Source of the DNA: Fulvivirga imtechensis AK7
GTDB lineage: Bacteria; Bacteroidota; Bacteroidia; Cytophagales; Cyclobacteriaceae
Assembly (NCBI RefSeq): GCF_000331535.1
Contig: NZ_AMZN01000064.1
Span: forward strand, 1 to 64,000
Reading direction: 5' to 3'
DNA: 64,000 nt
Part shown: in pieces, positions 1 through 64,000 of the stretch
How positions within the stretch are numbered: position 1 is the stretch's first letter
Layout of the letters: every line of letters begins with the position of its first letter
The notes under the pieces: model-generated
The model's input: the letters and a program-made list of their open reading frames with translations, nothing else
What the model was told of the DNA's origin: nothing
Database searches by the model: none
Program-made: the position numbers and the translations under genes

Positions 1-106
1 ATCTTTCCTTCAAGATACCGAATCTTTTAGAGTTTCACCAATTAAAAAGTATATTTTTTTAATTTAAATCGCTGATTACTAATTAGTTGAATGTGACAAA
101 GTAGTA

Positions 107-571
107 CTAGTTACCCTTCACCTTTCTCCATTCAAGATCATCAATTAGATCAGCAACTTTTTTCTCCAGTTCTTTAAGTTCCTCAGGAGCATTGTAGTAG
201 TCCATGATCCTCTTTGATCTTCCTTCATAATTAAATGAAATATAAGTAGTAGGGAGGTCTGTTACATTGCTCTTATAAGAGTCTTCAAAGCCAAAAAAAT
301 CTCGCTCTTCAAAGGCTACTATAAACCCACTTACATCATCGTCTGACAATTGTGCCTCATACTTACCTTTTAATGTAAGGTTTTCTTCCGCATCCAACAC
401 CACCTTTCCATTCTTATATATCTCGATCTTATAAACAGGACAAGCACCCATGCATCTGGTTTTTTCCATACTGATCAGCGCTTCCTCCTGAATATTATTA
501 GTTTGTGACGATTTACAAGCTATCAGTGCAATGCCAAGTAAAGCAACTATTCTTATGATCATATCGTACAT
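107..571 (-). CDS. DUF6438-type lipoprotein
   Basis: The predicted protein is 154 aa with a short hydrophobic N-terminus ending in a lipobox (LIAC), so it is probably a lipid-anchored envelope protein. The mature part has MGACPVYKIEIYKNGKV followed by a compact beta-rich domain, which I read as the DUF6438 family found in many Bacteroidota; its function is unknown. A second ATG at 562 gives a more conventional signal peptide (MIIRIVALLG) and may be the true start. It is transcribed away from the secreted protein at 649, and the two share a short intergenic region. Family call is from the pattern around the conserved Cys-Pro; moderate certainty. Confidence 0.75.
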   Translation of the reverse strand: MYDMIIRIVALLGIALIACKSSQTNNIQEEALISMEKTRCMGACPVYKIEIYKNGKVVLDAEENLTLKGKYEAQLSDDDVSGFIVAFEERDFFGFEDSYKSNVTDLPTTYISFNYEGRSKRIMDYYNAPEELKELEKKVADLIDDLEWRKVKGN

Positions 572-602
572 TTTTGAGGAATAATGACTAACTTAAAGGG
601 GT

Positions 603-623
603 TTACCTTTTATGTAAAGGTAA
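603..623. promoter_or_regulatory. inverted repeat between divergent genes
   Basis: TTACCTTT and AAAGGTAA form a perfect 8-bp inverted repeat around the 5-nt spacer tatgt. It lies between the divergent genes ending their starts at 571 and 649. It could be an operator or a short 5' UTR hairpin for the rightward gene; nothing in the sequence decides which. Confidence 0.35.
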
Positions 624-648
624 TATTTATATCAAATCGTATGTGTTT

Positions 649-3600
649 ATGAAGAACTTTTTACTTTCTGCTTTTGTAATTTCCTCTTTTACTATATTTC
701 AAGCCAGCGCCCAAAAAACAAATACTATTACCCCTTCAGGAAAAATAGTTTGCTACGCTAAAGAGGTAAGTGAACATACAAGGATCCTTCCTAAAATTGC
801 CCCTGGGGCGCGTACACAGGCCAATGCGACTTTTAAAGTTAACTATAATGGCTTCACCGAAGACGCAAAAGCAGCTTTTCAGTATGCCGTAGATATTTGG
901 GCTTCTACTTTACAATCACCGGTGGTAATACATATAGAAGCCAACTGGTCGCAGTTGGAATCCGGTGTTTTGGGTTCTGCAGGTTGGGCTTCTGTGCATG
1001 CTAATTTTGATGGCGCCCAAAAATTAAACACATTTTATCCAGCGGCCCTTGCCGAAAAAATGGCTGGAAAAACCCTCAACGATTCCACAGATATAGTGGC
1101 CAGGTTCAATAGCACCACCAACTGGTATCTGGGTACGGATGGCAATCCTGGCGCTAACCAGTATGACCTGGTATCTGTCGTACTCCATGAAATAGGGCAT
1201 GGTCTTGGGTTTGTGGATACCTTTGATTTTGACAATGGTACAGGATCATTCGGGCTAACCACTTTTTCTATTCCAATGATCTATGATACATATGTAGAGA
1301 ACATTGATGACCAGATAGTATTCAAGGATTTCTCAAACAACTCCGAAAACCTTGGCAACCAGTTGATCAGCAACAATATATATTTCAATTCACCTACAGC
1401 GACCTTAAATAATGGTTCGCGCCCGCGGCTTTATGCTCCCACTACCTGGAATGCCGGCTCCAGTATTGCTCATTTGAATGAAAGCACTTATCCGGCCGGG
1501 AACGCCAACTCGCTGATGACACCGCAGATCGGTATGGATGAAGTAATGCATGATCCCGGGCCAATAACGCTGGACATGCTGGCCGACATGGGATGGGAAT
1601 TTACCTATATCGACCATTCCCGGCTCACCAACACCGAGAATATTGCCGGTCCCTCGTATGAGGTCACTGCCACTGTCACCAGCGATGTAGGCGTGGAACC
1701 CGGTACGGTGAAGCTATACTACTCACTTAGCGGGTTTGAAAATGATACCACAATTGTTGACATGACTGAAACCGAAGGGGTATACTCCGCCAACATCACG
1801 TCTGCAAATGTAGCATCTCAAACCTATGCCTATTTTATAAAAGCAAACGATATCGAAGGAAGGTCTTTCACCAAGCCCGGTGGGGCAGCCGAGACTTTCT
1901 TTTTTTTCACCACGGATGTGGATACAGAGGCTCCCGAAATTACACATACGCCTCCCCCTTATGTCAGGGAGTCCGCAACGAAGCTGGTGTTAGAGGCAGT
2001 TATCAAAGATTTTTCCGCACTTCAGGATGTAACCGTTGAATATATTATTAACGATCAGACTCCACTGGTTGCTGATATGCAATTAACCGAACCAGAAACA
2101 GATAGCCTGTATCGCGCTGTAATAGATATAACCCCCTACAACCTGCTTGAAGGCGATTCCATACGATATTCTATTATTGCGACAGACGCTTCGGCTGCTA
2201 ATAATTCCGCCACCATGCCTGCCTCAGGGCTGTACAAACTTGATGTAGTTGGTATCGCTCCTGCAGTGGATAAGTATACCAATAACTTCAACAGCGCTAC
2301 TGATGATTTCTTCCAAACCTCCAATTTTTCAATAACTACACCCAGCGGATTTAACAACCCGGCCATTCATTCAGACCACCCATATGAGGATGGTGCAGGG
2401 CCTAACCGGGAAAGCAACTATGTGATGGAAATGAGGGTACCGATAATCATTGCAGAATCAGATGCTACCATAACTTTTGACGAAGTGGTACTCGTTGAGC
2501 CCGGAGAGTCGGGAAGCTCCTTCGGTGCCTCTAACTTCTGGGACTACGTAATTGTAGAAGGGACCATTGATGGGGGCCAAACCTGGAAAGAATTTGCGCC
2601 AGGCTACGACAGTCGTGCCAATTCCGACTGGCTGGCGACCTATAACGGCAACATCTCAGGTGATAATTCGGAGGCAGAAGGAACAGCAGCGTTATACAGG
2701 CCCCGTGAAATTGATATGCTCGAAAATGGCCACTTCTCACCGGGAGATGAAGTGCTTATCCGATTCAGGTTATTTGCCGATGCCGCAGCTCATGGCTGGG
2801 GATGGGCTATAGACAACCTGGACATACAGGTAGACACCAAGCCCCCGGTTATTCGGCACGATCACCTGGATTACACCCTGACCAGCTCGGAGATCAAATT
2901 AGAGTCAACCATTACAGATAACAGAGCCGTAGACAGTGTGGCCATTGTAACACGAGTCAATGGAGTGGAACAAGAACTGATAAGCCTGGAACCCAATGTC
3001 AGCAATAGCTACACCGTTTTGATCAACGTAGCAGGCATGGAGGTTGGAGATGTGCTGGAATACAGGATTGTTGCTTTTGACAATAACACTCCCGAGCCAA
3101 ATGTAGCGTACCTGCCTTCTGCAGATAGCTTTTTTGAAGTTCCTTACATTGAATTCGGCAATGCTATTGCCACTTATTCCAACAATTTCCATGCGAGCTC
3201 TGACGATTTTGTCGGCAACTTTTTCTCTATTGCCACTCCTTCGGGTTTTGCTGATGGAGCCATTCATTCAGCGCACCCCTATCCTGTTGGGTTTGGCGAA
3301 GGCAATACCAGCAGCTATACCTACACTTTCAAAAAACCGGTAATCATCAGTTCAGAAAAACCGCTAATGGCTTTTGATGAAGTAGTGTTGGTACAACCCT
3401 CTACTTCAGCAACACAAGACTATGTGGTAGTGGAAGGGTCCAAAGACGGAGGTACTACCTGGGCGCCTTTCCTGGAAGGTTATGACTCGAAAGCTATAAA
3501 CCGCAATGAATGGATTACAGCATATAATGCAGGCAGCAATGGCAGTGACGACCTGTACAGATATCGTATTATCAACCTGACATCTTCAGGAGATTTTACT

Positions 3601-3987
3601 GCCGGAGACAACGTGCTGATCAGGTTCAGGCTATCATCAAACAGTGAGGTTAACGCCTGGGGCTGGGCTATTGATAACCTGGAGATCCAGAATGATAATA
3701 TCACGGGCGTAGAAGACAATATAGCAGTCCGAAGCCTGGAAGCATATCCTAATCCCAATGCAACAGACCTGCTGCATCTTAAGTTAAACACAAATAATAT
3801 TGTAAGAGCACTTGACCTTCGCATTATAAGCCCGGGTGGCCAGGTGGTTTATCAAAAGACTTTCACCAATGTTTCGCCGGAAACAGTACAAACAGTACCC
3901 CTCAATCATATTCCCAATGGTTTGTATGCGGTGCAAGCTGTAATTGACGGACAAGTAATAACTAAAAAAATAATGCGCTCACGCTAA
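649..3987 (+). CDS. secreted metalloprotease-like protein with T9SS sorting domain
   Basis: The protein is about 1112 aa. It starts with a signal peptide (KNFLLSAFVISSFTIFQASA). Near residue 180 is HEIGHGLGF, a zinc-protease HExxHxxG motif, in a domain of about 320 residues. Then come Ig-like modules and two copies of a roughly 180-residue beta-sandwich module (DNA about 2275-2830 and 3172-3690) that share TPSGF, AIHS.HPY and DEVVLV. The last ~85 residues (LEAYPNPNATDLLHLKLN, ending in KKIMRSR) match a T9SS type A C-terminal sorting domain. It is therefore probably exported to the surface or medium. ATG 649 is preferred over the GTG at 643. A strong hairpin terminator follows. The substrate is unknown. 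Confidence 0.85.
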   Translation: MKNFLLSAFVISSFTIFQASAQKTNTITPSGKIVCYAKEVSEHTRILPKIAPGARTQANATFKVNYNGFTEDAKAAFQYAVDIWASTLQSPVVIHIEANWSQLESGVLGSAGWASVHANFDGAQKLNTFYPAALAEKMAGKTLNDSTDIVARFNSTTNWYLGTDGNPGANQYDLVSVVLHEIGHGLGFVDTFDFDNGTGSFGLTTFSIPMIYDTYVENIDDQIVFKDFSNNSENLGNQLISNNIYFNSPTATLNNGSRPRLYAPTTWNAGSSIAHLNESTYPAGNANSLMTPQIGMDEVMHDPGPITLDMLADMGWEFTYIDHSRLTNTENIAGPSYEVTATVTSDVGVEPGTVKLYYSLSGFENDTTIVDMTETEGVYSANITSANVASQTYAYFIKANDIEGRSFTKPGGAAETFFFFTTDVDTEAPEITHTPPPYVRESATKLVLEAVIKDFSALQDVTVEYIINDQTPLVADMQLTEPETDSLYRAVIDITPYNLLEGDSIRYSIIATDASAANNSATMPASGLYKLDVVGIAPAVDKYTNNFNSATDDFFQTSNFSITTPSGFNNPAIHSDHPYEDGAGPNRESNYVMEMRVPIIIAESDATITFDEVVLVEPGESGSSFGASNFWDYVIVEGTIDGGQTWKEFAPGYDSRANSDWLATYNGNISGDNSEAEGTAALYRPREIDMLENGHFSPGDEVLIRFRLFADAAAHGWGWAIDNLDIQVDTKPPVIRHDHLDYTLTSSEIKLESTITDNRAVDSVAIVTRVNGVEQELISLEPNVSNSYTVLINVAGMEVGDVLEYRIVAFDNNTPEPNVAYLPSADSFFEVPYIEFGNAIATYSNNFHASSDDFVGNFFSIATPSGFADGAIHSAHPYPVGFGEGNTSSYTYTFKKPVIISSEKPLMAFDEVVLVQPSTSATQDYVVVEGSKDGGTTWAPFLEGYDSKAINRNEWITAYNAGSNGSDDLYRYRIINLTSSGDFTAGDNVLIRFRLSSNSEVNAWGWAIDNLEIQNDNITGVEDNIAVRSLEAYPNPNATDLLHLKLNTNNIVRALDLRIISPGGQVVYQKTFTNVSPETVQTVPLNHIPNGLYAVQAVIDGQVITKKIMRSR

Positions 3988-4007
3988 AAAAAACCACTTT
4001 TTAAAAG

Positions 4008-4041
4008 AAAAGGATGCCCTGCTTCAGGCGCATCCTTTTTT
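4008..4041 (+). terminator. Rho-independent terminator
   Basis: AAAAGGATGC (4008-4017) pairs with GCATCCTTTT (4030-4039), followed by more T. The hairpin lies 20 nt after the stop of the secreted protein and separates it from the carB promoter. Confidence 0.9.
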
Positions 4042-4045
4042 ACAT

Positions 4046-4075
4046 TTTGATTCTCCCCATTTTCATATAACTTTG
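4046..4075 (+). promoter_or_regulatory. carB promoter (-33/-7 Bacteroidota type)
   Basis: TTTG at 4046-4049, an 18-nt spacer, then TAACTTTG at 4068-4075. This fits the Bacteroidota sigma-ABfr consensus TTTG-N19-TAnnTTTG. Transcription would begin near 4079, which excludes an upstream in-frame start at 4075 and supports ATG 4126 for carB. Confidence 0.7.
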
Positions 4076-4125
4076 TGCCAATTTATGCTAAAGTCAATAA
4101 TTTAAACCCTACACAACCACTATTA

Positions 4126-6939
4126 ATGCCAAGAGATAGAAGTATCAGGTCAGTTCTAATCATCGGAAGCGGTCCTATTGTTATCGGTCAAGCATGTGAG
4201 TTTGACTATTCAGGTTCCCAGGCGTCACGTTCATTAAGAGAAGAAGGGATAGAGGTGATACTCATCAATTCTAATCCCGCAACAATCATGACTGATAAGG
4301 TCACTGCGGATCACATTTACCTAAAGCCCCTCACCAAACAATCGATAAGATATATCCTCGACAGACACAATATTGATGCAGTACTTCCTACCATGGGTGG
4401 GCAAACAGCATTAAACCTGGCGATTGATTGTGAAAAGGCTGGTATCTGGGATCATTATGGTGTGAAGATCATCGGTGTTGACATCAATGCCATTGAGACC
4501 ACCGAGGACAGGGAAAAATTCCGTTTGAAAATGAACGAGCTTGGCGTTCATGTATGTAAAGGTGAAACGGCTACCTCTTTTCTTCAGGGTAAAGAAATAG
4601 CACAGGAAATAGGCTTTCCGCTGGTGATCAGGCCATCATTTACGCTGGGTGGATCGGGGGGTGGTTTCGTAAACTCGGCAGAAGAATTTGAAAAAGCATT
4701 AACACACGGATTGCACACCTCTCCGATACATGAGGTACTGATCGAACAAAGCATATTAGGGTGGAAAGAATATGAGTTGGAGCTCCTGCGTGACAACTTA
4801 GGCAACATCATCATCATTTGCTCCATCGAAAACTTCGATCCAATGGGAGTGCATACCGGTGACTCCATCACGGTGGCTCCCGCCATGACGCTGCCCGATA
4901 CAGTATACCAAAGAATGCGTGATCTGGCCATCAAAATGATGAACGGCATAGGCATGTTTGCCGGTGGATGTAATGTGCAGTTTGCTGTAAACCCGGAAGA
5001 TGATGATATTGTAGGCATTGAGATTAACCCACGGGTATCACGTTCATCAGCGCTTGCATCAAAAGCTACAGGGTATCCTATTGCCAAAATAGCTGCAAAA
5101 CTGGCTATCGGCTACAACCTTGATGAGCTGAAGAATGCTATTACCGGCACTACCAGCGCCTACTTCGAACCTGCCCTCGATTATGTGATTGTAAAGATAC
5201 CGAGATGGAATTTTGACAAATTCCAGGGTTCGGACAGAAGGCTTGGGCTTCAAATGAAATCGGTAGGTGAAGTAATGGGTATTGGCCGCAACTTTCAGGA
5301 AGCGCTCCAGAAAGCTTGCCAATCATTGGAAATTAAGAGGAATGGCCTAGGGGCTGACGGCAAAGAGCTGACAAAACAGCAGGAGATCCTCGACAGCCTG
5401 GAGCACCCAAGCTGGAACAGGCTTTTCCATATCTATGATGCGTTTAAACTGGGGATCCCTTTTAAAACCATCCAAAACCTCACTAAGATCGACAAGTGGT
5501 TCCTGAACCAAATCGAGGAACTGATCCTGTTGGAGAATGAGATATCAAAATACGATATAGAGACCATTCCCACCGACCTGTTGAAAACTGCAAAAGAAAA
5601 AGGGTATGCCGACAGGCAACTGGGCCACCTGCTGGATTGCTGGGAGAGTGAAGTACATAAAAAAAGAACGGAATCAGGCATCAACAGGGTATACAAACTG
5701 GTAGATACCTGTGCTGCCGAGTTTGAAGCCAAAACTCCTTACTACTACTCTACTTTCGACCAGGAAAATGAGTCGGTGGTAACAAACAAAAAGAAAATAA
5801 TAGTACTGGGCTCAGGTCCCAACAGGATCGGCCAGGGTATCGAATTTGATTATTCCTGTGTGCATGGCATACTGGCTGCAAAAGAATGTGGTTACGAAAC
5901 CATCATGATCAACTGCAACCCGGAAACAGTTTCCACTGATTTTGATGTGGCTGACAAACTTTATTTCGAACCGGTGTTCTGGGAACATATCTACGATATC
6001 ATTCAGCATGAGAAACCTGAGGGTGTCATTGTACAGTTAGGAGGACAAACGGCCCTGAAACTGGCTGAAAAGCTGGAAAAATATGGTATAAAAATACTGG
6101 GAACAAACTTTAAATCCCTGGACCTGGCAGAAGATCGTGGAAGCTTCTCCAATATCCTGAAGGAAAATGACATTCCTTACCCTGAATTTGGTGTAGCTGA
6201 AGACGCAGAGACAGCAATCGAACTATCAAAAGAAATAGGGTTCCCGCTTTTAGTGAGACCATCTTATGTATTAGGCGGTCAGAGCATGAAGATCGTGATC
6301 AACGAAAAAGAACTGGAGTCGCACATTATAGATATTCTCAAGACGATCCCGGGAAACAAAGTATTGCTTGACCACTTCCTCGATGGAGCCATTGAGGCTG
6401 AAGCTGACGCCATTTGCGATGGTGAAGATGTCCACATCATCGGTATCATGCAGCATATCGAGCCGGCCGGTATCCATAGTGGAGACTCATACGCAGTGCT
6501 TCCTCCGTATAACCTTGGAGATTTCGTGATCAGGCAGATTGAGGCTTATACGAAAAAGATCGCCCTCGCATTGAATACTGTAGGGTTGATCAATATACAA
6601 TTTGCTGTAAAGGATGATAAGGTTTACATCATAGAGGCAAATCCGAGAGCGTCACGTACAGTTCCATTTATATGCAAAGCGTATGATGAACCATATGTGA
6701 ATTATGCCGTTAAAGTAATGTTAGGGGAGAAAAAAGTGAAAGACTTTACTTTCAATCCTAAGAAGCATGGTTACGCCATCAAAGAGCCCGTTTTCTCTTT
6801 CGACAAGTTCCCCAATGTAAATAAAGAGCTTGGCCCGGAAATGAAATCGACAGGGGAGTCTATCTACTTCATAGATGATCTGATGGATGACTATTTCATG
6901 AAAATTTACTCTGAACGAAACTTATATCTGAGTAAATAG
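4126..6939 (+). CDS. carB: carbamoyl-phosphate synthase large subunit, lacking the allosteric domain
   Basis: This enzyme makes carbamoyl phosphate from bicarbonate, ATP and glutamine-derived ammonia for pyrimidine and arginine synthesis. The 937 residues contain two homologous ATP-grasp halves: GSGPIVIGQACEFDYSG opens the first and GSGPNRIGQGIEFDYS (about residue 563) the second, with GVHTGDS and GIHSGDS in the respective halves. E. coli CarB is about 1073 aa; here the protein ends right after the second ATP-grasp half, so the C-terminal MGS-type domain that binds UMP and ornithine in E. coli is absent. Shorter CarB proteins are known in other Bacteroidota. The start was set by the promoter at 4046-4075. 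carA is not adjacent. Confidence 0.96.
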   Translation: MPRDRSIRSVLIIGSGPIVIGQACEFDYSGSQASRSLREEGIEVILINSNPATIMTDKVTADHIYLKPLTKQSIRYILDRHNIDAVLPTMGGQTALNLAIDCEKAGIWDHYGVKIIGVDINAIETTEDREKFRLKMNELGVHVCKGETATSFLQGKEIAQEIGFPLVIRPSFTLGGSGGGFVNSAEEFEKALTHGLHTSPIHEVLIEQSILGWKEYELELLRDNLGNIIIICSIENFDPMGVHTGDSITVAPAMTLPDTVYQRMRDLAIKMMNGIGMFAGGCNVQFAVNPEDDDIVGIEINPRVSRSSALASKATGYPIAKIAAKLAIGYNLDELKNAITGTTSAYFEPALDYVIVKIPRWNFDKFQGSDRRLGLQMKSVGEVMGIGRNFQEALQKACQSLEIKRNGLGADGKELTKQQEILDSLEHPSWNRLFHIYDAFKLGIPFKTIQNLTKIDKWFLNQIEELILLENEISKYDIETIPTDLLKTAKEKGYADRQLGHLLDCWESEVHKKRTESGINRVYKLVDTCAAEFEAKTPYYYSTFDQENESVVTNKKKIIVLGSGPNRIGQGIEFDYSCVHGILAAKECGYETIMINCNPETVSTDFDVADKLYFEPVFWEHIYDIIQHEKPEGVIVQLGGQTALKLAEKLEKYGIKILGTNFKSLDLAEDRGSFSNILKENDIPYPEFGVAEDAETAIELSKEIGFPLLVRPSYVLGGQSMKIVINEKELESHIIDILKTIPGNKVLLDHFLDGAIEAEADAICDGEDVHIIGIMQHIEPAGIHSGDSYAVLPPYNLGDFVIRQIEAYTKKIALALNTVGLINIQFAVKDDKVYIIEANPRASRTVPFICKAYDEPYVNYAVKVMLGEKKVKDFTFNPKKHGYAIKEPVFSFDKFPNVNKELGPEMKSTGESIYFIDDLMDDYFMKIYSERNLYLSK

Positions 6940-6962
6940 GTATAATAGTTAAAAGGAAAAGT

Positions 6963-7217
6963 ATGCTGAAGTTTTTTATCATAGTATTTCTTATCGGATT
7001 TCTGGCATTTAAGGTCCTGGGGCTTTTTTTCAGAGTTCTTTTAGGAGGCTCTGCTGCCGACAGATCGGGACAAAGAAGTTATCAAAACCAGCAATACCAG
7101 TCGGGAAGAAGTACTGATGGAAATGTAAATATAGATTATGTGCCTAATGGAAAATCCAAAGGAACCTCGAAAGAATTTAAAGGTGGAGAATATGTTGAGT
7201 ATGAGGAAATAGATTAA
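6963..7217 (+). CDS. DUF4834-like small membrane protein
   Basis: The product is 84 aa, with one N-terminal transmembrane helix (about residues 3-25) followed by a Gln/Ser/Gly-rich linker and the acidic tail YVEYEEID. This matches the small Bacteroidota DUF4834 proteins; function unknown. It starts 23 nt after carB and ends before a terminator hairpin, so it may be co-transcribed with carB. Topology suggests an inner-membrane anchor with a short soluble tail. Confidence 0.75.
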   Translation: MLKFFIIVFLIGFLAFKVLGLFFRVLLGGSAADRSGQRSYQNQQYQSGRSTDGNVNIDYVPNGKSKGTSKEFKGGEYVEYEEID

Positions 7218-7242
7218 TTCTTCGACAAAATTATTATTTTGG

Positions 7243-7286
7243 ACCCCGTTTCGGATATTTGGATCTTATTTATACCGAAGCGGGGT
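7243..7286 (+). terminator. hairpin terminator before dapF
   Basis: ACCCCGTTTCGG (7243-7254) pairs with CCGAAGCGGGGT (7275-7286) with one G-U pair and a 20-nt loop, followed by ttcttattt. It closes the carB/DUF4834 unit. The hairpin sits only 17 nt upstream of the dapF start, so it could also influence dapF expression. Confidence 0.7.
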
Positions 7287-7303
7287 TTCTTATTTATATA
7301 GAT

Positions 7304-8083
7304 ATGGTCAATCTGAAATTTTATAAATACCAGGCCACTGGTAATGACTTTATACTGATCGATAACAGAACATTGAAGCTGCAACTGGACCAACCTCAGA
7401 TTCAAAAGCTGTGCGACAGAAAGTTCGGTATAGGGTCAGACGGTTTGATATTGATCCAGGATCATCCGGATTCTGATTTTGAAATGGTATTTTATAATCC
7501 TGATGGTAGTCAGAGCCTATGTGGCAATGGCAGCCGTTGTGCTGTTAATTTTGCAAGCTTCCTTGGCATTTTTCAGGGATCAACACGTTTTTTGGCATTT
7601 GATGGTGAGCATCAGGCTGATATTTTGCCCGATGGCCAGGTCAGGCTAAAAATGGGAGACGTACAAAATGTCAGGTTAATGGCCGATGGTATGTTTATTG
7701 ATACGGGGTCACCACACCTGATCAAATACGTAATCAATGTGCAGAACTATCGCGTATATGATGAGGGTAAGGCCATAAGGAACGGTGGCCTGTTCAAAGA
7801 GGCAGGTGTAAATGTAAATTTTGTCCAGATAACAGGTGATTCCGAGATATTTGTAAGGACTTACGAACGGGGAGTGGAAAATGAAACCCTGTCGTGTGGT
7901 ACGGGAGTGACGGCTGCAGCAATAGCTTCGAGCCACAAGGGGCTAAATAGTCCGGTAACGGTAAATACTCAAGGCGGTACACTTACCGTTGAGTATACAC
8001 AAATTTCGAACGACAACTACTCCGACATTTACCTCACAGGACCCGCTGAAAAGGTTTTTGAAGGCACTATTGAATTGAACTAA
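7304..8083 (+). CDS. dapF: diaminopimelate epimerase
   Basis: DapF interconverts LL- and meso-diaminopimelate in the lysine and peptidoglycan precursor pathway, in the cytoplasm. The two catalytic cysteines are visible: Cys73 in CGNGSRC and Cys198 in SCGTGVTA, with the usual N-terminal FYKYQATGNDF. ATG 7304 gives the normal family N-terminus and a 259-residue protein; an upstream in-frame start at 7259 would lie inside the preceding hairpin and is rejected. Confidence 0.96.
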   Translation: MVNLKFYKYQATGNDFILIDNRTLKLQLDQPQIQKLCDRKFGIGSDGLILIQDHPDSDFEMVFYNPDGSQSLCGNGSRCAVNFASFLGIFQGSTRFLAFDGEHQADILPDGQVRLKMGDVQNVRLMADGMFIDTGSPHLIKYVINVQNYRVYDEGKAIRNGGLFKEAGVNVNFVQITGDSEIFVRTYERGVENETLSCGTGVTAAAIASSHKGLNSPVTVNTQGGTLTVEYTQISNDNYSDIYLTGPAEKVFEGTIELN

Positions 8084-8153
8084 CCAATTGATAAAGATTT
8101 AATTAAAACACTGTAACTTTAGGTGTTGAAAGAGAATAGAAAAAGGAGCGATT

Positions 8154-11100
8154 ATGTTAAAATTTATTGCGAAAATATTCGGCACAAAGTCTGAAAAGGA
8201 CATCAAGTTGGTGATGCCGATAGTTGAGAAGATCAACCAGGAATTTGCTCAGTTAAAAGATATAAGTGATGATAACCTCAGGGATAAAACCACAGAAGTA
8301 CAGAATATAATAAATGAGTCCCTCAAATCTATAGATGATCAGATCAGCGCCCTGCACCAGAAGATAGAGGATAACCCTGATCTGGATATACACGAAAAAG
8401 AAGAAATTTTTGCTCAGATCGACAAACTCGAGGAAGATAGGAATAAAGACCTGGAAAAGGTATTAATGGATGTGCTCCCCACTGCTTTTGCCATTGTAAA
8501 AGAGACTGCCAGAAGATATAAGGAAAATGGTCAGTTGGAAGTAACTGCCACTATGCATGACAAAACCATGGCAGCCGAGAAATCCAACGTAGAGATAAAA
8601 GGTGAAAAGGCTATCTGGCATAACAAGTGGATGGCTGCCGGCAATGAAATAACCTGGGATATGCTGCACTATGATGTACAGCTTATCGGAGGTATTGTAC
8701 TACACCAGGGGAAAATAGCTGAGATGGCCACCGGTGAAGGTAAAACACTGGTGGCAACATTGCCAGCCTTCCTTAATGCATTGGCCAGAAGAGGTGTACA
8801 TATTGTAACGGTTAACGACTACCTGGCTAAAAGAGATAGCGAATGGATGGCCCCTATGTTTGAATTCCACGGCATGAGGGTGGACTGTATTGACAAACAC
8901 GAGCCCAATTCCGATGCCCGAAGAAAGGCCTACCATGCGGATATTACTTATGGCACCAACAATGAATTCGGCTTTGACTACCTGAGAGACAATATGTCAC
9001 GCGACCCTGAAGAACTCGTGCAGAGTAAGCATCATTATGCCATGGTCGATGAGGTAGACTCGGTATTAATAGATGAAGCCAGAACCCCATTGATCATCTC
9101 CGGCCCCATACCGAGGGGTGATGAACATGAGTTTTATGACCTGAAACCTCGTATTGCTAAATTGGTGGAAGCTCAAAAGAAGCTGATATCACAATTTTTG
9201 GTAGAAGCCAAAAAACAGATAGCCGAAGGGAATGAAAAAGATGGTGGTCTGTCTTTATTCAGAACCTACAGAGGCCTTCCTAAACACAAGCCCCTGATCA
9301 AATATCTGAGTGAATCCGGTATGAGACAAATTCTGCAGAAAACAGAAAACTTTTACCTGCAGGACAATCAGAAAATGATGCCGGAGGCGGACGATCCACT
9401 TTATTTCACTATTGATGAAAAACATAACAGTATAGAACTCACCGAGAAAGGTATTGACCTGATCACAGGCGAGGGTGAAGACCCTAACTTCTTCATTATG
9501 CCCGATATCGGCACTGAGATAGCCCAGTTGGAGAAAAATGAAGACATGCCGGATGAAGAGAAACTGAAAAGAAAAGATGAGATCATTAAAGATTATTCAG
9601 TAAAATCTCAAAGGATCCATTCCGTTAACCAGCTCCTGAAAGCTTACACACTTTTTGAAAAAGATACGGAATATATCATTGTTGAAGGCAAAGTGAAGAT
9701 CGTAGATGAGCAGACAGGCCGTGTGATGGAGGGCCGAAGGTACTCCGATGGTTTGCATCAGGCTATTGAAGCGAAAGAAAATGTAAAAGTGGAAGATGCT
9801 ACTCAGACATATGCCACAATTACATTGCAAAATTATTTCAGGATGTACCACAAGTTGGCCGGTATGACAGGTACTGCAGAAACTGAAGCGGGCGAATTCT
9901 GGGAAATATACAAACTGGATGTTGTGGTAATACCTACCAATAAGCCAATAGCTCGTGCCGACAGACAGGACATGGTGTATAAAACCGTTAGGGAAAAATT
10001 CAATGCTGTGGTGGATGAAGTGGTTGGCCTGACAGAGAAGGGTAGACCGGTACTTGTAGGTACCACTTCCGTGGAAATATCAGAGCTTCTGAGCCGAATG
10101 CTTACAATGCGAAAGATCAAGCACCAGGTTCTCAATGCCAAGCAGCACCAAAGAGAGGCGGAAGTAGTAGCAGAAGCAGGAAAACCCGGTACAGTAACCA
10201 TCGCCACCAACATGGCAGGTCGTGGTACGGATATTAAGCTTGCTCCCGAGTCAAAAGCTGCGGGAGGTCTTGCTATAGTTGGTACGGAACGACATGAATC
10301 CAGAAGGGTGGACAGACAGCTTAGAGGACGTTCCGGACGTCAGGGAGACCCTGGTTCTTCGCAATTCTTCGTTTCCCTGGAGGATAACCTGATGAGGATG
10401 TTTATGCCTGAACGGATCGCCAAGATCATGGACAGGCTGGGACTACAGGAGGGAGAAGTGATATCCCACTCTATGGTTACCAAATCTATCGAGCGCGCTC
10501 AGAAAAAAGTGGAAGAAAACAACTTCGGCATCAGAAAAAGGCTATTGGAGTATGACGATGTAATGAACTCTCAGCGTGAAGTCATCTATACCCGTAGAAA
10601 GAATGCGTTGTTTGGAGAACGATTGCAACTGGATATCATGAACATGCTTTTTGATACCTGCGAAGATATAGTAATAAACACCAAAGGCGCTGACAACTAT
10701 GAAAGCTTTAAACTCACTGTACTGGGCGTATTGGGAATTGATTTCCAGATATCAAAAGAAAATTTTGCTACAATACCTCAGCAGGAGCTTTCTGAAAAGT
10801 TGTATCACGAAGCCTATGAATTCTACAAAAGGAAGAACAAAGGTATAGCAGAAAAAGCCTTCCCTATTATTAGTAACATTAACGAAACCAGGGGCGCCAC
10901 TATTGAAAACATTCTTGTGCCATTCACTGATGGTAAAAGACAAATTGGCGTAGCAGCTAACCTGAAGAGATGTGTTGCCACACAGAATACTGAGCTTATA
11001 AAAGCTATGGAAAAAATGGTTACCCTGGCCATTATTGATCAGCTCTGGAAAGATCACCTCCGTGAGATGGATGACCTGAAGCAAAGTGTACAAAATGCGG

Positions 11101-11501
11101 TATACGAGCAGAAGGACCCGCTTTTGATATACAAATTCGAAGGCTTTGAACTGTTTAAAAGGTTCATTGCCAAAGTAAATGAAGACACTATTTCATTCCT
11201 GCTGAAGGCGGACTTGCCGGTGCAGGAGCCCGAACAGGTTCAGGAGGCTCGCTCTCACAGAAGGCAGAAGTTGAAAGAGCAAAAAGATGAGTCGAGATCA
11301 TTACTTAGCGGAGGAGGCGCCCCTACTCAGGCCAATAGACCACCAGCAGAAAAAACCATGCCTCTTAAATCTGAAAAGATAGTAGGTCGTAATGATAAAG
11401 TAACGGTACAGTATATGGATGGAAAAGTGCTGAAGGATGTAAAATTCAAAAAAGTGGAAGAAGATATAAGAAATAACAAGTGTGTTTTAGTAGAAGAATA
11501 G
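8154..11501 (+). CDS. secA: preprotein translocase ATPase SecA
   Basis: SecA drives Sec-dependent export through SecYEG. The protein is 1115 aa, longer than the ~900 aa of E. coli, as is common in Bacteroidota because of inserted helical segments (for example about residues 340-480). Walker A is ATGEGKT near 192-198 and the DEAD-like motif is VDEVDSVLIDEARTP near 298. MAGRGTDIKL and RQLRGRSGRQGDPG lie in the second helicase domain. The C-terminus (NNKCVLVEE) lacks the CxCx8C[HC] zinc motif that binds SecB and phospholipid in proteobacteria. A TAACTTTA element at 8114-8121 is a possible -7. The next gene begins 2 nt after the stop. Confidence 0.97.
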   Translation: MLKFIAKIFGTKSEKDIKLVMPIVEKINQEFAQLKDISDDNLRDKTTEVQNIINESLKSIDDQISALHQKIEDNPDLDIHEKEEIFAQIDKLEEDRNKDLEKVLMDVLPTAFAIVKETARRYKENGQLEVTATMHDKTMAAEKSNVEIKGEKAIWHNKWMAAGNEITWDMLHYDVQLIGGIVLHQGKIAEMATGEGKTLVATLPAFLNALARRGVHIVTVNDYLAKRDSEWMAPMFEFHGMRVDCIDKHEPNSDARRKAYHADITYGTNNEFGFDYLRDNMSRDPEELVQSKHHYAMVDEVDSVLIDEARTPLIISGPIPRGDEHEFYDLKPRIAKLVEAQKKLISQFLVEAKKQIAEGNEKDGGLSLFRTYRGLPKHKPLIKYLSESGMRQILQKTENFYLQDNQKMMPEADDPLYFTIDEKHNSIELTEKGIDLITGEGEDPNFFIMPDIGTEIAQLEKNEDMPDEEKLKRKDEIIKDYSVKSQRIHSVNQLLKAYTLFEKDTEYIIVEGKVKIVDEQTGRVMEGRRYSDGLHQAIEAKENVKVEDATQTYATITLQNYFRMYHKLAGMTGTAETEAGEFWEIYKLDVVVIPTNKPIARADRQDMVYKTVREKFNAVVDEVVGLTEKGRPVLVGTTSVEISELLSRMLTMRKIKHQVLNAKQHQREAEVVAEAGKPGTVTIATNMAGRGTDIKLAPESKAAGGLAIVGTERHESRRVDRQLRGRSGRQGDPGSSQFFVSLEDNLMRMFMPERIAKIMDRLGLQEGEVISHSMVTKSIERAQKKVEENNFGIRKRLLEYDDVMNSQREVIYTRRKNALFGERLQLDIMNMLFDTCEDIVINTKGADNYESFKLTVLGVLGIDFQISKENFATIPQQELSEKLYHEAYEFYKRKNKGIAEKAFPIISNINETRGATIENILVPFTDGKRQIGVAANLKRCVATQNTELIKAMEKMVTLAIIDQLWKDHLREMDDLKQSVQNAVYEQKDPLLIYKFEGFELFKRFIAKVNEDTISFLLKADLPVQEPEQVQEARSHRRQKLKEQKDESRSLLSGGGAPTQANRPPAEKTMPLKSEKIVGRNDKVTVQYMDGKVLKDVKFKKVEEDIRNNKCVLVEE

Positions 11502-11503
11502 AT

Positions 11504-12013
11504 ATGGTAAAACCCCTGATATATTGTCTTGTTGGCTCATGGATCATATTCGGGTGTAGCAGTACCACTACTCCTACCTCTTCTGACATGGAGAGGTATA
11601 AAGAGGACCTGTCTGTACTACGCCCCGAATACGAAAATCCGGAGGCGCTGAAAGACACTATATCGGCAGGTGAGGAAGAGGACTATAGCAGCATCACCCC
11701 TAAATACCATGTAACCCGCGAACTGAACGCCATTCTGGATAGTATTGATGTATTAAAGAAAGATGTAAGATATATCGATGGCTTTACTATTCAGGTGTAT
11801 TCTGGCACCAACAGTGAACAAGCTCGCATAACCAGGGGTAAAATATTTAGCCTGATACCAGAGGCTGACCCGGTATTGAAATTTGATGAACCCAACTTTA
11901 AAGTAAAAGTAGGTAAATTCTACTCAAGAATTGAAGCTCAAAAAACCTATGCTAAATTAAAAGGTGAGTTCCCCAAAGCCATCATCATTCCTGAAAGGAT
12001 CTACATACAATAA
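11504..12013 (+). CDS. SPOR-domain lipoprotein
   Basis: The product is 169 aa. A signal peptide with lipobox (WIIFGC) is followed by an acidic linker and a C-terminal SPOR-like domain of about 75 residues beginning FTIQVYSGTNSEQA and ending with PKAIIIPERIYIQ. SPOR domains bind denuded peptidoglycan glycans, so a periplasmic envelope role is likely. The start at 11504, 2 nt after secA, puts the lipobox in normal position; an earlier in-frame start inside secA does not. The stop overlaps the next start (TAATG), so secA, this gene and the amidohydrolase form a tight unit. Confidence 0.85.
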   Translation: MVKPLIYCLVGSWIIFGCSSTTTPTSSDMERYKEDLSVLRPEYENPEALKDTISAGEEEDYSSITPKYHVTRELNAILDSIDVLKKDVRYIDGFTIQVYSGTNSEQARITRGKIFSLIPEADPVLKFDEPNFKVKVGKFYSRIEAQKTYAKLKGEFPKAIIIPERIYIQ

Positions 12014-13203
12014 TGTCCATCAAGCAACAAATAAAAAAGCTGGCAAAAAGAAATGCGAATGAAGTGATCAACATTAGGAGACACATCCATTCGTATCCCG
12101 AACTGTCGTATGAAGAATACAACACGGCTAAATATGTAGCCTCTCAATTAAAGGCCATCGGACTGCAGCCCACTGAAGGAGTAGCCAAAACCGGCTTAAC
12201 AGCCCTTATAGAAGGAAAAAATCCAACAAAAAAAGTGCTGGCGCTGCGTGCCGACATGGATGCCCTGCCAATTATAGAAGCCAATGACGTTGATTACAAA
12301 TCAAAAAATGAAGGTGTCATGCATGCCTGTGGTCATGATGCTCATACCGCATCGCTGCTGGGGGCGGCCAAAATACTTAACGAATTAAAAGATCAGTTTG
12401 AAGGTTCGGTAAAGCTTATCTTCCAGCCCGGAGAGGAAAAAAATCCTGGTGGGGCCTCTTTGATGATCAAAGAAGGAGTATTAAAAAATCCTGCACCACA
12501 ATGTATCTTTGGCCAACATGTAATGCCCCTTATTCCTGCCGGAAAAGTCGGATTTAAGCCTGGCATGTATATGGCGAGTTGTGATGAAATATACCTGACT
12601 GTAAAAGGCAAAGGCGGACATGGAGCAATCCCCGAATTGACCATAGACCCGGTATTGATCACCTCTCATATTATTGTAGCCTTACAACAGATTATAAGCA
12701 GAAATGCAAGCCCAAAAACACCAACTGTGCTTTCATTTGGTAAAGTAATAGCAAACGGGGCTACCAATATCATCCCCGAAGAAGTGTATGTAGCCGGTAC
12801 TTTCAGAGCTATGAATGAAGAATGGCGTGCCGAGGCGCTCAAAAGGATCAAAAAAATGGCTGAAGGCATTGCTGCCTCTATGGGAGGCATGTGCGAAGTG
12901 GATATTTCCAAAGGATATCCGTTTTTGGAAAACGACCCTGCGCTAACAGGGAAAACACGAAGTGCCGCGGAAGCCTATGTCGGTAAAGAAAATGTGGTTG
13001 ACCTTGACGTATGGATGGGAGCTGAGGACTTTGCCTATTATACTCATGAAATACCTGCCTGCTTCTATCGCCTGGGCACCCGCAATGAGGCCAAAGGTAT
13101 TACATCCTACGTACACACACCTACCTTTAACATCGATGAGGAAGCCCTCGAAATAGGTGCCGGCATGATGGCATGGATAGCCGTGAACGAACTGAACAGA
13201 TAG
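12013..13203 (+). CDS. M20 family amidohydrolase
   Basis: The 396-residue protein is a member of the M20D amidohydrolase family (N-acyl-L-amino acid amidohydrolase / hippurate hydrolase type). Motifs are LRADMDALPI, HACGHDAHTA (metal ligands) and QPGEEKNPGG (general-base Glu region), then GKGGHGAIPE in the dimerisation domain. It likely hydrolyses an N-acyl or N-acetyl amino acid; the substrate cannot be told from the sequence. It overlaps the SPOR gene by one base. No terminator is seen; a heptameric tandem repeat begins 3 nt after the stop. Confidence 0.93.
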   Translation: MSIKQQIKKLAKRNANEVINIRRHIHSYPELSYEEYNTAKYVASQLKAIGLQPTEGVAKTGLTALIEGKNPTKKVLALRADMDALPIIEANDVDYKSKNEGVMHACGHDAHTASLLGAAKILNELKDQFEGSVKLIFQPGEEKNPGGASLMIKEGVLKNPAPQCIFGQHVMPLIPAGKVGFKPGMYMASCDEIYLTVKGKGGHGAIPELTIDPVLITSHIIVALQQIISRNASPKTPTVLSFGKVIANGATNIIPEEVYVAGTFRAMNEEWRAEALKRIKKMAEGIAASMGGMCEVDISKGYPFLENDPALTGKTRSAAEAYVGKENVVDLDVWMGAEDFAYYTHEIPACFYRLGTRNEAKGITSYVHTPTFNIDEEALEIGAGMMAWIAVNELNR

Positions 13204-13205
13204 CG

Positions 13206-13289
13206 GTTCTGAGTTCTGAGTTCTGAGTTCTGAGTTCTGAGTTCACAGTTCTGAGTTCACAGTTCTGAGTTCACAGTTCTGAGTTCACA
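13206..13289. repeat. heptanucleotide tandem repeat (GTTCTGA/GTTCACA)
   Basis: Twelve consecutive 7-bp units: five GTTCTGA, then GTTCACA alternating with GTTCTGA. Read on the other strand and in another phase the unit is ACTCAGA. The array is uninterrupted and begins 3 nt after the amidohydrolase stop. Related heptads occur at 13631, 22709, 29418 and 46191. Confidence 0.95.
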
Positions 13290-13630
13290 GTTTTCAGCTC
13301 TCGGTTACAGTCCTATTCCAGAACAATGCCAAGTGCTCCCTTGAAAATTGGCTTTGAGTTAGGAGGGCGGATGTCCACGGGCAGCGTGGCCCGCTTGAGG
13401 CACGTGCGGAAGCGGCTTTAAGCGCGGGAAATAGCATTTAGAGAGGAAAACGGGCCCTTGCCTGTGGCGTCTTTTTCTTTACCGACATAGGCTTCTGCGG
13501 GATTGTTTCGTCCCGATTTGAAACATATTGAAACATCGGGATGAAAACCAGAGTTGAAACCTCAAAAAATGGCAAAAATGGGAGACTTCTGAAGTTTGAA
13601 GAAACCCGTGAACCACAATGAATTCTAAAC
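13290..13630. other. non-coding spacer with GC-rich block and hairpin
   Basis: This 341-bp spacer has no credible gene. Its middle (about 13360-13440) is distinctly GC-rich compared with the flanks. TCCCGAT (13511-13517) and ATCGGGA (13535-13541) form a hairpin. The spacer is bounded on both sides by heptad repeats in opposite orientation, so it may be one composite repetitive unit. Confidence 0.6.
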
Positions 13631-13672
13631 TCAGAACAGTGAACTGAGAACTGCAAATTGCGAACAGTGAAT
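13631..13672. repeat. degenerate heptad repeat, inverted relative to 13206
   Basis: Six 7-bp units in register: TCAGAAC, AGTGAAC, TGAGAAC, TGCAAAT, TGCGAAC, AGTGAAT. They are the reverse-complement form of the GTTCTGA/GTTCACA array 340 bp away and abut the stop codon of the Na/Pi transporter. Confidence 0.8.
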
Positions 13673-13673
13673 T

Positions 13674-15389
13674 CTATGCCGAAACCAGATCCTCCTCGTC
13701 TTTGGCCAGTTCCCCTGTAATAGCCTCTGAAACATTGATGATATGATCACCTACCCTCTCCAAAAGATTATAGAGGTCTGAATATATGATACCACTCATG
13801 ATATCATAGTTACCTTTTTCGATGTTCTTCAAATGTTTCTTTCTCAGCTTATCACGCTTGGTATTAATAGCGATCTCCCTTTCTACGGCAGCATTAAGGC
13901 TTACTTCTGAGTAGTCTTTATTCAGGTTGATGATCATAACATTGAATGCTTCATCAATTAATTCAAACATTTCAAGCAGATTTTTAACCTGCTTCTCTGA
14001 AAACCAGGCGTCACTCTCATTTTTACGCTGAACAGCCAGTGACATCTGAAAGAACAAATCCCCAATTCTTTCCAGATCATTGGTAATAGCCAGCATTCCC
14101 CGCAACCTGAGAGAAGATTCATTGCTTAGATTTGAAGTGGAAACTTTGGATAAATAATCCGCAATTTCAAGTTCCACCCGGTCTGTTATCTCCTCATATT
14201 TTTTAATACGCTTCATTAGCTTAGTTCGTGCTTTCACCTTCTTTTTCACAATGAGGGCCTGCACAAACCCCGACATACGAGCTGCAAGGTCTGCGAACTT
14301 CGCTATCTCCTTTCGAGCTTCTTCAAGTGATATTTCCGGTGTAGCCATTATGGGTGTGCTAATATATTCAAGCCTGAATTCCTCATCTTCACCCATAGAT
14401 TTGACGTACCTGGTCACCACCGCAGCAATTTGGCGAACGAACCACACCAAAAGCAGCACATTTATAATGTTAAAAGTGGTATGAAAAATGGAAAGCGCTA
14501 TGGGTACAGCCTCCGGATTACTTAAAGGAGACACTTCATAATTGATGGTCATAAAGGCGTCTATTCCCTTCAGGAACAAAGGGAAAGCCAATAACATCCA
14601 GAGCACTCCGAAAACATTAAAAATAAAATGTGCTCGTGCCGCCCGCTTGGCATGGATATTACCCACAATAGCAGCAATGTTGGCTGTGATCGTAGTACCT
14701 ATATTTTCTCCCAGCACCATGGCCGCTGCCAGGTCAAATGAGATCCAGCCTTGGTTCGCCATTACAAGAGTCAATGCCATACTTGCGCTGGACGATTGGA
14801 CTACAACTGTAAGGATGCTACCTATTGCAATAAACAATAAGGTGGAAAGGAAACCCGCATCTGTGTATCTGCTTAAAAACTCAAGCACCTCGGGGTTGGA
14901 TTTCAGATCAGGTACTGACTCTTTAAGAGCTTCTAGCCCCATAAACAGCAAGGCAAACCCAATGATCACCTCTCCCCACGACTTGATCCTGTTTTTTGAA
15001 GAGAATAGCAATGGAAAACCAAATGCTATCAGCGGGAGGGCAACAGCCGCGATCTTCACTTTAAATCCTACGATCGATATAATCCACGCGGTAATGGTGG
15101 TACCTATGTTGGCTCCCATAATTACTCCCACGGATTCTATCAGCGAGAGTAGTCCGGCATTGACAAAACTCACCACCATTACAGTGGTAGCTGATGATGA
15201 TTGCACCAGTGTGGTTAATAAAAATCCGGTCAGCACTCCCATAAAGCGATTAGAGGTCATAGCACGAAGTATCTGTCGCATTTTGCCTCCAGCCACCTTT
15301 TGTATCCCTTCGCTCATTACTTTCATTCCGTAGATAAAAAATCCAAGAGAACCAATGAGCGTTAGAAAATCTATTAAGGTAAATTCCAT
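13674..15389 (-). CDS. Na/Pi cotransporter with C-terminal PhoU-like domain
   Basis: The 571-residue membrane protein has two NptA-type repeats, with QSSSATTVMVVSF near residue 63 and VVQSSSASMALTLV near 205, within about nine transmembrane helices. Residues ~345-560 are a soluble helical PhoU-like domain (LAITNDLERIGDLFFQMS and NLLERVGDHIINVS). It probably imports phosphate with sodium, or exports it, at the inner membrane, with the PhoU part sensing or gating. It faces away from the pst operon across a 308-bp intergenic region. Compare the PhoU-less paralogue at 20053. Confidence 0.92.
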   Translation of the reverse strand: MEFTLIDFLTLIGSLGFFIYGMKVMSEGIQKVAGGKMRQILRAMTSNRFMGVLTGFLLTTLVQSSSATTVMVVSFVNAGLLSLIESVGVIMGANIGTTITAWIISIVGFKVKIAAVALPLIAFGFPLLFSSKNRIKSWGEVIIGFALLFMGLEALKESVPDLKSNPEVLEFLSRYTDAGFLSTLLFIAIGSILTVVVQSSSASMALTLVMANQGWISFDLAAAMVLGENIGTTITANIAAIVGNIHAKRAARAHFIFNVFGVLWMLLAFPLFLKGIDAFMTINYEVSPLSNPEAVPIALSIFHTTFNIINVLLLVWFVRQIAAVVTRYVKSMGEDEEFRLEYISTPIMATPEISLEEARKEIAKFADLAARMSGFVQALIVKKKVKARTKLMKRIKKYEEITDRVELEIADYLSKVSTSNLSNESSLRLRGMLAITNDLERIGDLFFQMSLAVQRKNESDAWFSEKQVKNLLEMFELIDEAFNVMIINLNKDYSEVSLNAAVEREIAINTKRDKLRKKHLKNIEKGNYDIMSGIIYSDLYNLLERVGDHIINVSEAITGELAKDEEDLVSA

Positions 15390-15607
15390 TTTATTAAATT
15401 CTAAGGATTAGTTTATCGTTTAGAAATGTTTTATTTCGCCCGAATGAGGCCTCTTTTTAGAAGTAATGATATATATCATATTCAGGGTCAATATTTAACA
15501 ATTTGGTATTGACGGTGTTAAACTGGTTAAGGCAGTAGTGTTCCGGCAATAAGCATCGACAAAATAATTGAATTTATTAACAGAAAGGAAATTTTTACAA
15601 CGCGAAA

Positions 15608-15635
15608 TTAACATAAACTTAACATTAACTTAATA
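15608..15635 (+). promoter_or_regulatory. putative Pho box upstream of pstS
   Basis: TTAACA (15608), TTAACA (15619) and TTAATA (15630) are direct repeats with exact 11-bp period (6-bp box, 5-bp spacer). This is the layout of PhoB/PhoP-type response-regulator sites, most like the TTAACA repeats of Bacillus PhoP. The last box ends 31 nt before the -7 element at 15667. The rest of the 308-bp spacer holds no recognised feature. Confidence 0.7.
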
Positions 15636-15666
15636 TAAATTGTCAATGACCAACGTGCGTTCAGGG

Positions 15667-15674
15667 TAATTTTG
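15667..15674 (+). promoter_or_regulatory. pstS -7 element
   Basis: TAATTTTG is a perfect TAnnTTTG -7 element, 23 nt before the pstS start codon. No TTTG -33 element lies at the usual distance, as expected for an activator-dependent promoter fed by the upstream boxes. Confidence 0.65.
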
Positions 15675-15697
15675 CATCCGATTTAAAACTAAATAGC

Positions 15698-16657
15698 ATG
15701 ACATTAAAGGCAAATTTGACACTAGCTCTTTTAGCAACAAGCATCATTATCGCTTCTTGCGGATCAAAAGATTCAACTTCTGAAAGAGATACTACTAAAA
15801 TTAAGGGCGAAGTTAAAATTGACGGGTCCAGCACAGTTTATCCGATCACCGAAGCAATAGCTGAGGAATTCAGATCAGAACAACCAAATGTAAGAGTTAC
15901 TGTTGGGGTATCAGGTACAGGAGGCGGATTTAAGAAATTCAGCCGGGGAGAAACGGATATTAATGATGCTTCCAGGCCTATAAAGGACAAAGAAGCAGAG
16001 GCCTGCCGGCAAAATAATATTAATTATGTTGAGCTTACCGTTGCTTATGATGGCCTGGCCATTGTTATTAATCCTAAAAATGATTGGGTAGATCACTTCA
16101 CTGTAGAAGAATTGAAAAAAATATGGGAACCTGCAGCCCAGGAAACCATTACCAAATGGAGCCAGATACGCCCTGAATGGCCTGATGAAGAATTCAGCCT
16201 GTATGGTCCTGGTGTGGCTTCCGGTACCTATGATTATTTTACTGAAGCTGTTGTAGGCGAAAGTGGATCCAGCCGGGGTGACTATACAGCCAGCGAAGAT
16301 GATAATGTATTGGTACAAGGAATAATTGGAGACAAAAATGCTATCGGCTTTTTTGGACTGGCATATTACGAAGAGAACCAGAATAGCCTGAAACTTATAC
16401 CGGTAAAAAATGAAGGAGAGCCTGTGCTTCCAACCCTGGAAACAGTAAAGAGCGGAGAATACTCTCCGTTATCCAGGCCTATATTTATTTATGTAAGCGA
16501 TGTAGCTCTTAAAAGACCGGCGGTTGAAGCTTTTGTAAACTTCTACCTTGCTAATGCCGCAGAACTGGTTCAGGATGTTGGCTATATTCCACTGCCAAAG
16601 GAAGAGTATCAAAAAGAGATCTCTGAGTTTGAAAGCTTTACAAACAGAGGAAAATAA
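15698..16657 (+). CDS. pstS: phosphate ABC transporter substrate-binding lipoprotein
   Basis: PstS captures phosphate in the periplasm and delivers it to PstCA. The 319-residue protein has a lipobox (IIASC at about residue 22) and the phosphate-loop motif [12 protein letters not shown], followed by [12 protein letters not shown] and a typical two-lobed binding fold. It is first in the order pstS-pstC-pstA-pstB-phoU. A hairpin between pstS and pstC may set PstS levels above those of the membrane components. The upstream boxes suggest induction on phosphate limitation. Confidence 0.96.
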
Positions 16658-16671
16658 TAATTATCAGCTTT

Positions 16672-16704
16672 GTGCCAGGCTCTCGGGGTCCGGCACTTTA
16701 TTTA
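16672..16704 (+). terminator. intercistronic hairpin between pstS and pstC
   Basis: GTGCCAGG and CCGGCAC form an imperfect stem (outer GTGCC 16672-16676 with GGCAC 16692-16696), followed by tttattt. It could act as a partial terminator or RNA-stabilising structure that raises pstS over pstCAB, as in other pst operons. Confidence 0.5.
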
Positions 16705-16711
16705 AGTTATT

Positions 16712-17590
16712 TTGAAAAGAACCGGAGAAAAAATTATTGAGGTCGCTTTATCAACAAGTGGCCTCATTACTATTCTTACCTCTGTTGGAATTATATGGGT
16801 TCTGGTGTCGGAATCTTTCAGTTTTTTCCAGGTAGTTTCCGTCTGGGATTTTCTGACAGACACCCAATGGACTCCTTTATTTACACAGAAGCATTATGGT
16901 ATTCTACCACTGCTCAGTGGCACCTTCCTGGTTACTGCTATTGCTATTTTAACAGCCCTGCCTATTGGTATTTCAATAGCTGTATACCTAAGTGAATATG
17001 CTCCGAAATCCTTCAGAAAAAGTATTAAACCGGCACTCGAAATTTTAGCGGCAGTACCCACGGTGGTGTACGGTTTTTTCGCATTGACAGTGGTTACACC
17101 ATTTTTACAGAGTTTTATCCCTGACCTGGGAAGCTTCAATGCGCTTTCTGCAGGTATTGTTATGGGCATTATGATCATACCCATGATATCCTCTTTGAGT
17201 GAAGATGCGCTTTATGCACTGCCCAAGTCGCTGAGGGAAGCTTCATACGGAATGGGGGCAACAAGATTTCAAACCGCTTTTAAAGTAGCTGTCCCTGCCG
17301 CATCATCAGGTATTATTGTGTCGATAATACTGGCTATCGCCAGAGCAATAGGCGAAACAATGATCGTAGCCATCGCAGCAGGCCAGCAACCCAACCTAAC
17401 CGCTGACCCTCGCGAGGCTGTAATGACCATAACTGCCTATATCGTACAGGTAAGTCTTGGTGATGTACAGCATGGCTCTATCGAGTATAAAACAATTTTT
17501 GCCGCAGGTATAACATTGTTTGTTCTCACTTTCGTGCTCAATAACATCAGTTTTTGGATAAAGAAAAAATACCAGGAAAAGTATGAATAA
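16712..17590 (+). CDS. pstC: phosphate ABC transporter permease PstC
   Basis: The 292-residue inner-membrane permease has about six transmembrane helices and the EAA loop SLREASYGMGATRFQTAFKV that contacts PstB. The reading frame starts at TTG (16712); no ATG is available before the first helix, so TTG is likely the true start. The 3' end overlaps pstA by 8 nt, suggesting translational coupling. Confidence 0.95.
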   Translation: MKRTGEKIIEVALSTSGLITILTSVGIIWVLVSESFSFFQVVSVWDFLTDTQWTPLFTQKHYGILPLLSGTFLVTAIAILTALPIGISIAVYLSEYAPKSFRKSIKPALEILAAVPTVVYGFFALTVVTPFLQSFIPDLGSFNALSAGIVMGIMIIPMISSLSEDALYALPKSLREASYGMGATRFQTAFKVAVPAASSGIIVSIILAIARAIGETMIVAIAAGQQPNLTADPREAVMTITAYIVQVSLGDVQHGSIEYKTIFAAGITLFVLTFVLNNISFWIKKKYQEKYE

Positions 17591-18440
17591 CACGTTAAAA
17601 AACAGGCTCATCGATTCCGGATTTAAGTACTTCGCCATCTTCTGTACTTTCTTTGGCCTAATAGTACTTGCCATATTCATTATCCAGATATTGATAGAGG
17701 GTGTGGGCAGAATAGACTGGGGTTTTCTGACCAGTCTTCCCTCCCGAAGAGCATCAAAGGCGGGTATCCTTACAGCCTGGACAGGTACAGCCTGGATACT
17801 TGGCCTTACGGCCCTGATCTCTATACCACTGGGTGTTGCTGCCGGAATATATTTGGAAGAATATGGAAAAAAGAACCGCCTGGCATCAATTATAGAAGTC
17901 AATATTGCCAACCTTGCCGGGGTGCCATCCATTATTTATGGCCTGCTTGGGCTGGAGATATTTGTTAGAACCTTAAATTTTGGTGGCAGTCTGTTAGCAG
18001 GAGCATTTACACTGGCGCTTTTGATCCTGCCTATTATTATTGTGGCTACGCGAGAAGCATTGAAAGCAGTACCAAAATCCTTGCGAGAGGCATCTTTTGG
18101 TATGGGAGCCACCAAATGGCAAACTATATGGTATCAAACACTTCCGGCTGCATCAGGGGGTATTCTTACCGGCATTATCCTGGCCCTGTCAAGAGCGGTA
18201 GGGGAAACTGCTCCACTCATTGTGATAGGCGCCCTGGCATATGTGCCCTTTGTAGCAAGAACACCGATGGATGAGTTCACAGTATTACCCATGCAGATCT
18301 TTAACTGGGTATCACGGCCCCAGCATGGTTTTATAGTGAATGCCGCAGCAGCGATCATTATTTTGTTATTAATTACTTTTGTGATGAATGGAATAGCCAT
18401 TTACCTACGCAACAAATGGCAGAAAAAAGTAAACTGGTAA
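17583..18440 (+). CDS. pstA: phosphate ABC transporter permease PstA
   Basis: The 285-residue permease pairs with PstC to form the phosphate channel. It has six predicted helices and the EAA loop SLREASFGMGATKWQTIWYQ, followed by LSRAVGETAPLIVIG, typical of PstA. ATG 17583 lies inside the end of pstC. pstB follows after 18 nt. Confidence 0.95.
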   Translation: MNNTLKNRLIDSGFKYFAIFCTFFGLIVLAIFIIQILIEGVGRIDWGFLTSLPSRRASKAGILTAWTGTAWILGLTALISIPLGVAAGIYLEEYGKKNRLASIIEVNIANLAGVPSIIYGLLGLEIFVRTLNFGGSLLAGAFTLALLILPIIIVATREALKAVPKSLREASFGMGATKWQTIWYQTLPAASGGILTGIILALSRAVGETAPLIVIGALAYVPFVARTPMDEFTVLPMQIFNWVSRPQHGFIVNAAAAIIILLLITFVMNGIAIYLRNKWQKKVNW

Positions 18441-18458
18441 AGTTTACAGCATACAGAT

Positions 18459-19211
18459 ATGAAACACATTGAAACAAAAAATGTAAATGCATATTACGGT
18501 GAAAATCATGTGTTAAAGGATATCTCTTTAACTATGAAAGCCAATACCGTTACTGCTTTTATTGGCCCTTCGGGTTGTGGTAAATCTACCTTCTTACGTT
18601 GCCTCAACCGTATGAATGACTACATAGAAGGTTTCCGGAAAGAAGGAGACATCTTTATAGAAGGAGAGGATATATATGACAAAAAGGTAAGGGTTGAAGA
18701 GTTGCGGCAAAAGGTAGGAATGGTATTTCAAAAGCCCAACCCATTCCCTAAAACTATTTTTGAAAACGTGGCATACGGCTTAAAAATACAAGGCGTCAAA
18801 AATAAAAAGATCCTGGAAGAGGCTGTAGAAAAGTCTTTGATGAAATCAGCGCTATGGGCGGAGGTGAAAGATCAGTTGCATAAATCTGCCTTATCTCTCT
18901 CAGGTGGTCAGCAGCAGAGATTATGCATAGCCAGAACCCTGGCAGTGGAACCCACAACTATTTTGATGGATGAACCTGCCTCTGCACTTGATCCGATATC
19001 AACCGCCAAAATTGAAGAGCTGATCTCTGAACTAAAAGAGAACTATACTATAGTGATAGTTACTCATAATATGCAACAGGCGGCAAGGGTCAGCGATAAA
19101 ACAGCATTTTTCTATATGGGTGAACTGATAGAATATGGTAAAACCAAAGATCTGTTCACTCACCCTAAACATGAGCGTACAGAAAATTATATTACCGGAA
19201 GGTTTGGATAA
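18459..19211 (+). CDS. pstB: phosphate ABC transporter ATPase PstB
   Basis: The 250-residue ATPase energises phosphate uptake at the cytoplasmic face of PstCA. Walker A is GPSGCGKST, the signature is LSGGQQQR and Walker B is [14 protein letters not shown]; the Q-loop is [11 protein letters not shown]. Length and motifs match PstB closely. phoU begins 33 nt downstream, with no terminator between. Confidence 0.97.
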
Positions 19212-19244
19212 ACAAGCCGGAACAGCTAATATAAACCCATAAAT

Positions 19245-19925
19245 ATGGCACACTTAGAACCAGAACTAGACCTACTAAAAAATAGCCTTCTTGAAATGTT
19301 AGAGTTGGTGACCTCTCAATTGGAAAAATGTAAGGCCGCTACCTTTGATGCAGATGCTGATTTGGCAAAAGAAGTAATTTCCCTTGAAAAACGTGTGAAT
19401 TCACTGGAGCTTTCCATAGACAAGCGATGTGAAAATATACTTGCACTATACAACCCCGTAGCTACTGACCTTCGTTTTGTACTGGCGGCTTTTAAAATTA
19501 GCAATGACCTCGAACGGATCGGTGACAATGCAGAAGGCATTGCCAACTTCCTGTTTGATATCATGGAAAAGGCTGAAGACGATATGATTGAGAAATTTAA
19601 GCTCAACATGATGTTCGATGTGGCTATCTCTATGCTGAAGGACATGGAAGAAGCCATGGAAAATGAAGACACTAAGCTGGCCAGAAAAATCTTCAAAAAG
19701 GATGACTTCCTGAACGAGAACAATAAAAATGCTTCTAAAATTGCTGCTGAACTGATCCAGAAATATCCTAACAAGATCAAACTTATCTTAAAGTTGTTTT
19801 CAATTGTCCGAAAACTTGAGCGCGTTGGAGATTTGACAAAGAACCTGGGTGAAGAGCTTATCTTCCATATTGAAGCCAAGGTATTGAAACATAAAAAGGA
19901 TCAGAAGAAAAAGAAGAAGAAGTAG
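19245..19925 (+). CDS. phoU: phosphate signalling protein PhoU
   Basis: PhoU links Pst transport to the sensor kinase and represses the Pho response when phosphate is plentiful. The 226-residue protein has two PhoU repeats with the metal-binding signatures SNDLERIGDNAEGIANF and VRKLERVGDLTKNLGEEL, and a very lysine-rich C-terminal tail. It is last in the pst operon. Its stop is 10 nt before the next set of Pho-like boxes, so the following genes have their own promoter. No PhoR or PhoB gene is in the window. Confidence 0.95.
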   Translation: MAHLEPELDLLKNSLLEMLELVTSQLEKCKAATFDADADLAKEVISLEKRVNSLELSIDKRCENILALYNPVATDLRFVLAAFKISNDLERIGDNAEGIANFLFDIMEKAEDDMIEKFKLNMMFDVAISMLKDMEEAMENEDTKLARKIFKKDDFLNENNKNASKIAAELIQKYPNKIKLILKLFSIVRKLERVGDLTKNLGEELIFHIEAKVLKHKKDQKKKKKK

Positions 19926-19935
19926 TAGTCCGGTA

Positions 19936-19982
19936 TTAACCCAATGTTAATGCTATGTTAACAATTTAACTATTCCTTAACA
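19936..19982 (+). promoter_or_regulatory. putative Pho box array upstream of second Na/Pi transporter
   Basis: TTAACC (19936), TTAATG (19947) and TTAACA (19958) are spaced by 11 bp; TTAACT (19966) and TTAACA (19977) form a second pair also 11 bp apart, shifted by 8. The last box ends exactly 31 nt before the -7 element at 20014, the same distance as at pstS. Confidence 0.65.
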
Positions 19983-20013
19983 TAAGATGAAGTGTTTTCA
20001 CAATTCTAGATTA

Positions 20014-20021
20014 TAGCTTTG
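20014..20021 (+). promoter_or_regulatory. -7 element of Na/Pi transporter-porin unit
   Basis: TAGCTTTG is a perfect TAnnTTTG element. Transcription would start near 20025, which makes an in-frame TTG at 20026 an unlikely start codon and favours ATG 20053. No -33 TTTG is seen. Confidence 0.6.
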
Positions 20022-20052
20022 CAGCTTGTTTAGAAAGGCTATTTTTAGCTTG

Positions 20053-21180
20053 ATGAATTTCATCCCTGAAATAATGCTCGTTAATCGGTCAACAGTTATC
20101 CGGATAGGCTCAGTGGCACTATCCATTGTGATGTTTTTGTTCGCTCTGGATCTGATGAGCGATTCATTTAAGCATCTGAGCAGGAATACCGTTGAATCTA
20201 TCATTCTGGCGGCATCGAACCCTTTCATTGGCCTTTTTATCGGACTACTGATCACTGCTCTTATTCAAAGTAGTTCCACCTCCACGACCATGATTATCAC
20301 TGCCGTTGCCTCCGGATCGATAAGTTTCGTAGATGCTACACCAATGATCATGGGCGCCAATATAGGGACTACTATTACCAGCACAATTGTTTCATTGGGC
20401 TATATTGCCAACAGAGAAGAATTTAGAAAGGCCTTGTCAGCAGGTGTCGTCCACGACTTCTTCAATATTTTGGTGGTGCTTATTCTTTTTCCATTAGAGT
20501 TGAACTATGGCTTACTTTCATCCGTATCGCAGAATATTTCGGTGCTGATCACTGATGATGGAGTTCAGAACGGTGTAGGAACATTATCGATCAAGTTTTT
20601 AGATATTTCTCCATTAACCGGCTTGTATACCGGATTAGTAAGTAATCCCATCATCAATCTTATTTTCTCATTTATAATACTTTTTGCCGCTATAAAAATT
20701 ATTGCCAGCATCATCTCCAATATGCTCATTGGAGATTCCCAGGAAAAACTCCAGGAATATATTTTCAACAATACGGGTAAATCATTTTTATGGGGAACAC
20801 TGGTAACCTCTTGCGTACAATCCAGTTCGGTCATCACTTCGGTAGTGTTACCCTTTGTAGCAGCAGATAAGATCAGCTTAAGAAAAGTAACCCCATTTAT
20901 AATAGGAGCCAATGTAGGCACCACAATTACCGCCTTCATTGCAGTGCTCTTTAAATCATATACTGCCGTGAATATTGCATTAGTACACCTGATATTCAAC
21001 CTAATAGGGGTATTAATATTCCTGCCCTTTCCTGGGCTGCGAAGCATCCTGATAATTATGGCAGACCGGTTTGCTCTCCTGGTGAGCAAATACAGGTTTC
21101 TGGTTGTAGTTTACATACTGCTACTCTTTTTCCTGGTCCCATTTTTACTGATATACTTCACTAAAGGATTTAATCCATAG
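20053..21180 (+). CDS. Na/Pi cotransporter, PhoU-less paralogue
   Basis: The 375-residue membrane protein has two NptA-type repeats (QSSSTSTTMIITAVASG and CVQSSSVITSVVLPF) in about nine helices, but ends after the membrane part and lacks the soluble PhoU-like domain of the paralogue at 13674. It probably moves phosphate with sodium across the inner membrane. The start was chosen from the -7 element at 20014. A phosphate-selective porin follows 56 nt later, so the two may give paired inner- and outer-membrane phosphate entry. Confidence 0.9.
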   Translation: MNFIPEIMLVNRSTVIRIGSVALSIVMFLFALDLMSDSFKHLSRNTVESIILAASNPFIGLFIGLLITALIQSSSTSTTMIITAVASGSISFVDATPMIMGANIGTTITSTIVSLGYIANREEFRKALSAGVVHDFFNILVVLILFPLELNYGLLSSVSQNISVLITDDGVQNGVGTLSIKFLDISPLTGLYTGLVSNPIINLIFSFIILFAAIKIIASIISNMLIGDSQEKLQEYIFNNTGKSFLWGTLVTSCVQSSSVITSVVLPFVAADKISLRKVTPFIIGANVGTTITAFIAVLFKSYTAVNIALVHLIFNLIGVLIFLPFPGLRSILIIMADRFALLVSKYRFLVVVYILLLFFLVPFLLIYFTKGFNP

Positions 21181-21236
21181 AGATCAATGACGTAGTAATT
21201 TTTTTTGACCCATACACATACAAATCCATACAACAA

Positions 21237-22388
21237 ATGAACAAGTTAAAATATGTTCTCATTGCATTTATTTTATGTCCTTTGAGCATTATGGCCCAGG
21301 ACAAAACTTCCAGTACTTTCGGAAAAGGTATTAGAGTGCTGGCCCAGGATTCATCATTCTATTTGAAATTTGGCGCTCGCTTTCAGACGCTATATGCCGG
21401 GCGATTAAATCTCGAAACCGATGAATGGTCGGATAAAATGATGATCCGCAGATCTCGTCTGAAGTTTGACGGGTGGGCTTATGACCCAAGGGTGGAGTAT
21501 AAACTGGAGCTGGCAGTAAGTAACAATGACAATGGTAATATTAGCCCGGAGTCGGGTATGGCTGCTAACATAGTGCTTGATGCCGTGGTTAAGTATAATT
21601 TTGCCCCGGGCTGGGAGGTATGGTTTGGTCAAACAAAGCTTCCTGGTAATAGAGAACGGGTAATTTCATCTCAAAACCTTCAATTTGTTGACCGCAGTGC
21701 AGTAAATGGTCAATACAACATTGACCGTGGAGTTGGCATGCAGTTGCATCACATGCATAAAATAGGCAATGCTGTTCTAATGGAAATCGGTTCAATATCT
21801 ATGGGTGAAGGCAGAAACCTTACCATATCGAATGTAGGAGGTTACGAGTATACAGGGCGAATAGAGATCCTGCCATTTGGAGATTTCGCAGGAAAGGGCG
21901 ATTACTTTGGGTCTGACCTAAAAAGAGAAAAAACTCCAAAGCTGTCAATAGGTGTTACCTATGATCAAAATAATAATGCACCCCGTGAGGAAGGATTCAC
22001 TGGAGAATTCCTGGATCAACATAAGGACCTGAAGACCATATTTATTGATGGCATGTTTAAATACAAAGGATTTTCTACCATGTTTGAATACGCTGATAAA
22101 TGGACGGATGGTTCTCCGGTAGTTGCTGATGGAGTATTTTACACAGGCAAGGGTTTAAATGTGCAGTCGGGGTATCTTTTTAAGAATAACTTTGAAATAG
22201 CTGCCAGGTACACTTCAATTACCCCGGAAGAGATCACCGGTAATGAAGAATTTACTGAACTGACAATAGGTGTTTCTAAGTATATTGTGGATCATAGCCT
22301 AAAAATACAGAGTGACTTAACCCATACAGACAATCAGTTTTCCGATGATAAGTTGAGTTTTCGATTCCAGGTGGAATTGGCATTTTAA
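21237..22388 (+). CDS. phosphate-selective porin (OprO/OprP-like)
   Basis: The 383-residue outer-membrane protein has a signal peptide (NKLKYVLIAFILCPLSIMA) and alternating beta strands ending in FRFQVELAF, as expected for a barrel. Features such as YLKFGARFQTLY, MMIRRSRLKFDGW and WFGQTKLPGNRERVISSQNL match the porin O/P family. Its place next to Na/Pi transport and the Pho-like boxes supports anion or phosphate specificity. It is followed by a 692-bp spacer filled by a MITE-like element. Confidence 0.9.
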   Translation: MNKLKYVLIAFILCPLSIMAQDKTSSTFGKGIRVLAQDSSFYLKFGARFQTLYAGRLNLETDEWSDKMMIRRSRLKFDGWAYDPRVEYKLELAVSNNDNGNISPESGMAANIVLDAVVKYNFAPGWEVWFGQTKLPGNRERVISSQNLQFVDRSAVNGQYNIDRGVGMQLHHMHKIGNAVLMEIGSISMGEGRNLTISNVGGYEYTGRIEILPFGDFAGKGDYFGSDLKREKTPKLSIGVTYDQNNNAPREEGFTGEFLDQHKDLKTIFIDGMFKYKGFSTMFEYADKWTDGSPVVADGVFYTGKGLNVQSGYLFKNNFEIAARYTSITPEEITGNEEFTELTIGVSKYIVDHSLKIQSDLTHTDNQFSDDKLSFRFQVELAF

Positions 22389-22708
22389 TTTATAACTTAA
22401 CGTGAGTCGATATAATAGAGCCGATTAAAGGTATACCTATCAGAAAACAGAACTTGCCTCAGGGAAGCATGAGGCCCTCCTTCGGTACCAATGACAAGCT
22501 TTCATTACATACTGATAGTCAGATGATTATTCAATTGCCCACTACCGTCAATTCCAGGATGACATGGTGGTTTGTGATTTCTGTGGTATAATGTCATTAT
22601 CCTCAAAATCAACTCAAAGTTGTTGGCTACCTCAGGATGACCTCTAAATTAGATAGAGATATGAGTATTGAGGCCAGAGTATCTCATTTTGTAGTTCGTA
22701 TTGGCGTT

Positions 22709-22736
22709 ACTCAATACTCACGACTCACTGCTCATG
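22709..22736. repeat. heptad repeat inside R1 copy A
   Basis: Four 7-bp units in register: ACTCAAT, ACTCACG, ACTCACT, GCTCATG. The array and the following acttttttttgccaaatgcat are echoed at 46191-46233, so the heptads belong to a longer shared sequence. Confidence 0.75.
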
Positions 22737-22763
22737 ACTTTTTTTGCCAAATGCATACTATTA

Positions 22764-22964
22764 AACCTGAATTATGCAATAGACTTCGTGATGAGCGATA
22801 AAAATGGCTGTGAGATAAGTGCTCACGTAGAATTTTGCAACGGAGGCATAGCATCGCTACGGTGAGTAGCAAAATTTGAGTAATGACTGTCCCGGCGAAT
22901 GACGGGATGCTTAGATTACAGTCAGTTTTGTCGCGGAATAGATTTCTATTGCATAATTCGGGTT
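22764..22964. repeat. nested inverted-repeat element (201 bp)
   Basis: AACCTGAATTATGCAATAG (22764-22782) and CTATTGCATAATTCGGGTT (22946-22964) are 19-bp inverted repeats with one mismatch, enclosing 163 bp without a gene. It lies inside R1 copy A and is probably a separate short element inserted there. Confidence 0.75.
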
Positions 22965-23080
22965 AAAGCTTTCGGGATAGCATGACCGAGCATTTTATAT
23001 CGAGCTCACGTTAATTATTATGACCTTTTGAGTAGTCGCGCAATTTTGTTTATTTTGGTAATAGATAACCAAGCAAAATT

Positions 23081-23446
23081 GTGAGTGAAAAAAAAGGTTT
23101 TTTTAATTTCCTGAAACTGGATAGTCTGTTTGATCATTTGACTGCGTTTATAGAATCGAAAATTGAGATCTATAAAATACAGATAAGAGAAGAACTGGCG
23201 CAAACCATATCGAAAATAATGGTATGGCTCCTTCTGGCATCTGTTTTCTTCTTTTTTTTCCTGTTTCTTAATTTGGCGCTCGGGTACTACCTCGGATCAA
23301 TCCTAAATAGCCTTTTTTATGGGTTTTTAATCATTTCAGGTTCTTATTTGTTAATATTTTTCATACTGTTCCTGCTCCGAGATACTATTGGTTTGCGGCA
23401 GCTTTTTGAGAAATTGTTAATAGACTGGTTAAAGATTGACAAGTAA
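23081..23446 (+). CDS. holin-like small membrane protein
   Basis: The 121-residue protein has a basic amphipathic N-terminal region and two long transmembrane helices (about residues 45-70 and 77-100), resembling the phage holin superfamily 3-6 (PF07332) proteins that are common as chromosomal genes next to small coiled proteins. It is not evidence of a prophage here. The start codon is GTG, and it lies in the right arm of an inverted repeat (CAATTTTG 23041-23048 with CAAAATTG 23074-23081). The next gene starts one base after the stop. Confidence 0.75.
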   Translation: MSEKKGFFNFLKLDSLFDHLTAFIESKIEIYKIQIREELAQTISKIMVWLLLASVFFFFFLFLNLALGYYLGSILNSLFYGFLIISGSYLLIFFILFLLRDTIGLRQLFEKLLIDWLKIDK

Positions 23447-23447
23447 T

Positions 23448-23858
23448 ATGACCCCGGATAACTTATACAACGAGAAAGAAAGGAAAGCCTATGAACGTGC
23501 TTCCGAAGAACACAAAGAAGCATTTGAACAAGAGCTTTCAGAAATGCTGGACAAAGGTAAGCGCATAGCCACATCTGCATTAGTGATAGGTGGTGGGTTT
23601 GCTATATCCTACTACCTTATGAAAAGGCTCAGTGGTGGGAAAAAGGTCAAAAAAGTTAAGAAAAAGAAACATTCACCATCAAATGAATACCCGGAAACTG
23701 TTAATGAAGTAGTAGTGGAAAAAAAGCCGACCGTACTTTCTACCGTTGGCAATGTGCTTTTAACTGAAATTGCTGTATTTTTACTGGCTATTGCCAAGGA
23801 AAAATTAGTAGAATACATAGAAAAGCAACGGGAAGATGAGCATCCTAAAGACGCTTAA
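23448..23858 (+). CDS. hypothetical protein with one or two membrane segments
   Basis: The 136-residue product is unrecognised. Residues ~1-30 are acidic and helical, then come a hydrophobic segment (TSALVIGGGFAISYYLM), a Lys-rich stretch and a second hydrophobic segment (VLLTEIAVFLLAIA) before an acidic tail. ATG 23448 follows the holin-like stop by one base and is preferred over TTG 23436. Its 3' end overlaps the GGGP synthase gene by 23 nt. The pairing with the holin-like protein suggests a shared envelope role. Confidence 0.75.
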   Translation: MTPDNLYNEKERKAYERASEEHKEAFEQELSEMLDKGKRIATSALVIGGGFAISYYLMKRLSGGKKVKKVKKKKHSPSNEYPETVNEVVVEKKPTVLSTVGNVLLTEIAVFLLAIAKEKLVEYIEKQREDEHPKDA

Positions 23859-24597
23859 CACGCGTGCAGAAACCAGTCAAAAATCGCTAGCCATCCTGAT
23901 AGACCCTGATAAGGTTGAGGATATTTCTTCGTTGACGGGCTTACTGAATTTAGCGAAGGAGTGTTATGTTGATTACTTTTTTGTTGGCGGCAGCCTCATC
24001 ACCCAACAGAACCTTGACAAGGTAATAAAAGCAATAAAATCCAGTTGTTCCATTCCCACCGTTCTGTTTCCGGGCAGTAACATGCACCTTGATCTAAGCG
24101 CGGATGGCATCCTATTCTTAAGCCTGATATCCGGCCGCAATCCTGACCTTCTCATAGGGCAACACGTGGTCGCTGCTCCGATACTAAAAAATAGTGGTAT
24201 TGAGGTACTCCCTACCGGCTATATACTAATTAATTCGGAAAGGACATCGGCAGTATCCTATATGAGCAATACCTCGCCGATACCCCCAGACAAGTATTCC
24301 ATAGCTGCTTCCACAGCTATGGCCGGAGAAATGCTGGGATTAAAACTGATATTTATTGATGCAGGCAGTGGGGCCAGGGAAGCCATTACTCCCAAAATGA
24401 TCCAGCAGGTAAAAAAGTCGGTAAATGTTCCGGTTATTGTAGGTGGCGGTATTAATTCGGCCGCTAAGGCCAAGGCTTCACTTGAGGCAGGCGCGGATGT
24501 GATCGTAATTGGAAATGCGGCAGAAAAAAACCCCAATCTTGTGATTGAGGTTTCTGAAAAGATCTATGATTTTAATAAGTCTCTAAATATTCATTAA
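23836..24597 (+). CDS. geranylgeranylglyceryl/heptaprenylglyceryl phosphate synthase family
   Basis: The 253-residue TIM-barrel protein has the family motifs ILIDPDKV, FVGGSLITQQ, GSGAREAITP, VGGGINSAAKA and VIGNAAEKN. The family transfers a prenyl chain from the diphosphate to sn-glycerol-1-phosphate; in archaea this is the first step of ether-lipid synthesis, and related proteins occur in Bacteroidota with less clear physiological role. It overlaps the upstream small gene by 23 nt and its 3' end overlaps the convergent AraC gene by 15 nt. Confidence 0.92.
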   Translation: MSILKTLNTRAETSQKSLAILIDPDKVEDISSLTGLLNLAKECYVDYFFVGGSLITQQNLDKVIKAIKSSCSIPTVLFPGSNMHLDLSADGILFLSLISGRNPDLLIGQHVVAAPILKNSGIEVLPTGYILINSERTSAVSYMSNTSPIPPDKYSIAASTAMAGEMLGLKLIFIDAGSGAREAITPKMIQQVKKSVNVPVIVGGGINSAAKAKASLEAGADVIVIGNAAEKNPNLVIEVSEKIYDFNKSLNIH

Positions 24598-25509
24598 AGT
24601 CTCTCTCTTTCTCATTTTTCCTGCAGGTATACCATACATCATCTTGAATCGTCTACAGAAGTATGCAGTATCTTTATAGCCACAGGCACGCCCTATATCG
24701 CGTATACTCATTTTTGTGGTACGCAGCAATTTCACTGCATGCTCCATACGCTGGTATTCGATGTAATCCTGCGGGTTAATCCCGGTAAGGGTCTTGAAAT
24801 ACTGCCCTACATAATCCTCAGATACGTCAGCCACATCAGAAAGTATCTTGTTGGTCAGTTCACCACCAAGGTTATCCTTGATGTATTTGAACAATTTGAT
24901 CAACCTCGGATCCTTGAAGTAAGTACTGTTAGTGGCCATCTGCTCAACGAATAAGCGTTTTTCGATGATATGACGGATCGTCTCCACCACCAGCAACTCG
25001 GTTTTGATCTTCACCACCCTCTGGTTGCCCTCCAGCTCAGTTTCCTGCTCTTTAACTATATCATAAATGATATTGTTTATTTTCGAATTCTCCATCGAGA
25101 ATGCCGGAATATCCAGAGCGGTGAAGAAATTTACTGTATCAAATACTTTGGTTTCAAAAACCACCGAAGTAAAATCAGCCACCGGTACCGATGATAACTG
25201 CTCTTCCGGATTAGTCTTGAAGTATTCGGTCTGTTTATAGCCAAATTCCTCCAACGATAGTTCCGGACTCTTATCATCCACATTTCCAAAAGAAAGTGGT
25301 GTATAACGCATGGCTGGAATAAACAGCGCATGACCCTCTTTTAGGAGTTCATTATCCTGCCCAAAGCGGATAACGCCCTTTTTAAGGATGATAATTGTGT
25401 TTTCTGTTTCTTCATAGTCCTGAATAGTGAACGGGTGCGTTACCTTTATATTATTGGACTTTACGAACTTAATCCCAAGGGATTCAATTATTTTATTGTA
25501 ATCTTCCAT
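24583..25509 (-). CDS. AraC family transcriptional regulator
   Basis: The 308-residue protein has an N-terminal cupin-like sensing part (VTHPFTIQDYEETENTIIIL) and a C-terminal double helix-turn-helix of AraC type from about residue 205 (LSDVADVSEDYVGQYFKTLT, SIRDIGRACGYKDTAYFCRR). ATG 25509 is used; a GTG lies just upstream at 25512. It is likely to control the adjacent acyl-CoA dehydrogenase or another local target, but the effector is unknown. A TATCTTTG element at 25573-25580 would give a leader of about 60 nt. Confidence 0.92.
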   Translation of the reverse strand: MEDYNKIIESLGIKFVKSNNIKVTHPFTIQDYEETENTIIILKKGVIRFGQDNELLKEGHALFIPAMRYTPLSFGNVDDKSPELSLEEFGYKQTEYFKTNPEEQLSSVPVADFTSVVFETKVFDTVNFFTALDIPAFSMENSKINNIIYDIVKEQETELEGNQRVVKIKTELLVVETIRHIIEKRLFVEQMATNSTYFKDPRLIKLFKYIKDNLGGELTNKILSDVADVSEDYVGQYFKTLTGINPQDYIEYQRMEHAVKLLRTTKMSIRDIGRACGYKDTAYFCRRFKMMYGIPAGKMRKRETLMNI

Positions 25510-25572
25510 CACTTCACTGTATTAAAACAACACCTAAAGGTAAACAAATTTTTTTATAAACCATGCACTTTT

Positions 25573-25580
25573 CAAAGATA
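25573..25580 (-). promoter_or_regulatory. candidate -7 element of the AraC gene
   Basis: On the minus strand this reads TATCTTTG, a TAnnTTTG match. No clear -33 element accompanies it. Confidence 0.4.
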
Positions 25581-25603
25581 TATATAATTTAAATAGGTGG
25601 CTA

Positions 25604-26746
25604 TTAGCTTTTAAGAAGCTCCCGGGCAATTACGATTTTCTGAATTTCTGTCGTTCCTTCGTAAATTTGAGTGATTTTGGCATCTCTCATTAGTCTTTCA
25701 ACATGATATTCTTTTACAAATCCATAACCTCCATGGACTTGTACAGCCTCAACGGTGGTATCCATAGCCACCTTGGAAGCAAAGACTTTTGCCATAGCAG
25801 CAGCTTTCACATAATCTTTACCCTGGTCTTTCAGATGAGCAGCATTGAAGCACAGCAGCCTGGCAGCTTCAATCTGCGTGGCCATGTCTGCAAGCTTAAA
25901 CTGGATCGCCTGATGCTGAGATATCTCTTTGCCGAATGCCTTACGCTCCTTCGAATACTGCAAGGCAAGCTCGTAAGCGCCTGAGGCGATACCCAAAGCC
26001 TGAGAGGCTATGCCTATTCGTCCGCCATTAAGCGTAGACATAGCAAATTTAAACCCAAAGCCATCCTCTCCTATTCTGTTTTCTTTAGGAACCTTAACAT
26101 CGGTAAACATCAACGAATGAGTATCCGAGCCTCGTATACCCAATTTATTTTCCTTTTTACCTACAACAAAACCGTCCATGCCTTTCTCTACTATTAGAGC
26201 ATTAATACCCTTATGTCGTTTCTCAGGATCGGTTTGAGCAATTACAATGTATATACCGGCGCTATTGCCATTAGTGATCCAGTTTTTGGTACCATTGAGC
26301 AGATAATAGTCGCCCTTATCCTCCGCGGTAGTTCTCTGGCTTGTAGCGTCAGAACCGGCTTCAGGCTCTGATAAGCAAAATGCCCCGATTATTTCCCCTG
26401 TAGCCAATTTGGTCAGGTACTTTTGCTTCTGTTCTTCGGTGCCGTATTTTTCAAGGCCCCAGCAGACAAGTGAATTATTTACCGACATAGCTACTGAACA
26501 TGATGCATCTACTTTTGATATCTCCTCCATAGCCAGCACATAGGAAACGGTATCCATCCCTCCTCCATTGTACTTGGGGTCCACCATCATGCCCATAAAA
26601 CCCAGCTCCCCCATCTTCCTGATCTGCCCGGCGGGAAATTCCTGCTTCTCATCTCTTTCTATTACACCGGGAAGTAGTTCGTTCTGAGCGAAATCACGTG
26701 CAGCAGCCTGAACTGCCAATTGCTCTTCTGTCAATTCGAAATTCAT
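25604..26746 (-). CDS. acyl-CoA dehydrogenase
   Basis: The 380-residue flavoenzyme matches short/branched-chain acyl-CoA dehydrogenases, which introduce the first double bond in fatty-acid or branched-chain amino-acid degradation and pass electrons to ETF. Signatures are GAFCLSEPEAGSDA, KNWITNGNSAGIYIV, QVHGGYGFVKEY and IYEGTTEIQ (flavin and substrate site). Length is standard for the family. It lies upstream of the AraC regulator on the same strand with a 94-bp gap. The exact substrate chain length cannot be told. Confidence 0.95.
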   Translation of the reverse strand: MNFELTEEQLAVQAAARDFAQNELLPGVIERDEKQEFPAGQIRKMGELGFMGMMVDPKYNGGGMDTVSYVLAMEEISKVDASCSVAMSVNNSLVCWGLEKYGTEEQKQKYLTKLATGEIIGAFCLSEPEAGSDATSQRTTAEDKGDYYLLNGTKNWITNGNSAGIYIVIAQTDPEKRHKGINALIVEKGMDGFVVGKKENKLGIRGSDTHSLMFTDVKVPKENRIGEDGFGFKFAMSTLNGGRIGIASQALGIASGAYELALQYSKERKAFGKEISQHQAIQFKLADMATQIEAARLLCFNAAHLKDQGKDYVKAAAMAKVFASKVAMDTTVEAVQVHGGYGFVKEYHVERLMRDAKITQIYEGTTEIQKIVIARELLKS

Positions 26747-26790
26747 CGTTTATTACTGTTTTGCTTTGGATATAGTATTTTATAAAATAA

Positions 26791-26822
26791 TAAGGGTTGT
26801 TATGCATGCATAACAACCCTTA
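26791..26822 (-). terminator. perfect 32-bp palindrome, terminator
   Basis: The 16-bp arm TAAGGGTTGTTATGCA (26791-26806) is followed immediately by its exact reverse complement (26807-26822). On the minus strand it follows the zinc peptidase stop by 27 nt and is followed by a T-rich tract, so it most likely ends the panC-to-peptidase transcript. Confidence 0.7.
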
Positions 26823-26849
26823 AAATTACGATTATTTTAGATAAATCCC

Positions 26850-27545
26850 TTAGTCTCTGTTACCTAAAAACATGCTTATATAATAAAGCAGCGTTACCAG
26901 TGAAGACACGGCTACCACCACGTAGGTCATAGCCGCCCATTTTAGAGCGTCCTTAGCCATACCATATTCAGATGTATCAACAATATTTCTTTGTTTTACC
27001 CATGCCAAAGCCCTTCTGCTGGCATCGAACTCCACCGGCAAGGTTACGAATGAAAACAAGGTCATTACCCCGTAGGCTCCAATAATTACCAACAGTACCA
27101 ACTGTACGGGGAATGTCTGGAATAAGAAAAACCCACCGAACAGCATCATCATCATAATGATGTTGAGGATCTTAGCACTGGCATTCTGAACAGGCACCAT
27201 AGCTGAGCGGAATTGAAGCATACTATAGGCCGTAGCATGTTGCACGGCATGCCCACACTCATGAGCTGCTACCGCAGCAGCAGCCGCATTTCGTCCATGG
27301 TAAACCGCTTCACTCAGGTTCACCGTTTTGTTTACAGGATTGTAGTGGTCTGTCAATTCCCCCCCTACAGAAGTCACTTTAACATCATGAATGCCATTAT
27401 CCGCGAGCATGAGCTGCGCAATTTCAGCACCCGACAAATTCTTATTCAGTGGTATCTGCGAGTATTTCTTAAACTTACTCTTCAGCCTTGAGCTTACTGC
27501 AAAGCTGATGATACCGAAAACAATCATAATGATTATTATTCCCAT
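26850..27545 (-). CDS. zinc metallopeptidase, YugP/PF04298 family
   Basis: The 231-residue membrane-bound peptidase has an N-terminal transmembrane helix, the zinc motif HECGHAVQHA near residue 90, and two or three further hydrophobic segments in the second half. This matches the neutral zinc metallopeptidase family represented by Bacillus YugP; its substrates are unknown. The gene begins 3 nt after rfaE2, so it is the last member of the leftward cluster that ends at the palindromic terminator. Confidence 0.92.
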   Translation of the reverse strand: MGIIIIMIVFGIISFAVSSRLKSKFKKYSQIPLNKNLSGAEIAQLMLADNGIHDVKVTSVGGELTDHYNPVNKTVNLSEAVYHGRNAAAAAVAAHECGHAVQHATAYSMLQFRSAMVPVQNASAKILNIIMMMMLFGGFFLFQTFPVQLVLLVIIGAYGVMTLFSFVTLPVEFDASRRALAWVKQRNIVDTSEYGMAKDALKWAAMTYVVVAVSSLVTLLYYISMFLGNRD

Positions 27546-27548
27546 CTT

Positions 27549-28034
27549 CTATTCTAACGATTTAATTTTATCAACCAAATTAGTAGTGGAGTACCCCTCC
27601 ACAAGTTGGATAGTCTCCACCCGTCCGCCATTACCCAGTACAATATCTGCGCCAACAACATTTTCTGCCAAATAGTCACTTCCTTTAACCAAAATGTCAG
27701 GCAGCAATTCCCCAATTAACTGATAGGGTGTATCCTCATCAAAATAAGTAACAGCATCAACAAAAGCCAGTGACGCTAAAACCCTGCCCCGTGAATACTC
27801 GTTGTTCAAAGGCCTGGTTTCTCCCTTAAGACGCCTTACGGAGCTGTCGGTGTTCAGGCCAATCACTAACCTATCCCCTAAAGCCCTGGCCTTTTCCAGG
27901 TAGTCGATGTGTCCCAGATGCAAAATATCAAAACACCCATTGGTAAAGACTACCTTTTCTCCAAGAGCTTTCCAGCCGGCAACCGTTTGCCGCAGGATAT
28001 GCCGGTCCAGTATTTTATCTTTTGTAGCTTTCAA
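27549..28034 (-). CDS. rfaE2: heptose 1-phosphate adenylyltransferase-like (RfaE2)
   Basis: The 161-residue protein is a nucleotidyltransferase with [13 protein letters not shown] (HxGH motif) and [13 protein letters not shown], matching the adenylyltransferase half of HldE/RfaE. It should make ADP-D-glycero-beta-D-manno-heptose for LPS or another heptose product. The kinase half is not present here. The frame starts at TTG (28034), inside the end of the upstream flippase gene (20-nt overlap); there is no nearby ATG before the HxGH region. Confidence 0.9.
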
Positions 28035-29058
28035 TATTTTCTCTACGCAACAATTGACTCAAAAATAAAGATAAGGCGCCAACTATAATAATTACTAGTG
28101 TTTGCCACCCATGAAAAATAAAGGTAAATGGCACCGCCTTTTCCTCAGGAAGTGCATACAGTAGTACCAGTCCGAGTGGTACAAGTATGTGAAAGCTACC
28201 AGCCCCGCCAGGCAATGGCACCGCCATGGCGATACCACCAATTACAAATATAGTCAGCGCTGCAAAAAGGCCCAGATTCTCTGTCTCAGGAAATGCAAGC
28301 ATTACCAGATACATCATCAGGTAGTAGCACAGCCATATCAGCAATGAGTAAACAATGAACAATACCCTTTTCTCCAGTTTAAAAATGCTGGTAACTCCAC
28401 TTTTCAGGCCTTTTAACAGCTTTTTAAGTTTGGAGACATACCGTAAAGCCAGGAATCTTCTGCTTCTAAGCAGATATCTCACTACTAAATAAATGGCAGC
28501 AATAAAAATGAGCGCCCCAGCCAGCAATGTATAGGAAAAAGACGAATCGCCTGAAGAGGTAAGTTTTTTCATTTCATCAGATCTGAAAAAGAAGAGCAAA
28601 TTATCCAGCTCGATAAAAAATGCCGCGGTAAGCAAAACTATCAGAAATATTAGATCGATGATCCGCTCCAGCACTACGGTACCAAAGGACACGTCAACTG
28701 GCGTTTTATTCAACCGGTAAAGATTATAGCAACGGGACACCTCGCCTCCGCGGGGTACCGCCAGGTTGATGAAATACCCGACCATTACTGACATGAAGCT
28801 CTCCTTTAGCCCAATACTGTACCCCAGGGGTTTCAAAAGTAGCTTCCATCGTTCTGCCCGGAATATGTGGCTGAGAATTGCAGCAAATGCAGATAGAAAT
28901 AAAAAGGGTTTGTCAGCCGCCTTCCATGTATTTACTATGAAGGCCCACTTACTTTCGCCATCTGATACTTCAATATTTTGAAAGGATAGCCACAACAGAA
29001 ATCCCGTAATGCCAAGCATTATGGTATACCTGATAATTTGTTTCGCGCGTGAAGCCAT
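28015..29058 (-). CDS. lysylphosphatidylglycerol synthase TM-domain (flippase-like) protein
   Basis: The 347-residue integral membrane protein has about eight transmembrane helices and matches the LPG_synthase_TM/UPF0104 family (PF03706), including [18 protein letters not shown] and [20 protein letters not shown]. Only the membrane part is present; there is no acyltransferase or lysyl-transferase domain. Stand-alone members are thought to move lipids across the membrane. It lies between panD and rfaE2 with 5-nt and overlapping junctions respectively. Confidence 0.88.
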
Positions 29059-29063
29059 GAAGA

Positions 29064-29414
29064 TTATTGCAGCAGTTTATTATCTGCGTCAGGAAAGATA
29101 AGAGTAGGTTCAAATTTCTTGGCTTCTTCAAATTCCATGGTGGCATAAGAGATGATGATAACAATATCACCAACCTGGGCTTTTCTTGCGGCTGGCCCAT
29201 TCAGGCACACCATTCCACTACCGCGCTCTCCCTTTATAGTATAAGTCTCCAATCGTTCACCGTTGTTAACATTTACCACCTGTACCTTTTCTCCCTCGAT
29301 CATATTAGCCGCTTCGAGCAGGTCTTCATCAATGGTGATGCTTCCTACGTAGTGTAACTCGGCCTGGGTGATCTTTACCCGGTGAATTTTGGATTTTAAA
29401 ACTTCAATATTCAT
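29064..29414 (-). CDS. panD: aspartate 1-decarboxylase
   Basis: PanD forms beta-alanine for pantothenate and coenzyme A. The 116-residue precursor has the self-cleavage site YVGSIT (Gly-Ser, near residues 24-25), which would generate the pyruvoyl group, and [13 protein letters not shown] and [13 protein letters not shown] downstream. It follows panC after 23 nt, so beta-alanine supply and pantoate ligation are encoded together. Confidence 0.97.
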
Positions 29415-29417
29415 TGC

Positions 29418-29438
29418 TCAGAATTCAGAATTCTAAAT
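29418..29438. repeat. short heptad repeat between panC and panD
   Basis: TCAGAAT, TCAGAAT and TCTAAAT are in 7-bp register. The unit is close to TCAGAAC of the array at 13206-13289. It fills the 23-nt gap between panC and panD. Confidence 0.5.
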
Positions 29439-30277
29439 TAAAAAACCACATTATCTATTAACCGTACGCCATCAACGTATCCGGCCACGCATAGCGCAAC
29501 ATTATTTTTCTCCGAAATGTTCGTGACAGCAGTTAAGGTGTCCGGATCTATCACCTCGAAATATTCCAACTGCACCCCCGCCTGCTCCACCATACCCCTG
29601 ACTTCCTGTTTCACCTGTTCTATAGCTACAGGTACCTTTAACATTTTCTGCGCCTCTGTCAGTGCCTTATACAAAATTACAGCTTTTCCCCGGCCTTCCT
29701 TGCCCAGTCGCCTGTTTCGGGACGACATGGCGAGGCCATCATTCTCACGGATAATCGGCACACGCTTTAACTCAACATTAAATGACAGGTCTTTAACCAA
29801 CTGCTGTATAATAACAAACTGCTGTAAGTCCTTTTGGCCAAAATACGCCCGGTCCGGCGCTACAATATTAAACAATTTAGAGACAACCAACCCAACCCCG
29901 CTAAAGTGACCTGGTCTGAATTTTCCTTCCATAATATGATCCAGCCGGTCGAATAGAAGCCTCGTCCGGGAAGGTTCGATATACATTACCTGATCAGAAG
30001 GGCAAAATACAGCATCACAACCTACCTCTCGAAGCATGGTCAGGTCATCATCCAATGTGCGAGGGTATTTGGCCAGATCCTGATCGTTATTAAACTGCGT
30101 GGGGTTTACATATATGGAACAAACGGTGACATCGTTGTCACTTTGTGATGCCCTGACCAGCGACAGGTGTCCTTCATGCAGGGCGCCCATTGTAGGCACA
30201 AGACCTATCTTTTTACCATGGAACTTATGCTCGTTTAAGTAATGTTGTAAAGGAGTAATATCCTTGTAAACCTCCAT
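29438..30277 (-). CDS. panC: pantothenate synthetase
   Basis: PanC ligates pantoate and beta-alanine with ATP. The 279-residue protein has GLVPTMGALHEGHLSLV (adenylate-binding, HxGH type), SIYVNPTQF, FGQKDLQQFVII and MSSRNRRL (KMSKS-like). ATG 30277 aligns exactly with the E. coli N-terminus; an ATG three codons upstream (30286) is also possible. panD follows. Together they complete the last steps to pantothenate; panB is not here. Confidence 0.96.
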   Translation of the reverse strand: MEVYKDITPLQHYLNEHKFHGKKIGLVPTMGALHEGHLSLVRASQSDNDVTVCSIYVNPTQFNNDQDLAKYPRTLDDDLTMLREVGCDAVFCPSDQVMYIEPSRTRLLFDRLDHIMEGKFRPGHFSGVGLVVSKLFNIVAPDRAYFGQKDLQQFVIIQQLVKDLSFNVELKRVPIIRENDGLAMSSRNRRLGKEGRGKAVILYKALTEAQKMLKVPVAIEQVKQEVRGMVEQAGVQLEYFEVIDPDTLTAVTNISEKNNVALCVAGYVDGVRLIDNVVF

Positions 30278-30298
30278 CAGAATCATTTAAAAGGATTG

Positions 30299-30306
30299 CA
30301 AAATTA
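30299..30306 (-). promoter_or_regulatory. candidate -7 element of panC
   Basis: On the minus strand this reads TAATTTTG, 21 nt before the chosen start. A second TAnnTTTG match (TATCTTTG) lies just upstream. Confidence 0.5.
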
Positions 30307-30327
30307 TGTTTTATCAAAGATAATAGC

Positions 30328-30357
30328 TTGAAAACTGCTAAAAATTTTGTAATTTTG
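30328..30357 (+). promoter_or_regulatory. promoter of the truncated glycogen synthase gene
   Basis: TTG at 30328-30330, a 19-nt spacer, then TAATTTTG at 30350-30357. This matches Bacteroidota -33/-7 spacing. The start codon is 34 nt downstream. panC is transcribed divergently from the same 114-bp region. Confidence 0.6.
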
Positions 30358-30391
30358 TGGTCTTATTTACGCAAACAAATCTCTACTCAAT

Positions 30392-31198
30392 ATGTCAAAA
30401 CTTCGTATTCTTTATGTAGCCAGTGAAATCAATCCTTTCTTACAAACTTCAAAAGTAGCAGAATTTGTGAGGAAATTGCCACAGGCTATGCAGGAAAAAG
30501 GGATGGAAATCAGGATACTGGTTCCGAGGTTCGGCTTAATTAATGAACGGAAGAACAGATTACATGAAGTTGTCAGACTTTCAGGCATCAACATCGCGGT
30601 TGGTGACGAGGAAAAGCCTTTGATCATAAAGGTTGCATCAATACCAAATGCTAAGCTACAAGTATATTTTATTGATAACGAAGATTATTTCCACAGGAAA
30701 TATGTATTCCACGACAAGGAAAATAATTTTTACGAAGATAATGACGAGCGTGCAATATTTTTCTGCAAAGGCGTTATAGAAACAGTTAGAAAACTTGGAT
30801 GGGCCCCGGATATCGTTCACTGCAACGACTGGATGACCAGCTTGATACCACTATATCTGAAGACCACCTACAAAAACGATCCTTTATTTAAGGATGCTAA
30901 GGCGGTATTTACAGTGTATAACAATAGTTTCAAGCATAAGTTTAACAACGACCTGATCGAAAAGGTAAAAATGATCGACATCGAAGACAGCATGCTTACT
31001 AATCTGCAAACGGCTGATTATTATGGTTTCATAAAGCTTGGGCTGGAGTTTGCCGATGCTGTAATTAAAGCCGAAGAAGATTCAGGCTTAAACGGCTACT
31101 TTGATGAAATACCCGACCGGAAGAAAATAGAAACAATAGAAAAGGACGATAATTTTACAGACTCTTATTACAACTTATATAATGAACTTGTGGGCTAG
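30392..31198 (+). CDS. glycogen/starch synthase N-terminal (GT5) domain protein
   Basis: The 268-residue protein corresponds to only the N-terminal half of bacterial glycogen synthase (about 480 aa). It has KLRILYVASEINPF and DIVHCNDWMTSLIPLYLKTT (the HxHDWHT region), but the ADP-glucose loop, normally KVGGLGDV, reads SKVAEFVRKLPQ, and the whole C-terminal GT-B domain is missing. The next gene (DUF4270) overlaps it by 17 nt, so this is not a sequencing truncation. It probably is not a competent glycogen synthase; a carbohydrate-binding or regulatory role is possible. Confidence 0.85.
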   Translation: MSKLRILYVASEINPFLQTSKVAEFVRKLPQAMQEKGMEIRILVPRFGLINERKNRLHEVVRLSGINIAVGDEEKPLIIKVASIPNAKLQVYFIDNEDYFHRKYVFHDKENNFYEDNDERAIFFCKGVIETVRKLGWAPDIVHCNDWMTSLIPLYLKTTYKNDPLFKDAKAVFTVYNNSFKHKFNNDLIEKVKMIDIEDSMLTNLQTADYYGFIKLGLEFADAVIKAEEDSGLNGYFDEIPDRKKIETIEKDDNFTDSYYNLYNELVG

Positions 31199-32606
31199 AA
31201 AATCAGGGCTGATACTACTATCAGCCCTGACACTTTTTTCGTGCGAAGAAGAATTAAGCACAGTTGGTCTCCCCCCCGAAAATGATTTGGGGATTTTTTT
31301 TGTCGATGTTCCATTAGGTGATAAAGTATCACAGGTATGGGTGGATAACGTAAACTCACGAAGCACAGGCACTGTGCTGGTGGGAAGCTATACGGATCCA
31401 TATTTCGGAAATATTGAGGCCCGAAACTTTTCCGAGGTAAATCTTCCAAAGAATAATCCCGGAGAAGACGTGGATGGCTCGGCCGTGTTTGACTCCCTGG
31501 TGTTGGTGACACGTATCAGAGGTATATATGGAAATCAGGTAGCTGCCGGCACTCAGCGAATAGAGATCTATCAGTTAACAGATACCATCCCCCTGGTTGA
31601 CGCAACCTATACCACTGCCTCCTCTCAGGAGACAGGTCAACTATTGTCCGCCTCTGAGTTTATGCTACACCCCGACTCATTGGGGCTAAAGTGGGAAGAT
31701 ACCGGACGCAAGTTGGAAACCAAGGAGGATACCTTGTATAAAGCGAGGTACTTCGACAGCAATAATGAATATATATACAGGTCTAATTTTAAAATAGATG
31801 AAGCTTATGCTTCAGAATTTTTCAATTTGCTAAAAGCAAAGGCAAAGGAATTCAGTTCAAGTAAAGATTTTGCCGCTCACCTCAAAGGAATTTCATTTGC
31901 GCCTACAACCGGCAACAGTGCAATTATAACTTATGGCGGTGCCGATACCAGGCTTGTACTTTATTACACCGAAACTGATGGCTCAGGAAATAAATCCCAG
32001 GAAACAATCAGTTTTCCTCTGAACACCATCAGAAGCTACAATCAAATAACTCCCAATGCAAAAAGTGGCTGGAATGGTTCTGATCTGGATGATATCACCA
32101 CCTTTTATGAGCCATATACTATAGGTACCGATCTTGCCTATTTACAAAATGGCACGAATCTGCTACTCAGACTCGATATGTCGGGATTCAACGAATTTAG
32201 TGATACGGTGGAGAATGCTATCGTCCAAAAGGCAGAGTTGGTGTTTGAAAACCTCAAAGGTATTTCGAAAACCACTCCCCCTCCATCAACCATGGTCTAT
32301 TACATGACAAGTCTTGACAGTTTAGCCAATAAGAACTACCGCGTTGGCACATTGATCAATAATAACAGATCTCCTTTGGTGATAGGTTATGATAAGGATA
32401 ATAAAAAATTTTCCAATGACATTACCATATCATTGCAAAACCTCCTTAAAGAGGATACATTTAACCAATTGATCATGGCACCTGTTACCATTAACACTTC
32501 TAACGGATCAATTTCAGCAAATGGAAGTGGGGTGAACAGATTCGTAGTATCAAAGAATGACATCCGGATACGCTTTTATTATACTGTACCGAATTTAAAT
32601 AATTAA
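31182..32606 (+). CDS. DUF4270 lipoprotein
   Basis: The 474-residue protein has a signal peptide with lipobox (LTLFSC) and begins EEELSTVGLPPENDLG; the long beta-rich body matches DUF4270, a Bacteroidota envelope family of unknown function. It overlaps the upstream GT5-domain gene by 17 nt and is followed by glmS after 4 nt, so the three are almost certainly co-transcribed. The association suggests a role linked to cell-surface sugar metabolism, but this is inference. Confidence 0.88.
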   Translation: MNLWARKSGLILLSALTLFSCEEELSTVGLPPENDLGIFFVDVPLGDKVSQVWVDNVNSRSTGTVLVGSYTDPYFGNIEARNFSEVNLPKNNPGEDVDGSAVFDSLVLVTRIRGIYGNQVAAGTQRIEIYQLTDTIPLVDATYTTASSQETGQLLSASEFMLHPDSLGLKWEDTGRKLETKEDTLYKARYFDSNNEYIYRSNFKIDEAYASEFFNLLKAKAKEFSSSKDFAAHLKGISFAPTTGNSAIITYGGADTRLVLYYTETDGSGNKSQETISFPLNTIRSYNQITPNAKSGWNGSDLDDITTFYEPYTIGTDLAYLQNGTNLLLRLDMSGFNEFSDTVENAIVQKAELVFENLKGISKTTPPPSTMVYYMTSLDSLANKNYRVGTLINNNRSPLVIGYDKDNKKFSNDITISLQNLLKEDTFNQLIMAPVTINTSNGSISANGSGVNRFVVSKNDIRIRFYYTVPNLNN

Positions 32607-32610
32607 AAAT

Positions 32611-34446
32611 ATGTGTGGAATCGTTGCCTATGTAGGGCCAAGACAGGCTCATGAGGTAATTATTAAGGGTTTAAAAAGGCTCGAATACCGAGGCTATGAC
32701 AGCGCAGGTATTGCCTTATTGAACGGAGGATTGAATATCTACAAAAAGAAGGGCAAGGTAACGGACCTTGAAGAGAATCTTTACGATTATAACTTAAACA
32801 GTAACATTGGAATCGGACACACCCGATGGGCTACCCACGGTGAACCTAATGACGAAAATGCCCACCCCCATTATTCTCATTCAAAAAATCTCGCCATTAT
32901 TCATAATGGTATAATTGAAAACTACAGCTCTCTGAAACAAGAGCTTATTAACAAAGGGCATACCTTTCAAAGTGAAACAGACTCTGAGGTCTTCATTCAC
33001 TTTATTGAAGACATTCAAATGAATAATAATTGCTCATTGGATGAAGCAGTACGGTTGGCGCTGACCAAAGTAGTTGGTGCATATGCCATCGTGATCATGT
33101 CAAAAGAAAATCCTGATCTGCTCATCGCGGCCAGAAAGGGGAGCCCTCTGGTGATAGGTATAGGTAAAGATGAATTCTTTCTGGCCTCAGATGCCACACC
33201 CATTATCGAATACACCAATGAGGTTGTTTACCTCAATGATTACGAAATTGCTATTATTGACAACAACGAATTAAAGCTTAAGAACACGCAAGACGTCCCC
33301 TCTACTCCTTATATCCAAACACTGGATATGGAGCTGGAAGCCATAGAAAAGGGCGGTTACGAACATTTCATGCTGAAGGAGATCTTTGAGCAGCCTAAAT
33401 CGATCAGCGACTGCATGAGGGGAAGGTTGAATGCCAATGAAGGAAGGCTGGTGCTGGGTGGGATCCGAGAATATGCCAATAAGCTAATCACGGCTGATCG
33501 TATCATAATCGTTGCCTGTGGCACATCATGGCATGCAGGCCTGGTAGCGGAATATTTTATTGAAGAATTTTGTCGCATCCCTGTTGAGGTAGAGTATGCA
33601 TCGGAATTCAGGTATAGAAACCCGGTTATCAAGGAAGGTGATGTAGTTTTTGCTATCTCCCAATCCGGGGAAACGGCAGATACTCTGGCAGCCATAGAGC
33701 TCGCCAAATCAAAAGGGGCCATAATTTTTGGTGTGTGTAATGTGGTAGGTTCATCCATAGCCAGGGCATCGCATGAAGGTGCATACACACATGCCGGGCC
33801 TGAGATTGGCGTGGCAAGTACGAAAGCCTTCACAGCTCAGTTGACAGTACTGAATATGATCGCCCTGAGAGTAGCTCATCAAAAAGGCACCATTACTGAA
33901 AGAAGGTACCACGAACTATTGGTTGAGCTTGAAAATATACCGTCAAAAGTTGAAAAAGCGTTAAAGCTTGATAATCAGATACAAGCTATCTCTGAAATAT
34001 TTAAAGATGCAAGGAACTTTCTATACCTTGGAAGAGGATTTAACTTCCCGGTAGCCCTGGAAGGCGCCCTGAAACTAAAAGAGATCTCATATATTCATGC
34101 CGAAGGATATCCGGCTGCCGAAATGAAGCATGGGCCTATTGCATTGATAGATGAGGAAATGCCGGTAGTGGTGATAGCAACCCGGGATAGCTCATACGAC
34201 AAGGTAGTATCCAACATACAGGAGGTAAGAGCACGTAAAGGGCGTGTAATTGCCGTGGTAACGGAAGGAGATGCTTTGATACCTCAAATGGCTGAATTCG
34301 TTATAGAAGTTCCCAAAACAGACGAAGCTCTCATGCCCATGGTATCCGTTATTCCATTGCAACTATTGTCGTATCACATCGCTGTAATGCGCGGTTGCAA
34401 TGTGGACCAACCGAGAAATCTGGCTAAGTCGGTAACTGTAGAATAA
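32611..34446 (+). CDS. glmS: glutamine-fructose-6-phosphate aminotransferase (isomerizing)
   Basis: GlmS makes glucosamine-6-phosphate for peptidoglycan and LPS. The 611-residue protein has an N-terminal Ntn glutaminase domain starting MCGIVAYVG (Cys2 becomes the catalytic N-terminal Cys) with GHTRWATHGEP, and two SIS domains (CGTSWHAG, ISQSGETADTL, SVIPLQLLSYH) ending in NLAKSVTVE. A clear terminator follows. No glmS ribozyme-like structure is expected or seen, since only 4 nt separate it from DUF4270. Confidence 0.98.
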   Translation: MCGIVAYVGPRQAHEVIIKGLKRLEYRGYDSAGIALLNGGLNIYKKKGKVTDLEENLYDYNLNSNIGIGHTRWATHGEPNDENAHPHYSHSKNLAIIHNGIIENYSSLKQELINKGHTFQSETDSEVFIHFIEDIQMNNNCSLDEAVRLALTKVVGAYAIVIMSKENPDLLIAARKGSPLVIGIGKDEFFLASDATPIIEYTNEVVYLNDYEIAIIDNNELKLKNTQDVPSTPYIQTLDMELEAIEKGGYEHFMLKEIFEQPKSISDCMRGRLNANEGRLVLGGIREYANKLITADRIIIVACGTSWHAGLVAEYFIEEFCRIPVEVEYASEFRYRNPVIKEGDVVFAISQSGETADTLAAIELAKSKGAIIFGVCNVVGSSIARASHEGAYTHAGPEIGVASTKAFTAQLTVLNMIALRVAHQKGTITERRYHELLVELENIPSKVEKALKLDNQIQAISEIFKDARNFLYLGRGFNFPVALEGALKLKEISYIHAEGYPAAEMKHGPIALIDEEMPVVVIATRDSSYDKVVSNIQEVRARKGRVIAVVTEGDALIPQMAEFVIEVPKTDEALMPMVSVIPLQLLSYHIAVMRGCNVDQPRNLAKSVTVE

Positions 34447-34472
34447 AACAGTTATGAATTGATATAGAACAC

Positions 34473-34498
34473 GCTGAGGGTTTCCTCAGCCTGTTTTT
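34473..34498 (+). terminator. glmS terminator
   Basis: GCTGAGG (34473-34479) pairs with CCTCAGC (34484-34490), followed by ctgttttt. It ends the glgA-N/DUF4270/glmS transcript. Confidence 0.85.
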
Positions 34499-34590
34499 GT
34501 TATTGTGTGGCCTAATACTCTTTTGATAAGTGAATAACTAGCGCGGAAGTTACTTCCGTGCTTTACCTACTTTCTATTCTCAGACTTACC

Positions 34591-34607
34591 TTAACGTGAG
34601 TTCGATA
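34591..34607. repeat. solitary R1 terminal repeat, copy C
   Basis: TTAACGTGAGTTCGATA matches 17 of the 18 nt of the R1 terminal repeat, with no inverted partner nearby. It is probably a relic of an R1 element. The rest of the 324-bp spacer between glmS and the SOD gene shows no further feature. Confidence 0.7.
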
Positions 34608-34770
34608 ATGACATACTATGCAAGTTGCTGGTATTGCTGTCAAGTCTTTAGGGCGGTTTGCAATGTTGATCATAAGGCACAAAAGAATAACTACTCCTCT
34701 GCAAAATCAATTTGATATCATCAAGCTTTACATTAATGAAACTCTATAAATCATTACTTCATTTATGTAT

Positions 34771-35493
34771 CTACTTAATTTTTAGCGCTGCACCCAATCT
34801 CTGTGCTACATTGTCCCAATTGATAATATCCATTACACAATCTACAAATTCGCCCCTACGGTTACGGTAGGTCAGGTAATAGGCATGTTCCCACACATCA
34901 ATTACGAGTAAGGGGATGCATCCCCATTGAGTAAGTTTCTGATGATCGGCGCAGCCCAGCACGGTGAGGCGGTCAGTAAACGGCTGGTAAGCCATTATGC
35001 CCCAACCACTGGCTTCCACCGATTTGGAGACTTCTCCAAGTAAGGCTTTCAGGCTGTCTAACGTGTTAAAACTTTTTTCAATATATTTCAGCAGCGTGCC
35101 TTTGGGATCATTCTTCTTGTTGGTCAGGTTAGTCCAAAAAATGGAATGTAGAATATGGCTGGAAAAGTGGTACGACAGCTTTCTTGTCCAGTGATCCACC
35201 AGTTCATAATTATTTTCTTTCATGGCTTTGTGGATCATCTCCAGATCCTTATTTGCTCCTTTCACTGCGCCACCATGGTGAAAAGTATGATGAAGGTAAA
35301 GTGTTTCTTCGTCCATACAGGGCTCAAGAAAATTATTGGCGTAAGGTAGTGGCGCCTGTATGAAATTTCCATTATCATCCATTAACTTATCTATCCCTTC
35401 CTGCTCCACACTTTGAGCCAGCACACTGGATGTTGGCAGGATAGATGCTCCACCGATTATCATTGAGTTTTGAATGAATTTTCTGCGTTCCAT
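34771..35493 (-). CDS. exported Fe/Mn superoxide dismutase-like protein
   Basis: The 240-residue protein has an N-terminus with twin arginine (ERRKFIQNS) and a hydrophobic stretch ending ..SVLAQS, suggesting Tat export. Metal ligands of Fe/Mn SOD are recognisable: LHHTFHH, SHILHSIFW, and DVWEHAYY. The tyrosine that follows HHxxHHxx in active SODs (Tyr34) aligns with Ala in HHGGAV. It may therefore be a divergent or altered-activity member. It lies 24 nt downstream of the chromate transporter gene on the same strand, probably co-transcribed. Confidence 0.85.
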   Translation of the reverse strand: MERRKFIQNSMIIGGASILPTSSVLAQSVEQEGIDKLMDDNGNFIQAPLPYANNFLEPCMDEETLYLHHTFHHGGAVKGANKDLEMIHKAMKENNYELVDHWTRKLSYHFSSHILHSIFWTNLTNKKNDPKGTLLKYIEKSFNTLDSLKALLGEVSKSVEASGWGIMAYQPFTDRLTVLGCADHQKLTQWGCIPLLVIDVWEHAYYLTYRNRRGEFVDCVMDIINWDNVAQRLGAALKIK

Positions 35494-35517
35494 AATTGAA
35501 AATGTTTTAAAAAGAGT

Positions 35518-36882
35518 TTAAAGTATCAGAAATTTTACCAGCAGCCCGAGCACTATACAAAGGCCAATGGTTTTAAGCATATCCAGTTTAAATCCGAAAT
35601 AAGCCACACAAGCCGCTATAGTAATGCCTGCTACCCCGGCATCCATTGAGCTCAGATCGGGAACAAGCAAACGCATACCATAAAACGATCGCTCTTCGAC
35701 CGTTTTAAAAATAGCATTGACAGAGAACCAGATCCCGAGATTAAGTATAACACCAACCACAGCAGCAGTTATAGAGGAGAGTGCGGTGCTCAGATTTTTG
35801 TTATTCCGTAAATGTTCGATATAAGGCGCACCGAGAAATATGAAAAGAAAACAGGGTATAAAAGTTACCCAGGTAACCAGAAATGAGGCCAATACACCAG
35901 CCATCACGGGATCAAGCATTCCCGGATTTCTAAAGGCGCCCATGAAACCAACAAATTGAACCACTTGAATAAGCGGCCCAGGGGTTGTTTCTGCCATTCC
36001 CAGTCCGTCCAGCATCTCACCGGGTTGTAGCCAGCCAAAGGTTTCCACCGCCTTTTGAGAGATATAAGCCAAGACCGAATAGGCTCCTCCAAAAGTAACC
36101 ACGGCAGCCTGGCTGAAAAACAAGCTTTCCTTTGTAAAAATGTTTTCCACACCTAAGAAAACAGTCAGCAAAATAATTGGAATAAACCATAGTAAAAGCC
36201 AGAATGCAGCAGTCTTCAGACTTTGAAACAGGTTTGGACTGGCTGTCGTTATGAGCGTATCAATCAAGCCCTCTTGTGTGCTATTAGCCGTTTTATGGCC
36301 CTTGATCACGTAAAATTTTTCTTCACTGATCTTGCCACCTATGAAGCCTATGAATGCTGCACTTATGATAATAACGGGAAAAGCAACCTCGAAAAAGAAT
36401 ATAGCAATAAAGGCAAAAATGGCAATTGCGATCATTACTTCATTTTTGAGCGCCTTCTTGCCAATCTTGATTACAGCACCAACCACAATAGCCAACACTG
36501 CGGGTTTGATGCCATAAAATATACCCTCTACTACAGCCACATCTTTCCAAAGCGCATAAAGCACACTCAGTAGCAGTATTGAGAGAAACCCAGGCAATAC
36601 AAAAAGAGTACCTGCGACAATGCCTCCTTTACGCCCATGAAGCAACCAGCCAATATAGGTGGCCAATTGCTGCGCCTCAGGCCCCGGAAGCAGCATGCAG
36701 TAATTTAAAGCATGCAAAAAACGGTTCTCACCTAACCATTTTTTTTCTTCCACAAGAAACCTATGCATGACTGCAATCTGACCTGCCGGCCCGCCAAAAC
36801 TATGTAATGCAACTTTTATCCAAATATTTACAGCTTCCCGGAAGCTCGGAAGGGTCATTTTAGGCTTAGGTGTAGCGCTCAT
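35518..36882 (-). CDS. chrA: chromate efflux transporter (long-chain ChrA)
   Basis: The 454-residue membrane protein has two homologous CHR halves, with SFGGPAGQIAVMHR and LPGPEAQQLATYIGWLLHGR in the first and TFGGAYSVLAYI and GMAETTPGPLIQVVQFVGF in the second. It should export chromate at the inner membrane. ATG 36882 is preferred to TTG 36903. The SOD-like gene is 24 nt downstream. Chromate reduction generates reactive oxygen, so the pairing is plausible functionally. Confidence 0.93.
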   Translation of the reverse strand: MSATPKPKMTLPSFREAVNIWIKVALHSFGGPAGQIAVMHRFLVEEKKWLGENRFLHALNYCMLLPGPEAQQLATYIGWLLHGRKGGIVAGTLFVLPGFLSILLLSVLYALWKDVAVVEGIFYGIKPAVLAIVVGAVIKIGKKALKNEVMIAIAIFAFIAIFFFEVAFPVIIISAAFIGFIGGKISEEKFYVIKGHKTANSTQEGLIDTLITTASPNLFQSLKTAAFWLLLWFIPIILLTVFLGVENIFTKESLFFSQAAVVTFGGAYSVLAYISQKAVETFGWLQPGEMLDGLGMAETTPGPLIQVVQFVGFMGAFRNPGMLDPVMAGVLASFLVTWVTFIPCFLFIFLGAPYIEHLRNNKNLSTALSSITAAVVGVILNLGIWFSVNAIFKTVEERSFYGMRLLVPDLSSMDAGVAGITIAACVAYFGFKLDMLKTIGLCIVLGLLVKFLIL

Positions 36883-37174
36883 GATCAAATATAGCTCATT
36901 CAATATGCATGTCCATGGGTCAGAGGCTGCTCTTTTGATACCAGCACTATTATTTACAAGAGCATAAAAACCATGGTATTGTTACCGTCCCTTCTAGTAC
37001 AAGAAGCGGCAATCAAATGGCTGAACCTGTATTAATGTATGTACTCCCGGGAACCTCTGATACAATCATGTTGTTTATCGCAAAATAAAGGCTTTTGTTG
37101 TCTCTGGTTGCGACATCTTCTATTGCACCTCTGCAACGGAAATCTGAAGATGACATTTTTAAAATTCTATTCTT
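36883..37174. other. spacer without recognised gene
   Basis: This 292-bp stretch separates the ChrA start from the response-regulator pseudogene. A short open frame (about 36958-37089) reads HGIVTVPSSTRSGNQMAE and ends in a stop, but resembles nothing I recognise. No promoter or repeat is evident. Confidence 0.4.
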
Positions 37175-37476
37175 ATGGCAACTTGTCTGTTAATTGATGA
37201 CGATCCTGATGAGTATGAAATATTCCCTTTGGCACTTCAGGATATGGATGACGCCTATTCGTGCTTGTCGAGTGCCTCGACCAGGTAAAGAGCATGCATC
37301 ACCTGGACAATATGTCCATCATTATGTATTCGAATTCATCTGACCAAAATGATATTAGGATGCCGCAGGAGAAGGGCGCATCGCATTACTTTGTAAAGCC
37401 TGTCCGGGTGAGTATTCTGTCTGAGACATTGAACAAAATATTTCATAAGGAGCCTTTGCCTTTTCTCCTACCTTAG
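37175..37476 (+). pseudogene. response-regulator receiver pseudogene
   Basis: The first frame begins MATCLLIDDDPDEYEIFPLA (acidic pocket of a receiver domain) and stops at 37286-37288. A second frame then continues ECLDQVKSMHHLDNMSIIMY and SHYFVKP (the conserved Thr/Lys end of the receiver). The central part with the phosphoacceptor Asp is missing and the frame shifts near 37262, so this is a receiver with an internal deletion. It lies just upstream of a kinase pseudogene, suggesting a lost two-component pair. Confidence 0.85.
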
Positions 37477-37518
37477 AGGGGGTGTAACAGAACCAAAAAT
37501 AGCGGACCTATGTTTAAA

Positions 37519-37660
37519 TAGTGCCTCTAAGAAAACGCCAATGCCTGCGTTACGCTCGCCCCAAAAATGCTCATCCCGACAACTGTAACAACTGTACGGG
37601 ACTCCGCTTTTTGGCACTTCATCCCGCTCTTTAGCGGGAACGTTTTCTTAAAGCCACTTA
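37519..37660. repeat. inverted-repeat element, family R2, copy 1 (142 bp)
   Basis: Left end TAGTGCCTCTAAGAAAACG and right end CGTTTTCTTAAAGCCACTTA contain the perfect inverted core TAAGAAAACG/CGTTTTCTTA. The left ~45 bp and right ~55 bp match copy 2 at 40781-41262; copy 2 has about 300 bp more in its middle. It sits between the two broken two-component genes. No transposase. Confidence 0.8.
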
Positions 37661-37681
37661 GAGTTTTCTTATATACACTAT

Positions 37682-38120
37682 TTAGGTAATTTCCAAGCTG
37701 AAGAAATTGACTTTTATAAGTTGGCACATAGTATTCTTGAAAAATACCGAGCCGATGACGTTGAGGTGAGACTTAATGTTTACCTGCCAAGGACACACTT
37801 TCATCTGTTGGAAAGAATTTTTATTAACCTTTTGGACAATGCCTTTCGATATCGCCTTCCCCGGAACCAGGCATCGCGTAAAGGTACACATTGAAGATAA
37901 TGACGATGCCCTACAGATTATTATTTCAGATAATGGCCGGGGCATTAAAAAAGATATCCAGGACAAGATATTTGAAATGTTTTTTAAAGGTGAATATTGC
38001 ACCCGAAAGAATGGAATGGGATTGTTTATTGCAAAAACCGCTGTTGATAAACTTTATGGAAAAATCCATGTTGACAGTGAGGAGGGACTAGGGACAGTAG
38101 TTACGGTTGTTTTGCCATAG
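37682..38120 (+). pseudogene. histidine-kinase ATPase-domain pseudogene
   Basis: From 37682 one frame reads EEIDFYKLAHSILEKYRADD and HLLERIFINLLDNAFRYRL (N-box), without a start. Near 37860 the frame shifts and continues KVHIEDNDDALQIIISDNGR, MFFKGEYCTRKNGMGLFIA (F and G boxes) and DSEEGLGTVVTVVLP, ending at 38120. It is the C-terminal half of a GHKL histidine kinase with a frameshift and no N-terminus. Its 5' edge is 21 bp from the R2 element, which may have truncated it. Confidence 0.85.
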
Positions 38121-38262
38121 GTCTCGTTTTTCAGTATTACGTTTAATTGTCGCCAGCCTGCTCTTCTATTCCCAATTTCGTAGAATTCTCCGGCTTTGAT
38201 ATGATATACCATTGGAAAAGTAGTGGGTATCTAAATCCTGATACCGGACCCCATTTATTACC

Positions 38263-38463
38263 TTAACATTGATATTTCGATAGATCAACTTTCAGATATC
38301 TGTAAAATGTAGCTTTTGACAAACCGAATTGCTCGCGTATTTCCGTGGTAGGCTTCGTACCATACAATGCTTGTACTGCCCTTATTATTTCCGTCCGCTC
38401 TACAGAGGCCTCTCCTGGTAATTTCATAGATGCTGGTTTTAACTTTGCCGCAAATAATAACAA
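38263..38463 (-). pseudogene. serine recombinase C-terminal fragment
   Basis: The 66-residue frame (TTG start, no good start) contains ASVERTEIIRAVQALYG and FGLSKATFYRYLKVD, the DNA-binding helix-turn-helix that ends resolvase/invertase family proteins. The catalytic N-terminal domain is absent. It is a relic of a mobile element, or a small DNA-binding protein if a start exists at ATG 38427. Confidence 0.75.
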
Positions 38464-38526
38464 TTACTGATGAAAAATAATGCAAGAATGAAATAAAATT
38501 ACAGACGGTTGTTCATCCAATATCCG

Positions 38527-38823
38527 TTAACATGGAACTCCATCCAGGTTTTTATAAATATTGAAGCCTGTCATAAACGCTTCTGCTTCTTCGAAAGCTT
38601 CCTCCACTGTATCAAATAACCTTCTGTTGCCATTTTCATCCCTAACATTCAGTCCCGCCACTTCAATCTGCATAGATGCCCGTTTTCTGGTAATAGTAAC
38701 AAAAGCTGTATAGAGCCCATCTTCACATTTCGGATCATTTAAATTGACTTCAATATCAAAAGTATGATCCCGTTTATCTATTGACTTGTTAAATCTATTC
38801 ACGATAATTTGCTTTACATTCAT
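38527..38823 (-). CDS. hypothetical small protein, intact paralogue
   Basis: The 98-residue protein is unrecognised. It has YTAFVTITRKRASMQIEVAG followed by LNVRDENGNRRLFDTVEEAF and an amphipathic C-terminal helix. A broken paralogue (39334-39528) shares TAF.xI, VRD.xG, FDT.E.AFE.AE.F. The gene begins with ATG 38823; neighbours are remnants. Expression or function cannot be inferred. Confidence 0.65.
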   Translation of the reverse strand: MNVKQIIVNRFNKSIDKRDHTFDIEVNLNDPKCEDGLYTAFVTITRKRASMQIEVAGLNVRDENGNRRLFDTVEEAFEEAEAFMTGFNIYKNLDGVPC

Positions 38824-39128
38824 ACTTTACGAATCCATTAAAAAAAAGAACATGACTATTAGACGAAATCCCTATTCTCACGACCAAGTGGCTTTTAATA
38901 AAACCAATGACATTGGCTGTTTACAGATTCATCAAAGATCTTCGCCAGTGCCTAATGTCCGTTTGATACAATTTCGCATTTGTCTTGCTGCAGGTCTGCC
39001 ACTGTACAATGACTCTCATATTGTTCACCGCATCAAAACAGGCGCCTTCAAGCTTGCAATTTTAGTAAATACTAAAATTATTAGCAACATAGGCGAAGGA
39101 ATTTTTAGCCCTTTGGCAACATATTCTT
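38824..39128. other. spacer without supported gene
   Basis: This 305-bp stretch lies between two small leftward genes. It contains an AT-rich perfect inverted repeat, AATTTTAGTA and TACTAAAATT around 2 nt (about 39058-39079), without a T-tract. A rightward open frame across it gives a protein with no recognisable family and is not annotated. Confidence 0.5.
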
Positions 39129-39311
39129 TTACAGACACTCAGACGTGGCGTCTGAAGCTTTCATTAATTCAGAGGTTTCTACCATATAGTAACCTGTTTC
39201 GTTCACCATATACGAGTAGTTTCCTCTTACCTTATCGACTGCTCCTTCCATTAACCTGCCATTATGTCTCCAAAATTTAGTTGCTGCTTTTGTTGTTGAT
39301 TTTTCTGTCAT
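39129..39311 (-). CDS. hypothetical 60-residue protein
   Basis: The frame begins MTEKSTTKAATKFWRHNGRL and continues with a Tyr-rich segment (YSYMVNETGYYMVET). It has an ATG start preceded by an A-rich leader and lies 22 nt downstream of the broken paralogue on the same strand. No family was recognised. Composition looks protein-like rather than random, but it is short. Confidence 0.5.
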   Translation of the reverse strand: MTEKSTTKAATKFWRHNGRLMEGAVDKVRGNYSYMVNETGYYMVETSELMKASDATSECL

Positions 39312-39333
39312 TTTTCTTTATTTTAAGGAATCA

Positions 39334-39528
39334 CTATAAGGTTTTAAATACTTTTAAAAATGTTTCCGCTCCCTCAAAAGCTTGCTCCGCAGTATCAAAT
39401 TCCATTTTCTTACCCTGATCATCCCTCACGGCCATTCCGGCAATTTCCTTCGTTTTAGACCCTTTTTTACTGTAAATCCTTATAAATGCTGTCCAGGGTT
39501 TATTATGGTCAGATATAGACTTTAGGCA
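39334..39528 (-). pseudogene. 5'-truncated paralogue of the 38527 gene
   Basis: The leftward frame reads NKPWTAFIRIYSKKGS, IAGMAVRDDQGKKMEFDTAE and QAFEGAETFLKVFKTL before its stop, clearly homologous to the protein at 38527-38823. An in-frame stop (39529-39531) cuts it off before any start codon, so the N-terminus is lost. Confidence 0.75.
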
Positions 39529-39819
39529 TCAATCATGAACAGATACTCCTTTCGTTCTATTGATTTTATATGTTGTTTCATGTGTTTTGATCGGTATATT
39601 AAATATAAAAGAAAAGGATAAACTGAGGCGATTAAAACAAGCCTAAAGCCATCTCTGTAAGTTATCTGGATTTTTTAACTTGAAACATTCAATGGATCAA
39701 TTCGCTCCTCAACTCGAGATCCATCGCCTGTTTCGTTCTGACCTTTAACCCTTTATTTGGTCTCACGGCCAAAACAATTAAGCTGCTGAAGGGTTTTTTC
39801 ATAAAGCTCTAGTGGTCCT
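39529..39819. other. spacer, nothing recognised
   Basis: This 291-bp stretch upstream of the VKOR-like gene shows no gene or obvious repeat. It must contain the promoter of the VKOR-SPW unit, but no clear TAnnTTTG element with spacing could be assigned. Confidence 0.4.
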
Positions 39820-40392
39820 ATGGCAGAGACAAAGAACGAAATACATCCCATACCCCCTGGCTGGGACTACAACCCCTCTTCCTGGGACCAGCGGATCCCC
39901 ATCGTAGTGCTGGCAGCAGTGGGAATGTTCATTGCTTTATACCTCGGTATATACCAGCTTGACATAATAACCACGGTATGGGAGCCCTTTTTTGGAGATG
40001 GCAGCACTACAATTTTGAATTCCAAAATTTCACATATCTTACCTATACCTGATGCCCTGCTGGGAGCATTTAGCTACTTTCTGGATGTGGCCGCTGGCAT
40101 CATCGGTGGTACCCGCAGATGGCGCACTATGCCATGGATGGTTATAGTCTTTGGGCTAGCCGTTGGTCCGTTAGGGATCGTAAGCATTATGCTCGTAGTA
40201 TTCCAGCCGGTACTGTTCGATGCCTGGTGTACGCTTTGCCTTGCATCTGCTGTAATATCAATAACCATGATAGGCCCGGCCATGGATGAAATGCTTGCCA
40301 GCTTACAATACATGCAGCGCGTGAAACACTCGGGGTGTTCAATGTGGAAAGCATTTTGGGGTGTGGAGGATGTAGTACTTAAAGTAGCGTAG
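39820..40392 (+). CDS. vitamin K epoxide reductase family protein
   Basis: The 190-residue membrane protein has about four or five transmembrane helices, the LPIPDALLGAFSYFLD motif (IPxAllG region of VKOR) and the redox centre WCTLCLASA. VKOR homologues in bacteria reoxidise periplasmic thiol oxidoreductases using quinone. The loop that usually carries an additional Cys pair reads FFGDGSTTILNS without cysteine, so only the CxxC centre is present. It is followed one base later by a SPW-repeat protein, a pairing that looks like a small redox or membrane operon. Confidence 0.85.
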   Translation: MAETKNEIHPIPPGWDYNPSSWDQRIPIVVLAAVGMFIALYLGIYQLDIITTVWEPFFGDGSTTILNSKISHILPIPDALLGAFSYFLDVAAGIIGGTRRWRTMPWMVIVFGLAVGPLGIVSIMLVVFQPVLFDAWCTLCLASAVISITMIGPAMDEMLASLQYMQRVKHSGCSMWKAFWGVEDVVLKVA

Positions 40393-40393
40393 G

Positions 40394-40774
40394 ATGTGGG
40401 CACAGATCGTAAATGTAGTTATCGGAATCTGGATCATGGCCTCACCTGGCATTTTGAATTATCCGACTCCGGCGGCTGCCGACAATAACCACATAGTAGG
40501 GCCTTTGATCGTTACTTTTGCCTTCACTGCCATTTGGGAGGCGACACGGACTGTAGGCAAGTGGAATATACCTTTAGGCCTCTGGCTTATTATCGCTCCC
40601 TGGATACTTGATTTTGAAGACAACACGGAAATTGTGGGTGAAATGGCAGCCGGGATAGTCGTCACAGCCCTGGCAATGGTTAAGGGCAAGATAGAACAAC
40701 GATTCGGAGGCGGGTGGTCATCACTTTTCAGTAAGCACCCGGAGCATAAAAAGGCGTTGGAAAAGGGAAAATAA
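40394..40774 (+). CDS. SPW repeat membrane protein
   Basis: The 126-residue protein has two SPW-type repeats, IWIMASPGILNY near residue 12 and LWLIIAPWILDF near residue 62, each followed by a further hydrophobic segment, for four transmembrane helices. The SPW family is of unknown function. It starts one base after the VKOR stop, so the two are co-translated. The R2 element copy 2 begins 6 bp after its stop. Confidence 0.88.
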   Translation: MWAQIVNVVIGIWIMASPGILNYPTPAAADNNHIVGPLIVTFAFTAIWEATRTVGKWNIPLGLWLIIAPWILDFEDNTEIVGEMAAGIVVTALAMVKGKIEQRFGGGWSSLFSKHPEHKKALEKGK

Positions 40775-40780
40775 GCTATA

Positions 40781-41262
40781 TAGTGTCTCTAAGAAAACGC
40801 CAATGTCTGCGTTACGCTCGTCCCAAAAATGCTCATCCCGAGGCATCCAACAACTTCAGTTGATTTTGTGAATAATGACAAGTTAACCGAACGGCCTTGA
40901 GAAAATGGCGTTAAGAATTTCAATGCCACACGTACACTTTATAAATCACACTGTTTGAGTCCCGTTGTTTCAAACGGGGCGAGTTTGTGATTTGTCATCG
41001 CAGGCATTGAAATTTAGCCATTTGCTCACAGCCTTGACTTTTTTTTGTTATCCCCGAATGCTTTAATGCTTTAGGGAACAAAAAAGTAAGACATATGCTA
41101 TGAAAAACCAAAATAGATACAAAAGTTACAAACTGAGCAATAAGATGTTATCATCTGGCTATCAGCATGTAATGAAAACTTATCATTGGTACAAATGTAC
41201 GGGACTCCGCTTTTTGGGACTTCGCCCCGTCCTTTGGCGGGAACGTTTTCTTAAAACCGCTA
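40781..41262. repeat. inverted-repeat element, family R2, copy 2 (482 bp) with nested palindromes
   Basis: Left TAGTGTCTCTAAGAAAACG and right CGTTTTCTTAAAACCGCTA contain the same core as copy 1 at 37519-37660. The extra middle holds a nested palindromic block: AAATGGC...TTTCAATGCC (40903-40927) with GGCATTGAAATTTAGCCATTT (41003-41023, read in two parts), inside it AAATCACA/TGTGATTT (40943/40986) and CCCGTT/AACGGG (40961/40973), then ACTTTTTTTTGTT/AACAAAAAAGT (41037/41077). The right end overlaps the stop codon of the next gene. Confidence 0.8.
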
Positions 41263-41922
41263 AATAGTTAGCAGCATGTATTCCTTTTTCAGTAACGGAC
41301 AGATCTTATATCTTTCGTCTTTGGTGTCTTCATAAATGGCCTCCAAAGTTTCGTATACATGGTGTATACCTATTTTTTCAATCCACTCAAATGGTCCGTA
41401 GGGATAATTGGTTCCGAGTTTCATGCCTAAATCAATATCCTTCTTGCTTGCGGTCCCTTCCTGCACAGTATAATAAGCTTCATTGATGATCATAAAGATT
41501 ATACGTGGGGTCACCATTCCAACACGATCTTCCACAACCTCAAACTTCGACTGCAACGCTGAAAATATTTCAACCAACCGGTCATCCTTTTTGCCATCAA
41601 TAGTACTTAATTCTACTATTTCACGATTTAAAAATGTGGGCAATCCATTGAACCCATAAACATCCTTTACACTACCATGAAAAAAATTAAGTTCTGTCAG
41701 GCTTATTTTAACAGTATTGAGGAATATAACGGTGCCATTAGCTGCTTTGTAAAATTCGAAATTATCAGGGGTTTCATCGATCTTAAAATCGAAAACAAGA
41801 TCCTTACCATTCAAAAACTTAGGAGAGTTTAGCTGTGTTAGAAACGTGTACTCGTGATTATCCGAGAACTTTTCTCTAAATTCTTTAAAATTTTCCTCCT
41901 CTCCTATTATTAATATCTTCAT
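41260..41922 (-). CDS. 3-hydroxyacyl-CoA dehydrogenase C-terminal domain protein
   Basis: The 220-residue protein has a recognisable HCDH C-terminal domain from about residue 105 (GMVTPRIIFMIINEAYYTVQ, KLGTNYPYGPFEWIEKIG). The N-terminal ~100 residues begin MKILIIGEEENFKEFREKF and lack the GxGxxG NAD-binding motif, so the Rossmann part is short and degenerate. A non-catalytic or altered role is likely. ATG 41922 is used; earlier in-frame starts would overlap the divergent ridA gene and give an unusual hydrophobic extension. Its stop lies in the end of the R2 element. Confidence 0.8.
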   Translation of the reverse strand: MKILIIGEEENFKEFREKFSDNHEYTFLTQLNSPKFLNGKDLVFDFKIDETPDNFEFYKAANGTVIFLNTVKISLTELNFFHGSVKDVYGFNGLPTFLNREIVELSTIDGKKDDRLVEIFSALQSKFEVVEDRVGMVTPRIIFMIINEAYYTVQEGTASKKDIDLGMKLGTNYPYGPFEWIEKIGIHHVYETLEAIYEDTKDERYKICPLLKKEYMLLTI

Positions 41923-41939
41923 AAATTGCAGCTTTGAGA

Positions 41940-41947
41940 CAAAAATA
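41940..41947 (-). promoter_or_regulatory. candidate -7 element of the HCDH-like gene
   Basis: On the minus strand this reads TATTTTTG, 17 nt before ATG 41922. It supports the short start. Confidence 0.45.
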
Positions 41948-41971
41948 GATATTATCACAAAAAATTCAGTT

Positions 41972-42352
41972 ATGAACGCAACAATAATCAACAGCAAAAA
42001 AGCCCCCGCACCTATAGGCCCTTACAGTCAGGCTGTAATGGCTGGCAATACCCTTTATGTATCAGGGCAGGTAGCAATAGATCCTGAAACCGGCAACCTT
42101 GTGACCAGCAATATTGAAATTGAAACCGAACAGGTAATGAAAAACCTGGGGCACGTACTTTCGGAAGCCGGAATGGACTACAGCAACATAGTGAAATGCA
42201 GCATATTTGTTGCGGATATGAATAATTTCCAGTTGATCAATACTATATATGGGAAATACTTCCAGCAAAACCCTCCGGCAAGAGAGACAGTGGAAGTAAG
42301 CCGACTACCTAAAGACGTAGGTGTTGAAATTTCTTGTATTGCAGTGAAATGA
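41972..42352 (+). CDS. ridA: RidA family reactive intermediate deaminase
   Basis: RidA hydrolyses enamine/imine intermediates such as 2-aminoacrylate. The 126-residue protein has the typical APAPIGPYSQAVMAGNTLYV start, SGQVAIDPETGNLV, and the conserved Arg and Cys regions PARETVEVSRLPKDVGVEI. Its stop overlaps the start of the next gene (ATGA), so the two are translationally coupled. It is divergent from the HCDH-like gene. Confidence 0.95.
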   Translation: MNATIINSKKAPAPIGPYSQAVMAGNTLYVSGQVAIDPETGNLVTSNIEIETEQVMKNLGHVLSEAGMDYSNIVKCSIFVADMNNFQLINTIYGKYFQQNPPARETVEVSRLPKDVGVEISCIAVK

Positions 42353-42825
42353 CCATTATCCCCCATAAACGCGAAACGCTAATATTACCTTTCTCTGCCA
42401 ATGAAGTAATTAGCAGGTTGAGTAGAGCAACTCAGCCTGCGTCACTGACCGCACCAAAAATCAGTGATAGCCATATCCGTTTCATCGGGCAGATCAGCCG
42501 AAATTCATTTAAGATCTCCAGAAAGATCAATTACCCACAAAACTACCTTCCCATAATTACCGGTGATATCGAGGAGTCCAGCCGGGGCTGTATCATTTTT
42601 GTCAAATACAAACTCTTCTTTAGCTCCCTGATGTTTTTTATGTTCTGGACAATCATGACTGCGCTAATTGGCGCTTTCTTTCTAATTTATCCCAGGGAAT
42701 ACCTTTACGCAGCACTTTCCTTTGTATCAGGCGCTATCAACTATATTGTCACTGTTCTTAATTTCCATAAACAAGTAAAAATAACAAGAGAGGCTCTTGA
42801 CGAGGTGCTAAAGATAACTTCATAA
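42349..42825 (+). CDS. hypothetical membrane protein
   Basis: The 158-residue product begins MTIIPHKRETLILPFSANEV, has a soluble N-terminal region of about 85 residues, two transmembrane helices (about 88-108 and 116-138), and a short tail. I do not recognise the family; the layout resembles small two-helix domains of YcxB-like proteins but without clear motifs. The ATG overlaps the ridA stop by 4 nt. Confidence 0.75.
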   Translation: MTIIPHKRETLILPFSANEVISRLSRATQPASLTAPKISDSHIRFIGQISRNSFKISRKINYPQNYLPIITGDIEESSRGCIIFVKYKLFFSSLMFFMFWTIMTALIGAFFLIYPREYLYAALSFVSGAINYIVTVLNFHKQVKITREALDEVLKITS

Positions 42826-42849
42826 CTATTATCCTAACCGAACTTTACG

Positions 42850-42857
42850 TACTTTTG
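42850..42857 (+). promoter_or_regulatory. gltX -7 element
   Basis: TACTTTTG matches TAnnTTTG and predicts a leader of about 20 nt before ATG 42883. No clear -33 element. Confidence 0.5.
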
Positions 42858-42882
42858 CAGCCCCAAAAAGATTGTCGTAAAT

Positions 42883-44433
42883 ATGGATCAAAATGTTCGT
42901 GTCAGATTTGCTCCAAGCCCAACTGGAGCTTTGCATATCGGTGGGGTAAGAACTGCCCTTTACAACTATTTATTTGCCAAAAAGTATAATGGCACTATGG
43001 TACTGAGAATTGAGGATACTGACCAGGCTCGCTTTGTACCGGGTGCAGAAGAGTATATAAGGGAATCCCTGGAATGGATAGGCATCATTGCTGATGAAAG
43101 TCCATTTGCAGGCGGTGAATATGGCCCCTATCGTCAATCTGAACGCAAAGAAATATATGCACAGTACGCTCAAAGACTTATTGACGAAGGAAACGCATAT
43201 TATGCTTTTGATACACCTGAAGATCTGGAAGCTATGCGGGAAAGGCTTAAAGCAGCCCGTGTCGATACTCCGCAATATAATGCCATCACAAGAACGCAAA
43301 TGAAAAATTCTCTCACGCTGTCGGAGGGTGAGGTAAAAGAGCGATTGAATTCCGGGGAGCCGTACGTAATCAGACTGAAGGTTCCTCGAAAAGAGGAAGT
43401 GCGCCTAAACGATATGGTAAGAGGTTGGGTGATGGTACACTCTTCAGCAATTGATGACAAAGTGCTTATGAAATCAGATGGTATGCCTACCTATCATCTC
43501 GCCAATGTCGTTGATGATCATTTAATGAAAATAACACATGTTATACGTGGCGAAGAATGGTTGCCATCAGCGCCCTTGCATGTACTTTTATATCAATTCC
43601 TGGGTTGGGAAAGTTCAATGCCTCAGTTCGCGCATTTACCACTGTTGCTGAAGCCTGATGGCAACGGCAAATTAAGCAAGCGTGATGGCGATAAACACGG
43701 ATTTCCTGTATTCCCGATAGAGGGAAAATTTCCTGGCAAAGATGGCAGACCGGAGGTTTTTAATGGCTTCAGGGAGGAGGGCTACCTTCCCGATGCACTG
43801 ATAAACTTTCTGGCATTTCTGGGCTGGAACCCCGGCACCGATCAGGAAATATTCTCGCTTGAGGAACTGATCGAAGCCTTTTCGATTGAGCGGATAGGCA
43901 AGTCAGGAGCAAAGTTTGATATTGAGAAAGCCAAATGGTACAACCAACAGTATATTAAGGTCAAATCCGGTCAGGAACTGAGCACATACCTTCAAAAACA
44001 ACTGGAGACACACAACATTTCCTGCGCTCAGGAAAAGCTGGAGCGTATTTGCGAAGCCATGAGAGAGCGTGTTGTTTTTCCTGTAGACTTTTGGAAAGAC
44101 GGTCAATTCTTTTTTGTGAAGCCTGAAAATTACGATGAAGATGTAGTTCGAAAAAAATGGACTGAAGAAGCTGTGTCTGTTCTGGAGGCTTACAGGAAGG
44201 CTATTCTTGAGGCCGATGTGCTTTCTGCTGAAGATGCAAAATCAATATTGAATAACATATTAGACAAAAAAGGCGTTAAATTAGGACAGGTAATGCAGGC
44301 TGTTAGGTTAGCTATCACCGGCAAAGGTGCAGGACCTGACCTCATGGAGATCATTGAGATCCTGGGCAAGGAAGAGGTGGCTGATCGTATAACAAAAGCA
44401 ATAGGTGCATTGCCTGTAAAGCAAGTAAACTAA
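42883..44433 (+). CDS. gltX: glutamyl-tRNA synthetase
   Basis: GluRS charges tRNA-Glu. The 516-residue class I synthetase has the HIGH-type motif PSPTGALHIGGVRTALYN at residues ~9-26 and the KMSKS-type motif KLSKRDGDKHG near residue 265. An insertion rich in charged residues (GFPVFPIEGKFPGKDGRPEV) after KMSKS is as in other Bacteroidota enzymes. The C-terminal helical anticodon-binding domain ends DRITKAIGALPVKQVN. Confidence 0.97.
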   Translation: MDQNVRVRFAPSPTGALHIGGVRTALYNYLFAKKYNGTMVLRIEDTDQARFVPGAEEYIRESLEWIGIIADESPFAGGEYGPYRQSERKEIYAQYAQRLIDEGNAYYAFDTPEDLEAMRERLKAARVDTPQYNAITRTQMKNSLTLSEGEVKERLNSGEPYVIRLKVPRKEEVRLNDMVRGWVMVHSSAIDDKVLMKSDGMPTYHLANVVDDHLMKITHVIRGEEWLPSAPLHVLLYQFLGWESSMPQFAHLPLLLKPDGNGKLSKRDGDKHGFPVFPIEGKFPGKDGRPEVFNGFREEGYLPDALINFLAFLGWNPGTDQEIFSLEELIEAFSIERIGKSGAKFDIEKAKWYNQQYIKVKSGQELSTYLQKQLETHNISCAQEKLERICEAMRERVVFPVDFWKDGQFFFVKPENYDEDVVRKKWTEEAVSVLEAYRKAILEADVLSAEDAKSILNNILDKKGVKLGQVMQAVRLAITGKGAGPDLMEIIEILGKEEVADRITKAIGALPVKQVN

Positions 44434-44446
44434 ACACCTGAAAGCC

Positions 44447-44683
44447 ATGTCTAAAAAAGATCCCGGAAAAAAGAAAAAGCAGAAGGAAAAACCCAAGGTA
44501 AACCCTGAGCTCGAAGGTTTCGATATCAAGATCAATTCATTCGGTGAAATTCAGACAAATTTCAACATAGATAAGATCAACGAATTCCTCAATAAAAACG
44601 TAGAAGATAAAAAGCTGGCAGAGCGGGAAGATTATGATGAGTTAAAATCCAAAAAGAAAAAAGACCCTGACGAGGACGAATAA
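44447..44683 (+). CDS. small charged hypothetical protein
   Basis: The 78-residue product is Lys-rich at the N-terminus (KKDPGKKKKQKEK) and acidic at the C-terminus (KKKKDPDEDE), with a conserved-looking centre FDIKINSFGEIQTNFNIDKI. No family recognised; no membrane segment. It lies 13 nt after gltX and 6 nt before the AIM24-like gene, so the three are probably co-transcribed. Confidence 0.8.
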   Translation: MSKKDPGKKKKQKEKPKVNPELEGFDIKINSFGEIQTNFNIDKINEFLNKNVEDKKLAEREDYDELKSKKKKDPDEDE

Positions 44684-44689
44684 ATAAAT

Positions 44690-45466
44690 ATGGCCCGACA
44701 ATCACATGAAATTGACTACGAGATCAAAGGGGAAAGCATACAAATTGTAGAGGTAGAGCTTGATCCAAATGAAACAGTAATAGCCGAAGCAGGCGCTATG
44801 TTATACATGGAGGACGGTATTGTCTTTGAAACCAAAATGGGAGACGGCTCTGAGCCTAATCAGGGTCTTTTTGGTAAATTACTTTCCGCAGGCACTAGAA
44901 TGCTTACCGGTGAGTCGATGTTCATGACACATTTTACATACCGAGGTGTTGGTAAGGCAAAAGTGGCCTTCTCTGCTCCATACCCCGGCACGGTTATTCC
45001 AATCGATCTGGCCCAAATTCCGGGCAGAGAAGTTATTGTACAAAAAGATGGATTTCTGTGTGCAGCTCTGGGCACAAAAGTAGCTATTACCTTCAACAAA
45101 AGGCTTGGCTCCGGACTTGTCGGAGGTGAAGGGTTCATCCTTCAAAAGCTTCAGGGTGACGGAAAGGCTTTTGTACATGCAGGCGGAACGGTTATCGAAA
45201 AACAACTTAACAACGAAGTGCTTCGTGTTGACACCGGCTGTGTAGTGGCCTTCGAACCGGGCATTGACTTCAATGTGGAATCCGCAGGTGGTTTAAGGTC
45301 AATGATCTTCGGGGGCGAGGGCTTGTTTCTGGCAACCCTCCGGGGTACCGGTAGGGTGTGGCTTCAATCTATGCCCATCAGAAAGCTCGTACAGGCGCTG
45401 GCCCCATATGGACGCAACAGAGGCAAGGAATCCAGTTCTTTGTTAGGCAATTTCCTTGAGTCTTAA
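44690..45466 (+). CDS. TIGR00266/AIM24 family protein
   Basis: The 258-residue beta-rich protein matches the AIM24 (TIGR00266) family, with [30 protein letters not shown], and [20 protein letters not shown] near the end. Function is unclear; the mitochondrial relative affects respiratory-chain assembly. No signal peptide, so likely cytoplasmic. It ends the gltX unit; beyond it lies an 856-bp repeat-rich spacer. Confidence 0.9.
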
Positions 45467-45521
45467 TAATTAGTGTTTGCAAGAAACTCTTGCCATCATC
45501 GCGCCTGTCCCGGCCTTGCCA

Positions 45522-45703
45522 CCATAGCTGTTAACTTAAGAGAAAACGAGCCCCCAGAGGGGGCAAATCTTTGTAGCCCGGGACAGCCTTCACCTCTCCC
45601 AAAGCTTGAATATGGTGCATTAAATATTAAATCCTTTCCCGGGACTTCACCCCAGGCTACCAATATTGCATCCCAACCGGGATGCTTAAGTTAACGGCTA
45701 TGG
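45522..45703. repeat. palindromic element with three hairpins, family R3 (182 bp)
   Basis: CCATAGCTGTTAACTTAAG (45522-45540) and CTTAAGTTAACGGCTATGG (45685-45703) are 19-bp inverted ends with one mismatch. Inside are hairpins GCCCCC/GGGGGC (around 45550-45565), a CCCGGG-rich pair, and GCATCCC/GGGATGC (45668-45674/45679-45685). No coding capacity; an open frame across it is an artefact of the repeat. It resembles small Bacteroidota palindromic repeats. Confidence 0.75.
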
Positions 45704-45873
45704 GGCTTGCCAGGGGGAGGAATCGAGGCGATCCCTGCTTAAAAGAAGAGGGGATTGCCGCACTTCGTTACCGATGACGTATAAGTTGTGAGTTTTCTTA
45801 CAAAAACTAATTAAGAGATCCTTCCTCTCGTGCCAATGACGAGTTTTTATTACACACTGATAATCAACTAATA

Positions 45874-46103
45874 TTAACGTGAGTTCGATATAAGATGCCT
45901 GAAAATAGGCGGTCATCCTGACGAAAGGAAGGATCTTCCTAAGTGTTTTAATTGTAACCTTGAACTTAGTAAGATTCTTCGTGCCTCCCCGAGGCAAGCC
46001 AGGCAAGCTCGGGACAGGCAGAATGACCTTAAAAAGAGTTTTTTAGGTTATTTTTGGATACAAATACAATTTAATCGGTTCTACTATATCGAACTCACGT
46101 TAA
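45874..46103. repeat. MITE-like element, family R1, copy B (230 bp)
   Basis: TTAACGTGAGTTCGATAT (45874-45891) and ATATCGAACTCACGTTAA (46086-46103) are perfect 18-bp inverted ends; pairing extends 4 bp outwards (AATA/TATT) and 1 bp inwards. The internal part is itself partly palindromic (ggtcatcctg at 45913-45922 and its inverted match near 46015). Sub-terminal sequences match copy A inverted and the left end of copy D. The flanks show no unambiguous target-site duplication. Confidence 0.85.
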
Positions 46104-46190
46104 TATTAAATTCCCAATACCGTCATCTCGGACCTAACACAGTGAAGATCCGGGATCTCCTCACTACTGGCAGTGTCCGGCCGTTCTTCT

Positions 46191-46214
46191 ACTCAATACA
46201 ACTCAGTACTCATG
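46191..46214. repeat. heptad repeat
   Basis: ACTCAAT, aca, ACTCAGT, ACTCATG: three heptads with a 3-nt interruption. It is followed by acttttctttgccaacgcat, closely matching the sequence after the heptads at 22709. Confidence 0.65.
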
Positions 46215-46283
46215 ACTTTTCTTTGCCAACGCATTCCATGTCGATTAATCCAGGGGGGAAATCAAAATCGGATATTAATTTTT

Positions 46284-46291
46284 TATATTTG
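46284..46291 (+). promoter_or_regulatory. -7 element of the saccharopine-dehydrogenase-like gene
   Basis: TATATTTG matches TAnnTTTG and lies 31 nt before ATG 46323. No -33 TTTG at the usual distance. Confidence 0.5.
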
Positions 46292-46322
46292 CCCCCGATA
46301 AGAATAACCTGTTATTAATCAG

Positions 46323-47552
46323 ATGGAAAAAGTGAAATTAGGTATCATCAGAGAGGGGAAAGTACCTGTGGATAAACGCGTTCCTTTTACCCCTGTGCAA
46401 GCCAGGGAGGTAATGGACACTTTCGACAATATAGAAGTAATCTGCCAATCAAGTGGCATCAGGTGCTTCCAGGATGACGAATACCTTCACAATGGTGTAA
46501 GAGTAGAGCCGGAGGTTAGTAGTTGTGATATACTTATGGGTGTTAAGGAAGTACCCTTAGATCAGTTGATCTCTGAAAAAACATACTTTTTCTTTTCGCA
46601 TACGATCAAAGAGCAGCCGTATAACAGAAAGCTTCTGCAAGCTATCCTGGAAAAGAACATTCGGCTGATCGACTACGAAGTACTTACCGATGCGGACGGC
46701 ACCAGGATCGTAGCATTCGGTCGCTATGCAGGTATTGTTGGCGCGTATAATGGCATCTGGACCTTTGGGAAGAGGTATAATCTTTTTCACCTGCGCAGAG
46801 CGCATGAATGTTTTGACCTGGAAGATCTTAAAACCGAATATAAAAAAGTATCGTTGCCGCCTGTGAAAATTGTAGTTACCGGTGGTGGCCGAGTATCTAA
46901 GGGTGCCATGGAGGTACTCAATGGTATGGGCATTCGTAAAGTTTCTCCGGCCGAATTCCTGACAGAGCGATTCGAGAGCGCAGTTTATTGCCAATTGAAC
47001 AGCAGAGATTACAACACTCCAAAAGGTGGTGGAGAATTTGTAAGAGGAGACTTTTATAAAAACCCGGAACATTACGAGGGCGATTTTTTAAAATATGCCA
47101 GGGTATCGGATATTTTAATAGCAGGCGCCTACTGGGACCCCCGGGCACCTGTACTTTTCAGGCGCGAGGATGTAATGAAGCCCGATTTTAAGATAAGAGT
47201 CATTGCTGATATTACCTGCGATATAGAGGGTTCCATTCCATCCACCAAGCGGCCATGTACGATTGATGAGCCAATATACGACTACAATCCAAGTGAGGAT
47301 AAAGTGGAAACACCCCTTTCAGATGAAGGAAATATCACTGTTATGGCCGTTGATAACCTACCTTGCGAGTTGCCACGGAATGCCTCCGGGGACTTCGGTC
47401 GCGAACTCATTGACAATGTGCTGCCTCACCTTTTAGGCGATGATAGTGAAAATGTTATAAAAAGAGCAACCATTGCCGAAAATGGCAGACTCACAGAAAG
47501 GTACAGCTATCTTCAAAATTATGTGGAAGGAAAGCTCAGCAATCAGCTTTAG
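46323..47552 (+). CDS. NAD(P)-dependent oxidoreductase, saccharopine/alanine dehydrogenase-like
   Basis: The 409-residue protein begins VKLGIIREGKVPVDKRVPFT, the N-terminal signature of alanine dehydrogenase and lysine-forming saccharopine dehydrogenase. IVVTGGGRVSKGAMEVLNGM forms the Rossmann nucleotide-binding motif near residue 184. The C-terminal part contains VIADITCDIEGSIPSTKRPC, typical of the saccharopine dehydrogenase group. It probably acts in amino-acid metabolism in the cytoplasm; the exact substrate is uncertain. No partner gene adjoins it. Confidence 0.88.
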   Translation: MEKVKLGIIREGKVPVDKRVPFTPVQAREVMDTFDNIEVICQSSGIRCFQDDEYLHNGVRVEPEVSSCDILMGVKEVPLDQLISEKTYFFFSHTIKEQPYNRKLLQAILEKNIRLIDYEVLTDADGTRIVAFGRYAGIVGAYNGIWTFGKRYNLFHLRRAHECFDLEDLKTEYKKVSLPPVKIVVTGGGRVSKGAMEVLNGMGIRKVSPAEFLTERFESAVYCQLNSRDYNTPKGGGEFVRGDFYKNPEHYEGDFLKYARVSDILIAGAYWDPRAPVLFRREDVMKPDFKIRVIADITCDIEGSIPSTKRPCTIDEPIYDYNPSEDKVETPLSDEGNITVMAVDNLPCELPRNASGDFGRELIDNVLPHLLGDDSENVIKRATIAENGRLTERYSYLQNYVEGKLSNQL

Positions 47553-47603
47553 TGGCCTGTTACATGTAGTAAAGTACAGACTATTTTATTACATTTAGGA
47601 GAT

Positions 47604-48809
47604 ATGTTCAAAGAAACGGAGCTTGTAAGCCGGTCGAAGCAATATGTTGAAGGTGTTTTAAAAAATCTACCTGATGAGTATTGTTATCATAACCTTCAAC
47701 ATACACGTGAAGTGGCCGCTGCTGCAGAAGAAATCGGAACTCAGTCAAAACTATCTCAAGAGCAGTTGGAGTTGGTAGTTTTGGCAGCGTGGTTTCACGA
47801 TATCGGCTATAAATGTGGCTTTGACAACCATGAAGAAGAGAGTATCAGGCTGATGCGGGAAACCCTCACCGAGTGGAAGGTGCCTTCTGAAAAGATTGAC
47901 AACATCGAAAAGATCGTACTTTCCACAAAAATGCCTCAAAGCCCTGATGATGAGCTATCAAAAGTGATGTGCGATGCAGACCTGTATCACTTGTCATCTA
48001 ATGACTTTTCTGTACGTAGCGAGGCCCTAAGACAAGAACTGGTGACTCTTTGCAATAAAGATATTTCATCGAAAGACTGGGTAAAAAATAATATTGAATT
48101 TCTAAATCACCACCGCTATTTTACTGGCTACGGCAAGCAGGTGTTAGAACCTAAAAAAAGAGAAAATCTGGAAAAGCTGAAAAAAAAAGAAAATAAGCAA
48201 ATAGACGCCAGGTATGTGCAGAAGCTTGAAGAACAAGTAGCCAAGCTTAAAAAAAAGATAGAGAAGGACAAGGTAATGAAGCCTGACCGGGGTATTGAGA
48301 CAATGTTTCGGATCACCTCTAAAAACCACCTTACCTTAAGTGGGATGGCTGATAATAAGGCCAATATCATGATCTCGATTAACTCTATTATACTATCAGT
48401 ACTGGTATCGGTGCTCTTTAGAAAATTTGAAGACTATCCGAACCTGATCATACCCGGAATGCTGTTGGTCATAGTGTGTCTTACCACTATTGTTTTTGCA
48501 GTACTTGCCACGCGGCCCAACATCTCATCAGGCACCTTTACCAGAGAAGATATACTGGAGAGAAAAACTAACCTCCTGTTTTTTGGCAATTTTCACAATA
48601 TGGAACTAGACAACTACATGTGGGGTATGAAGGAAATGATGAAGGATGCTGACTTCCTGTATGGCAGCATGATCAAAGATATTTATTTTCTGGGTATAGT
48701 ATTAGGAAAAAAATACCGCATGCTAAGGAAGTCATATAATGTGTTTATGTATGGCTTCATAGTTTCTATTCTGGCCTTTGTTATTGCCATGGTATTTTTC
48801 CCTGCATAG
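47604..48809 (+). CDS. HD-domain protein fused to a PycTM-like (DUF5706) membrane module
   Basis: The 401-residue protein has an HD phosphohydrolase domain (H29/H33 in HNLQHTREV, H65-D66 in AWFHDIGY, D124-D126 in CDADLYHL), a charged coiled coil (about 180-225), and a C-terminal module starting MFRITSKNHLTLSGMADNKA with three hydrophobic segments (about 260-280, 290-312, 375-398). The latter matches the Pycsar effector membrane domain formerly called DUF5706. In Pycsar defence a cyclic-UMP/CMP signal opens such a module, but no cyclase is adjacent. An HD nucleotidase could instead degrade a signal. It converges on ppk1 with one base between stops. Confidence 0.85.
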   Translation: MFKETELVSRSKQYVEGVLKNLPDEYCYHNLQHTREVAAAAEEIGTQSKLSQEQLELVVLAAWFHDIGYKCGFDNHEEESIRLMRETLTEWKVPSEKIDNIEKIVLSTKMPQSPDDELSKVMCDADLYHLSSNDFSVRSEALRQELVTLCNKDISSKDWVKNNIEFLNHHRYFTGYGKQVLEPKKRENLEKLKKKENKQIDARYVQKLEEQVAKLKKKIEKDKVMKPDRGIETMFRITSKNHLTLSGMADNKANIMISINSIILSVLVSVLFRKFEDYPNLIIPGMLLVIVCLTTIVFAVLATRPNISSGTFTREDILERKTNLLFFGNFHNMELDNYMWGMKEMMKDADFLYGSMIKDIYFLGIVLGKKYRMLRKSYNVFMYGFIVSILAFVIAMVFFPA

Positions 48810-48810
48810 C

Positions 48811-50868
48811 TTATTCAGCTTCCTGCTCTTCCAACCACTTATGAAAAGCAACCTGAGCCTGCACGCAAGGCAATTCATTGTTGATTCTAGCATTATTAAG
48901 CGTTGGGTCCAGGAAGCACGATTTAACACTATCTCTGAGTTGTACATCTATAAGCTTGAGGACCTCTGACTTCAGGTCCGGTTGATAAACAGGAAAAACA
49001 ACTTCTATCCTTCTGTACAGGTTGCGTTTCATCCAGTCAGCAGAGCCCTGATACAGCTCATCATCGCCATTGTTATAAAAATAAAAAACTCTGGAATGCT
49101 CGAGGTAGCGATCCACTATCCTCCTTATCGTAATATTCTCGCTCAGGCCTTTTATACCAGGCTTCAAACAGCATATCGCCCTGATGATCAGCTCTATTTT
49201 AACACCTGCCTGACTTGCCTCATAAAGCCTGTCTATCATAATGTCATCTTCCAGGTTGTTGAGTTTGAGAATAATGAGGCCCTTCCCTCCGTTTTTCACG
49301 TGAGCTATTTCCCTATCTATCAATTTATTGAATCTTTCAGTTAAATTAAACTGGGATACAAGCAAATGCTGGAAAGGAGTGATCTCCTCCTGATGATAGA
49401 GGTACTGAAAAACCCTGTCCAGCTCAGAGGTAAGCTCTGCATGACATGTTAAAAGCGCTTCGTCAGCATAGATAGTGGCCGTTTTCTCATTGAAGTTGCC
49501 TGTTCCAAAAAAACCGTATCGTTTTAAAGAACCATCGCCTTGTCTTCTACAAACCACCGCCACCTTAGCATGCACTTTTAGCCCGGGAATACTATAAATG
49601 ATCTTAATACCGGCCTTTTCCATCCTTTCCGCCCATCTCAGGTTGTTTTCCTCGTCAAAGCGGGCCTTGATCTCAACGAATACAGTAACGCTCTTTCCGT
49701 TTTGAGCAGCACTGATCAGCGCATTGCTGATAAAAGAATTTGCGGCTATTCTATAGAACGTGACTTTTATTTCTTCAACCTGCGTATCCAAAGCGGCTTC
49801 ATTAAAAAACCTCAGTACATAGTCATAACTCTGATATGGAAAATGCAGCATGATATCCCTTTCATCGATGGCCTTGAAAACAGAGGGGGTTTCTTCCAGG
49901 CATTTCTTTCTTATTGTTGGCAGAGGCTCATTCTCCAGCAGAGGTTTCAGTGGGTTTTCCAGGTCAAACAGATCATACATGTTGTGATACCTGCCTCCCG
50001 GAATCAGATCGTCCTGGGAAAGTTTAAATTTCTTGACAAGAAAATCCAGCAACTCATCAGGCATATCCTGATCATACAAAAAGCGAGAGGGCACACCCAA
50101 ATTGCGTTTCTCTATCTGCTTTCTTATTTTCTTTACGAGATCACCCGAATATTCATCTTCAATATTTAAATCTGCGTCACGGTTGAGCTTGATTGAATAA
50201 ATACCCTCTATGGAATAGCTTGGAAAAAGAAACCCAAGCTTTTCTCTGATAATATCATCTATTGCTATGAAAAAGAAATAGTCATTTACCTTAGGTAATT
50301 CCACAAATCGTGGAAGATGGTCGGTAGGAATATTTAAATGAGCATAATCTATCTCACCGCTACTTCTATCCTTTAAAATAATAGCAAAGTATAATGCGCG
50401 GTTATCCAAATAGGGAGCCCGGCTTTTCTCATTTGTCATGATCACAGGCTGTAAGTATGAAAGCACTTTGCTCTTGAAATAGCGCTCTACATATCGGTCA
50501 TGCTCCTCAAGTATAGGTTCATCTCTATAAAGAATTATTTTGTTTTCCTTTAACTCAGGAATTATTACTTCCTTTTTGATCCTGCCGAATTCTTCCTGTT
50601 GTCGGTGGACCTCCTCCAACACATCATCCAATAGCTTTTTCGGCTTTCTGCTAAATCTTTTATTGATCTTTTTCTTATCAATGCCTACAATACTCCTTAG
50701 TGAAGCGACCCGCACCCTGAAGAATTCATCCAAATTAGATGAATATATAGCCAGGAATTTTATTCTTTCATATAGTGGCACCGTTTTGTCTGCCGCCTCC
50801 ATCAACACACGCTTATTAAAAGATAACCAGCTTAAATCGCGATCGAAGTATTTATCTGAGTCTTCCAT
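48811..50868 (-). CDS. ppk1: polyphosphate kinase 1
   Basis: PPK1 reversibly polymerises ATP gamma-phosphate into polyphosphate. The 685-residue protein has the N-terminal RDLSWLSFNKRVLMEA, the phospho-histidine region IPGLKVHAKVAVV, FGTGNFNEKTATIYADEALL, and the second histidine HSRVFYFYNNG. Length is typical. A polyphosphate store fits the window's strong phosphate-uptake equipment, though the genes are 26 kb apart. Weak TTAACT/CTAACA repeats upstream (12-bp apart) are not convincing Pho boxes. Confidence 0.97.
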   Translation of the reverse strand: MEDSDKYFDRDLSWLSFNKRVLMEAADKTVPLYERIKFLAIYSSNLDEFFRVRVASLRSIVGIDKKKINKRFSRKPKKLLDDVLEEVHRQQEEFGRIKKEVIIPELKENKIILYRDEPILEEHDRYVERYFKSKVLSYLQPVIMTNEKSRAPYLDNRALYFAIILKDRSSGEIDYAHLNIPTDHLPRFVELPKVNDYFFFIAIDDIIREKLGFLFPSYSIEGIYSIKLNRDADLNIEDEYSGDLVKKIRKQIEKRNLGVPSRFLYDQDMPDELLDFLVKKFKLSQDDLIPGGRYHNMYDLFDLENPLKPLLENEPLPTIRKKCLEETPSVFKAIDERDIMLHFPYQSYDYVLRFFNEAALDTQVEEIKVTFYRIAANSFISNALISAAQNGKSVTVFVEIKARFDEENNLRWAERMEKAGIKIIYSIPGLKVHAKVAVVCRRQGDGSLKRYGFFGTGNFNEKTATIYADEALLTCHAELTSELDRVFQYLYHQEEITPFQHLLVSQFNLTERFNKLIDREIAHVKNGGKGLIILKLNNLEDDIMIDRLYEASQAGVKIELIIRAICCLKPGIKGLSENITIRRIVDRYLEHSRVFYFYNNGDDELYQGSADWMKRNLYRRIEVVFPVYQPDLKSEVLKLIDVQLRDSVKSCFLDPTLNNARINNELPCVQAQVAFHKWLEEQEAE

Positions 50869-50947
50869 AGTTATTAAATCAACAAAAATTGACCGATGAT
50901 GTTAGGGCCTAAGTTAACAAATCGACTGATTTTGAGTAGGATGTAAC

Positions 50948-50981
50948 AAAAAAGAGGCTCATGATGATGAGCCTCTTTTTT
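50948..50981 (-). terminator. perfect 15-bp-stem terminator of the TonB receptor gene
   Basis: AAAAAAGAGGCTCAT (50948-50962) pairs with ATGAGCCTCTTTTTT (50967-50981) around gatg. A/T tracts on both sides make it usable in either direction; it lies 20 nt downstream of the leftward receptor gene. Confidence 0.9.
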
Positions 50982-51000
50982 ATTTCTTCAAGCTTTATTT

Positions 51001-54000
51001 TCAGTTTCCGAAAATGTACCGCAGACCGAACTGCATCTGCCACCTGGAGCTAAACAAACCTGAATCATCCTTTACGAGCATATCTTCCATTTTAGTAACA
51101 TCAGTATTAAACCTGAATGTAGGAACGTCTGTACCTGGAGCCAAACCTGCATAGTCCAGCAACTGTACTGAGGTGCCATCACCATTAGGAACACCGTACC
51201 TTCTTCCCCAATCTTTATTAAGGAAGTTGCCAAAATTAAATATATCGAAAGACACTTGCAGCGTTTGCCTTTTTCCTCCGGCTACTATGTAGATATCCTG
51301 AAGAAGTTTAAAATCTACTATGCTCTCAAATGGAGTTCTCGCCATATTTTTCTCCGCATACTGCCCTCTTCTCTCTGAAAGGTAGTCGTCATTAGAAATA
51401 TAAGCGTCCAAAGCCGCCCATTGAGCTGCTGCACTTGCATTGGCTTCATTAAAAACAATCTCAGAAGCATTAGCAGGAACATAAATAAGAGCTCTTTCGC
51501 GAGAATCCTCACCGGTAAATCCTGAGTTGTAAGTATAAGAAAAAGGTGCACCGGACTGGCCTTGGTAATACAGACCTATAGTAGTAGCAAAGTTATTCAA
51601 ATACTCTTTTCTATAAGAAATAGAAGCTATAACACGTGATGCCGCATCAAAATCAGACCGGCCAAGAGGAGCATTGTTTCGTCCATCGATACTGTAAACA
51701 CCTCTCCACTGTGAAGAGTTTTGAGATGAAGTTCCCTCAAAAATGGCTTCTGCTCTTCCAAAATTATATGCAACATTAGCAGTCAACCCATTTTCAAAAG
51801 GTTTTGTTAGACTTGCAGTGATATTATACGAATATCCTTCATTTGTATTAGAGCCCAGATAAATACCTGTATAAGTAGGATCAACCCTGCCATTAGTAAA
51901 TCTGGGGCGATCATCAGGTCCTTCAAAACGTTGTGTTGAAGGAATGACGTTCACGTTCTCATAAAAGATATTGTTAAGCGTCTTGGTGTACATAAATTCT
52001 GCAGTACCTATTAAGCCCCAGAATGGAAGCTTTTGGTCAACAGCCACGCTGGCTCTCAACATTTGAGGGAATTTGAAATCCTCGGCAAACAGATCCATCT
52101 GTCCCTGGGGTATATCATCGGTACCACCAAAGTCACCAACAGTTGGCTGGTTAAAGGGATCGGGATTAAAATCTATGTTATTAAATTGTCTTGTTCCCCC
52201 TACCATCAACCCGTTGTTGTTATACATTGCTCCGGGCCAAACAAAAGGCACACGGCTGGTAAAAATACCTACACCACCTCTTAGCTGAGTAGTCTGATCT
52301 CCATTGAGGTCGTAGTTAAACCCAAACCTTGGAGCCAGGAGAAATTGAGTTTTGGGCGCCTTCCCTGCACGAGCGCCTTTCATATCATAACCAGCGGCCT
52401 CTATCAACCCAATCGTGGTATTGTTAAAATAAGTATCCTCAAGAGGGTCATCGGTAAACATTGGAATATCTATACGTAAACCGGCAGTTATTTTTAATTT
52501 ATTGTTCACCTGAATATCATCCTGAACGTAGAATCCAAGCTGGATAGCTTTAAAATCAGCCGCGGCATCAGTCTTGTCTCCGGTGGTATTATCTACCAGA
52601 GAATAGCTGCGATCATATTGGAAAGCCAGACCTGTACCACCATTGACATCATCGATAAAGTCCTGAATGGTACTATATCGGTAGGAGCCAAAGTTTTGTC
52701 TTATAAATACGTTTCTCATATTATAAAACTCATTGTGGGTACCAAAAGTAAAGGTGTGTTTTCCTCTGTAGAGATTAAAGTTATCGGTAATTGTAAATAT
52801 CTTTTGCTCTAAAACGTTACCTGTAGAAAACTGCTCACTTCCTGCCTCTATATCTCCCACTGTAATATCAATATAGGGAAATGGACTTCCCAGTGGATCC
52901 CGGTCATCATTTACTGTTGTGTATCCTATGATGAGCTTGTTGGACTTGTCATTAAAGTTACTTACAAATTCAAGCGTGGTAGCATTGGTGGTCGAGGGGA
53001 AGAATACACCTGCATTGGCAAATCTTATTCTGCTGGAGTTAGATGTGCTGGGTGAAAAGTTCTCTCCTTTGTTATAGCTATGACGGAGAGAAAGTTTATG
53101 ATTCTGGTTAATATTGTAGTCAAATTTCACCAGAAATTTTTCAGCCTCAAGCTTTTGAATTACATTCTCGTATCCACCGGGCTCATAGCCCAAAGACCTT
53201 AATGTATTGGCAAACTGATCTATTTCTGCTCTTGTTACACCTCCGGTATAGGTATTGAAGTTAAAAGGTTGAGGTGTTTCATCTCTTTGAATCTCACCAT
53301 TAGCGAAGAAGAACAGCTTATCTTTAATAATAGGGCCGCCCACTCTGAAACCATATGTTTTTGCGCTAAACTCAGCCAGTCTTTCTCTTTCTTCTTCACT
53401 AACCAAAGTAGGAGTTTTTCCGGCCAGACTTTCATTTCTAACCAAATAATATACAGACCCCTCCACATCATTGGTACCCGATCTGGTTACCGCACTGATA
53501 CCTGCTCCTGCAAAGCCTCCAAGAGTTACATCATAAGGCGCTACTGCTACGCTGATCTGATCCAAAGCATCTATACTTATTAAAGAAAGTCCGCCTAACT
53601 GGCCTCCATTTTGTCCGTTGGCAGCCAATCCAAAAACATCATTGCTAACAGCCCCATCAATGAAAATCGAGTTGTAGCGGTTATTCATACCGGCAATGCT
53701 AATACCACCGCCTGATGTAAATGACGCTTGTGGGGTTAATCTTGTAAAGTCGTTAATGCTTCGTGAAGCATTGGGCAAAGAGGTTAATTCCTGTCTTGAT
53801 ACAGTAGTTACAGCCCCCGTTCTTTCACTGTTCATGATTGAAGAATGATCGGCAGAGATGGTAACACCTGCCAGCTCTGTTACATTTTCGGATAGTTGGG
53901 CATTAAGGTCGAAAGTTTTACCTAGTGCCAGGAATATTTCCTCCCGAACGTGTGGTTCAAAGCCAACATAAGTTACTTTTACTTCATAGGGACCACCAAC

Positions 54001-54225
54001 ACGCATGTTGTTGATCCTGAAAAAACCGTTCACATCGGTTACACTTCCATACTGTGTACCAGACGGTTTGTGTACAGCGCTCACTGTTGCTCCGGGTAAA
54101 CTCTCTCCGTTTTTGTCAGTGATCTTTCCACTCATTGCTGAGGTAGTTGAGCCTTGGCCAAATGCCAAAGTGGCACAAAGCATCAACCCTGCAAAAGAAA
54201 TAATCTTGAGTAAATTTTGTTTCAT
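51001..54225 (-). CDS. Oar-type TonB-dependent receptor with carboxypeptidase-like N-terminal domain
   Basis: The 1074-residue outer-membrane protein has a signal peptide (KQNLLKIISFAGLMLCATLA), a carboxypeptidase-regulatory-like beta-sandwich (SGKITDKNGESLPGATVSAV), a TonB plug (ELTSLPNASRSINDFTRLTP) and a long barrel ending WQMQFGLRYIFGN. This is the Oar/OmpA-related TonB receptor type common in Bacteroidota. It lacks a neighbouring SusD, so it is probably not a glycan-utilisation pair. ATG 54225 with an upstream AGGA is preferred to TTG 54234. Substrate unknown; large peptides or siderophores are possible. Confidence 0.92.
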   Translation of the reverse strand: MKQNLLKIISFAGLMLCATLAFGQGSTTSAMSGKITDKNGESLPGATVSAVHKPSGTQYGSVTDVNGFFRINNMRVGGPYEVKVTYVGFEPHVREEIFLALGKTFDLNAQLSENVTELAGVTISADHSSIMNSERTGAVTTVSRQELTSLPNASRSINDFTRLTPQASFTSGGGISIAGMNNRYNSIFIDGAVSNDVFGLAANGQNGGQLGGLSLISIDALDQISVAVAPYDVTLGGFAGAGISAVTRSGTNDVEGSVYYLVRNESLAGKTPTLVSEEERERLAEFSAKTYGFRVGGPIIKDKLFFFANGEIQRDETPQPFNFNTYTGGVTRAEIDQFANTLRSLGYEPGGYENVIQKLEAEKFLVKFDYNINQNHKLSLRHSYNKGENFSPSTSNSSRIRFANAGVFFPSTTNATTLEFVSNFNDKSNKLIIGYTTVNDDRDPLGSPFPYIDITVGDIEAGSEQFSTGNVLEQKIFTITDNFNLYRGKHTFTFGTHNEFYNMRNVFIRQNFGSYRYSTIQDFIDDVNGGTGLAFQYDRSYSLVDNTTGDKTDAAADFKAIQLGFYVQDDIQVNNKLKITAGLRIDIPMFTDDPLEDTYFNNTTIGLIEAAGYDMKGARAGKAPKTQFLLAPRFGFNYDLNGDQTTQLRGGVGIFTSRVPFVWPGAMYNNNGLMVGGTRQFNNIDFNPDPFNQPTVGDFGGTDDIPQGQMDLFAEDFKFPQMLRASVAVDQKLPFWGLIGTAEFMYTKTLNNIFYENVNVIPSTQRFEGPDDRPRFTNGRVDPTYTGIYLGSNTNEGYSYNITASLTKPFENGLTANVAYNFGRAEAIFEGTSSQNSSQWRGVYSIDGRNNAPLGRSDFDAASRVIASISYRKEYLNNFATTIGLYYQGQSGAPFSYTYNSGFTGEDSRERALIYVPANASEIVFNEANASAAAQWAALDAYISNDDYLSERRGQYAEKNMARTPFESIVDFKLLQDIYIVAGGKRQTLQVSFDIFNFGNFLNKDWGRRYGVPNGDGTSVQLLDYAGLAPGTDVPTFRFNTDVTKMEDMLVKDDSGLFSSRWQMQFGLRYIFGN

Positions 54226-54290
54226 TCCTGTCAAGGTTTGTTAAAAATAAGTTTAGTTTAATGATTTATGCATAGCTTGTTAATGCGGGG

Positions 54291-54298
54291 CAAAGTTA
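54291..54298 (-). promoter_or_regulatory. -7 element of the TonB receptor gene
   Basis: On the minus strand this reads TAACTTTG, a perfect TAnnTTTG, giving a leader of about 60 nt. No clear -33 element. The remaining ~200 bp up to the M14 gene are AT-rich and otherwise featureless. Confidence 0.55.
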
Positions 54299-54513
54299 AT
54301 ATATTATTCTACTACCTCTAAGTGCCTTATTTTATTTTTATAAAAACAGATAGCTTTTAAAATTAACAGTTTGATAATTTACCACTGGTAAGATTCTTTA
54401 TTGCAAGACCTCCTTTCTTTTCTTTATATTCGGTGTTTTGAATATATTATGCTTATGAAACTTCGGCCTTCCGACTTCGGTCTTCGAGTTATCTCAATAA
54501 TAAATATATATAC

Positions 54514-57081
54514 ATGAAAAATATTTTCACCTTCATAATAGCTATCTCCTCATTTTATTTCAGCTATTCGCAGAATACTGACCTCACATACTACCTGCCC
54601 GAAGGCACCGAATATGACCCCAAAATACCCGCTCCGGAATCGGTGATCGGCCATGAAGTGGGACAGTGGCATATCAGCCACGATCGCCTGACGCGGTATA
54701 TGTATGCTCTTGCAGAGGCCTCAGACAGGGTAGAGATCAGGGAATATGCACAAACGCATGAGGCTCGTCCGCTACTGGTTTTAACCATAACATCTCCCGA
54801 AAACCATTCCCGGCTAGATGAAATCAAAAGCAGCCATGTCAGGTTGACGGATCCTGCTGTTTCAGACAATCTGAACATCAAAAACATGCCTGCGGTTGTT
54901 TATATGGGTTATAGCATTCATGGCAATGAATCCAGTGGCAGCAATGCAGCATTGTTAGTGGCTTATCATTTGGCCGCAGCTCAGGGCACGGAAATAGAAA
55001 AGACCCTTAATGAAACAGTCATTCTTCTGGACCCAAGCTTTAACCCTGACGGCCTTCAACGCTTCTCCGGCTGGGTAAATTCAAGAAAAAGCCACAACAT
55101 CATTACTGATCCAAATAATATGGAGCAAAATGAAATGTGGCCCGGCGGCAGGACCAATCATTATTGGTTTGACCTTAACAGAGACTGGCTACCAGCCCAA
55201 CATCCCGAATCAAGAGGACGTATAGCTCTTTTTCACGAATGGAAACCAAACGTGCTGACCGATCATCATGAAATGGGGACCAATTCCACCTTTTTCTTCC
55301 AGCCGGGAATTCCTTCAAGAAATAACCCGCTTACTCCTGCAAAAACCTATGAGCTCACCAATAGAATGGGGGAATATCATGCGCGCGCTCTTGATAAAAT
55401 AGGATCTCTGTACTACACCAAAGAGAGTTTTGACGACTATTATTACGGCAAGGGCTCCACATATCCTGACATTAACGGAGCGGTGGGAATACTGTTTGAA
55501 CAAGCCAGCTCACGTTCTCATGCTCAGGAAAGTGAGCACGGTATACTTTATTTTCCATTCACCATCAAAAATCAATTTACCACCAGCCTCTCAACACTTC
55601 GCGCGGTGAATGATATGCGGGAAGATTTCTTAAACCACCAGCGCACTTTTTATAAGGAGGCATCTGCCGAAGCCAGAAAAGATCAGTCCAAAGCCTATGT
55701 ATTTGGGTCTAAAGATAAGTTCAGAAATCATCATTTGGCAGAATTGATCTCCCGGCATCAGATAAATATCTATCACGGCAGTGAGCCCATGTCAATCAAT
55801 AATATACGGTATGGAGCAGACGAGCTGTACTTTATTCCACTGGAACAATCCCAATATCGCCTTATAGAAGCGATGTTTGAAACCCGCATAGAATTTCAGG
55901 ACAGCCTGTTTTATGATATTTCTACCTGGACACTGCCACTTGCTTTTAATGTGGATTATAAGAAGATCGACTCCAAGGCATTTGATCAGAAGCTATTGGG
56001 CCGGCCATTTGACAGCAATAAAAAACCAACAGGCGAAGTTGTAGGAGGTAAGTCGGCATATGCATATGCCTTTGAGTGGTATGGCTACTATACACCGAAA
56101 ATGCTCAATGATCTGCTCGTTAATGGCTACAAAGTAAAAGTAGCGAACGAGCCATTTCATTCTCCTGATGGTAAAAAATTTGAGCGTGGTTCTATTCTTA
56201 TCCCGGTACAAATACAAAATGGATCACGGGATAGGATCCATGCTGACCTCACAATGTTGGCCAGGGAAAATGGTGTTGACATTTATGCCCTTCACACCGG
56301 CCTTGATTATACCGGGGTAAGCCTTGGAAGTCCAAATTTCAATAATATTAAAAAACCTCAGGTTATGATGTTGGTTGGCGAAGGTGTTAGCCCGTACGAT
56401 GCCGGTGAAGTATGGCATCTGTTTGATCAGCGCTATAAAATGGACATCTCTTTGGTACCCATAGACGTATTCAACAGGTCTGACATTAACAAGTATACAA
56501 CCATTATCATGGTTAGCGGTACCTATAAAGAGATCAACGATACTGCCAGGGAAAAGCTAAAGCAATGGGTTCAAAATGGTGGGACGATTGTGGCCAGCGA
56601 GACCGCACTGACCTATTTGAATTCTATAAATCTCGGTAAATTCGACTTTGTGAAAACTAACGATAATGATTCAAATGAGCCGGCAAAGTATGCTGATATA
56701 AGACAAACAAGAGGAGCTCAGGAAATCGGTGGCGCCATCTTTGAAACCAATGTAGATATTACGCACCCACTATTTTATGGTTATTATAAAAAAGAAATGC
56801 CTGTATTCCGGGGCAATAAGATATTCCTCGAAAAATCAAAAAATCAATTTGCCAATCCTATGGTTTACACAGATTCTCCCTTGTTGAGCGGCTACATTTC
56901 ACTACCAAATCTTAATTCCCTTAAAGGTTCATCTGCAGCCGGGATAAGCAATTATGGTCGCGGTCAGGTGATCGGCTTCACTGACAATCTCAATTTCAGA
57001 GCCTTCTGGTATGGTACTAATAAAATATTCATGAATGCCATATTTTTCGGGCCATTGATCAGCAATGCATCAGGAAGATAA
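54514..57081 (+). CDS. M14 family zinc carboxypeptidase-like protein, secreted
   Basis: The 855-residue protein has a signal peptide (KNIFTFIIAISSFYFSYS). The M14 domain shows the zinc motif GYSIHGNESSGSNAAL (His136, Glu139), DHHEMG near residue 251 (third ligand) and ILFEQASSR near 329 (catalytic Glu). The C-terminal half includes a glutamine-amidotransferase-like fold (MMLVGEGVSPYDAGEVWHLF, VSGTYKEINDTAREKLKQWV). It is likely a periplasmic or secreted peptidase. It stands alone between the divergent TonB receptor and the DUF4783 gene. Confidence 0.9.
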   Translation: MKNIFTFIIAISSFYFSYSQNTDLTYYLPEGTEYDPKIPAPESVIGHEVGQWHISHDRLTRYMYALAEASDRVEIREYAQTHEARPLLVLTITSPENHSRLDEIKSSHVRLTDPAVSDNLNIKNMPAVVYMGYSIHGNESSGSNAALLVAYHLAAAQGTEIEKTLNETVILLDPSFNPDGLQRFSGWVNSRKSHNIITDPNNMEQNEMWPGGRTNHYWFDLNRDWLPAQHPESRGRIALFHEWKPNVLTDHHEMGTNSTFFFQPGIPSRNNPLTPAKTYELTNRMGEYHARALDKIGSLYYTKESFDDYYYGKGSTYPDINGAVGILFEQASSRSHAQESEHGILYFPFTIKNQFTTSLSTLRAVNDMREDFLNHQRTFYKEASAEARKDQSKAYVFGSKDKFRNHHLAELISRHQINIYHGSEPMSINNIRYGADELYFIPLEQSQYRLIEAMFETRIEFQDSLFYDISTWTLPLAFNVDYKKIDSKAFDQKLLGRPFDSNKKPTGEVVGGKSAYAYAFEWYGYYTPKMLNDLLVNGYKVKVANEPFHSPDGKKFERGSILIPVQIQNGSRDRIHADLTMLARENGVDIYALHTGLDYTGVSLGSPNFNNIKKPQVMMLVGEGVSPYDAGEVWHLFDQRYKMDISLVPIDVFNRSDINKYTTIIMVSGTYKEINDTAREKLKQWVQNGGTIVASETALTYLNSINLGKFDFVKTNDNDSNEPAKYADIRQTRGAQEIGGAIFETNVDITHPLFYGYYKKEMPVFRGNKIFLEKSKNQFANPMVYTDSPLLSGYISLPNLNSLKGSSAAGISNYGRGQVIGFTDNLNFRAFWYGTNKIFMNAIFFGPLISNASGR

Positions 57082-57084
57082 GGG

Positions 57085-57101
57085 GCTGCTAAAAGAGCAG
57101 C
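57085..57101 (+). terminator. weak hairpin after the M14 gene
   Basis: GCTGCT (57085-57090) and AGCAGC (57096-57101) form a short stem followed by atccatttgtttgtctt. It is a weak candidate terminator. Confidence 0.4.
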
Positions 57102-57200
57102 ATCCATTTGTTTGTCTTGTTATATTGTATTAATTTGAAAGTTATTATGAAAGATTTGGCATAGTTTTGGCGCTGATGTGCATGTAAATAACCCTCAAAT

Positions 57201-57611
57201 ATGAATTTTAGAACAGGAAGGATCTTATTTCTAGGTATAGTCTGTGGTTTGGCTTTTTTATTAGCAAATGAGGCGTTTTCCCAGGGAGAGATTATTAATG
57301 ATGTGAAGGAGGCTATTAAAACAGGTAGTTCTAAAGAAATAGCAAAGTTTCTCAATCAGAATGTGGATGTGACGCTTGATGGCAATATGCAAAGTTACAG
57401 CAAGACACAAGCCGAATTTGTATTGAAAGATTTCTTTAAGAACAATCCGCCATCAAGTTTTACCATTGTCCATCAGGGGGCTTCCAAAGGAGGTTTACCC
57501 TATGCTATTGGTCAATATATGTCAAAGGACGATACTTACCGGGTATGGCTGCGTATTAAGAATACCGGCAATAAATACCTGATACACGAGATAAGTTTTA
57601 TCAAAGAATAG
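57201..57611 (+). CDS. DUF4783 periplasmic protein
   Basis: The 136-residue protein has a signal peptide (ILFLGIVCGLAFLLANEAFS) and a small alpha-beta domain (EIAKFLNQNVDVTLDGNMQS, NPPSSFTIVHQG) matching DUF4783, an NTF2-like Bacteroidota family of unknown function. It is monocistronic, ending in a strong terminator just before nadC. Confidence 0.88.
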   Translation: MNFRTGRILFLGIVCGLAFLLANEAFSQGEIINDVKEAIKTGSSKEIAKFLNQNVDVTLDGNMQSYSKTQAEFVLKDFFKNNPPSSFTIVHQGASKGGLPYAIGQYMSKDDTYRVWLRIKNTGNKYLIHEISFIKE

Positions 57612-57635
57612 AAAAGAACGGCTTTTAGCGGATAG

Positions 57636-57668
57636 AAAGCACTGTTTAATCAGTGCTTTTTTTATTTT
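57636..57668 (+). terminator. DUF4783 terminator
   Basis: AAAGCACTG (57636-57644) pairs with CAGTGCTTT (57651-57659), followed by a T-rich run that overlaps the -7 element of nadC at 57663-57670. Confidence 0.85.
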
Positions 57669-57670
57669 TG
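57663..57670 (+). promoter_or_regulatory. nadC -7 element overlapping the upstream terminator tail
   Basis: TATTTTTG is a perfect TAnnTTTG only 4 nt before ATG 57675, which predicts a leaderless or nearly leaderless nadC mRNA. No -33 element is apparent in the terminator stem. Confidence 0.45.
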
Positions 57671-57674
57671 CACG

Positions 57675-58532
57675 ATGAAATTAAGCTATATCACTGATAA
57701 AGTGATTAAAAGATTTATTCAGGAGGCATTAAGAGAAGATGTTGGTGATGGGGACCATTCCTCACTGGCAGCGATTCCGGCAACAGTTAAAAGCAAGGCA
57801 CAATTGCTGATCAAACAGGAAGGGATCATTGCCGGTATCGAACTGGCTGAAAAAATATTTGGTTTTTTTGATGCTGAGTTAAAAATACAGATACTTAAGC
57901 GGGATGGCGAGCCGGTAAAAGAGGGGGAGGTAGCATTTACAGTTGAAGGCGCTGCCCGTTCCATTCTGACGTGTGAGAGGCTTGTGCTCAACTGCATGCA
58001 AAGAATGAGTGGTATTGCTACCTATACAAATTATCTCTGTGGCTTAATCAAGGGCACTAATGCCCGTTTGTTGGATACACGCAAAACAACACCCAATTTC
58101 AGAATGGCTGAAAAGTGGGCTGTAGCCATTGGTGGTGGTACCAATCACCGGTTTGGACTATACGATATGATTATGTTAAAGGACAATCACATCGACTTTG
58201 CGGGGGGCATCGAAAATGCCATAAAAGCTACACATGAATACCTGAATGCAACCAACAAACAGCTCCGGATAGAAGTTGAAACCCGTAATCTTGCCGAAGT
58301 AGAGCAAGTGCTGAATGCAGGAGGGGTAGACATCATTATGCTGGACAATATGATGCCATCAGTTATGAAGGAAGCCATTAAGTTAATTGACGGAAAGTAT
58401 GAAACTGAGGCCAGCGGAGGAATAACTGAAAAAAATATTCGTGAGGTTGCAGAGTGTGGAGTCGACTTCATCTCAGTGGGAGCGCTCACTCATTCGGTAA
58501 AAAGTATGGACATGAGTCTCAAAGCCACCTGA
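57675..58532 (+). CDS. nadC: nicotinate-nucleotide pyrophosphorylase
   Basis: NadC converts quinolinate and PRPP to nicotinate mononucleotide in NAD synthesis. The 285-residue protein has EDVGDGDHSS, ERLVLNCMQRMSGIAT, LLDTRKTTPNFRMAEKWAV, GGGTNHRFGLYDMIMLKDNH and ASGGITEKNIREVA, all typical. It starts 4 nt after a -7 element. nadA and nadB are not in the window. Confidence 0.97.
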   Translation: MKLSYITDKVIKRFIQEALREDVGDGDHSSLAAIPATVKSKAQLLIKQEGIIAGIELAEKIFGFFDAELKIQILKRDGEPVKEGEVAFTVEGAARSILTCERLVLNCMQRMSGIATYTNYLCGLIKGTNARLLDTRKTTPNFRMAEKWAVAIGGGTNHRFGLYDMIMLKDNHIDFAGGIENAIKATHEYLNATNKQLRIEVETRNLAEVEQVLNAGGVDIIMLDNMMPSVMKEAIKLIDGKYETEASGGITEKNIREVAECGVDFISVGALTHSVKSMDMSLKAT

Positions 58533-58534
58533 CC

Positions 58535-58624
58535 TTGAAAAGAAGAAAAAATATAATCATCATATTTCTTGATGTATTGTTATTTACAATAATATTCATT
58601 GCACTATTTTATCACTGTTCTTAA
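58535..58624 (+). CDS. candidate 29-residue membrane peptide
   Basis: A TTG-initiated frame between nadC and the YcxB-like gene encodes KRRKNIIIIFLDVLLF followed by a hydrophobic end YHCS. Basic N-terminus and one transmembrane segment resemble small membrane proteins. It starts 2 nt after the nadC stop. It could equally be a fortuitous frame in AT-rich DNA. Confidence 0.3.
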   Translation: MKRRKNIIIIFLDVLLFTIIFIALFYHCS

Positions 58625-58639
58625 TATTCGAACCAAACT

Positions 58640-59113
58640 ATGATCGTAAAAACTAAAAAGTACAAGCTTGAAAGTGGTACATATATTAAACTTGCCTTAA
58701 AAAATGTCCTGAAACAGCAATGGTGGGTTTTCCTGATAGCGCTTGCCATCTGTGCTGGATATTTGTGGATCCCCAATATATGGTGGTTTATCGGAACTGG
58801 TATAGCATTGGTACTTTATATATTGTTCTGGCTGATCCAATTTGCCGGAGTTACCCAACTGGATCAAACAAAAATGCTTTTTGAAAAACTCTCTTATGAA
58901 ATAAACAGCCAGCAGGTACTGATCAAGTTAAATGCGCGCCAGGGTATGCCTATAAAGTGGGACCAGATCAAAAGAGCTAATGTTAGCAAAAAACATTTTC
59001 TGTTGATTGTGAATAAAGCACAACTTATCCATTTACCCTACAAGATCTTTAATAATGATAATGATCGAAAATTTGTTGAAAGCATACTGAAGCGAAAAGG
59101 ATTCGTTAAATAA
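58640..59113 (+). CDS. YcxB-like membrane protein
   Basis: The 157-residue protein begins with a short cytoplasmic region, has two closely spaced transmembrane helices (about 30-72), then a soluble domain with LSYEINSQQVLIKLNARQGM and WDQIKRANVSKKHFLLIV and QLIHLPYKIF, matching the YcxB-like C-terminal domain (PF14317). Function unknown. recX begins 12 nt downstream. Confidence 0.8.
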   Translation: MIVKTKKYKLESGTYIKLALKNVLKQQWWVFLIALAICAGYLWIPNIWWFIGTGIALVLYILFWLIQFAGVTQLDQTKMLFEKLSYEINSQQVLIKLNARQGMPIKWDQIKRANVSKKHFLLIVNKAQLIHLPYKIFNNDNDRKFVESILKRKGFVK

Positions 59114-59125
59114 TTCAACCTGTTC

Positions 59126-59599
59126 ATGGCCGCAAAAGCTCCTTTAACAGTAAAAGAAGCCAAAATAAAAGCAGCAGATTTTTGCGCTTACCAGGAAAGG
59201 ACGCAACAACAGGTAAGGGATAAACTATATTCATATGGCCTTACTCCTGATGAGGTTGAAGATGTACTTACAGATCTGATCACTGAGGGTTTTGTTAATG
59301 AAGAAAGATTTGCCATCAGCTATGCCGGGGGTAAGTTCAGGCTGAAAAAATGGGGCCGTCTGAAGATAATCCAGGGCCTAAAGGCGTTGAAAATTTCTGA
59401 CTATTGCATTAATAAAGGCTTGCAGGAAATTAACGAAGATGATTATTTAGATACACTAAACACACTGCTTGAAAAGAAAAGACAAAGTATAAAAGAACAA
59501 GATAACTTTATTATTAAGAAAAAATTAGCCAACTACGCCCTGCAGAAGGGGTATGAAACCGACTTGATCTGGGACTGCATTGGCCAGGGTGAAATGTAA
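59126..59599 (+). CDS. recX: regulatory protein RecX
   Basis: RecX binds RecA filaments and inhibits recombinase activity. The 157-residue all-helical protein has the repeats CAYQERTQQQVRDKLYSYGL and VLTDLITEGFVNEERFAISY, followed by GRLKIIQGLKALKISDYCIN, typical of RecX three-helix tandem units. recA is not adjacent. The 3' end is 61 nt before the chosen start of the YHS gene. Confidence 0.92.
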   Translation: MAAKAPLTVKEAKIKAADFCAYQERTQQQVRDKLYSYGLTPDEVEDVLTDLITEGFVNEERFAISYAGGKFRLKKWGRLKIIQGLKALKISDYCINKGLQEINEDDYLDTLNTLLEKKRQSIKEQDNFIIKKKLANYALQKGYETDLIWDCIGQGEM

Positions 59600-59660
59600 A
59601 GTTGACGACAATAACAACATTTCCGGCAACCTCATCAGCCGGTTAGCAGTTAAACCATTC

Positions 59661-60116
59661 ATGAGAATAATACTTTTTAGTGTACTTTTAATTGCTGCAG
59701 GAAGCGCATTCTCGCAGTCCAGCGCAAAAAGGAATAAAACTTTTAATCTTACGAAAGGTATTGCCATTGAAGGTTATGATCCTGTCAGCTATTTTTCAGG
59801 AAAACCTCGTCAAGGAGATGAAAAGCTCTCGTACACTCACAAAGGGGTCACCTATTTATTTTCAAATGCTGCGAATCGTCAAAAATTCATTTCCAGCCCC
59901 GATGGTTACGAACCACAATATGGCGGATGGTGTGCTTACGCTATAGGAGAATCCGGCAAAAAAATAAAAATAGACCCGTTAACATACAAAATAGCCGATG
60001 GAAAACTCTACTTGTTCTACAACTTCAACGGGTATAATACCTTAGAAAACTGGAATAAGAACGAAAAACCACTAAAAACTGCCGCTGATAAAAATTGGCA
60101 GTCAATCGTGGAGTAA
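59661..60116 (+). CDS. exported YHS-domain protein
   Basis: The 151-residue protein has a signal peptide (RIILFSVLLIAAGSAFS) and a YHS domain (IAIEGYDPVSYFSG, KGVTYLFSNAANRQKFIS), with YEPQYGGWCAYAI after it. YHS domains are thought to bind metals. An earlier in-frame start at 59580 would overlap recX; ATG 59661 gives a proper signal peptide and is chosen. Periplasmic location is likely. Confidence 0.88.
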   Translation: MRIILFSVLLIAAGSAFSQSSAKRNKTFNLTKGIAIEGYDPVSYFSGKPRQGDEKLSYTHKGVTYLFSNAANRQKFISSPDGYEPQYGGWCAYAIGESGKKIKIDPLTYKIADGKLYLFYNFNGYNTLENWNKNEKPLKTAADKNWQSIVE

Positions 60117-60183
60117 CCCTTCCGTAGGTTTTTCAATAATGGCATTTAGATACTATATTTGAAGTTTTATCGAGATTTGAAGC

Positions 60184-60708
60184 ATGAAATTAGCAGAGGC
60201 CTGTAAGGATGTACTGGAACAGTTGGCTGTAGTAGTGCGGGAAATTGACCAGGAGGATTTCGTGAAACCCGTAGACCTATTAAATAATTCTACAATAGGT
60301 CAACACGTAAGACATACCCTCGAGTTCTTTATTTGCCTGAAAGAAAATTTTAGTACCGGAGTGGTAAACTATGATGGGCGCAATCATGATCAGATAATCG
60401 AATCTGATAAATTTGCAGCCCTGGGAGTTATATACGATATCAACACTTTCCTGGACACTCACCAGCAAGATACCCCCCTCCATTTGGTTGTCAATTATGA
60501 CCTCTCTCATGATGGCATTGAAAACATAAGCACTAATTATTTTCGGGAGCTGAGCTATAATATTGAGCATGCCATACACCACATGGCTATCATCAAAATT
60601 GGCTTAAAGATAGCCGCACCTTACGTCAGTATACCATCGCACTTTGGGGTAGCGGTGTCTACTATAAAATTTCAAAGAGCACAAATTCAGTCTCCAGATA
60701 ACACTTAG
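60184..60708 (+). CDS. DinB-superfamily protein
   Basis: The 174-residue helical protein has IGQHVRHTLEFFICLKENF and YNIEHAIHHMAIIKIG, the histidine pattern of the DinB/YfiT metal-binding four-helix bundle. Members include thiol-dependent transferases; the reaction here is unknown. It lies 10 nt before an ATP-grasp gene on the same strand. Confidence 0.85.
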   Translation: MKLAEACKDVLEQLAVVVREIDQEDFVKPVDLLNNSTIGQHVRHTLEFFICLKENFSTGVVNYDGRNHDQIIESDKFAALGVIYDINTFLDTHQQDTPLHLVVNYDLSHDGIENISTNYFRELSYNIEHAIHHMAIIKIGLKIAAPYVSIPSHFGVAVSTIKFQRAQIQSPDNT

Positions 60709-60718
60709 TTTTTTTGTT

Positions 60719-61759
60719 ATGAATTTGCTGGACCGATTGTGGAGAAGTAACTTTTTAATAAAGGGAAGGAGCTGGGAGTACTGGCCTTTTGAACTTGTAT
60801 ATCTACCTATCTTTGGCTATTGGCTATGGCTCTCATTGAAGGCCCGGTCGTTGCTATTTTTTTCGGCCTCAAATCCCGGTATAGAAAACGGTGGTATGCT
60901 AGGCGAATCCAAATTCAAGATCCTTAGCAAAATCCCGGACAGCCTAATACCGAAAACTCTTTATTTTGATCCGTCAACAACGACTGATCAAATAAAGACA
61001 GAGATGGATCGCATACATTTAGCCTTCCCAATTATTTGTAAACCAGATATAGGTGAAAGGGGTTGGATGGTACAAAAAGTTGAAAATGAGAACCAACTCC
61101 ACTCGTATATCCGGCAAACAAGTTGTGCTTTTCTGGTACAGGAGTATGTGGATTTGCCGATAGAAGCGGGTGTATTTTACTATAAAAGCCCCGGAGCAAA
61201 AAAGGGCACTGTCAGCTCCGTAGTACTGAAAGAAATGCTAACCGTGACAGGAGACGGTCACAGCACCTTACAAGAGCTGATAATCAGGAATGATAGGGCC
61301 AAGCTGCAATGGAACCCATTAAAAGAGAAGTTTAATGGCAAACTGACAACTATATTGAATGCCGGTGAGCAAATGGAGTTGGTGGGTATCGGCAATCACT
61401 GCAAAGGCACAAAGTTTCTTAACGGCAACTACCTTATCAATGAAAAACTGACGTCTACATTTGATGAGATCAGCAAAAACATCGAAGGCTTCTTTTTTGG
61501 CAGATATGACCTGCGCGTAAAAAGTATTGAAGATCTGTATGAAGGTCACATAAAAATTATGGAGCTTAACGGGGCCGGCGCGGAGCCCGCACATATCTAT
61601 CACCCTGGTTCATCACTTCGAAAAGCGTATCACGTGCTCTTCCAGCATTGGAATATTCTGTATGAAATAAGCAGGGAAAATCACGCACTGGGTACCCCTT
61701 ATTTATCATTAAGAGATGGCTGGACCATATACAGACAACTAAAGCAGTTGAAAAAATAA
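60719..61759 (+). CDS. ATP-grasp domain protein (D-Ala-D-Ala ligase-like)
   Basis: The 346-residue protein has an N-terminal hydrophobic stretch (ELVYLPIFGYWLWLSL) and an ATP-grasp core: FPIICKPDIGERGWMVQKVE (ATP-binding Lys), AFLVQEYVDLPIEAG, and YDLRVKSIEDLYEGHIKIME with ELNGAGAEP as the metal-binding end. It probably ligates a carboxylate to an amine or alcohol; the substrate is unknown. It follows the DinB gene by 10 nt and precedes a LysE-type exporter by 5 nt, so the three form a unit. Confidence 0.85.
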   Translation: MNLLDRLWRSNFLIKGRSWEYWPFELVYLPIFGYWLWLSLKARSLLFFSASNPGIENGGMLGESKFKILSKIPDSLIPKTLYFDPSTTTDQIKTEMDRIHLAFPIICKPDIGERGWMVQKVENENQLHSYIRQTSCAFLVQEYVDLPIEAGVFYYKSPGAKKGTVSSVVLKEMLTVTGDGHSTLQELIIRNDRAKLQWNPLKEKFNGKLTTILNAGEQMELVGIGNHCKGTKFLNGNYLINEKLTSTFDEISKNIEGFFFGRYDLRVKSIEDLYEGHIKIMELNGAGAEPAHIYHPGSSLRKAYHVLFQHWNILYEISRENHALGTPYLSLRDGWTIYRQLKQLKK

Positions 61760-61764
61760 TCCAT

Positions 61765-62376
61765 TTGGCGCAACTATTCCTCATAGCGTTTCTTTTCAGC
61801 TTCCTCGGATCCATTCCTCCTGGCTCTATTAACCTAAGCGTCATCCGCCTGGCACTGGATAACAAGTATAATGCAGCTCTCCGTTTTGCAGTTGCTGCAG
61901 CTTTGGTAGAGCTACCCTATGCTTTTGTTGCCGTGCAGTTTGAGGGGCTATTGACTACTTCGCCTTTGATAGTTGAGCATTTTAAGTTATTAGCAGCACT
62001 GGTAATGATCGTGTTGGGCGTCACCAACCTTTCATTCAGTAAAACCCCTTCACAAAGAATGCAAAAAATGCGTGAAAGTGGCTTTAGAAGGGGATTGCTG
62101 ATCAGTATACTCAACCCCCTGGCAATACCTTTCTGGCTGGGAGTTACCGCCTACCTTAATACACAAGGATGGATTCAATTGACATCAATCAATAACATTT
62201 TTGTTTACATTGTTGGGATTTCGTTCGGCACTTTCGTGTTGCTTGCATTATTAGCCATCCTAAGCAATAAGATAGGATATTTCTTTAAAGAAAATATAGT
62301 AGTACAAATTCTGCCAGGCATCATATTTATTGTATTAGGTGCAATTGCCCTTGTACGGTATCTGGACCTCCTTTAG
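61765..62376 (+). CDS. LysE family transporter
   Basis: The 203-residue membrane protein has six hydrophobic segments and the LysE/RhtB pattern FLGSIPPGSINLSVIRLALD and RGLLISILNPLAIPFWLGVT. Such proteins export amino acids or related compounds. The frame starts at TTG (61765), with no close ATG before the first helix. It may export the product of the adjacent ATP-grasp enzyme, which is inference from adjacency. Confidence 0.88.
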   Translation: MAQLFLIAFLFSFLGSIPPGSINLSVIRLALDNKYNAALRFAVAAALVELPYAFVAVQFEGLLTTSPLIVEHFKLLAALVMIVLGVTNLSFSKTPSQRMQKMRESGFRRGLLISILNPLAIPFWLGVTAYLNTQGWIQLTSINNIFVYIVGISFGTFVLLALLAILSNKIGYFFKENIVVQILPGIIFIVLGAIALVRYLDLL

Positions 62377-62569
62377 ATAAAGGGGAAACTGCACAAGATC
62401 ACCATGGTACCAGGCTGTTTTAGAGTAGACAAAATTTCTTGTACTATGAGGTTTATTATAAAAGCCGATCTGTGCAGTTGGATTAATCACCTCACTAATC
62501 TAAGTCTCGGCTATGCTCGTCCTGAGGTTCCGCTTCCTCAGGCGCTACTCTACGTTCACATCTTATAAT
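62377..62569. other. spacer upstream of R1 copy D
   Basis: No gene is seen. A segment near 62528-62552 (ctgaggttccgcttcctcag) can form a hairpin. The spacer continues into the R1 relic at 62570-62621 and ends at the DUF4230 stop at 62682; it lies between two convergent genes. Confidence 0.4.
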
Positions 62570-62621
62570 TTAACGTGAGTTCGATATAAAATGCTTAAAA
62601 ATGGGCTGTCACTCACGTTAA
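62570..62621. repeat. R1 element relic, copy D (52 bp)
   Basis: TTAACGTGAGT (62570-62580) and ACTCACGTTAA (62611-62621) are perfect inverted ends. The first ~40 bp (through cgatataaaatgcttaaaaat) match the left end of copy B and the inverted right end of copy A, so D has lost most of its interior. Confidence 0.8.
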
Positions 62622-62681
62622 GTTTAGATTCAACTCTCCAAAATCTTTGCGTAACACAATCACACCGTTTTTACGTTTATG

Positions 62682-63305
62682 CTACTTTAAATCAAGCATT
62701 GTTTCCGGCACCTTATCGGTTAACACTACCACCTTTCCGCTAGTCTGCTCTAAAAAAGGTTTTAGGATCAATTCCGCATTGTTCCGGGTTTGCTCCAAAA
62801 TACCCGAACTAAGCGCTGATTCTTTAATATCCCGTTCTGCGTATCGATACGCTTTTTGAATAAAGGCCTTTTCATCTTTTAGCGGATTGGTCTGCAGTGA
62901 GTAGATCCTTGTATTTTCCATATCCAGTTTGTAGTAACAAATTTCGGCAGGGGGCAGTCTGACATACAACGTGTCATTCTTCATGGTAATATCATCTTCT
63001 TTGATTTTAGTTAAATCAATGCATCCTACCGCCTGCCCCTCACTGATCAATGCTATTCTTGAATCGGGCCCCAGCTTAAAAATTCGAAAGTACTCCTTAC
63101 TCAACTCAGTAACCTCGGTAATTTCTTTGAAATTATACCTCACCAACTCCAGCTTCCCCAACGATTCTATTTTCTGAAGTACCGCACTGCGATTGATCAC
63201 CGTTTCCGTTTGCTGCGCTGTTTTGAAGGTCAGGTATATCCAAAGCGCCAGCAGGATCACGATGAGCCAGGGCAATAGCTTTAATATAAGACGGATCGTT
63301 CTCAT
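62682..63305 (-). CDS. DUF4230 membrane-anchored protein
   Basis: The 207-residue protein has an N-terminal transmembrane anchor (LLPWLIVILLALWIYLTF) and a soluble domain with LGKLELVRYNFKEITEVTEL and VRLPPAEICYYKLDMENTRI, matching the DUF4230 family. The soluble part should face the periplasm. Function is unknown. It is convergent with the LysE gene and divergent from the oxoprolinase gene. Confidence 0.88.
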   Translation of the reverse strand: MRTIRLILKLLPWLIVILLALWIYLTFKTAQQTETVINRSAVLQKIESLGKLELVRYNFKEITEVTELSKEYFRIFKLGPDSRIALISEGQAVGCIDLTKIKEDDITMKNDTLYVRLPPAEICYYKLDMENTRIYSLQTNPLKDEKAFIQKAYRYAERDIKESALSSGILEQTRNNAELILKPFLEQTSGKVVVLTDKVPETMLDLK

Positions 63306-63480
63306 GTTCTGCTAAATTTAATAATTAATAAGCAGGATAATTGTTTTCATACGGCTAATCCTATTTTAACTTTCTATGATAAACGGGTATACGTCAATAA
63401 ATGAGGAGATAAAAATTCAAGGTGAAAAGTTTAAAAAATGGTGACAAGCCTTATTATCTTTCGATAAAATTGACAACACC

Positions 63481-64000
63481 ATGTGGAAGATCTGTATTGA
63501 TACGGGAGGAACTTTTACTGACTGCCTGGCCACTTCGCCAAAAGGAGAAACAACGCGCCTAAAGATCTTGAGTAGCAGCAAATTACGAGGTATGGTGGAT
63601 GAACAATTAAGTACAACAAAGCTGAAAGTATCCATCCACTGGCATTTTGCTACCGATATCTTCAAAGATTACAAAATAGAAATTCTGGGCACAAATGAAC
63701 GATCGGCAGTAGAAAGCCTTGATTTCGAAACCCGTACAATGACTTTGACCCAACCCCTGTCAGAAAATATCACAGGAAAAGAATTCCAGATCACAACTGA
63801 TGAAGAGGTACCCGTAATGGCGGCAAGGTTGCTGACAATGACTCCCCTGGGCATGCCATTTCCTCCTATTGACATGAGGCTTGGGTCGACAAAAGGCACT
63901 AATGCGCTACTCGAGCGAAAAGGTGCCGATGTAATATTTATTACTACAAAAGGCTTTAAAGATCTTCTAAAAATTGGCAATCAACAACGGCCTGATCTGT
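63481..64000 (+). CDS. hydantoinase/5-oxoprolinase, partial (5' end)
   Basis: The frame opens MWKICIDTGGTFTDCLATSP, the N-terminal phosphate-binding motif of the HyuA/oxoprolinase family, and continues MRLGSTKGTNALLERKGADV and TTKGFKDLLKIGNQQRPDL before the window ends. The family cleaves 5-oxoproline or hydantoins with ATP. The usual protein is over 1200 aa when A and B domains are fused; only about 173 residues are visible, so the full architecture is unknown. Confidence 0.9.
   Translation, partial: MWKICIDTGGTFTDCLATSPKGETTRLKILSSSKLRGMVDEQLSTTKLKVSIHWHFATDIFKDYKIEILGTNERSAVESLDFETRTMTLTQPLSENITGKEFQITTDEEVPVMAARLLTMTPLGMPFPPIDMRLGSTKGTNALLERKGADVIFITTKGFKDLLKIGNQQRPDL

Follow-up and report, generated by a model that had tools for sequence, protein, structure and literature searches.

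Bacteroidota promoters are of an unusual −33/−7 type, and few operators have been defined for them. Two phosphate promoters of Fulvivirga imtechensis AK7, both located in the 64,000-nucleotide stretch of DNA analyzed here (the window), raise the question of how they are switched on, as each displays tandem TTAACA-like boxes upstream of a −7 element and no TTTG at the −33 place. We consider it likely that these are PHO boxes, occupied in tandem by a PhoB-type regulator that would replace the missing −33. This reading is founded on the repeats, their spacing, conservation and register, their association with phosphate genes, the absent −33 TTTG, and the presence of a PhoB-like regulator.

Boxes and core elements of the two promoters

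The genes pstS (15698..16657), pstC (16712..17590), pstA (17583..18440), pstB (18459..19211), and phoU (19245..19925) lie on the plus strand, and each product scores above the cut-off of its model (TIGR02136, TIGR02138, TIGR00974, TIGR00972, and TIGR02135, respectively). On the same strand are found the gene of the second Na/Pi transporter (20053..21180; PF02690, 139.7 bits versus a cut-off of 29.1), for which an ATG start was preferred to the TTG at 20026, and that of an OprP/OprO-type porin (21237..22388; PF07396, 42 bits versus a cut-off of 20.9), which is probably read together with it as an operon. The gene of the first Na/Pi transporter (13674..15389, minus strand; PF02690) is divergent from pstS.

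The pstS array (15608..15635, plus strand) consists of TTAACA at 15608, TTAACA at 15619, and TTAATA at 15630, with an 11-bp period, and is kept in pstS orthologues. A gap of 31 nt without −33 TTTG (15636..15666) leads to the −7 element TAATTTTG (15667..15674), with a predicted start at about 15679. At the second Na/Pi promoter, a conserved pair (19966..19982, plus strand; TTAACT at 19966 and TTAACA at 19977) is likewise followed by a 31-nt gap without −33 TTTG (19983..20013) and by the −7 element TAGCTTTG (20014..20021, plus strand), with a predicted start at about 20026. Direct reading and a re-check by script place all of these elements, to the base, where the original prediction had put them. 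It had also listed, together with this pair, an upstream triple (19934..19963, no strand assigned; TTAACC at 19936, TTAATG at 19947, and TTAACA at 19958); the positions hold, but the five boxes are not a single array, since an 8-bp step puts the first three out of the 11-bp register with the last two. Furthermore, the first three match TTAAYA better on the minus strand and, by eye, are not evident in most of 20 relatives, the last pair being the part kept.

The −33 TTTG of Bacteroidota sigma-A promoters lies about 19 to 21 nt before the −7. Inspection by eye agrees with the prediction that neither promoter has a TTTG at this place and, among the 31 gap-31 sites fetched from relatives, a TTTG occurs at a spacing of 19 to 21 in none, of 22 in two, and of 25 in one. 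The Bacteroidota sigma-A −7 element TAnnTTTG, placed at −12 to −5 relative to the start in the excerpted text of PMC9723704, is present in both promoters for the predicted starts. The 11-bp direct repeats are those expected of a PHO box operator of the PhoB/PhoP type.

As the boxes are AT-rich, a test of chance had been called for. The pattern TTAAYn6TTAAY with a gap of 31 and TAnnTTTG (at most one mismatch) has two matches in the window, pstS and the second Na/Pi gene, versus 0.06 expected, and two matches were reached in 0/100 shuffles. Three TTAAY at 11-bp steps are found three times versus 0.22 expected, one array matching on both strands. In the organism's own genome, a loose pattern is barely enriched (seven matches versus three for the reversed pattern), a further loose scan gave 13 versus 11, and fixing the gap at 31 with two mismatches gave 15 versus 8. 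Further own-genome members were rejected; among the on-gap extras of the 13-versus-11 scan, L274 lies inside a 448-codon open frame, L281 is located 330 nt from a gene, and L279 is unassigned.

Spacing in orthologues and the 11-bp register

In the upstream regions of pstS, the gap is exactly 31 in 7 of 10 cases, our own included (the set omits L098, a weak 25% pstS hit), and in 5 of 10 with a shorter upstream cut. For the second Na/Pi gene, 31 is among the best sites in 15/21 upstreams, window included, 10 of them untied and five being ties that were scored as 31, as they were in the mononucleotide shuffles, which gave a mean of 0.06 and a maximum of 1 in 300 runs; the 20 relatives are a selection from a longer list. 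The gap of 31 nt is nearly fixed for these two genes. In the first-Na/Pi family, some site is found in 14/30 upstreams and a gap of 30 to 32 in 11/30; the upstream scan found no on-register site belonging to the window's own gene (L329), and its same-genus orthologues have a gap of 30. The PHO4 family has a site at 19 to 21 in 6/25 upstreams, 19/25 being without a 20-nt site. None of the 30 recA upstreams used as a control has a site, a looser scan yielding two weak ones at gaps 55 and 21 and none at 31. Location upstream of phosphate-acquisition genes and conservation in relatives are again what a PHO box operator calls for.

A wider scan, of 291 genomes in the order and 395 in the phylum, shows gaps other than 31 as well, the values forming an 11-bp ladder (near 20, 31, and 42). 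Gap-31 sites occur, for example, in Pontibacter ruber and Rufibacter psychrotolerans (L011 and L014). This ladder, which represents 10 of the 31 gap values, holds 125 of the 150 listed matches in the order and 112 of the 129 matches outside it, as well as 40 of 53 protein clusters versus 17 expected. The order scan gave 239 matches (a sum over the table, the on-ladder count resting on the 150 listed) versus 33 for the reversed pattern, and the phylum scan, all of whose 141 matches are listed, 129 of them outside the order, gave 141 versus 14 (hand count). What holds in general is the 11-bp register, in which the last strong box stands some 20, 31, or 42 nt from the −7 element, and not 31 itself. 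The proposal of a Bacteroidota Pho operator of fixed geometry is well supported by the conservation and by the downstream genes, but its number has to give way to the register.

Some arrays continue down to gap 9, near the position of E. coli PhoB, and in other families boxes occupy each 11-bp step to this point (also L015 and L028). This bears on a variant of the PHO-box reading in which the array is continuous, its strong distal boxes being the visible part and weak boxes running down to 9 nt, so that the mechanism would be that of E. coli and the value 31 a by-product of box decay. In-register box-like letters inside gap 31 point the same way in other orders (p 0.0005 and 0.001, 13 sites) and in our own order (p 0.16 and 0.01, 18 sites), as does the E. 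coli spacing of 10 given in the excerpted text of PMC1906773. On the other hand, 15 second-Na/Pi sites hold the gap of 31 without a conserved box within it, and we regard this variant as a serious yet minority possibility inside the preferred reading.

Downstream genes and the candidate regulator

The standard Pho set comprises pst, Na/Pi, PiT, PhoX, PafA, and porins. Ladder sites precede pstS, pstC, Na/Pi, PHO4/PiT, PhoX, PafA, DUF47, OprP-type porins (Porin_O_P), and a PhoB-like regulator. On-register sites also precede DUF1573 genes (30/42 matches in the 41–43 gap class), a MarR family, TonB receptors, DUF2911, and many unassigned genes. Core phosphate genes form a minority of the on-register promoters (15/52, 12/54, and 2/42), four of those counted belonging to a porin cluster without Pfam match, which was placed here because two of its four loci have PstS as a neighbour. 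None of the 15 off-register matches precedes a core phosphate gene (9 of these 15 were profiled), and Fisher's test of on- versus off-register gives p 0.075 for the core set and p 0.001 for the extended set.

For these counts, downstream genes were read at 30 automatic loci, 78 on-register, and 20 off-register places in the order scan, 15 on-register places being omitted as repeats within the same genera, and at 30 automatic loci and 20 hand-chosen places in the phylum scan; as the latter are mostly of gap 31, class proportions lean to the on-register side. Equal protein-plus-gap pairs were dropped from the class counts, as were matches without an open frame of 60 aa starting at most 350 nt away. 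One member each of 40/66 clusters was profiled with Pfam, and labels were passed on by single-linkage BLAST. A 376-aa membrane protein at gap 20 was rejected as PiT (hhalign probability of 2.4%; no Pfam, NCBIfam, or PDB match) and is kept solely as a PiT candidate, on account of its NDSIQTIGT and PVSTT motifs and of its divergent arrangement with a Na/Pi gene, seen in two genomes.

The enrichment expected before phosphate genes over unrelated ones is found in part. The recA and off-register controls favor it, but on-register sites also precede DUF1573 genes, a MarR family, and many genes without assignment; no on-register site is seen at five loci of Bacteroides type (L023, L024, L026, L030, and L046) in a scan of 30 of the 80 loci, which did not include L025, also labelled Flavobacteriales, and from which the open-frame filter removed L018, a locus with on-register sites in another scan; and none of the 30 phoB upstreams has a site at gap 31, two having one at 19 to 21 and five being off-register. 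Autoregulation of phoB as a general feature was rejected for this last reason. The regulator of L160 has a gap-31 site, and a TTAAGT-n5-TTAAGT repeat is seen upstream of our own phoB.

The genome encodes a PhoB-like regulator, followed by a histidine kinase. The best NCBIfam models of this regulator are PhoB, with 231 bits, below the curated cut-off of 296; the regulator of L160 behaves similarly (209 bits, below the same cut-off). These scores, the presence of at least 10 full-length OmpR-family regulators in the genome, and the many on-register matches before DUF1573, TonB-receptor, DUF2911, and other genes would suit one or several other OmpR/PhoB-family regulators that share TTAACA and own the boxes, phosphate genes being only part of their targets. 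We find this unlikely, as the standard Pho set stands behind the sites and is absent behind the 15 off-register matches. Among 22 genomes of other families present in both scans, sites occur in 10/17 with a close PhoB and in 1/5 without (hand count), a split that tips the balance neither way. As for chance, AT-rich DNA does often yield TTAA runs and TAnnTTTG, and the loose own-genome pattern is close to its control, but the shuffles (window, second Na/Pi, and family upstreams), the recA control, the reversed-pattern counts, and the replicated ladder refute it and leave it a negligible probability, confirming that the paired boxes at fixed spacing are real.

Known PHO boxes and a proposed activation mechanism

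The PhoP boxes of Bacillus subtilis, direct repeats with a TTAACA-like sequence and a period of about 11 bp, resemble ours but lie closer to the −10. The E. coli PHO boxes, which precede phosphate genes, are made up of 11-nt direct repeats to which the regulator binds head-to-tail (PMC4415409, in excerpt), and they stand 10 bp before the −10 (PMC1906773, in excerpt). The E. coli system and ours share these repeats before phosphate genes and the register to the core promoter, while the box core is of CTGTCAT type in E. coli and TTAAYA in the window and its relatives. The E. coli-type placement, in which the box covers the −35 and stops about 10 bp short of the −10, is found in neither window promoter, where the last strong box is separated from the −7 by 31 nt, a displacement of two turns in the upstream direction. 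Cyanobacterial SphR boxes (tandem 8-bp boxes with 3-bp linkers, consensus CTTAACCT) have the same 11-bp step and TTAAC core as the window boxes but belong to another phylum and promoter type and number three or more; the excerpted text of PMC1906773 names no constant spacing between them and the core promoter.

In Bacteroides fragilis, phosphate- or PhoB-affected genes include pstS, pstC, a phosphate permease, ExbB, a PstS-like protein, and an OprO porin, and the PhoB protein shifts a pstC promoter fragment, the excerpted text of PMC3547664 containing no box sequence. The pst, permease, porin, and ExbB response genes resemble ours, but Bacteroides-type loci are without the TTAAYA array, and the overlap is therefore by gene only. 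The phosphate response of Flavobacterium johnsoniae involves a PhoBR operon with OprP and a TonB-dependent receptor, PhoX, and other phosphatases (PMC8115612, in excerpt); OprP and PhoX are also behind ladder sites here, as is PafA, described there as constitutive. Neither PMC8115612 nor PMC8812569 uses the term Pho box in its main text, and searches of open-licence literature yielded no account of a PHO box from Bacteroidota.

In the mechanism that we propose, a phosphorylated PhoB-type response regulator would bind the tandem 11-bp repeats (core TTAAYA) head-to-tail under phosphate scarcity and activate the sigma-A promoters of pst and Na/Pi uptake, which have a good −7 and no −33 TTTG, the array keeping its 11-bp register to the −7 element across the phylum. 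The strong boxes of pstS and of the second Na/Pi gene end 31 nt upstream, the last two at about −60 to −44; those of PiT-type genes reach to about 20 nt from the −7 and so cover the −33 site, and in some members the array extends as far as 9 nt, which is near where PhoB sits in E. coli. Contact of the regulator with RNA polymerase, one or two helical turns upstream of the E. coli position, may compensate for the missing −33. PhoB binding and the phosphate response are both deduced here from sequence. A bolder extension, to which we give somewhat less than an even chance, is an activator code common to the phylum, with PhoB-type regulators acting from ladder steps 9, 20, 31, or 42, each gene long keeping its own step (31 for pstS and the second Na/Pi gene, 20 for PiT-type genes), step 31 leaving the −33 free so that sigma-A is helped from upstream, and DUF1573 genes forming a second regulon on the same ladder. 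We know of no PhoB that helps from upstream with the −33 site free.

Taken together, the box, the register, and the gene list would allow the phosphate regulon of many soil, marine, and sediment Bacteroidota to be read from sequence, and the offset of the boxes from their E. coli place, which amounts to whole helical turns, would make the action of an activator on the Bacteroidota sigma-A polymerase directly testable.

Box-to-promoter spacing at pstS and the second Na/Pi transporter

The genes are arranged as first Na/Pi transporter (minus strand), pstS, pstC, pstA, pstB, phoU, second Na/Pi transporter and OprP-type porin, in an assembly of 225 contigs and 6.7 Mb; the best relatives of PstB in the named collection come from Pontibacter and other Bacteroidota, which makes a Cytophagales-like source likely. 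On the plus strand, the pstS promoter carries TTAACA at 15608, TTAACA at 15619 and TTAATA at 15630, followed by the -7 element TAATTTTG at 15667, and the second Na/Pi promoter carries boxes at 19936, 19947, 19958, 19966 and 19977 and the -7 element TAGCTTTG at 20014. Direct reading and a script re-check found the original prediction correct in all these coordinates, in the 31-nt gap between the last box and the -7 element at both promoters, and, by eye, in the lack of a -33 TTTG at both. As to chance matches of such AT-rich boxes, a dinucleotide shuffle gave 0.06 expected matches vs 2 found in the window for a box pair placed 31 nt from a -7 element when one mismatch is tolerated, the two being exactly the pstS and second Na/Pi promoters.

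pstS was detected in 11 of 58 genomes, our own included, and the weakest was dropped; among the ten upstream regions compared, the gap is exactly 31 in seven and, by eye, 30 in one (locus L093), and two (L096, L097) have no clear match. When the second Na/Pi upstreams of 20 relatives were scored together with that of the window (n = 21), 31 was among the best sites in 15 (ten alone, five tied with other gaps), one had sites at 18 and 32, one at 32, and four had none; shuffled upstreams gave a mean of 0.06 at gap 31 and a maximum of 1 in 300 runs. The conserved pair reads TTAACAAT-n-n-C-TTMAYA, the gap shows no strong conservation across the scored upstreams, and the window's upstream box triple is not evident in most of these relatives.

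An extra TTAACA at 15577-15582, off the 11-bp register, precedes the pstS array by 31 nt when measured from start to start. A minus-strand inverted triple, TTAACA/TTAACA/TTAATA (19934-19963), adjoins the pair on the plus strand, from whose register it departs by 8 bp, and is possibly an extra regulator site or a decoy.

An 11-bp ladder of gaps in the order and the phylum

A search for TTAACA-n5-TTAAYA with TAnnTTTG 16-46 nt further on gave 239 matches in 291 genomes of the order vs 33 for the reversed pattern, and 136 of these genomes have a match; among the 150 matches listed, gaps fall at 20-22 (49), 30-32 (37), 42-43 (37) and elsewhere (27). The TTAACA-TTAACA form, scanned in 395 genomes of the phylum, gave 141 matches vs 14 reversed (hand count) in 92 genomes, and the 129 outside the order fall at 19-21 (40), 31-32 (34), 41-43 (36) and elsewhere (19). 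At period 11 the Rayleigh resultant is 0.75 for the order and 0.78 for the phylum, and the best periods are 10.75 and 11.0, respectively. Because matches in related genomes are not independent, protein clusters were also counted, and 40 of 53 have ladder gaps vs 17 expected. At 30 Bacteroidota pstB loci (at most two mismatches, hand count), 13 have an on-register site, 4 an off-register site only and 13 none; the gap is 31 in Pontibacter mucosus, Pontibacter ruber and Rufibacter psychrotolerans, and five Bacteroides or Mediterranea loci have no on-register site at this threshold. The fixed 31-nt geometry first proposed thus stands for most pstS and second Na/Pi upstreams, and elsewhere gives way to gaps near 20, 31 and 42.

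Genes behind the sites

Genes were assigned by profiling 40 of 66 protein clusters. Sites at 30-32 nt precede PstS, PstC, Na/Pi, PHO4, PhoX, Porin_O_P, a PstS-like protein and a PhoB-like regulator, together with ExbB-led operons, TonB receptors, one genus's MarR family and others; those at 19-22 nt precede an unassigned PiT-like candidate (20/54), DUF47, PafA, PHO4, porin and others, and those at 41-43 nt chiefly DUF1573 (30/42). Core phosphate genes make up 15/52, 12/54 and 2/42 of the 30-32, 19-22 and 41-43 nt classes. The shares are 22/52, 33/54 and 2/42 in an extended set that also counts ExbB, a single TPR gene and the PiT-like candidate, and 0/15 among the off-register sites; these proportions are weaker evidence than gene-centred counts because sampling leans to on-register sites. 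For on- against off-register sites, Fisher's test gives p 0.075 for the core set and 0.001 for the extended set.

Gene-centred counts used one scheme for all families, with 220 nt of upstream sequence and no more than two mismatches. The pattern had been expected to be rarer before unrelated genes, and no site occurs in 30 recA upstreams; a looser scan gave 2/30, one at gap 55 and the other at gap 21, each site carrying two mismatches. Under the common scheme, the first-Na/Pi family has gap 30-32 in 11/30, PHO4 has gap 19-21 in 6/25 and pstS scores 5/10, with a maximum of 2 in mononucleotide shuffles. The phoB upstreams have gap 31 in 0/30 and gap 19-21 in 2/30; those at L287 (about 1370-1420), L358, L361 and L366 carry TTAAGT or TTAAGGAATTGTTAATA repeats, with gap 36 in three relatives, and phoB itself perhaps uses another geometry.

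DUF1573 genes of several families (L104, L107, L110, L137, L255, L257, others) share a TTAACA-n5-TTAACA array with a 42-nt gap to the -7 element, and a further TTAAC lies about 20 nt before that element in 19 of 32 such sites inspected by eye. Gap-20/21 sites precede a conserved membrane protein (about 376 aa; L147:228-1364, L114-L128, others) with no Pfam, NCBIfam or PDB match, whose NDSIQTIGT and PVSTT motifs we take to resemble those of PiT transporters. ExbB-led operons (L155, L163, L165, L167-L169) lie behind gap 31/32 sites, one at gap 21, and in L163, L165 and L168 the operon continues, by eye, with two ExbD-like frames and a TonB-like one; the available text of PMC3547664 includes the B. 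fragilis ExbB BF4134 among genes that change under low phosphate. One genus's MarR-family gene (L246, L252, L254, others) combines gap-31 TTAACA pairs with a TTTGTATATACAA palindrome, and these sites are probably unrelated to phosphate.

Candidate regulator and relation to known PHO boxes

Judged from sequence, it is quite probable that the repeats are PHO boxes, which a PhoB-type regulator would bind under low phosphate. We weight this reading slightly down because the organism's own response regulator, for which PhoB models are the best in NCBIfam, scores 231 bits, below the curated cut-off of 296. It is encoded on another contig, with a histidine kinase directly behind and recA some 3 kb away, and has orthologues (E threshold 1e-70) in 53 of 58 genomes, our own included.

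According to the accessible parts of the sources, TAnnTTTG covers -12 to -5 (PMC9723704), PhoB binds head-to-tail on 11-nt direct repeats (PMC4415409) and E. coli PHO boxes lie 10 bp before -10 (PMC1906773). The last two boxes would therefore lie at about -60 to -44, and the ladder phase, 9.0-9.5 modulo 11, is close to the E. coli PhoB position plus whole turns. There may be a continuous array whose proximal boxes are weak, a layout that has support in other orders, weaker support in our own, and is not visible at the second Na/Pi promoter; alternatively, the regulator would act upstream of a -33 site that lacks the consensus.

PHO boxes built from 11-bp units are already known, and Bacillus is among the organisms with a TTAAC core. 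The same core occurs in cyanobacterial Pho boxes, as the consulted portion of PMC1906773 has it. For Bacteroidota, the available passages treat PhoB, the genes it targets and a promoter fragment that is shifted (PMC3547664, PMC8115612, PMC8812569). Since 11-bp boxes are known and none is described for Bacteroidota in the accessible passages of the open-licence literature, a Bacteroidota PHO box would be new within a known PHO-box type.
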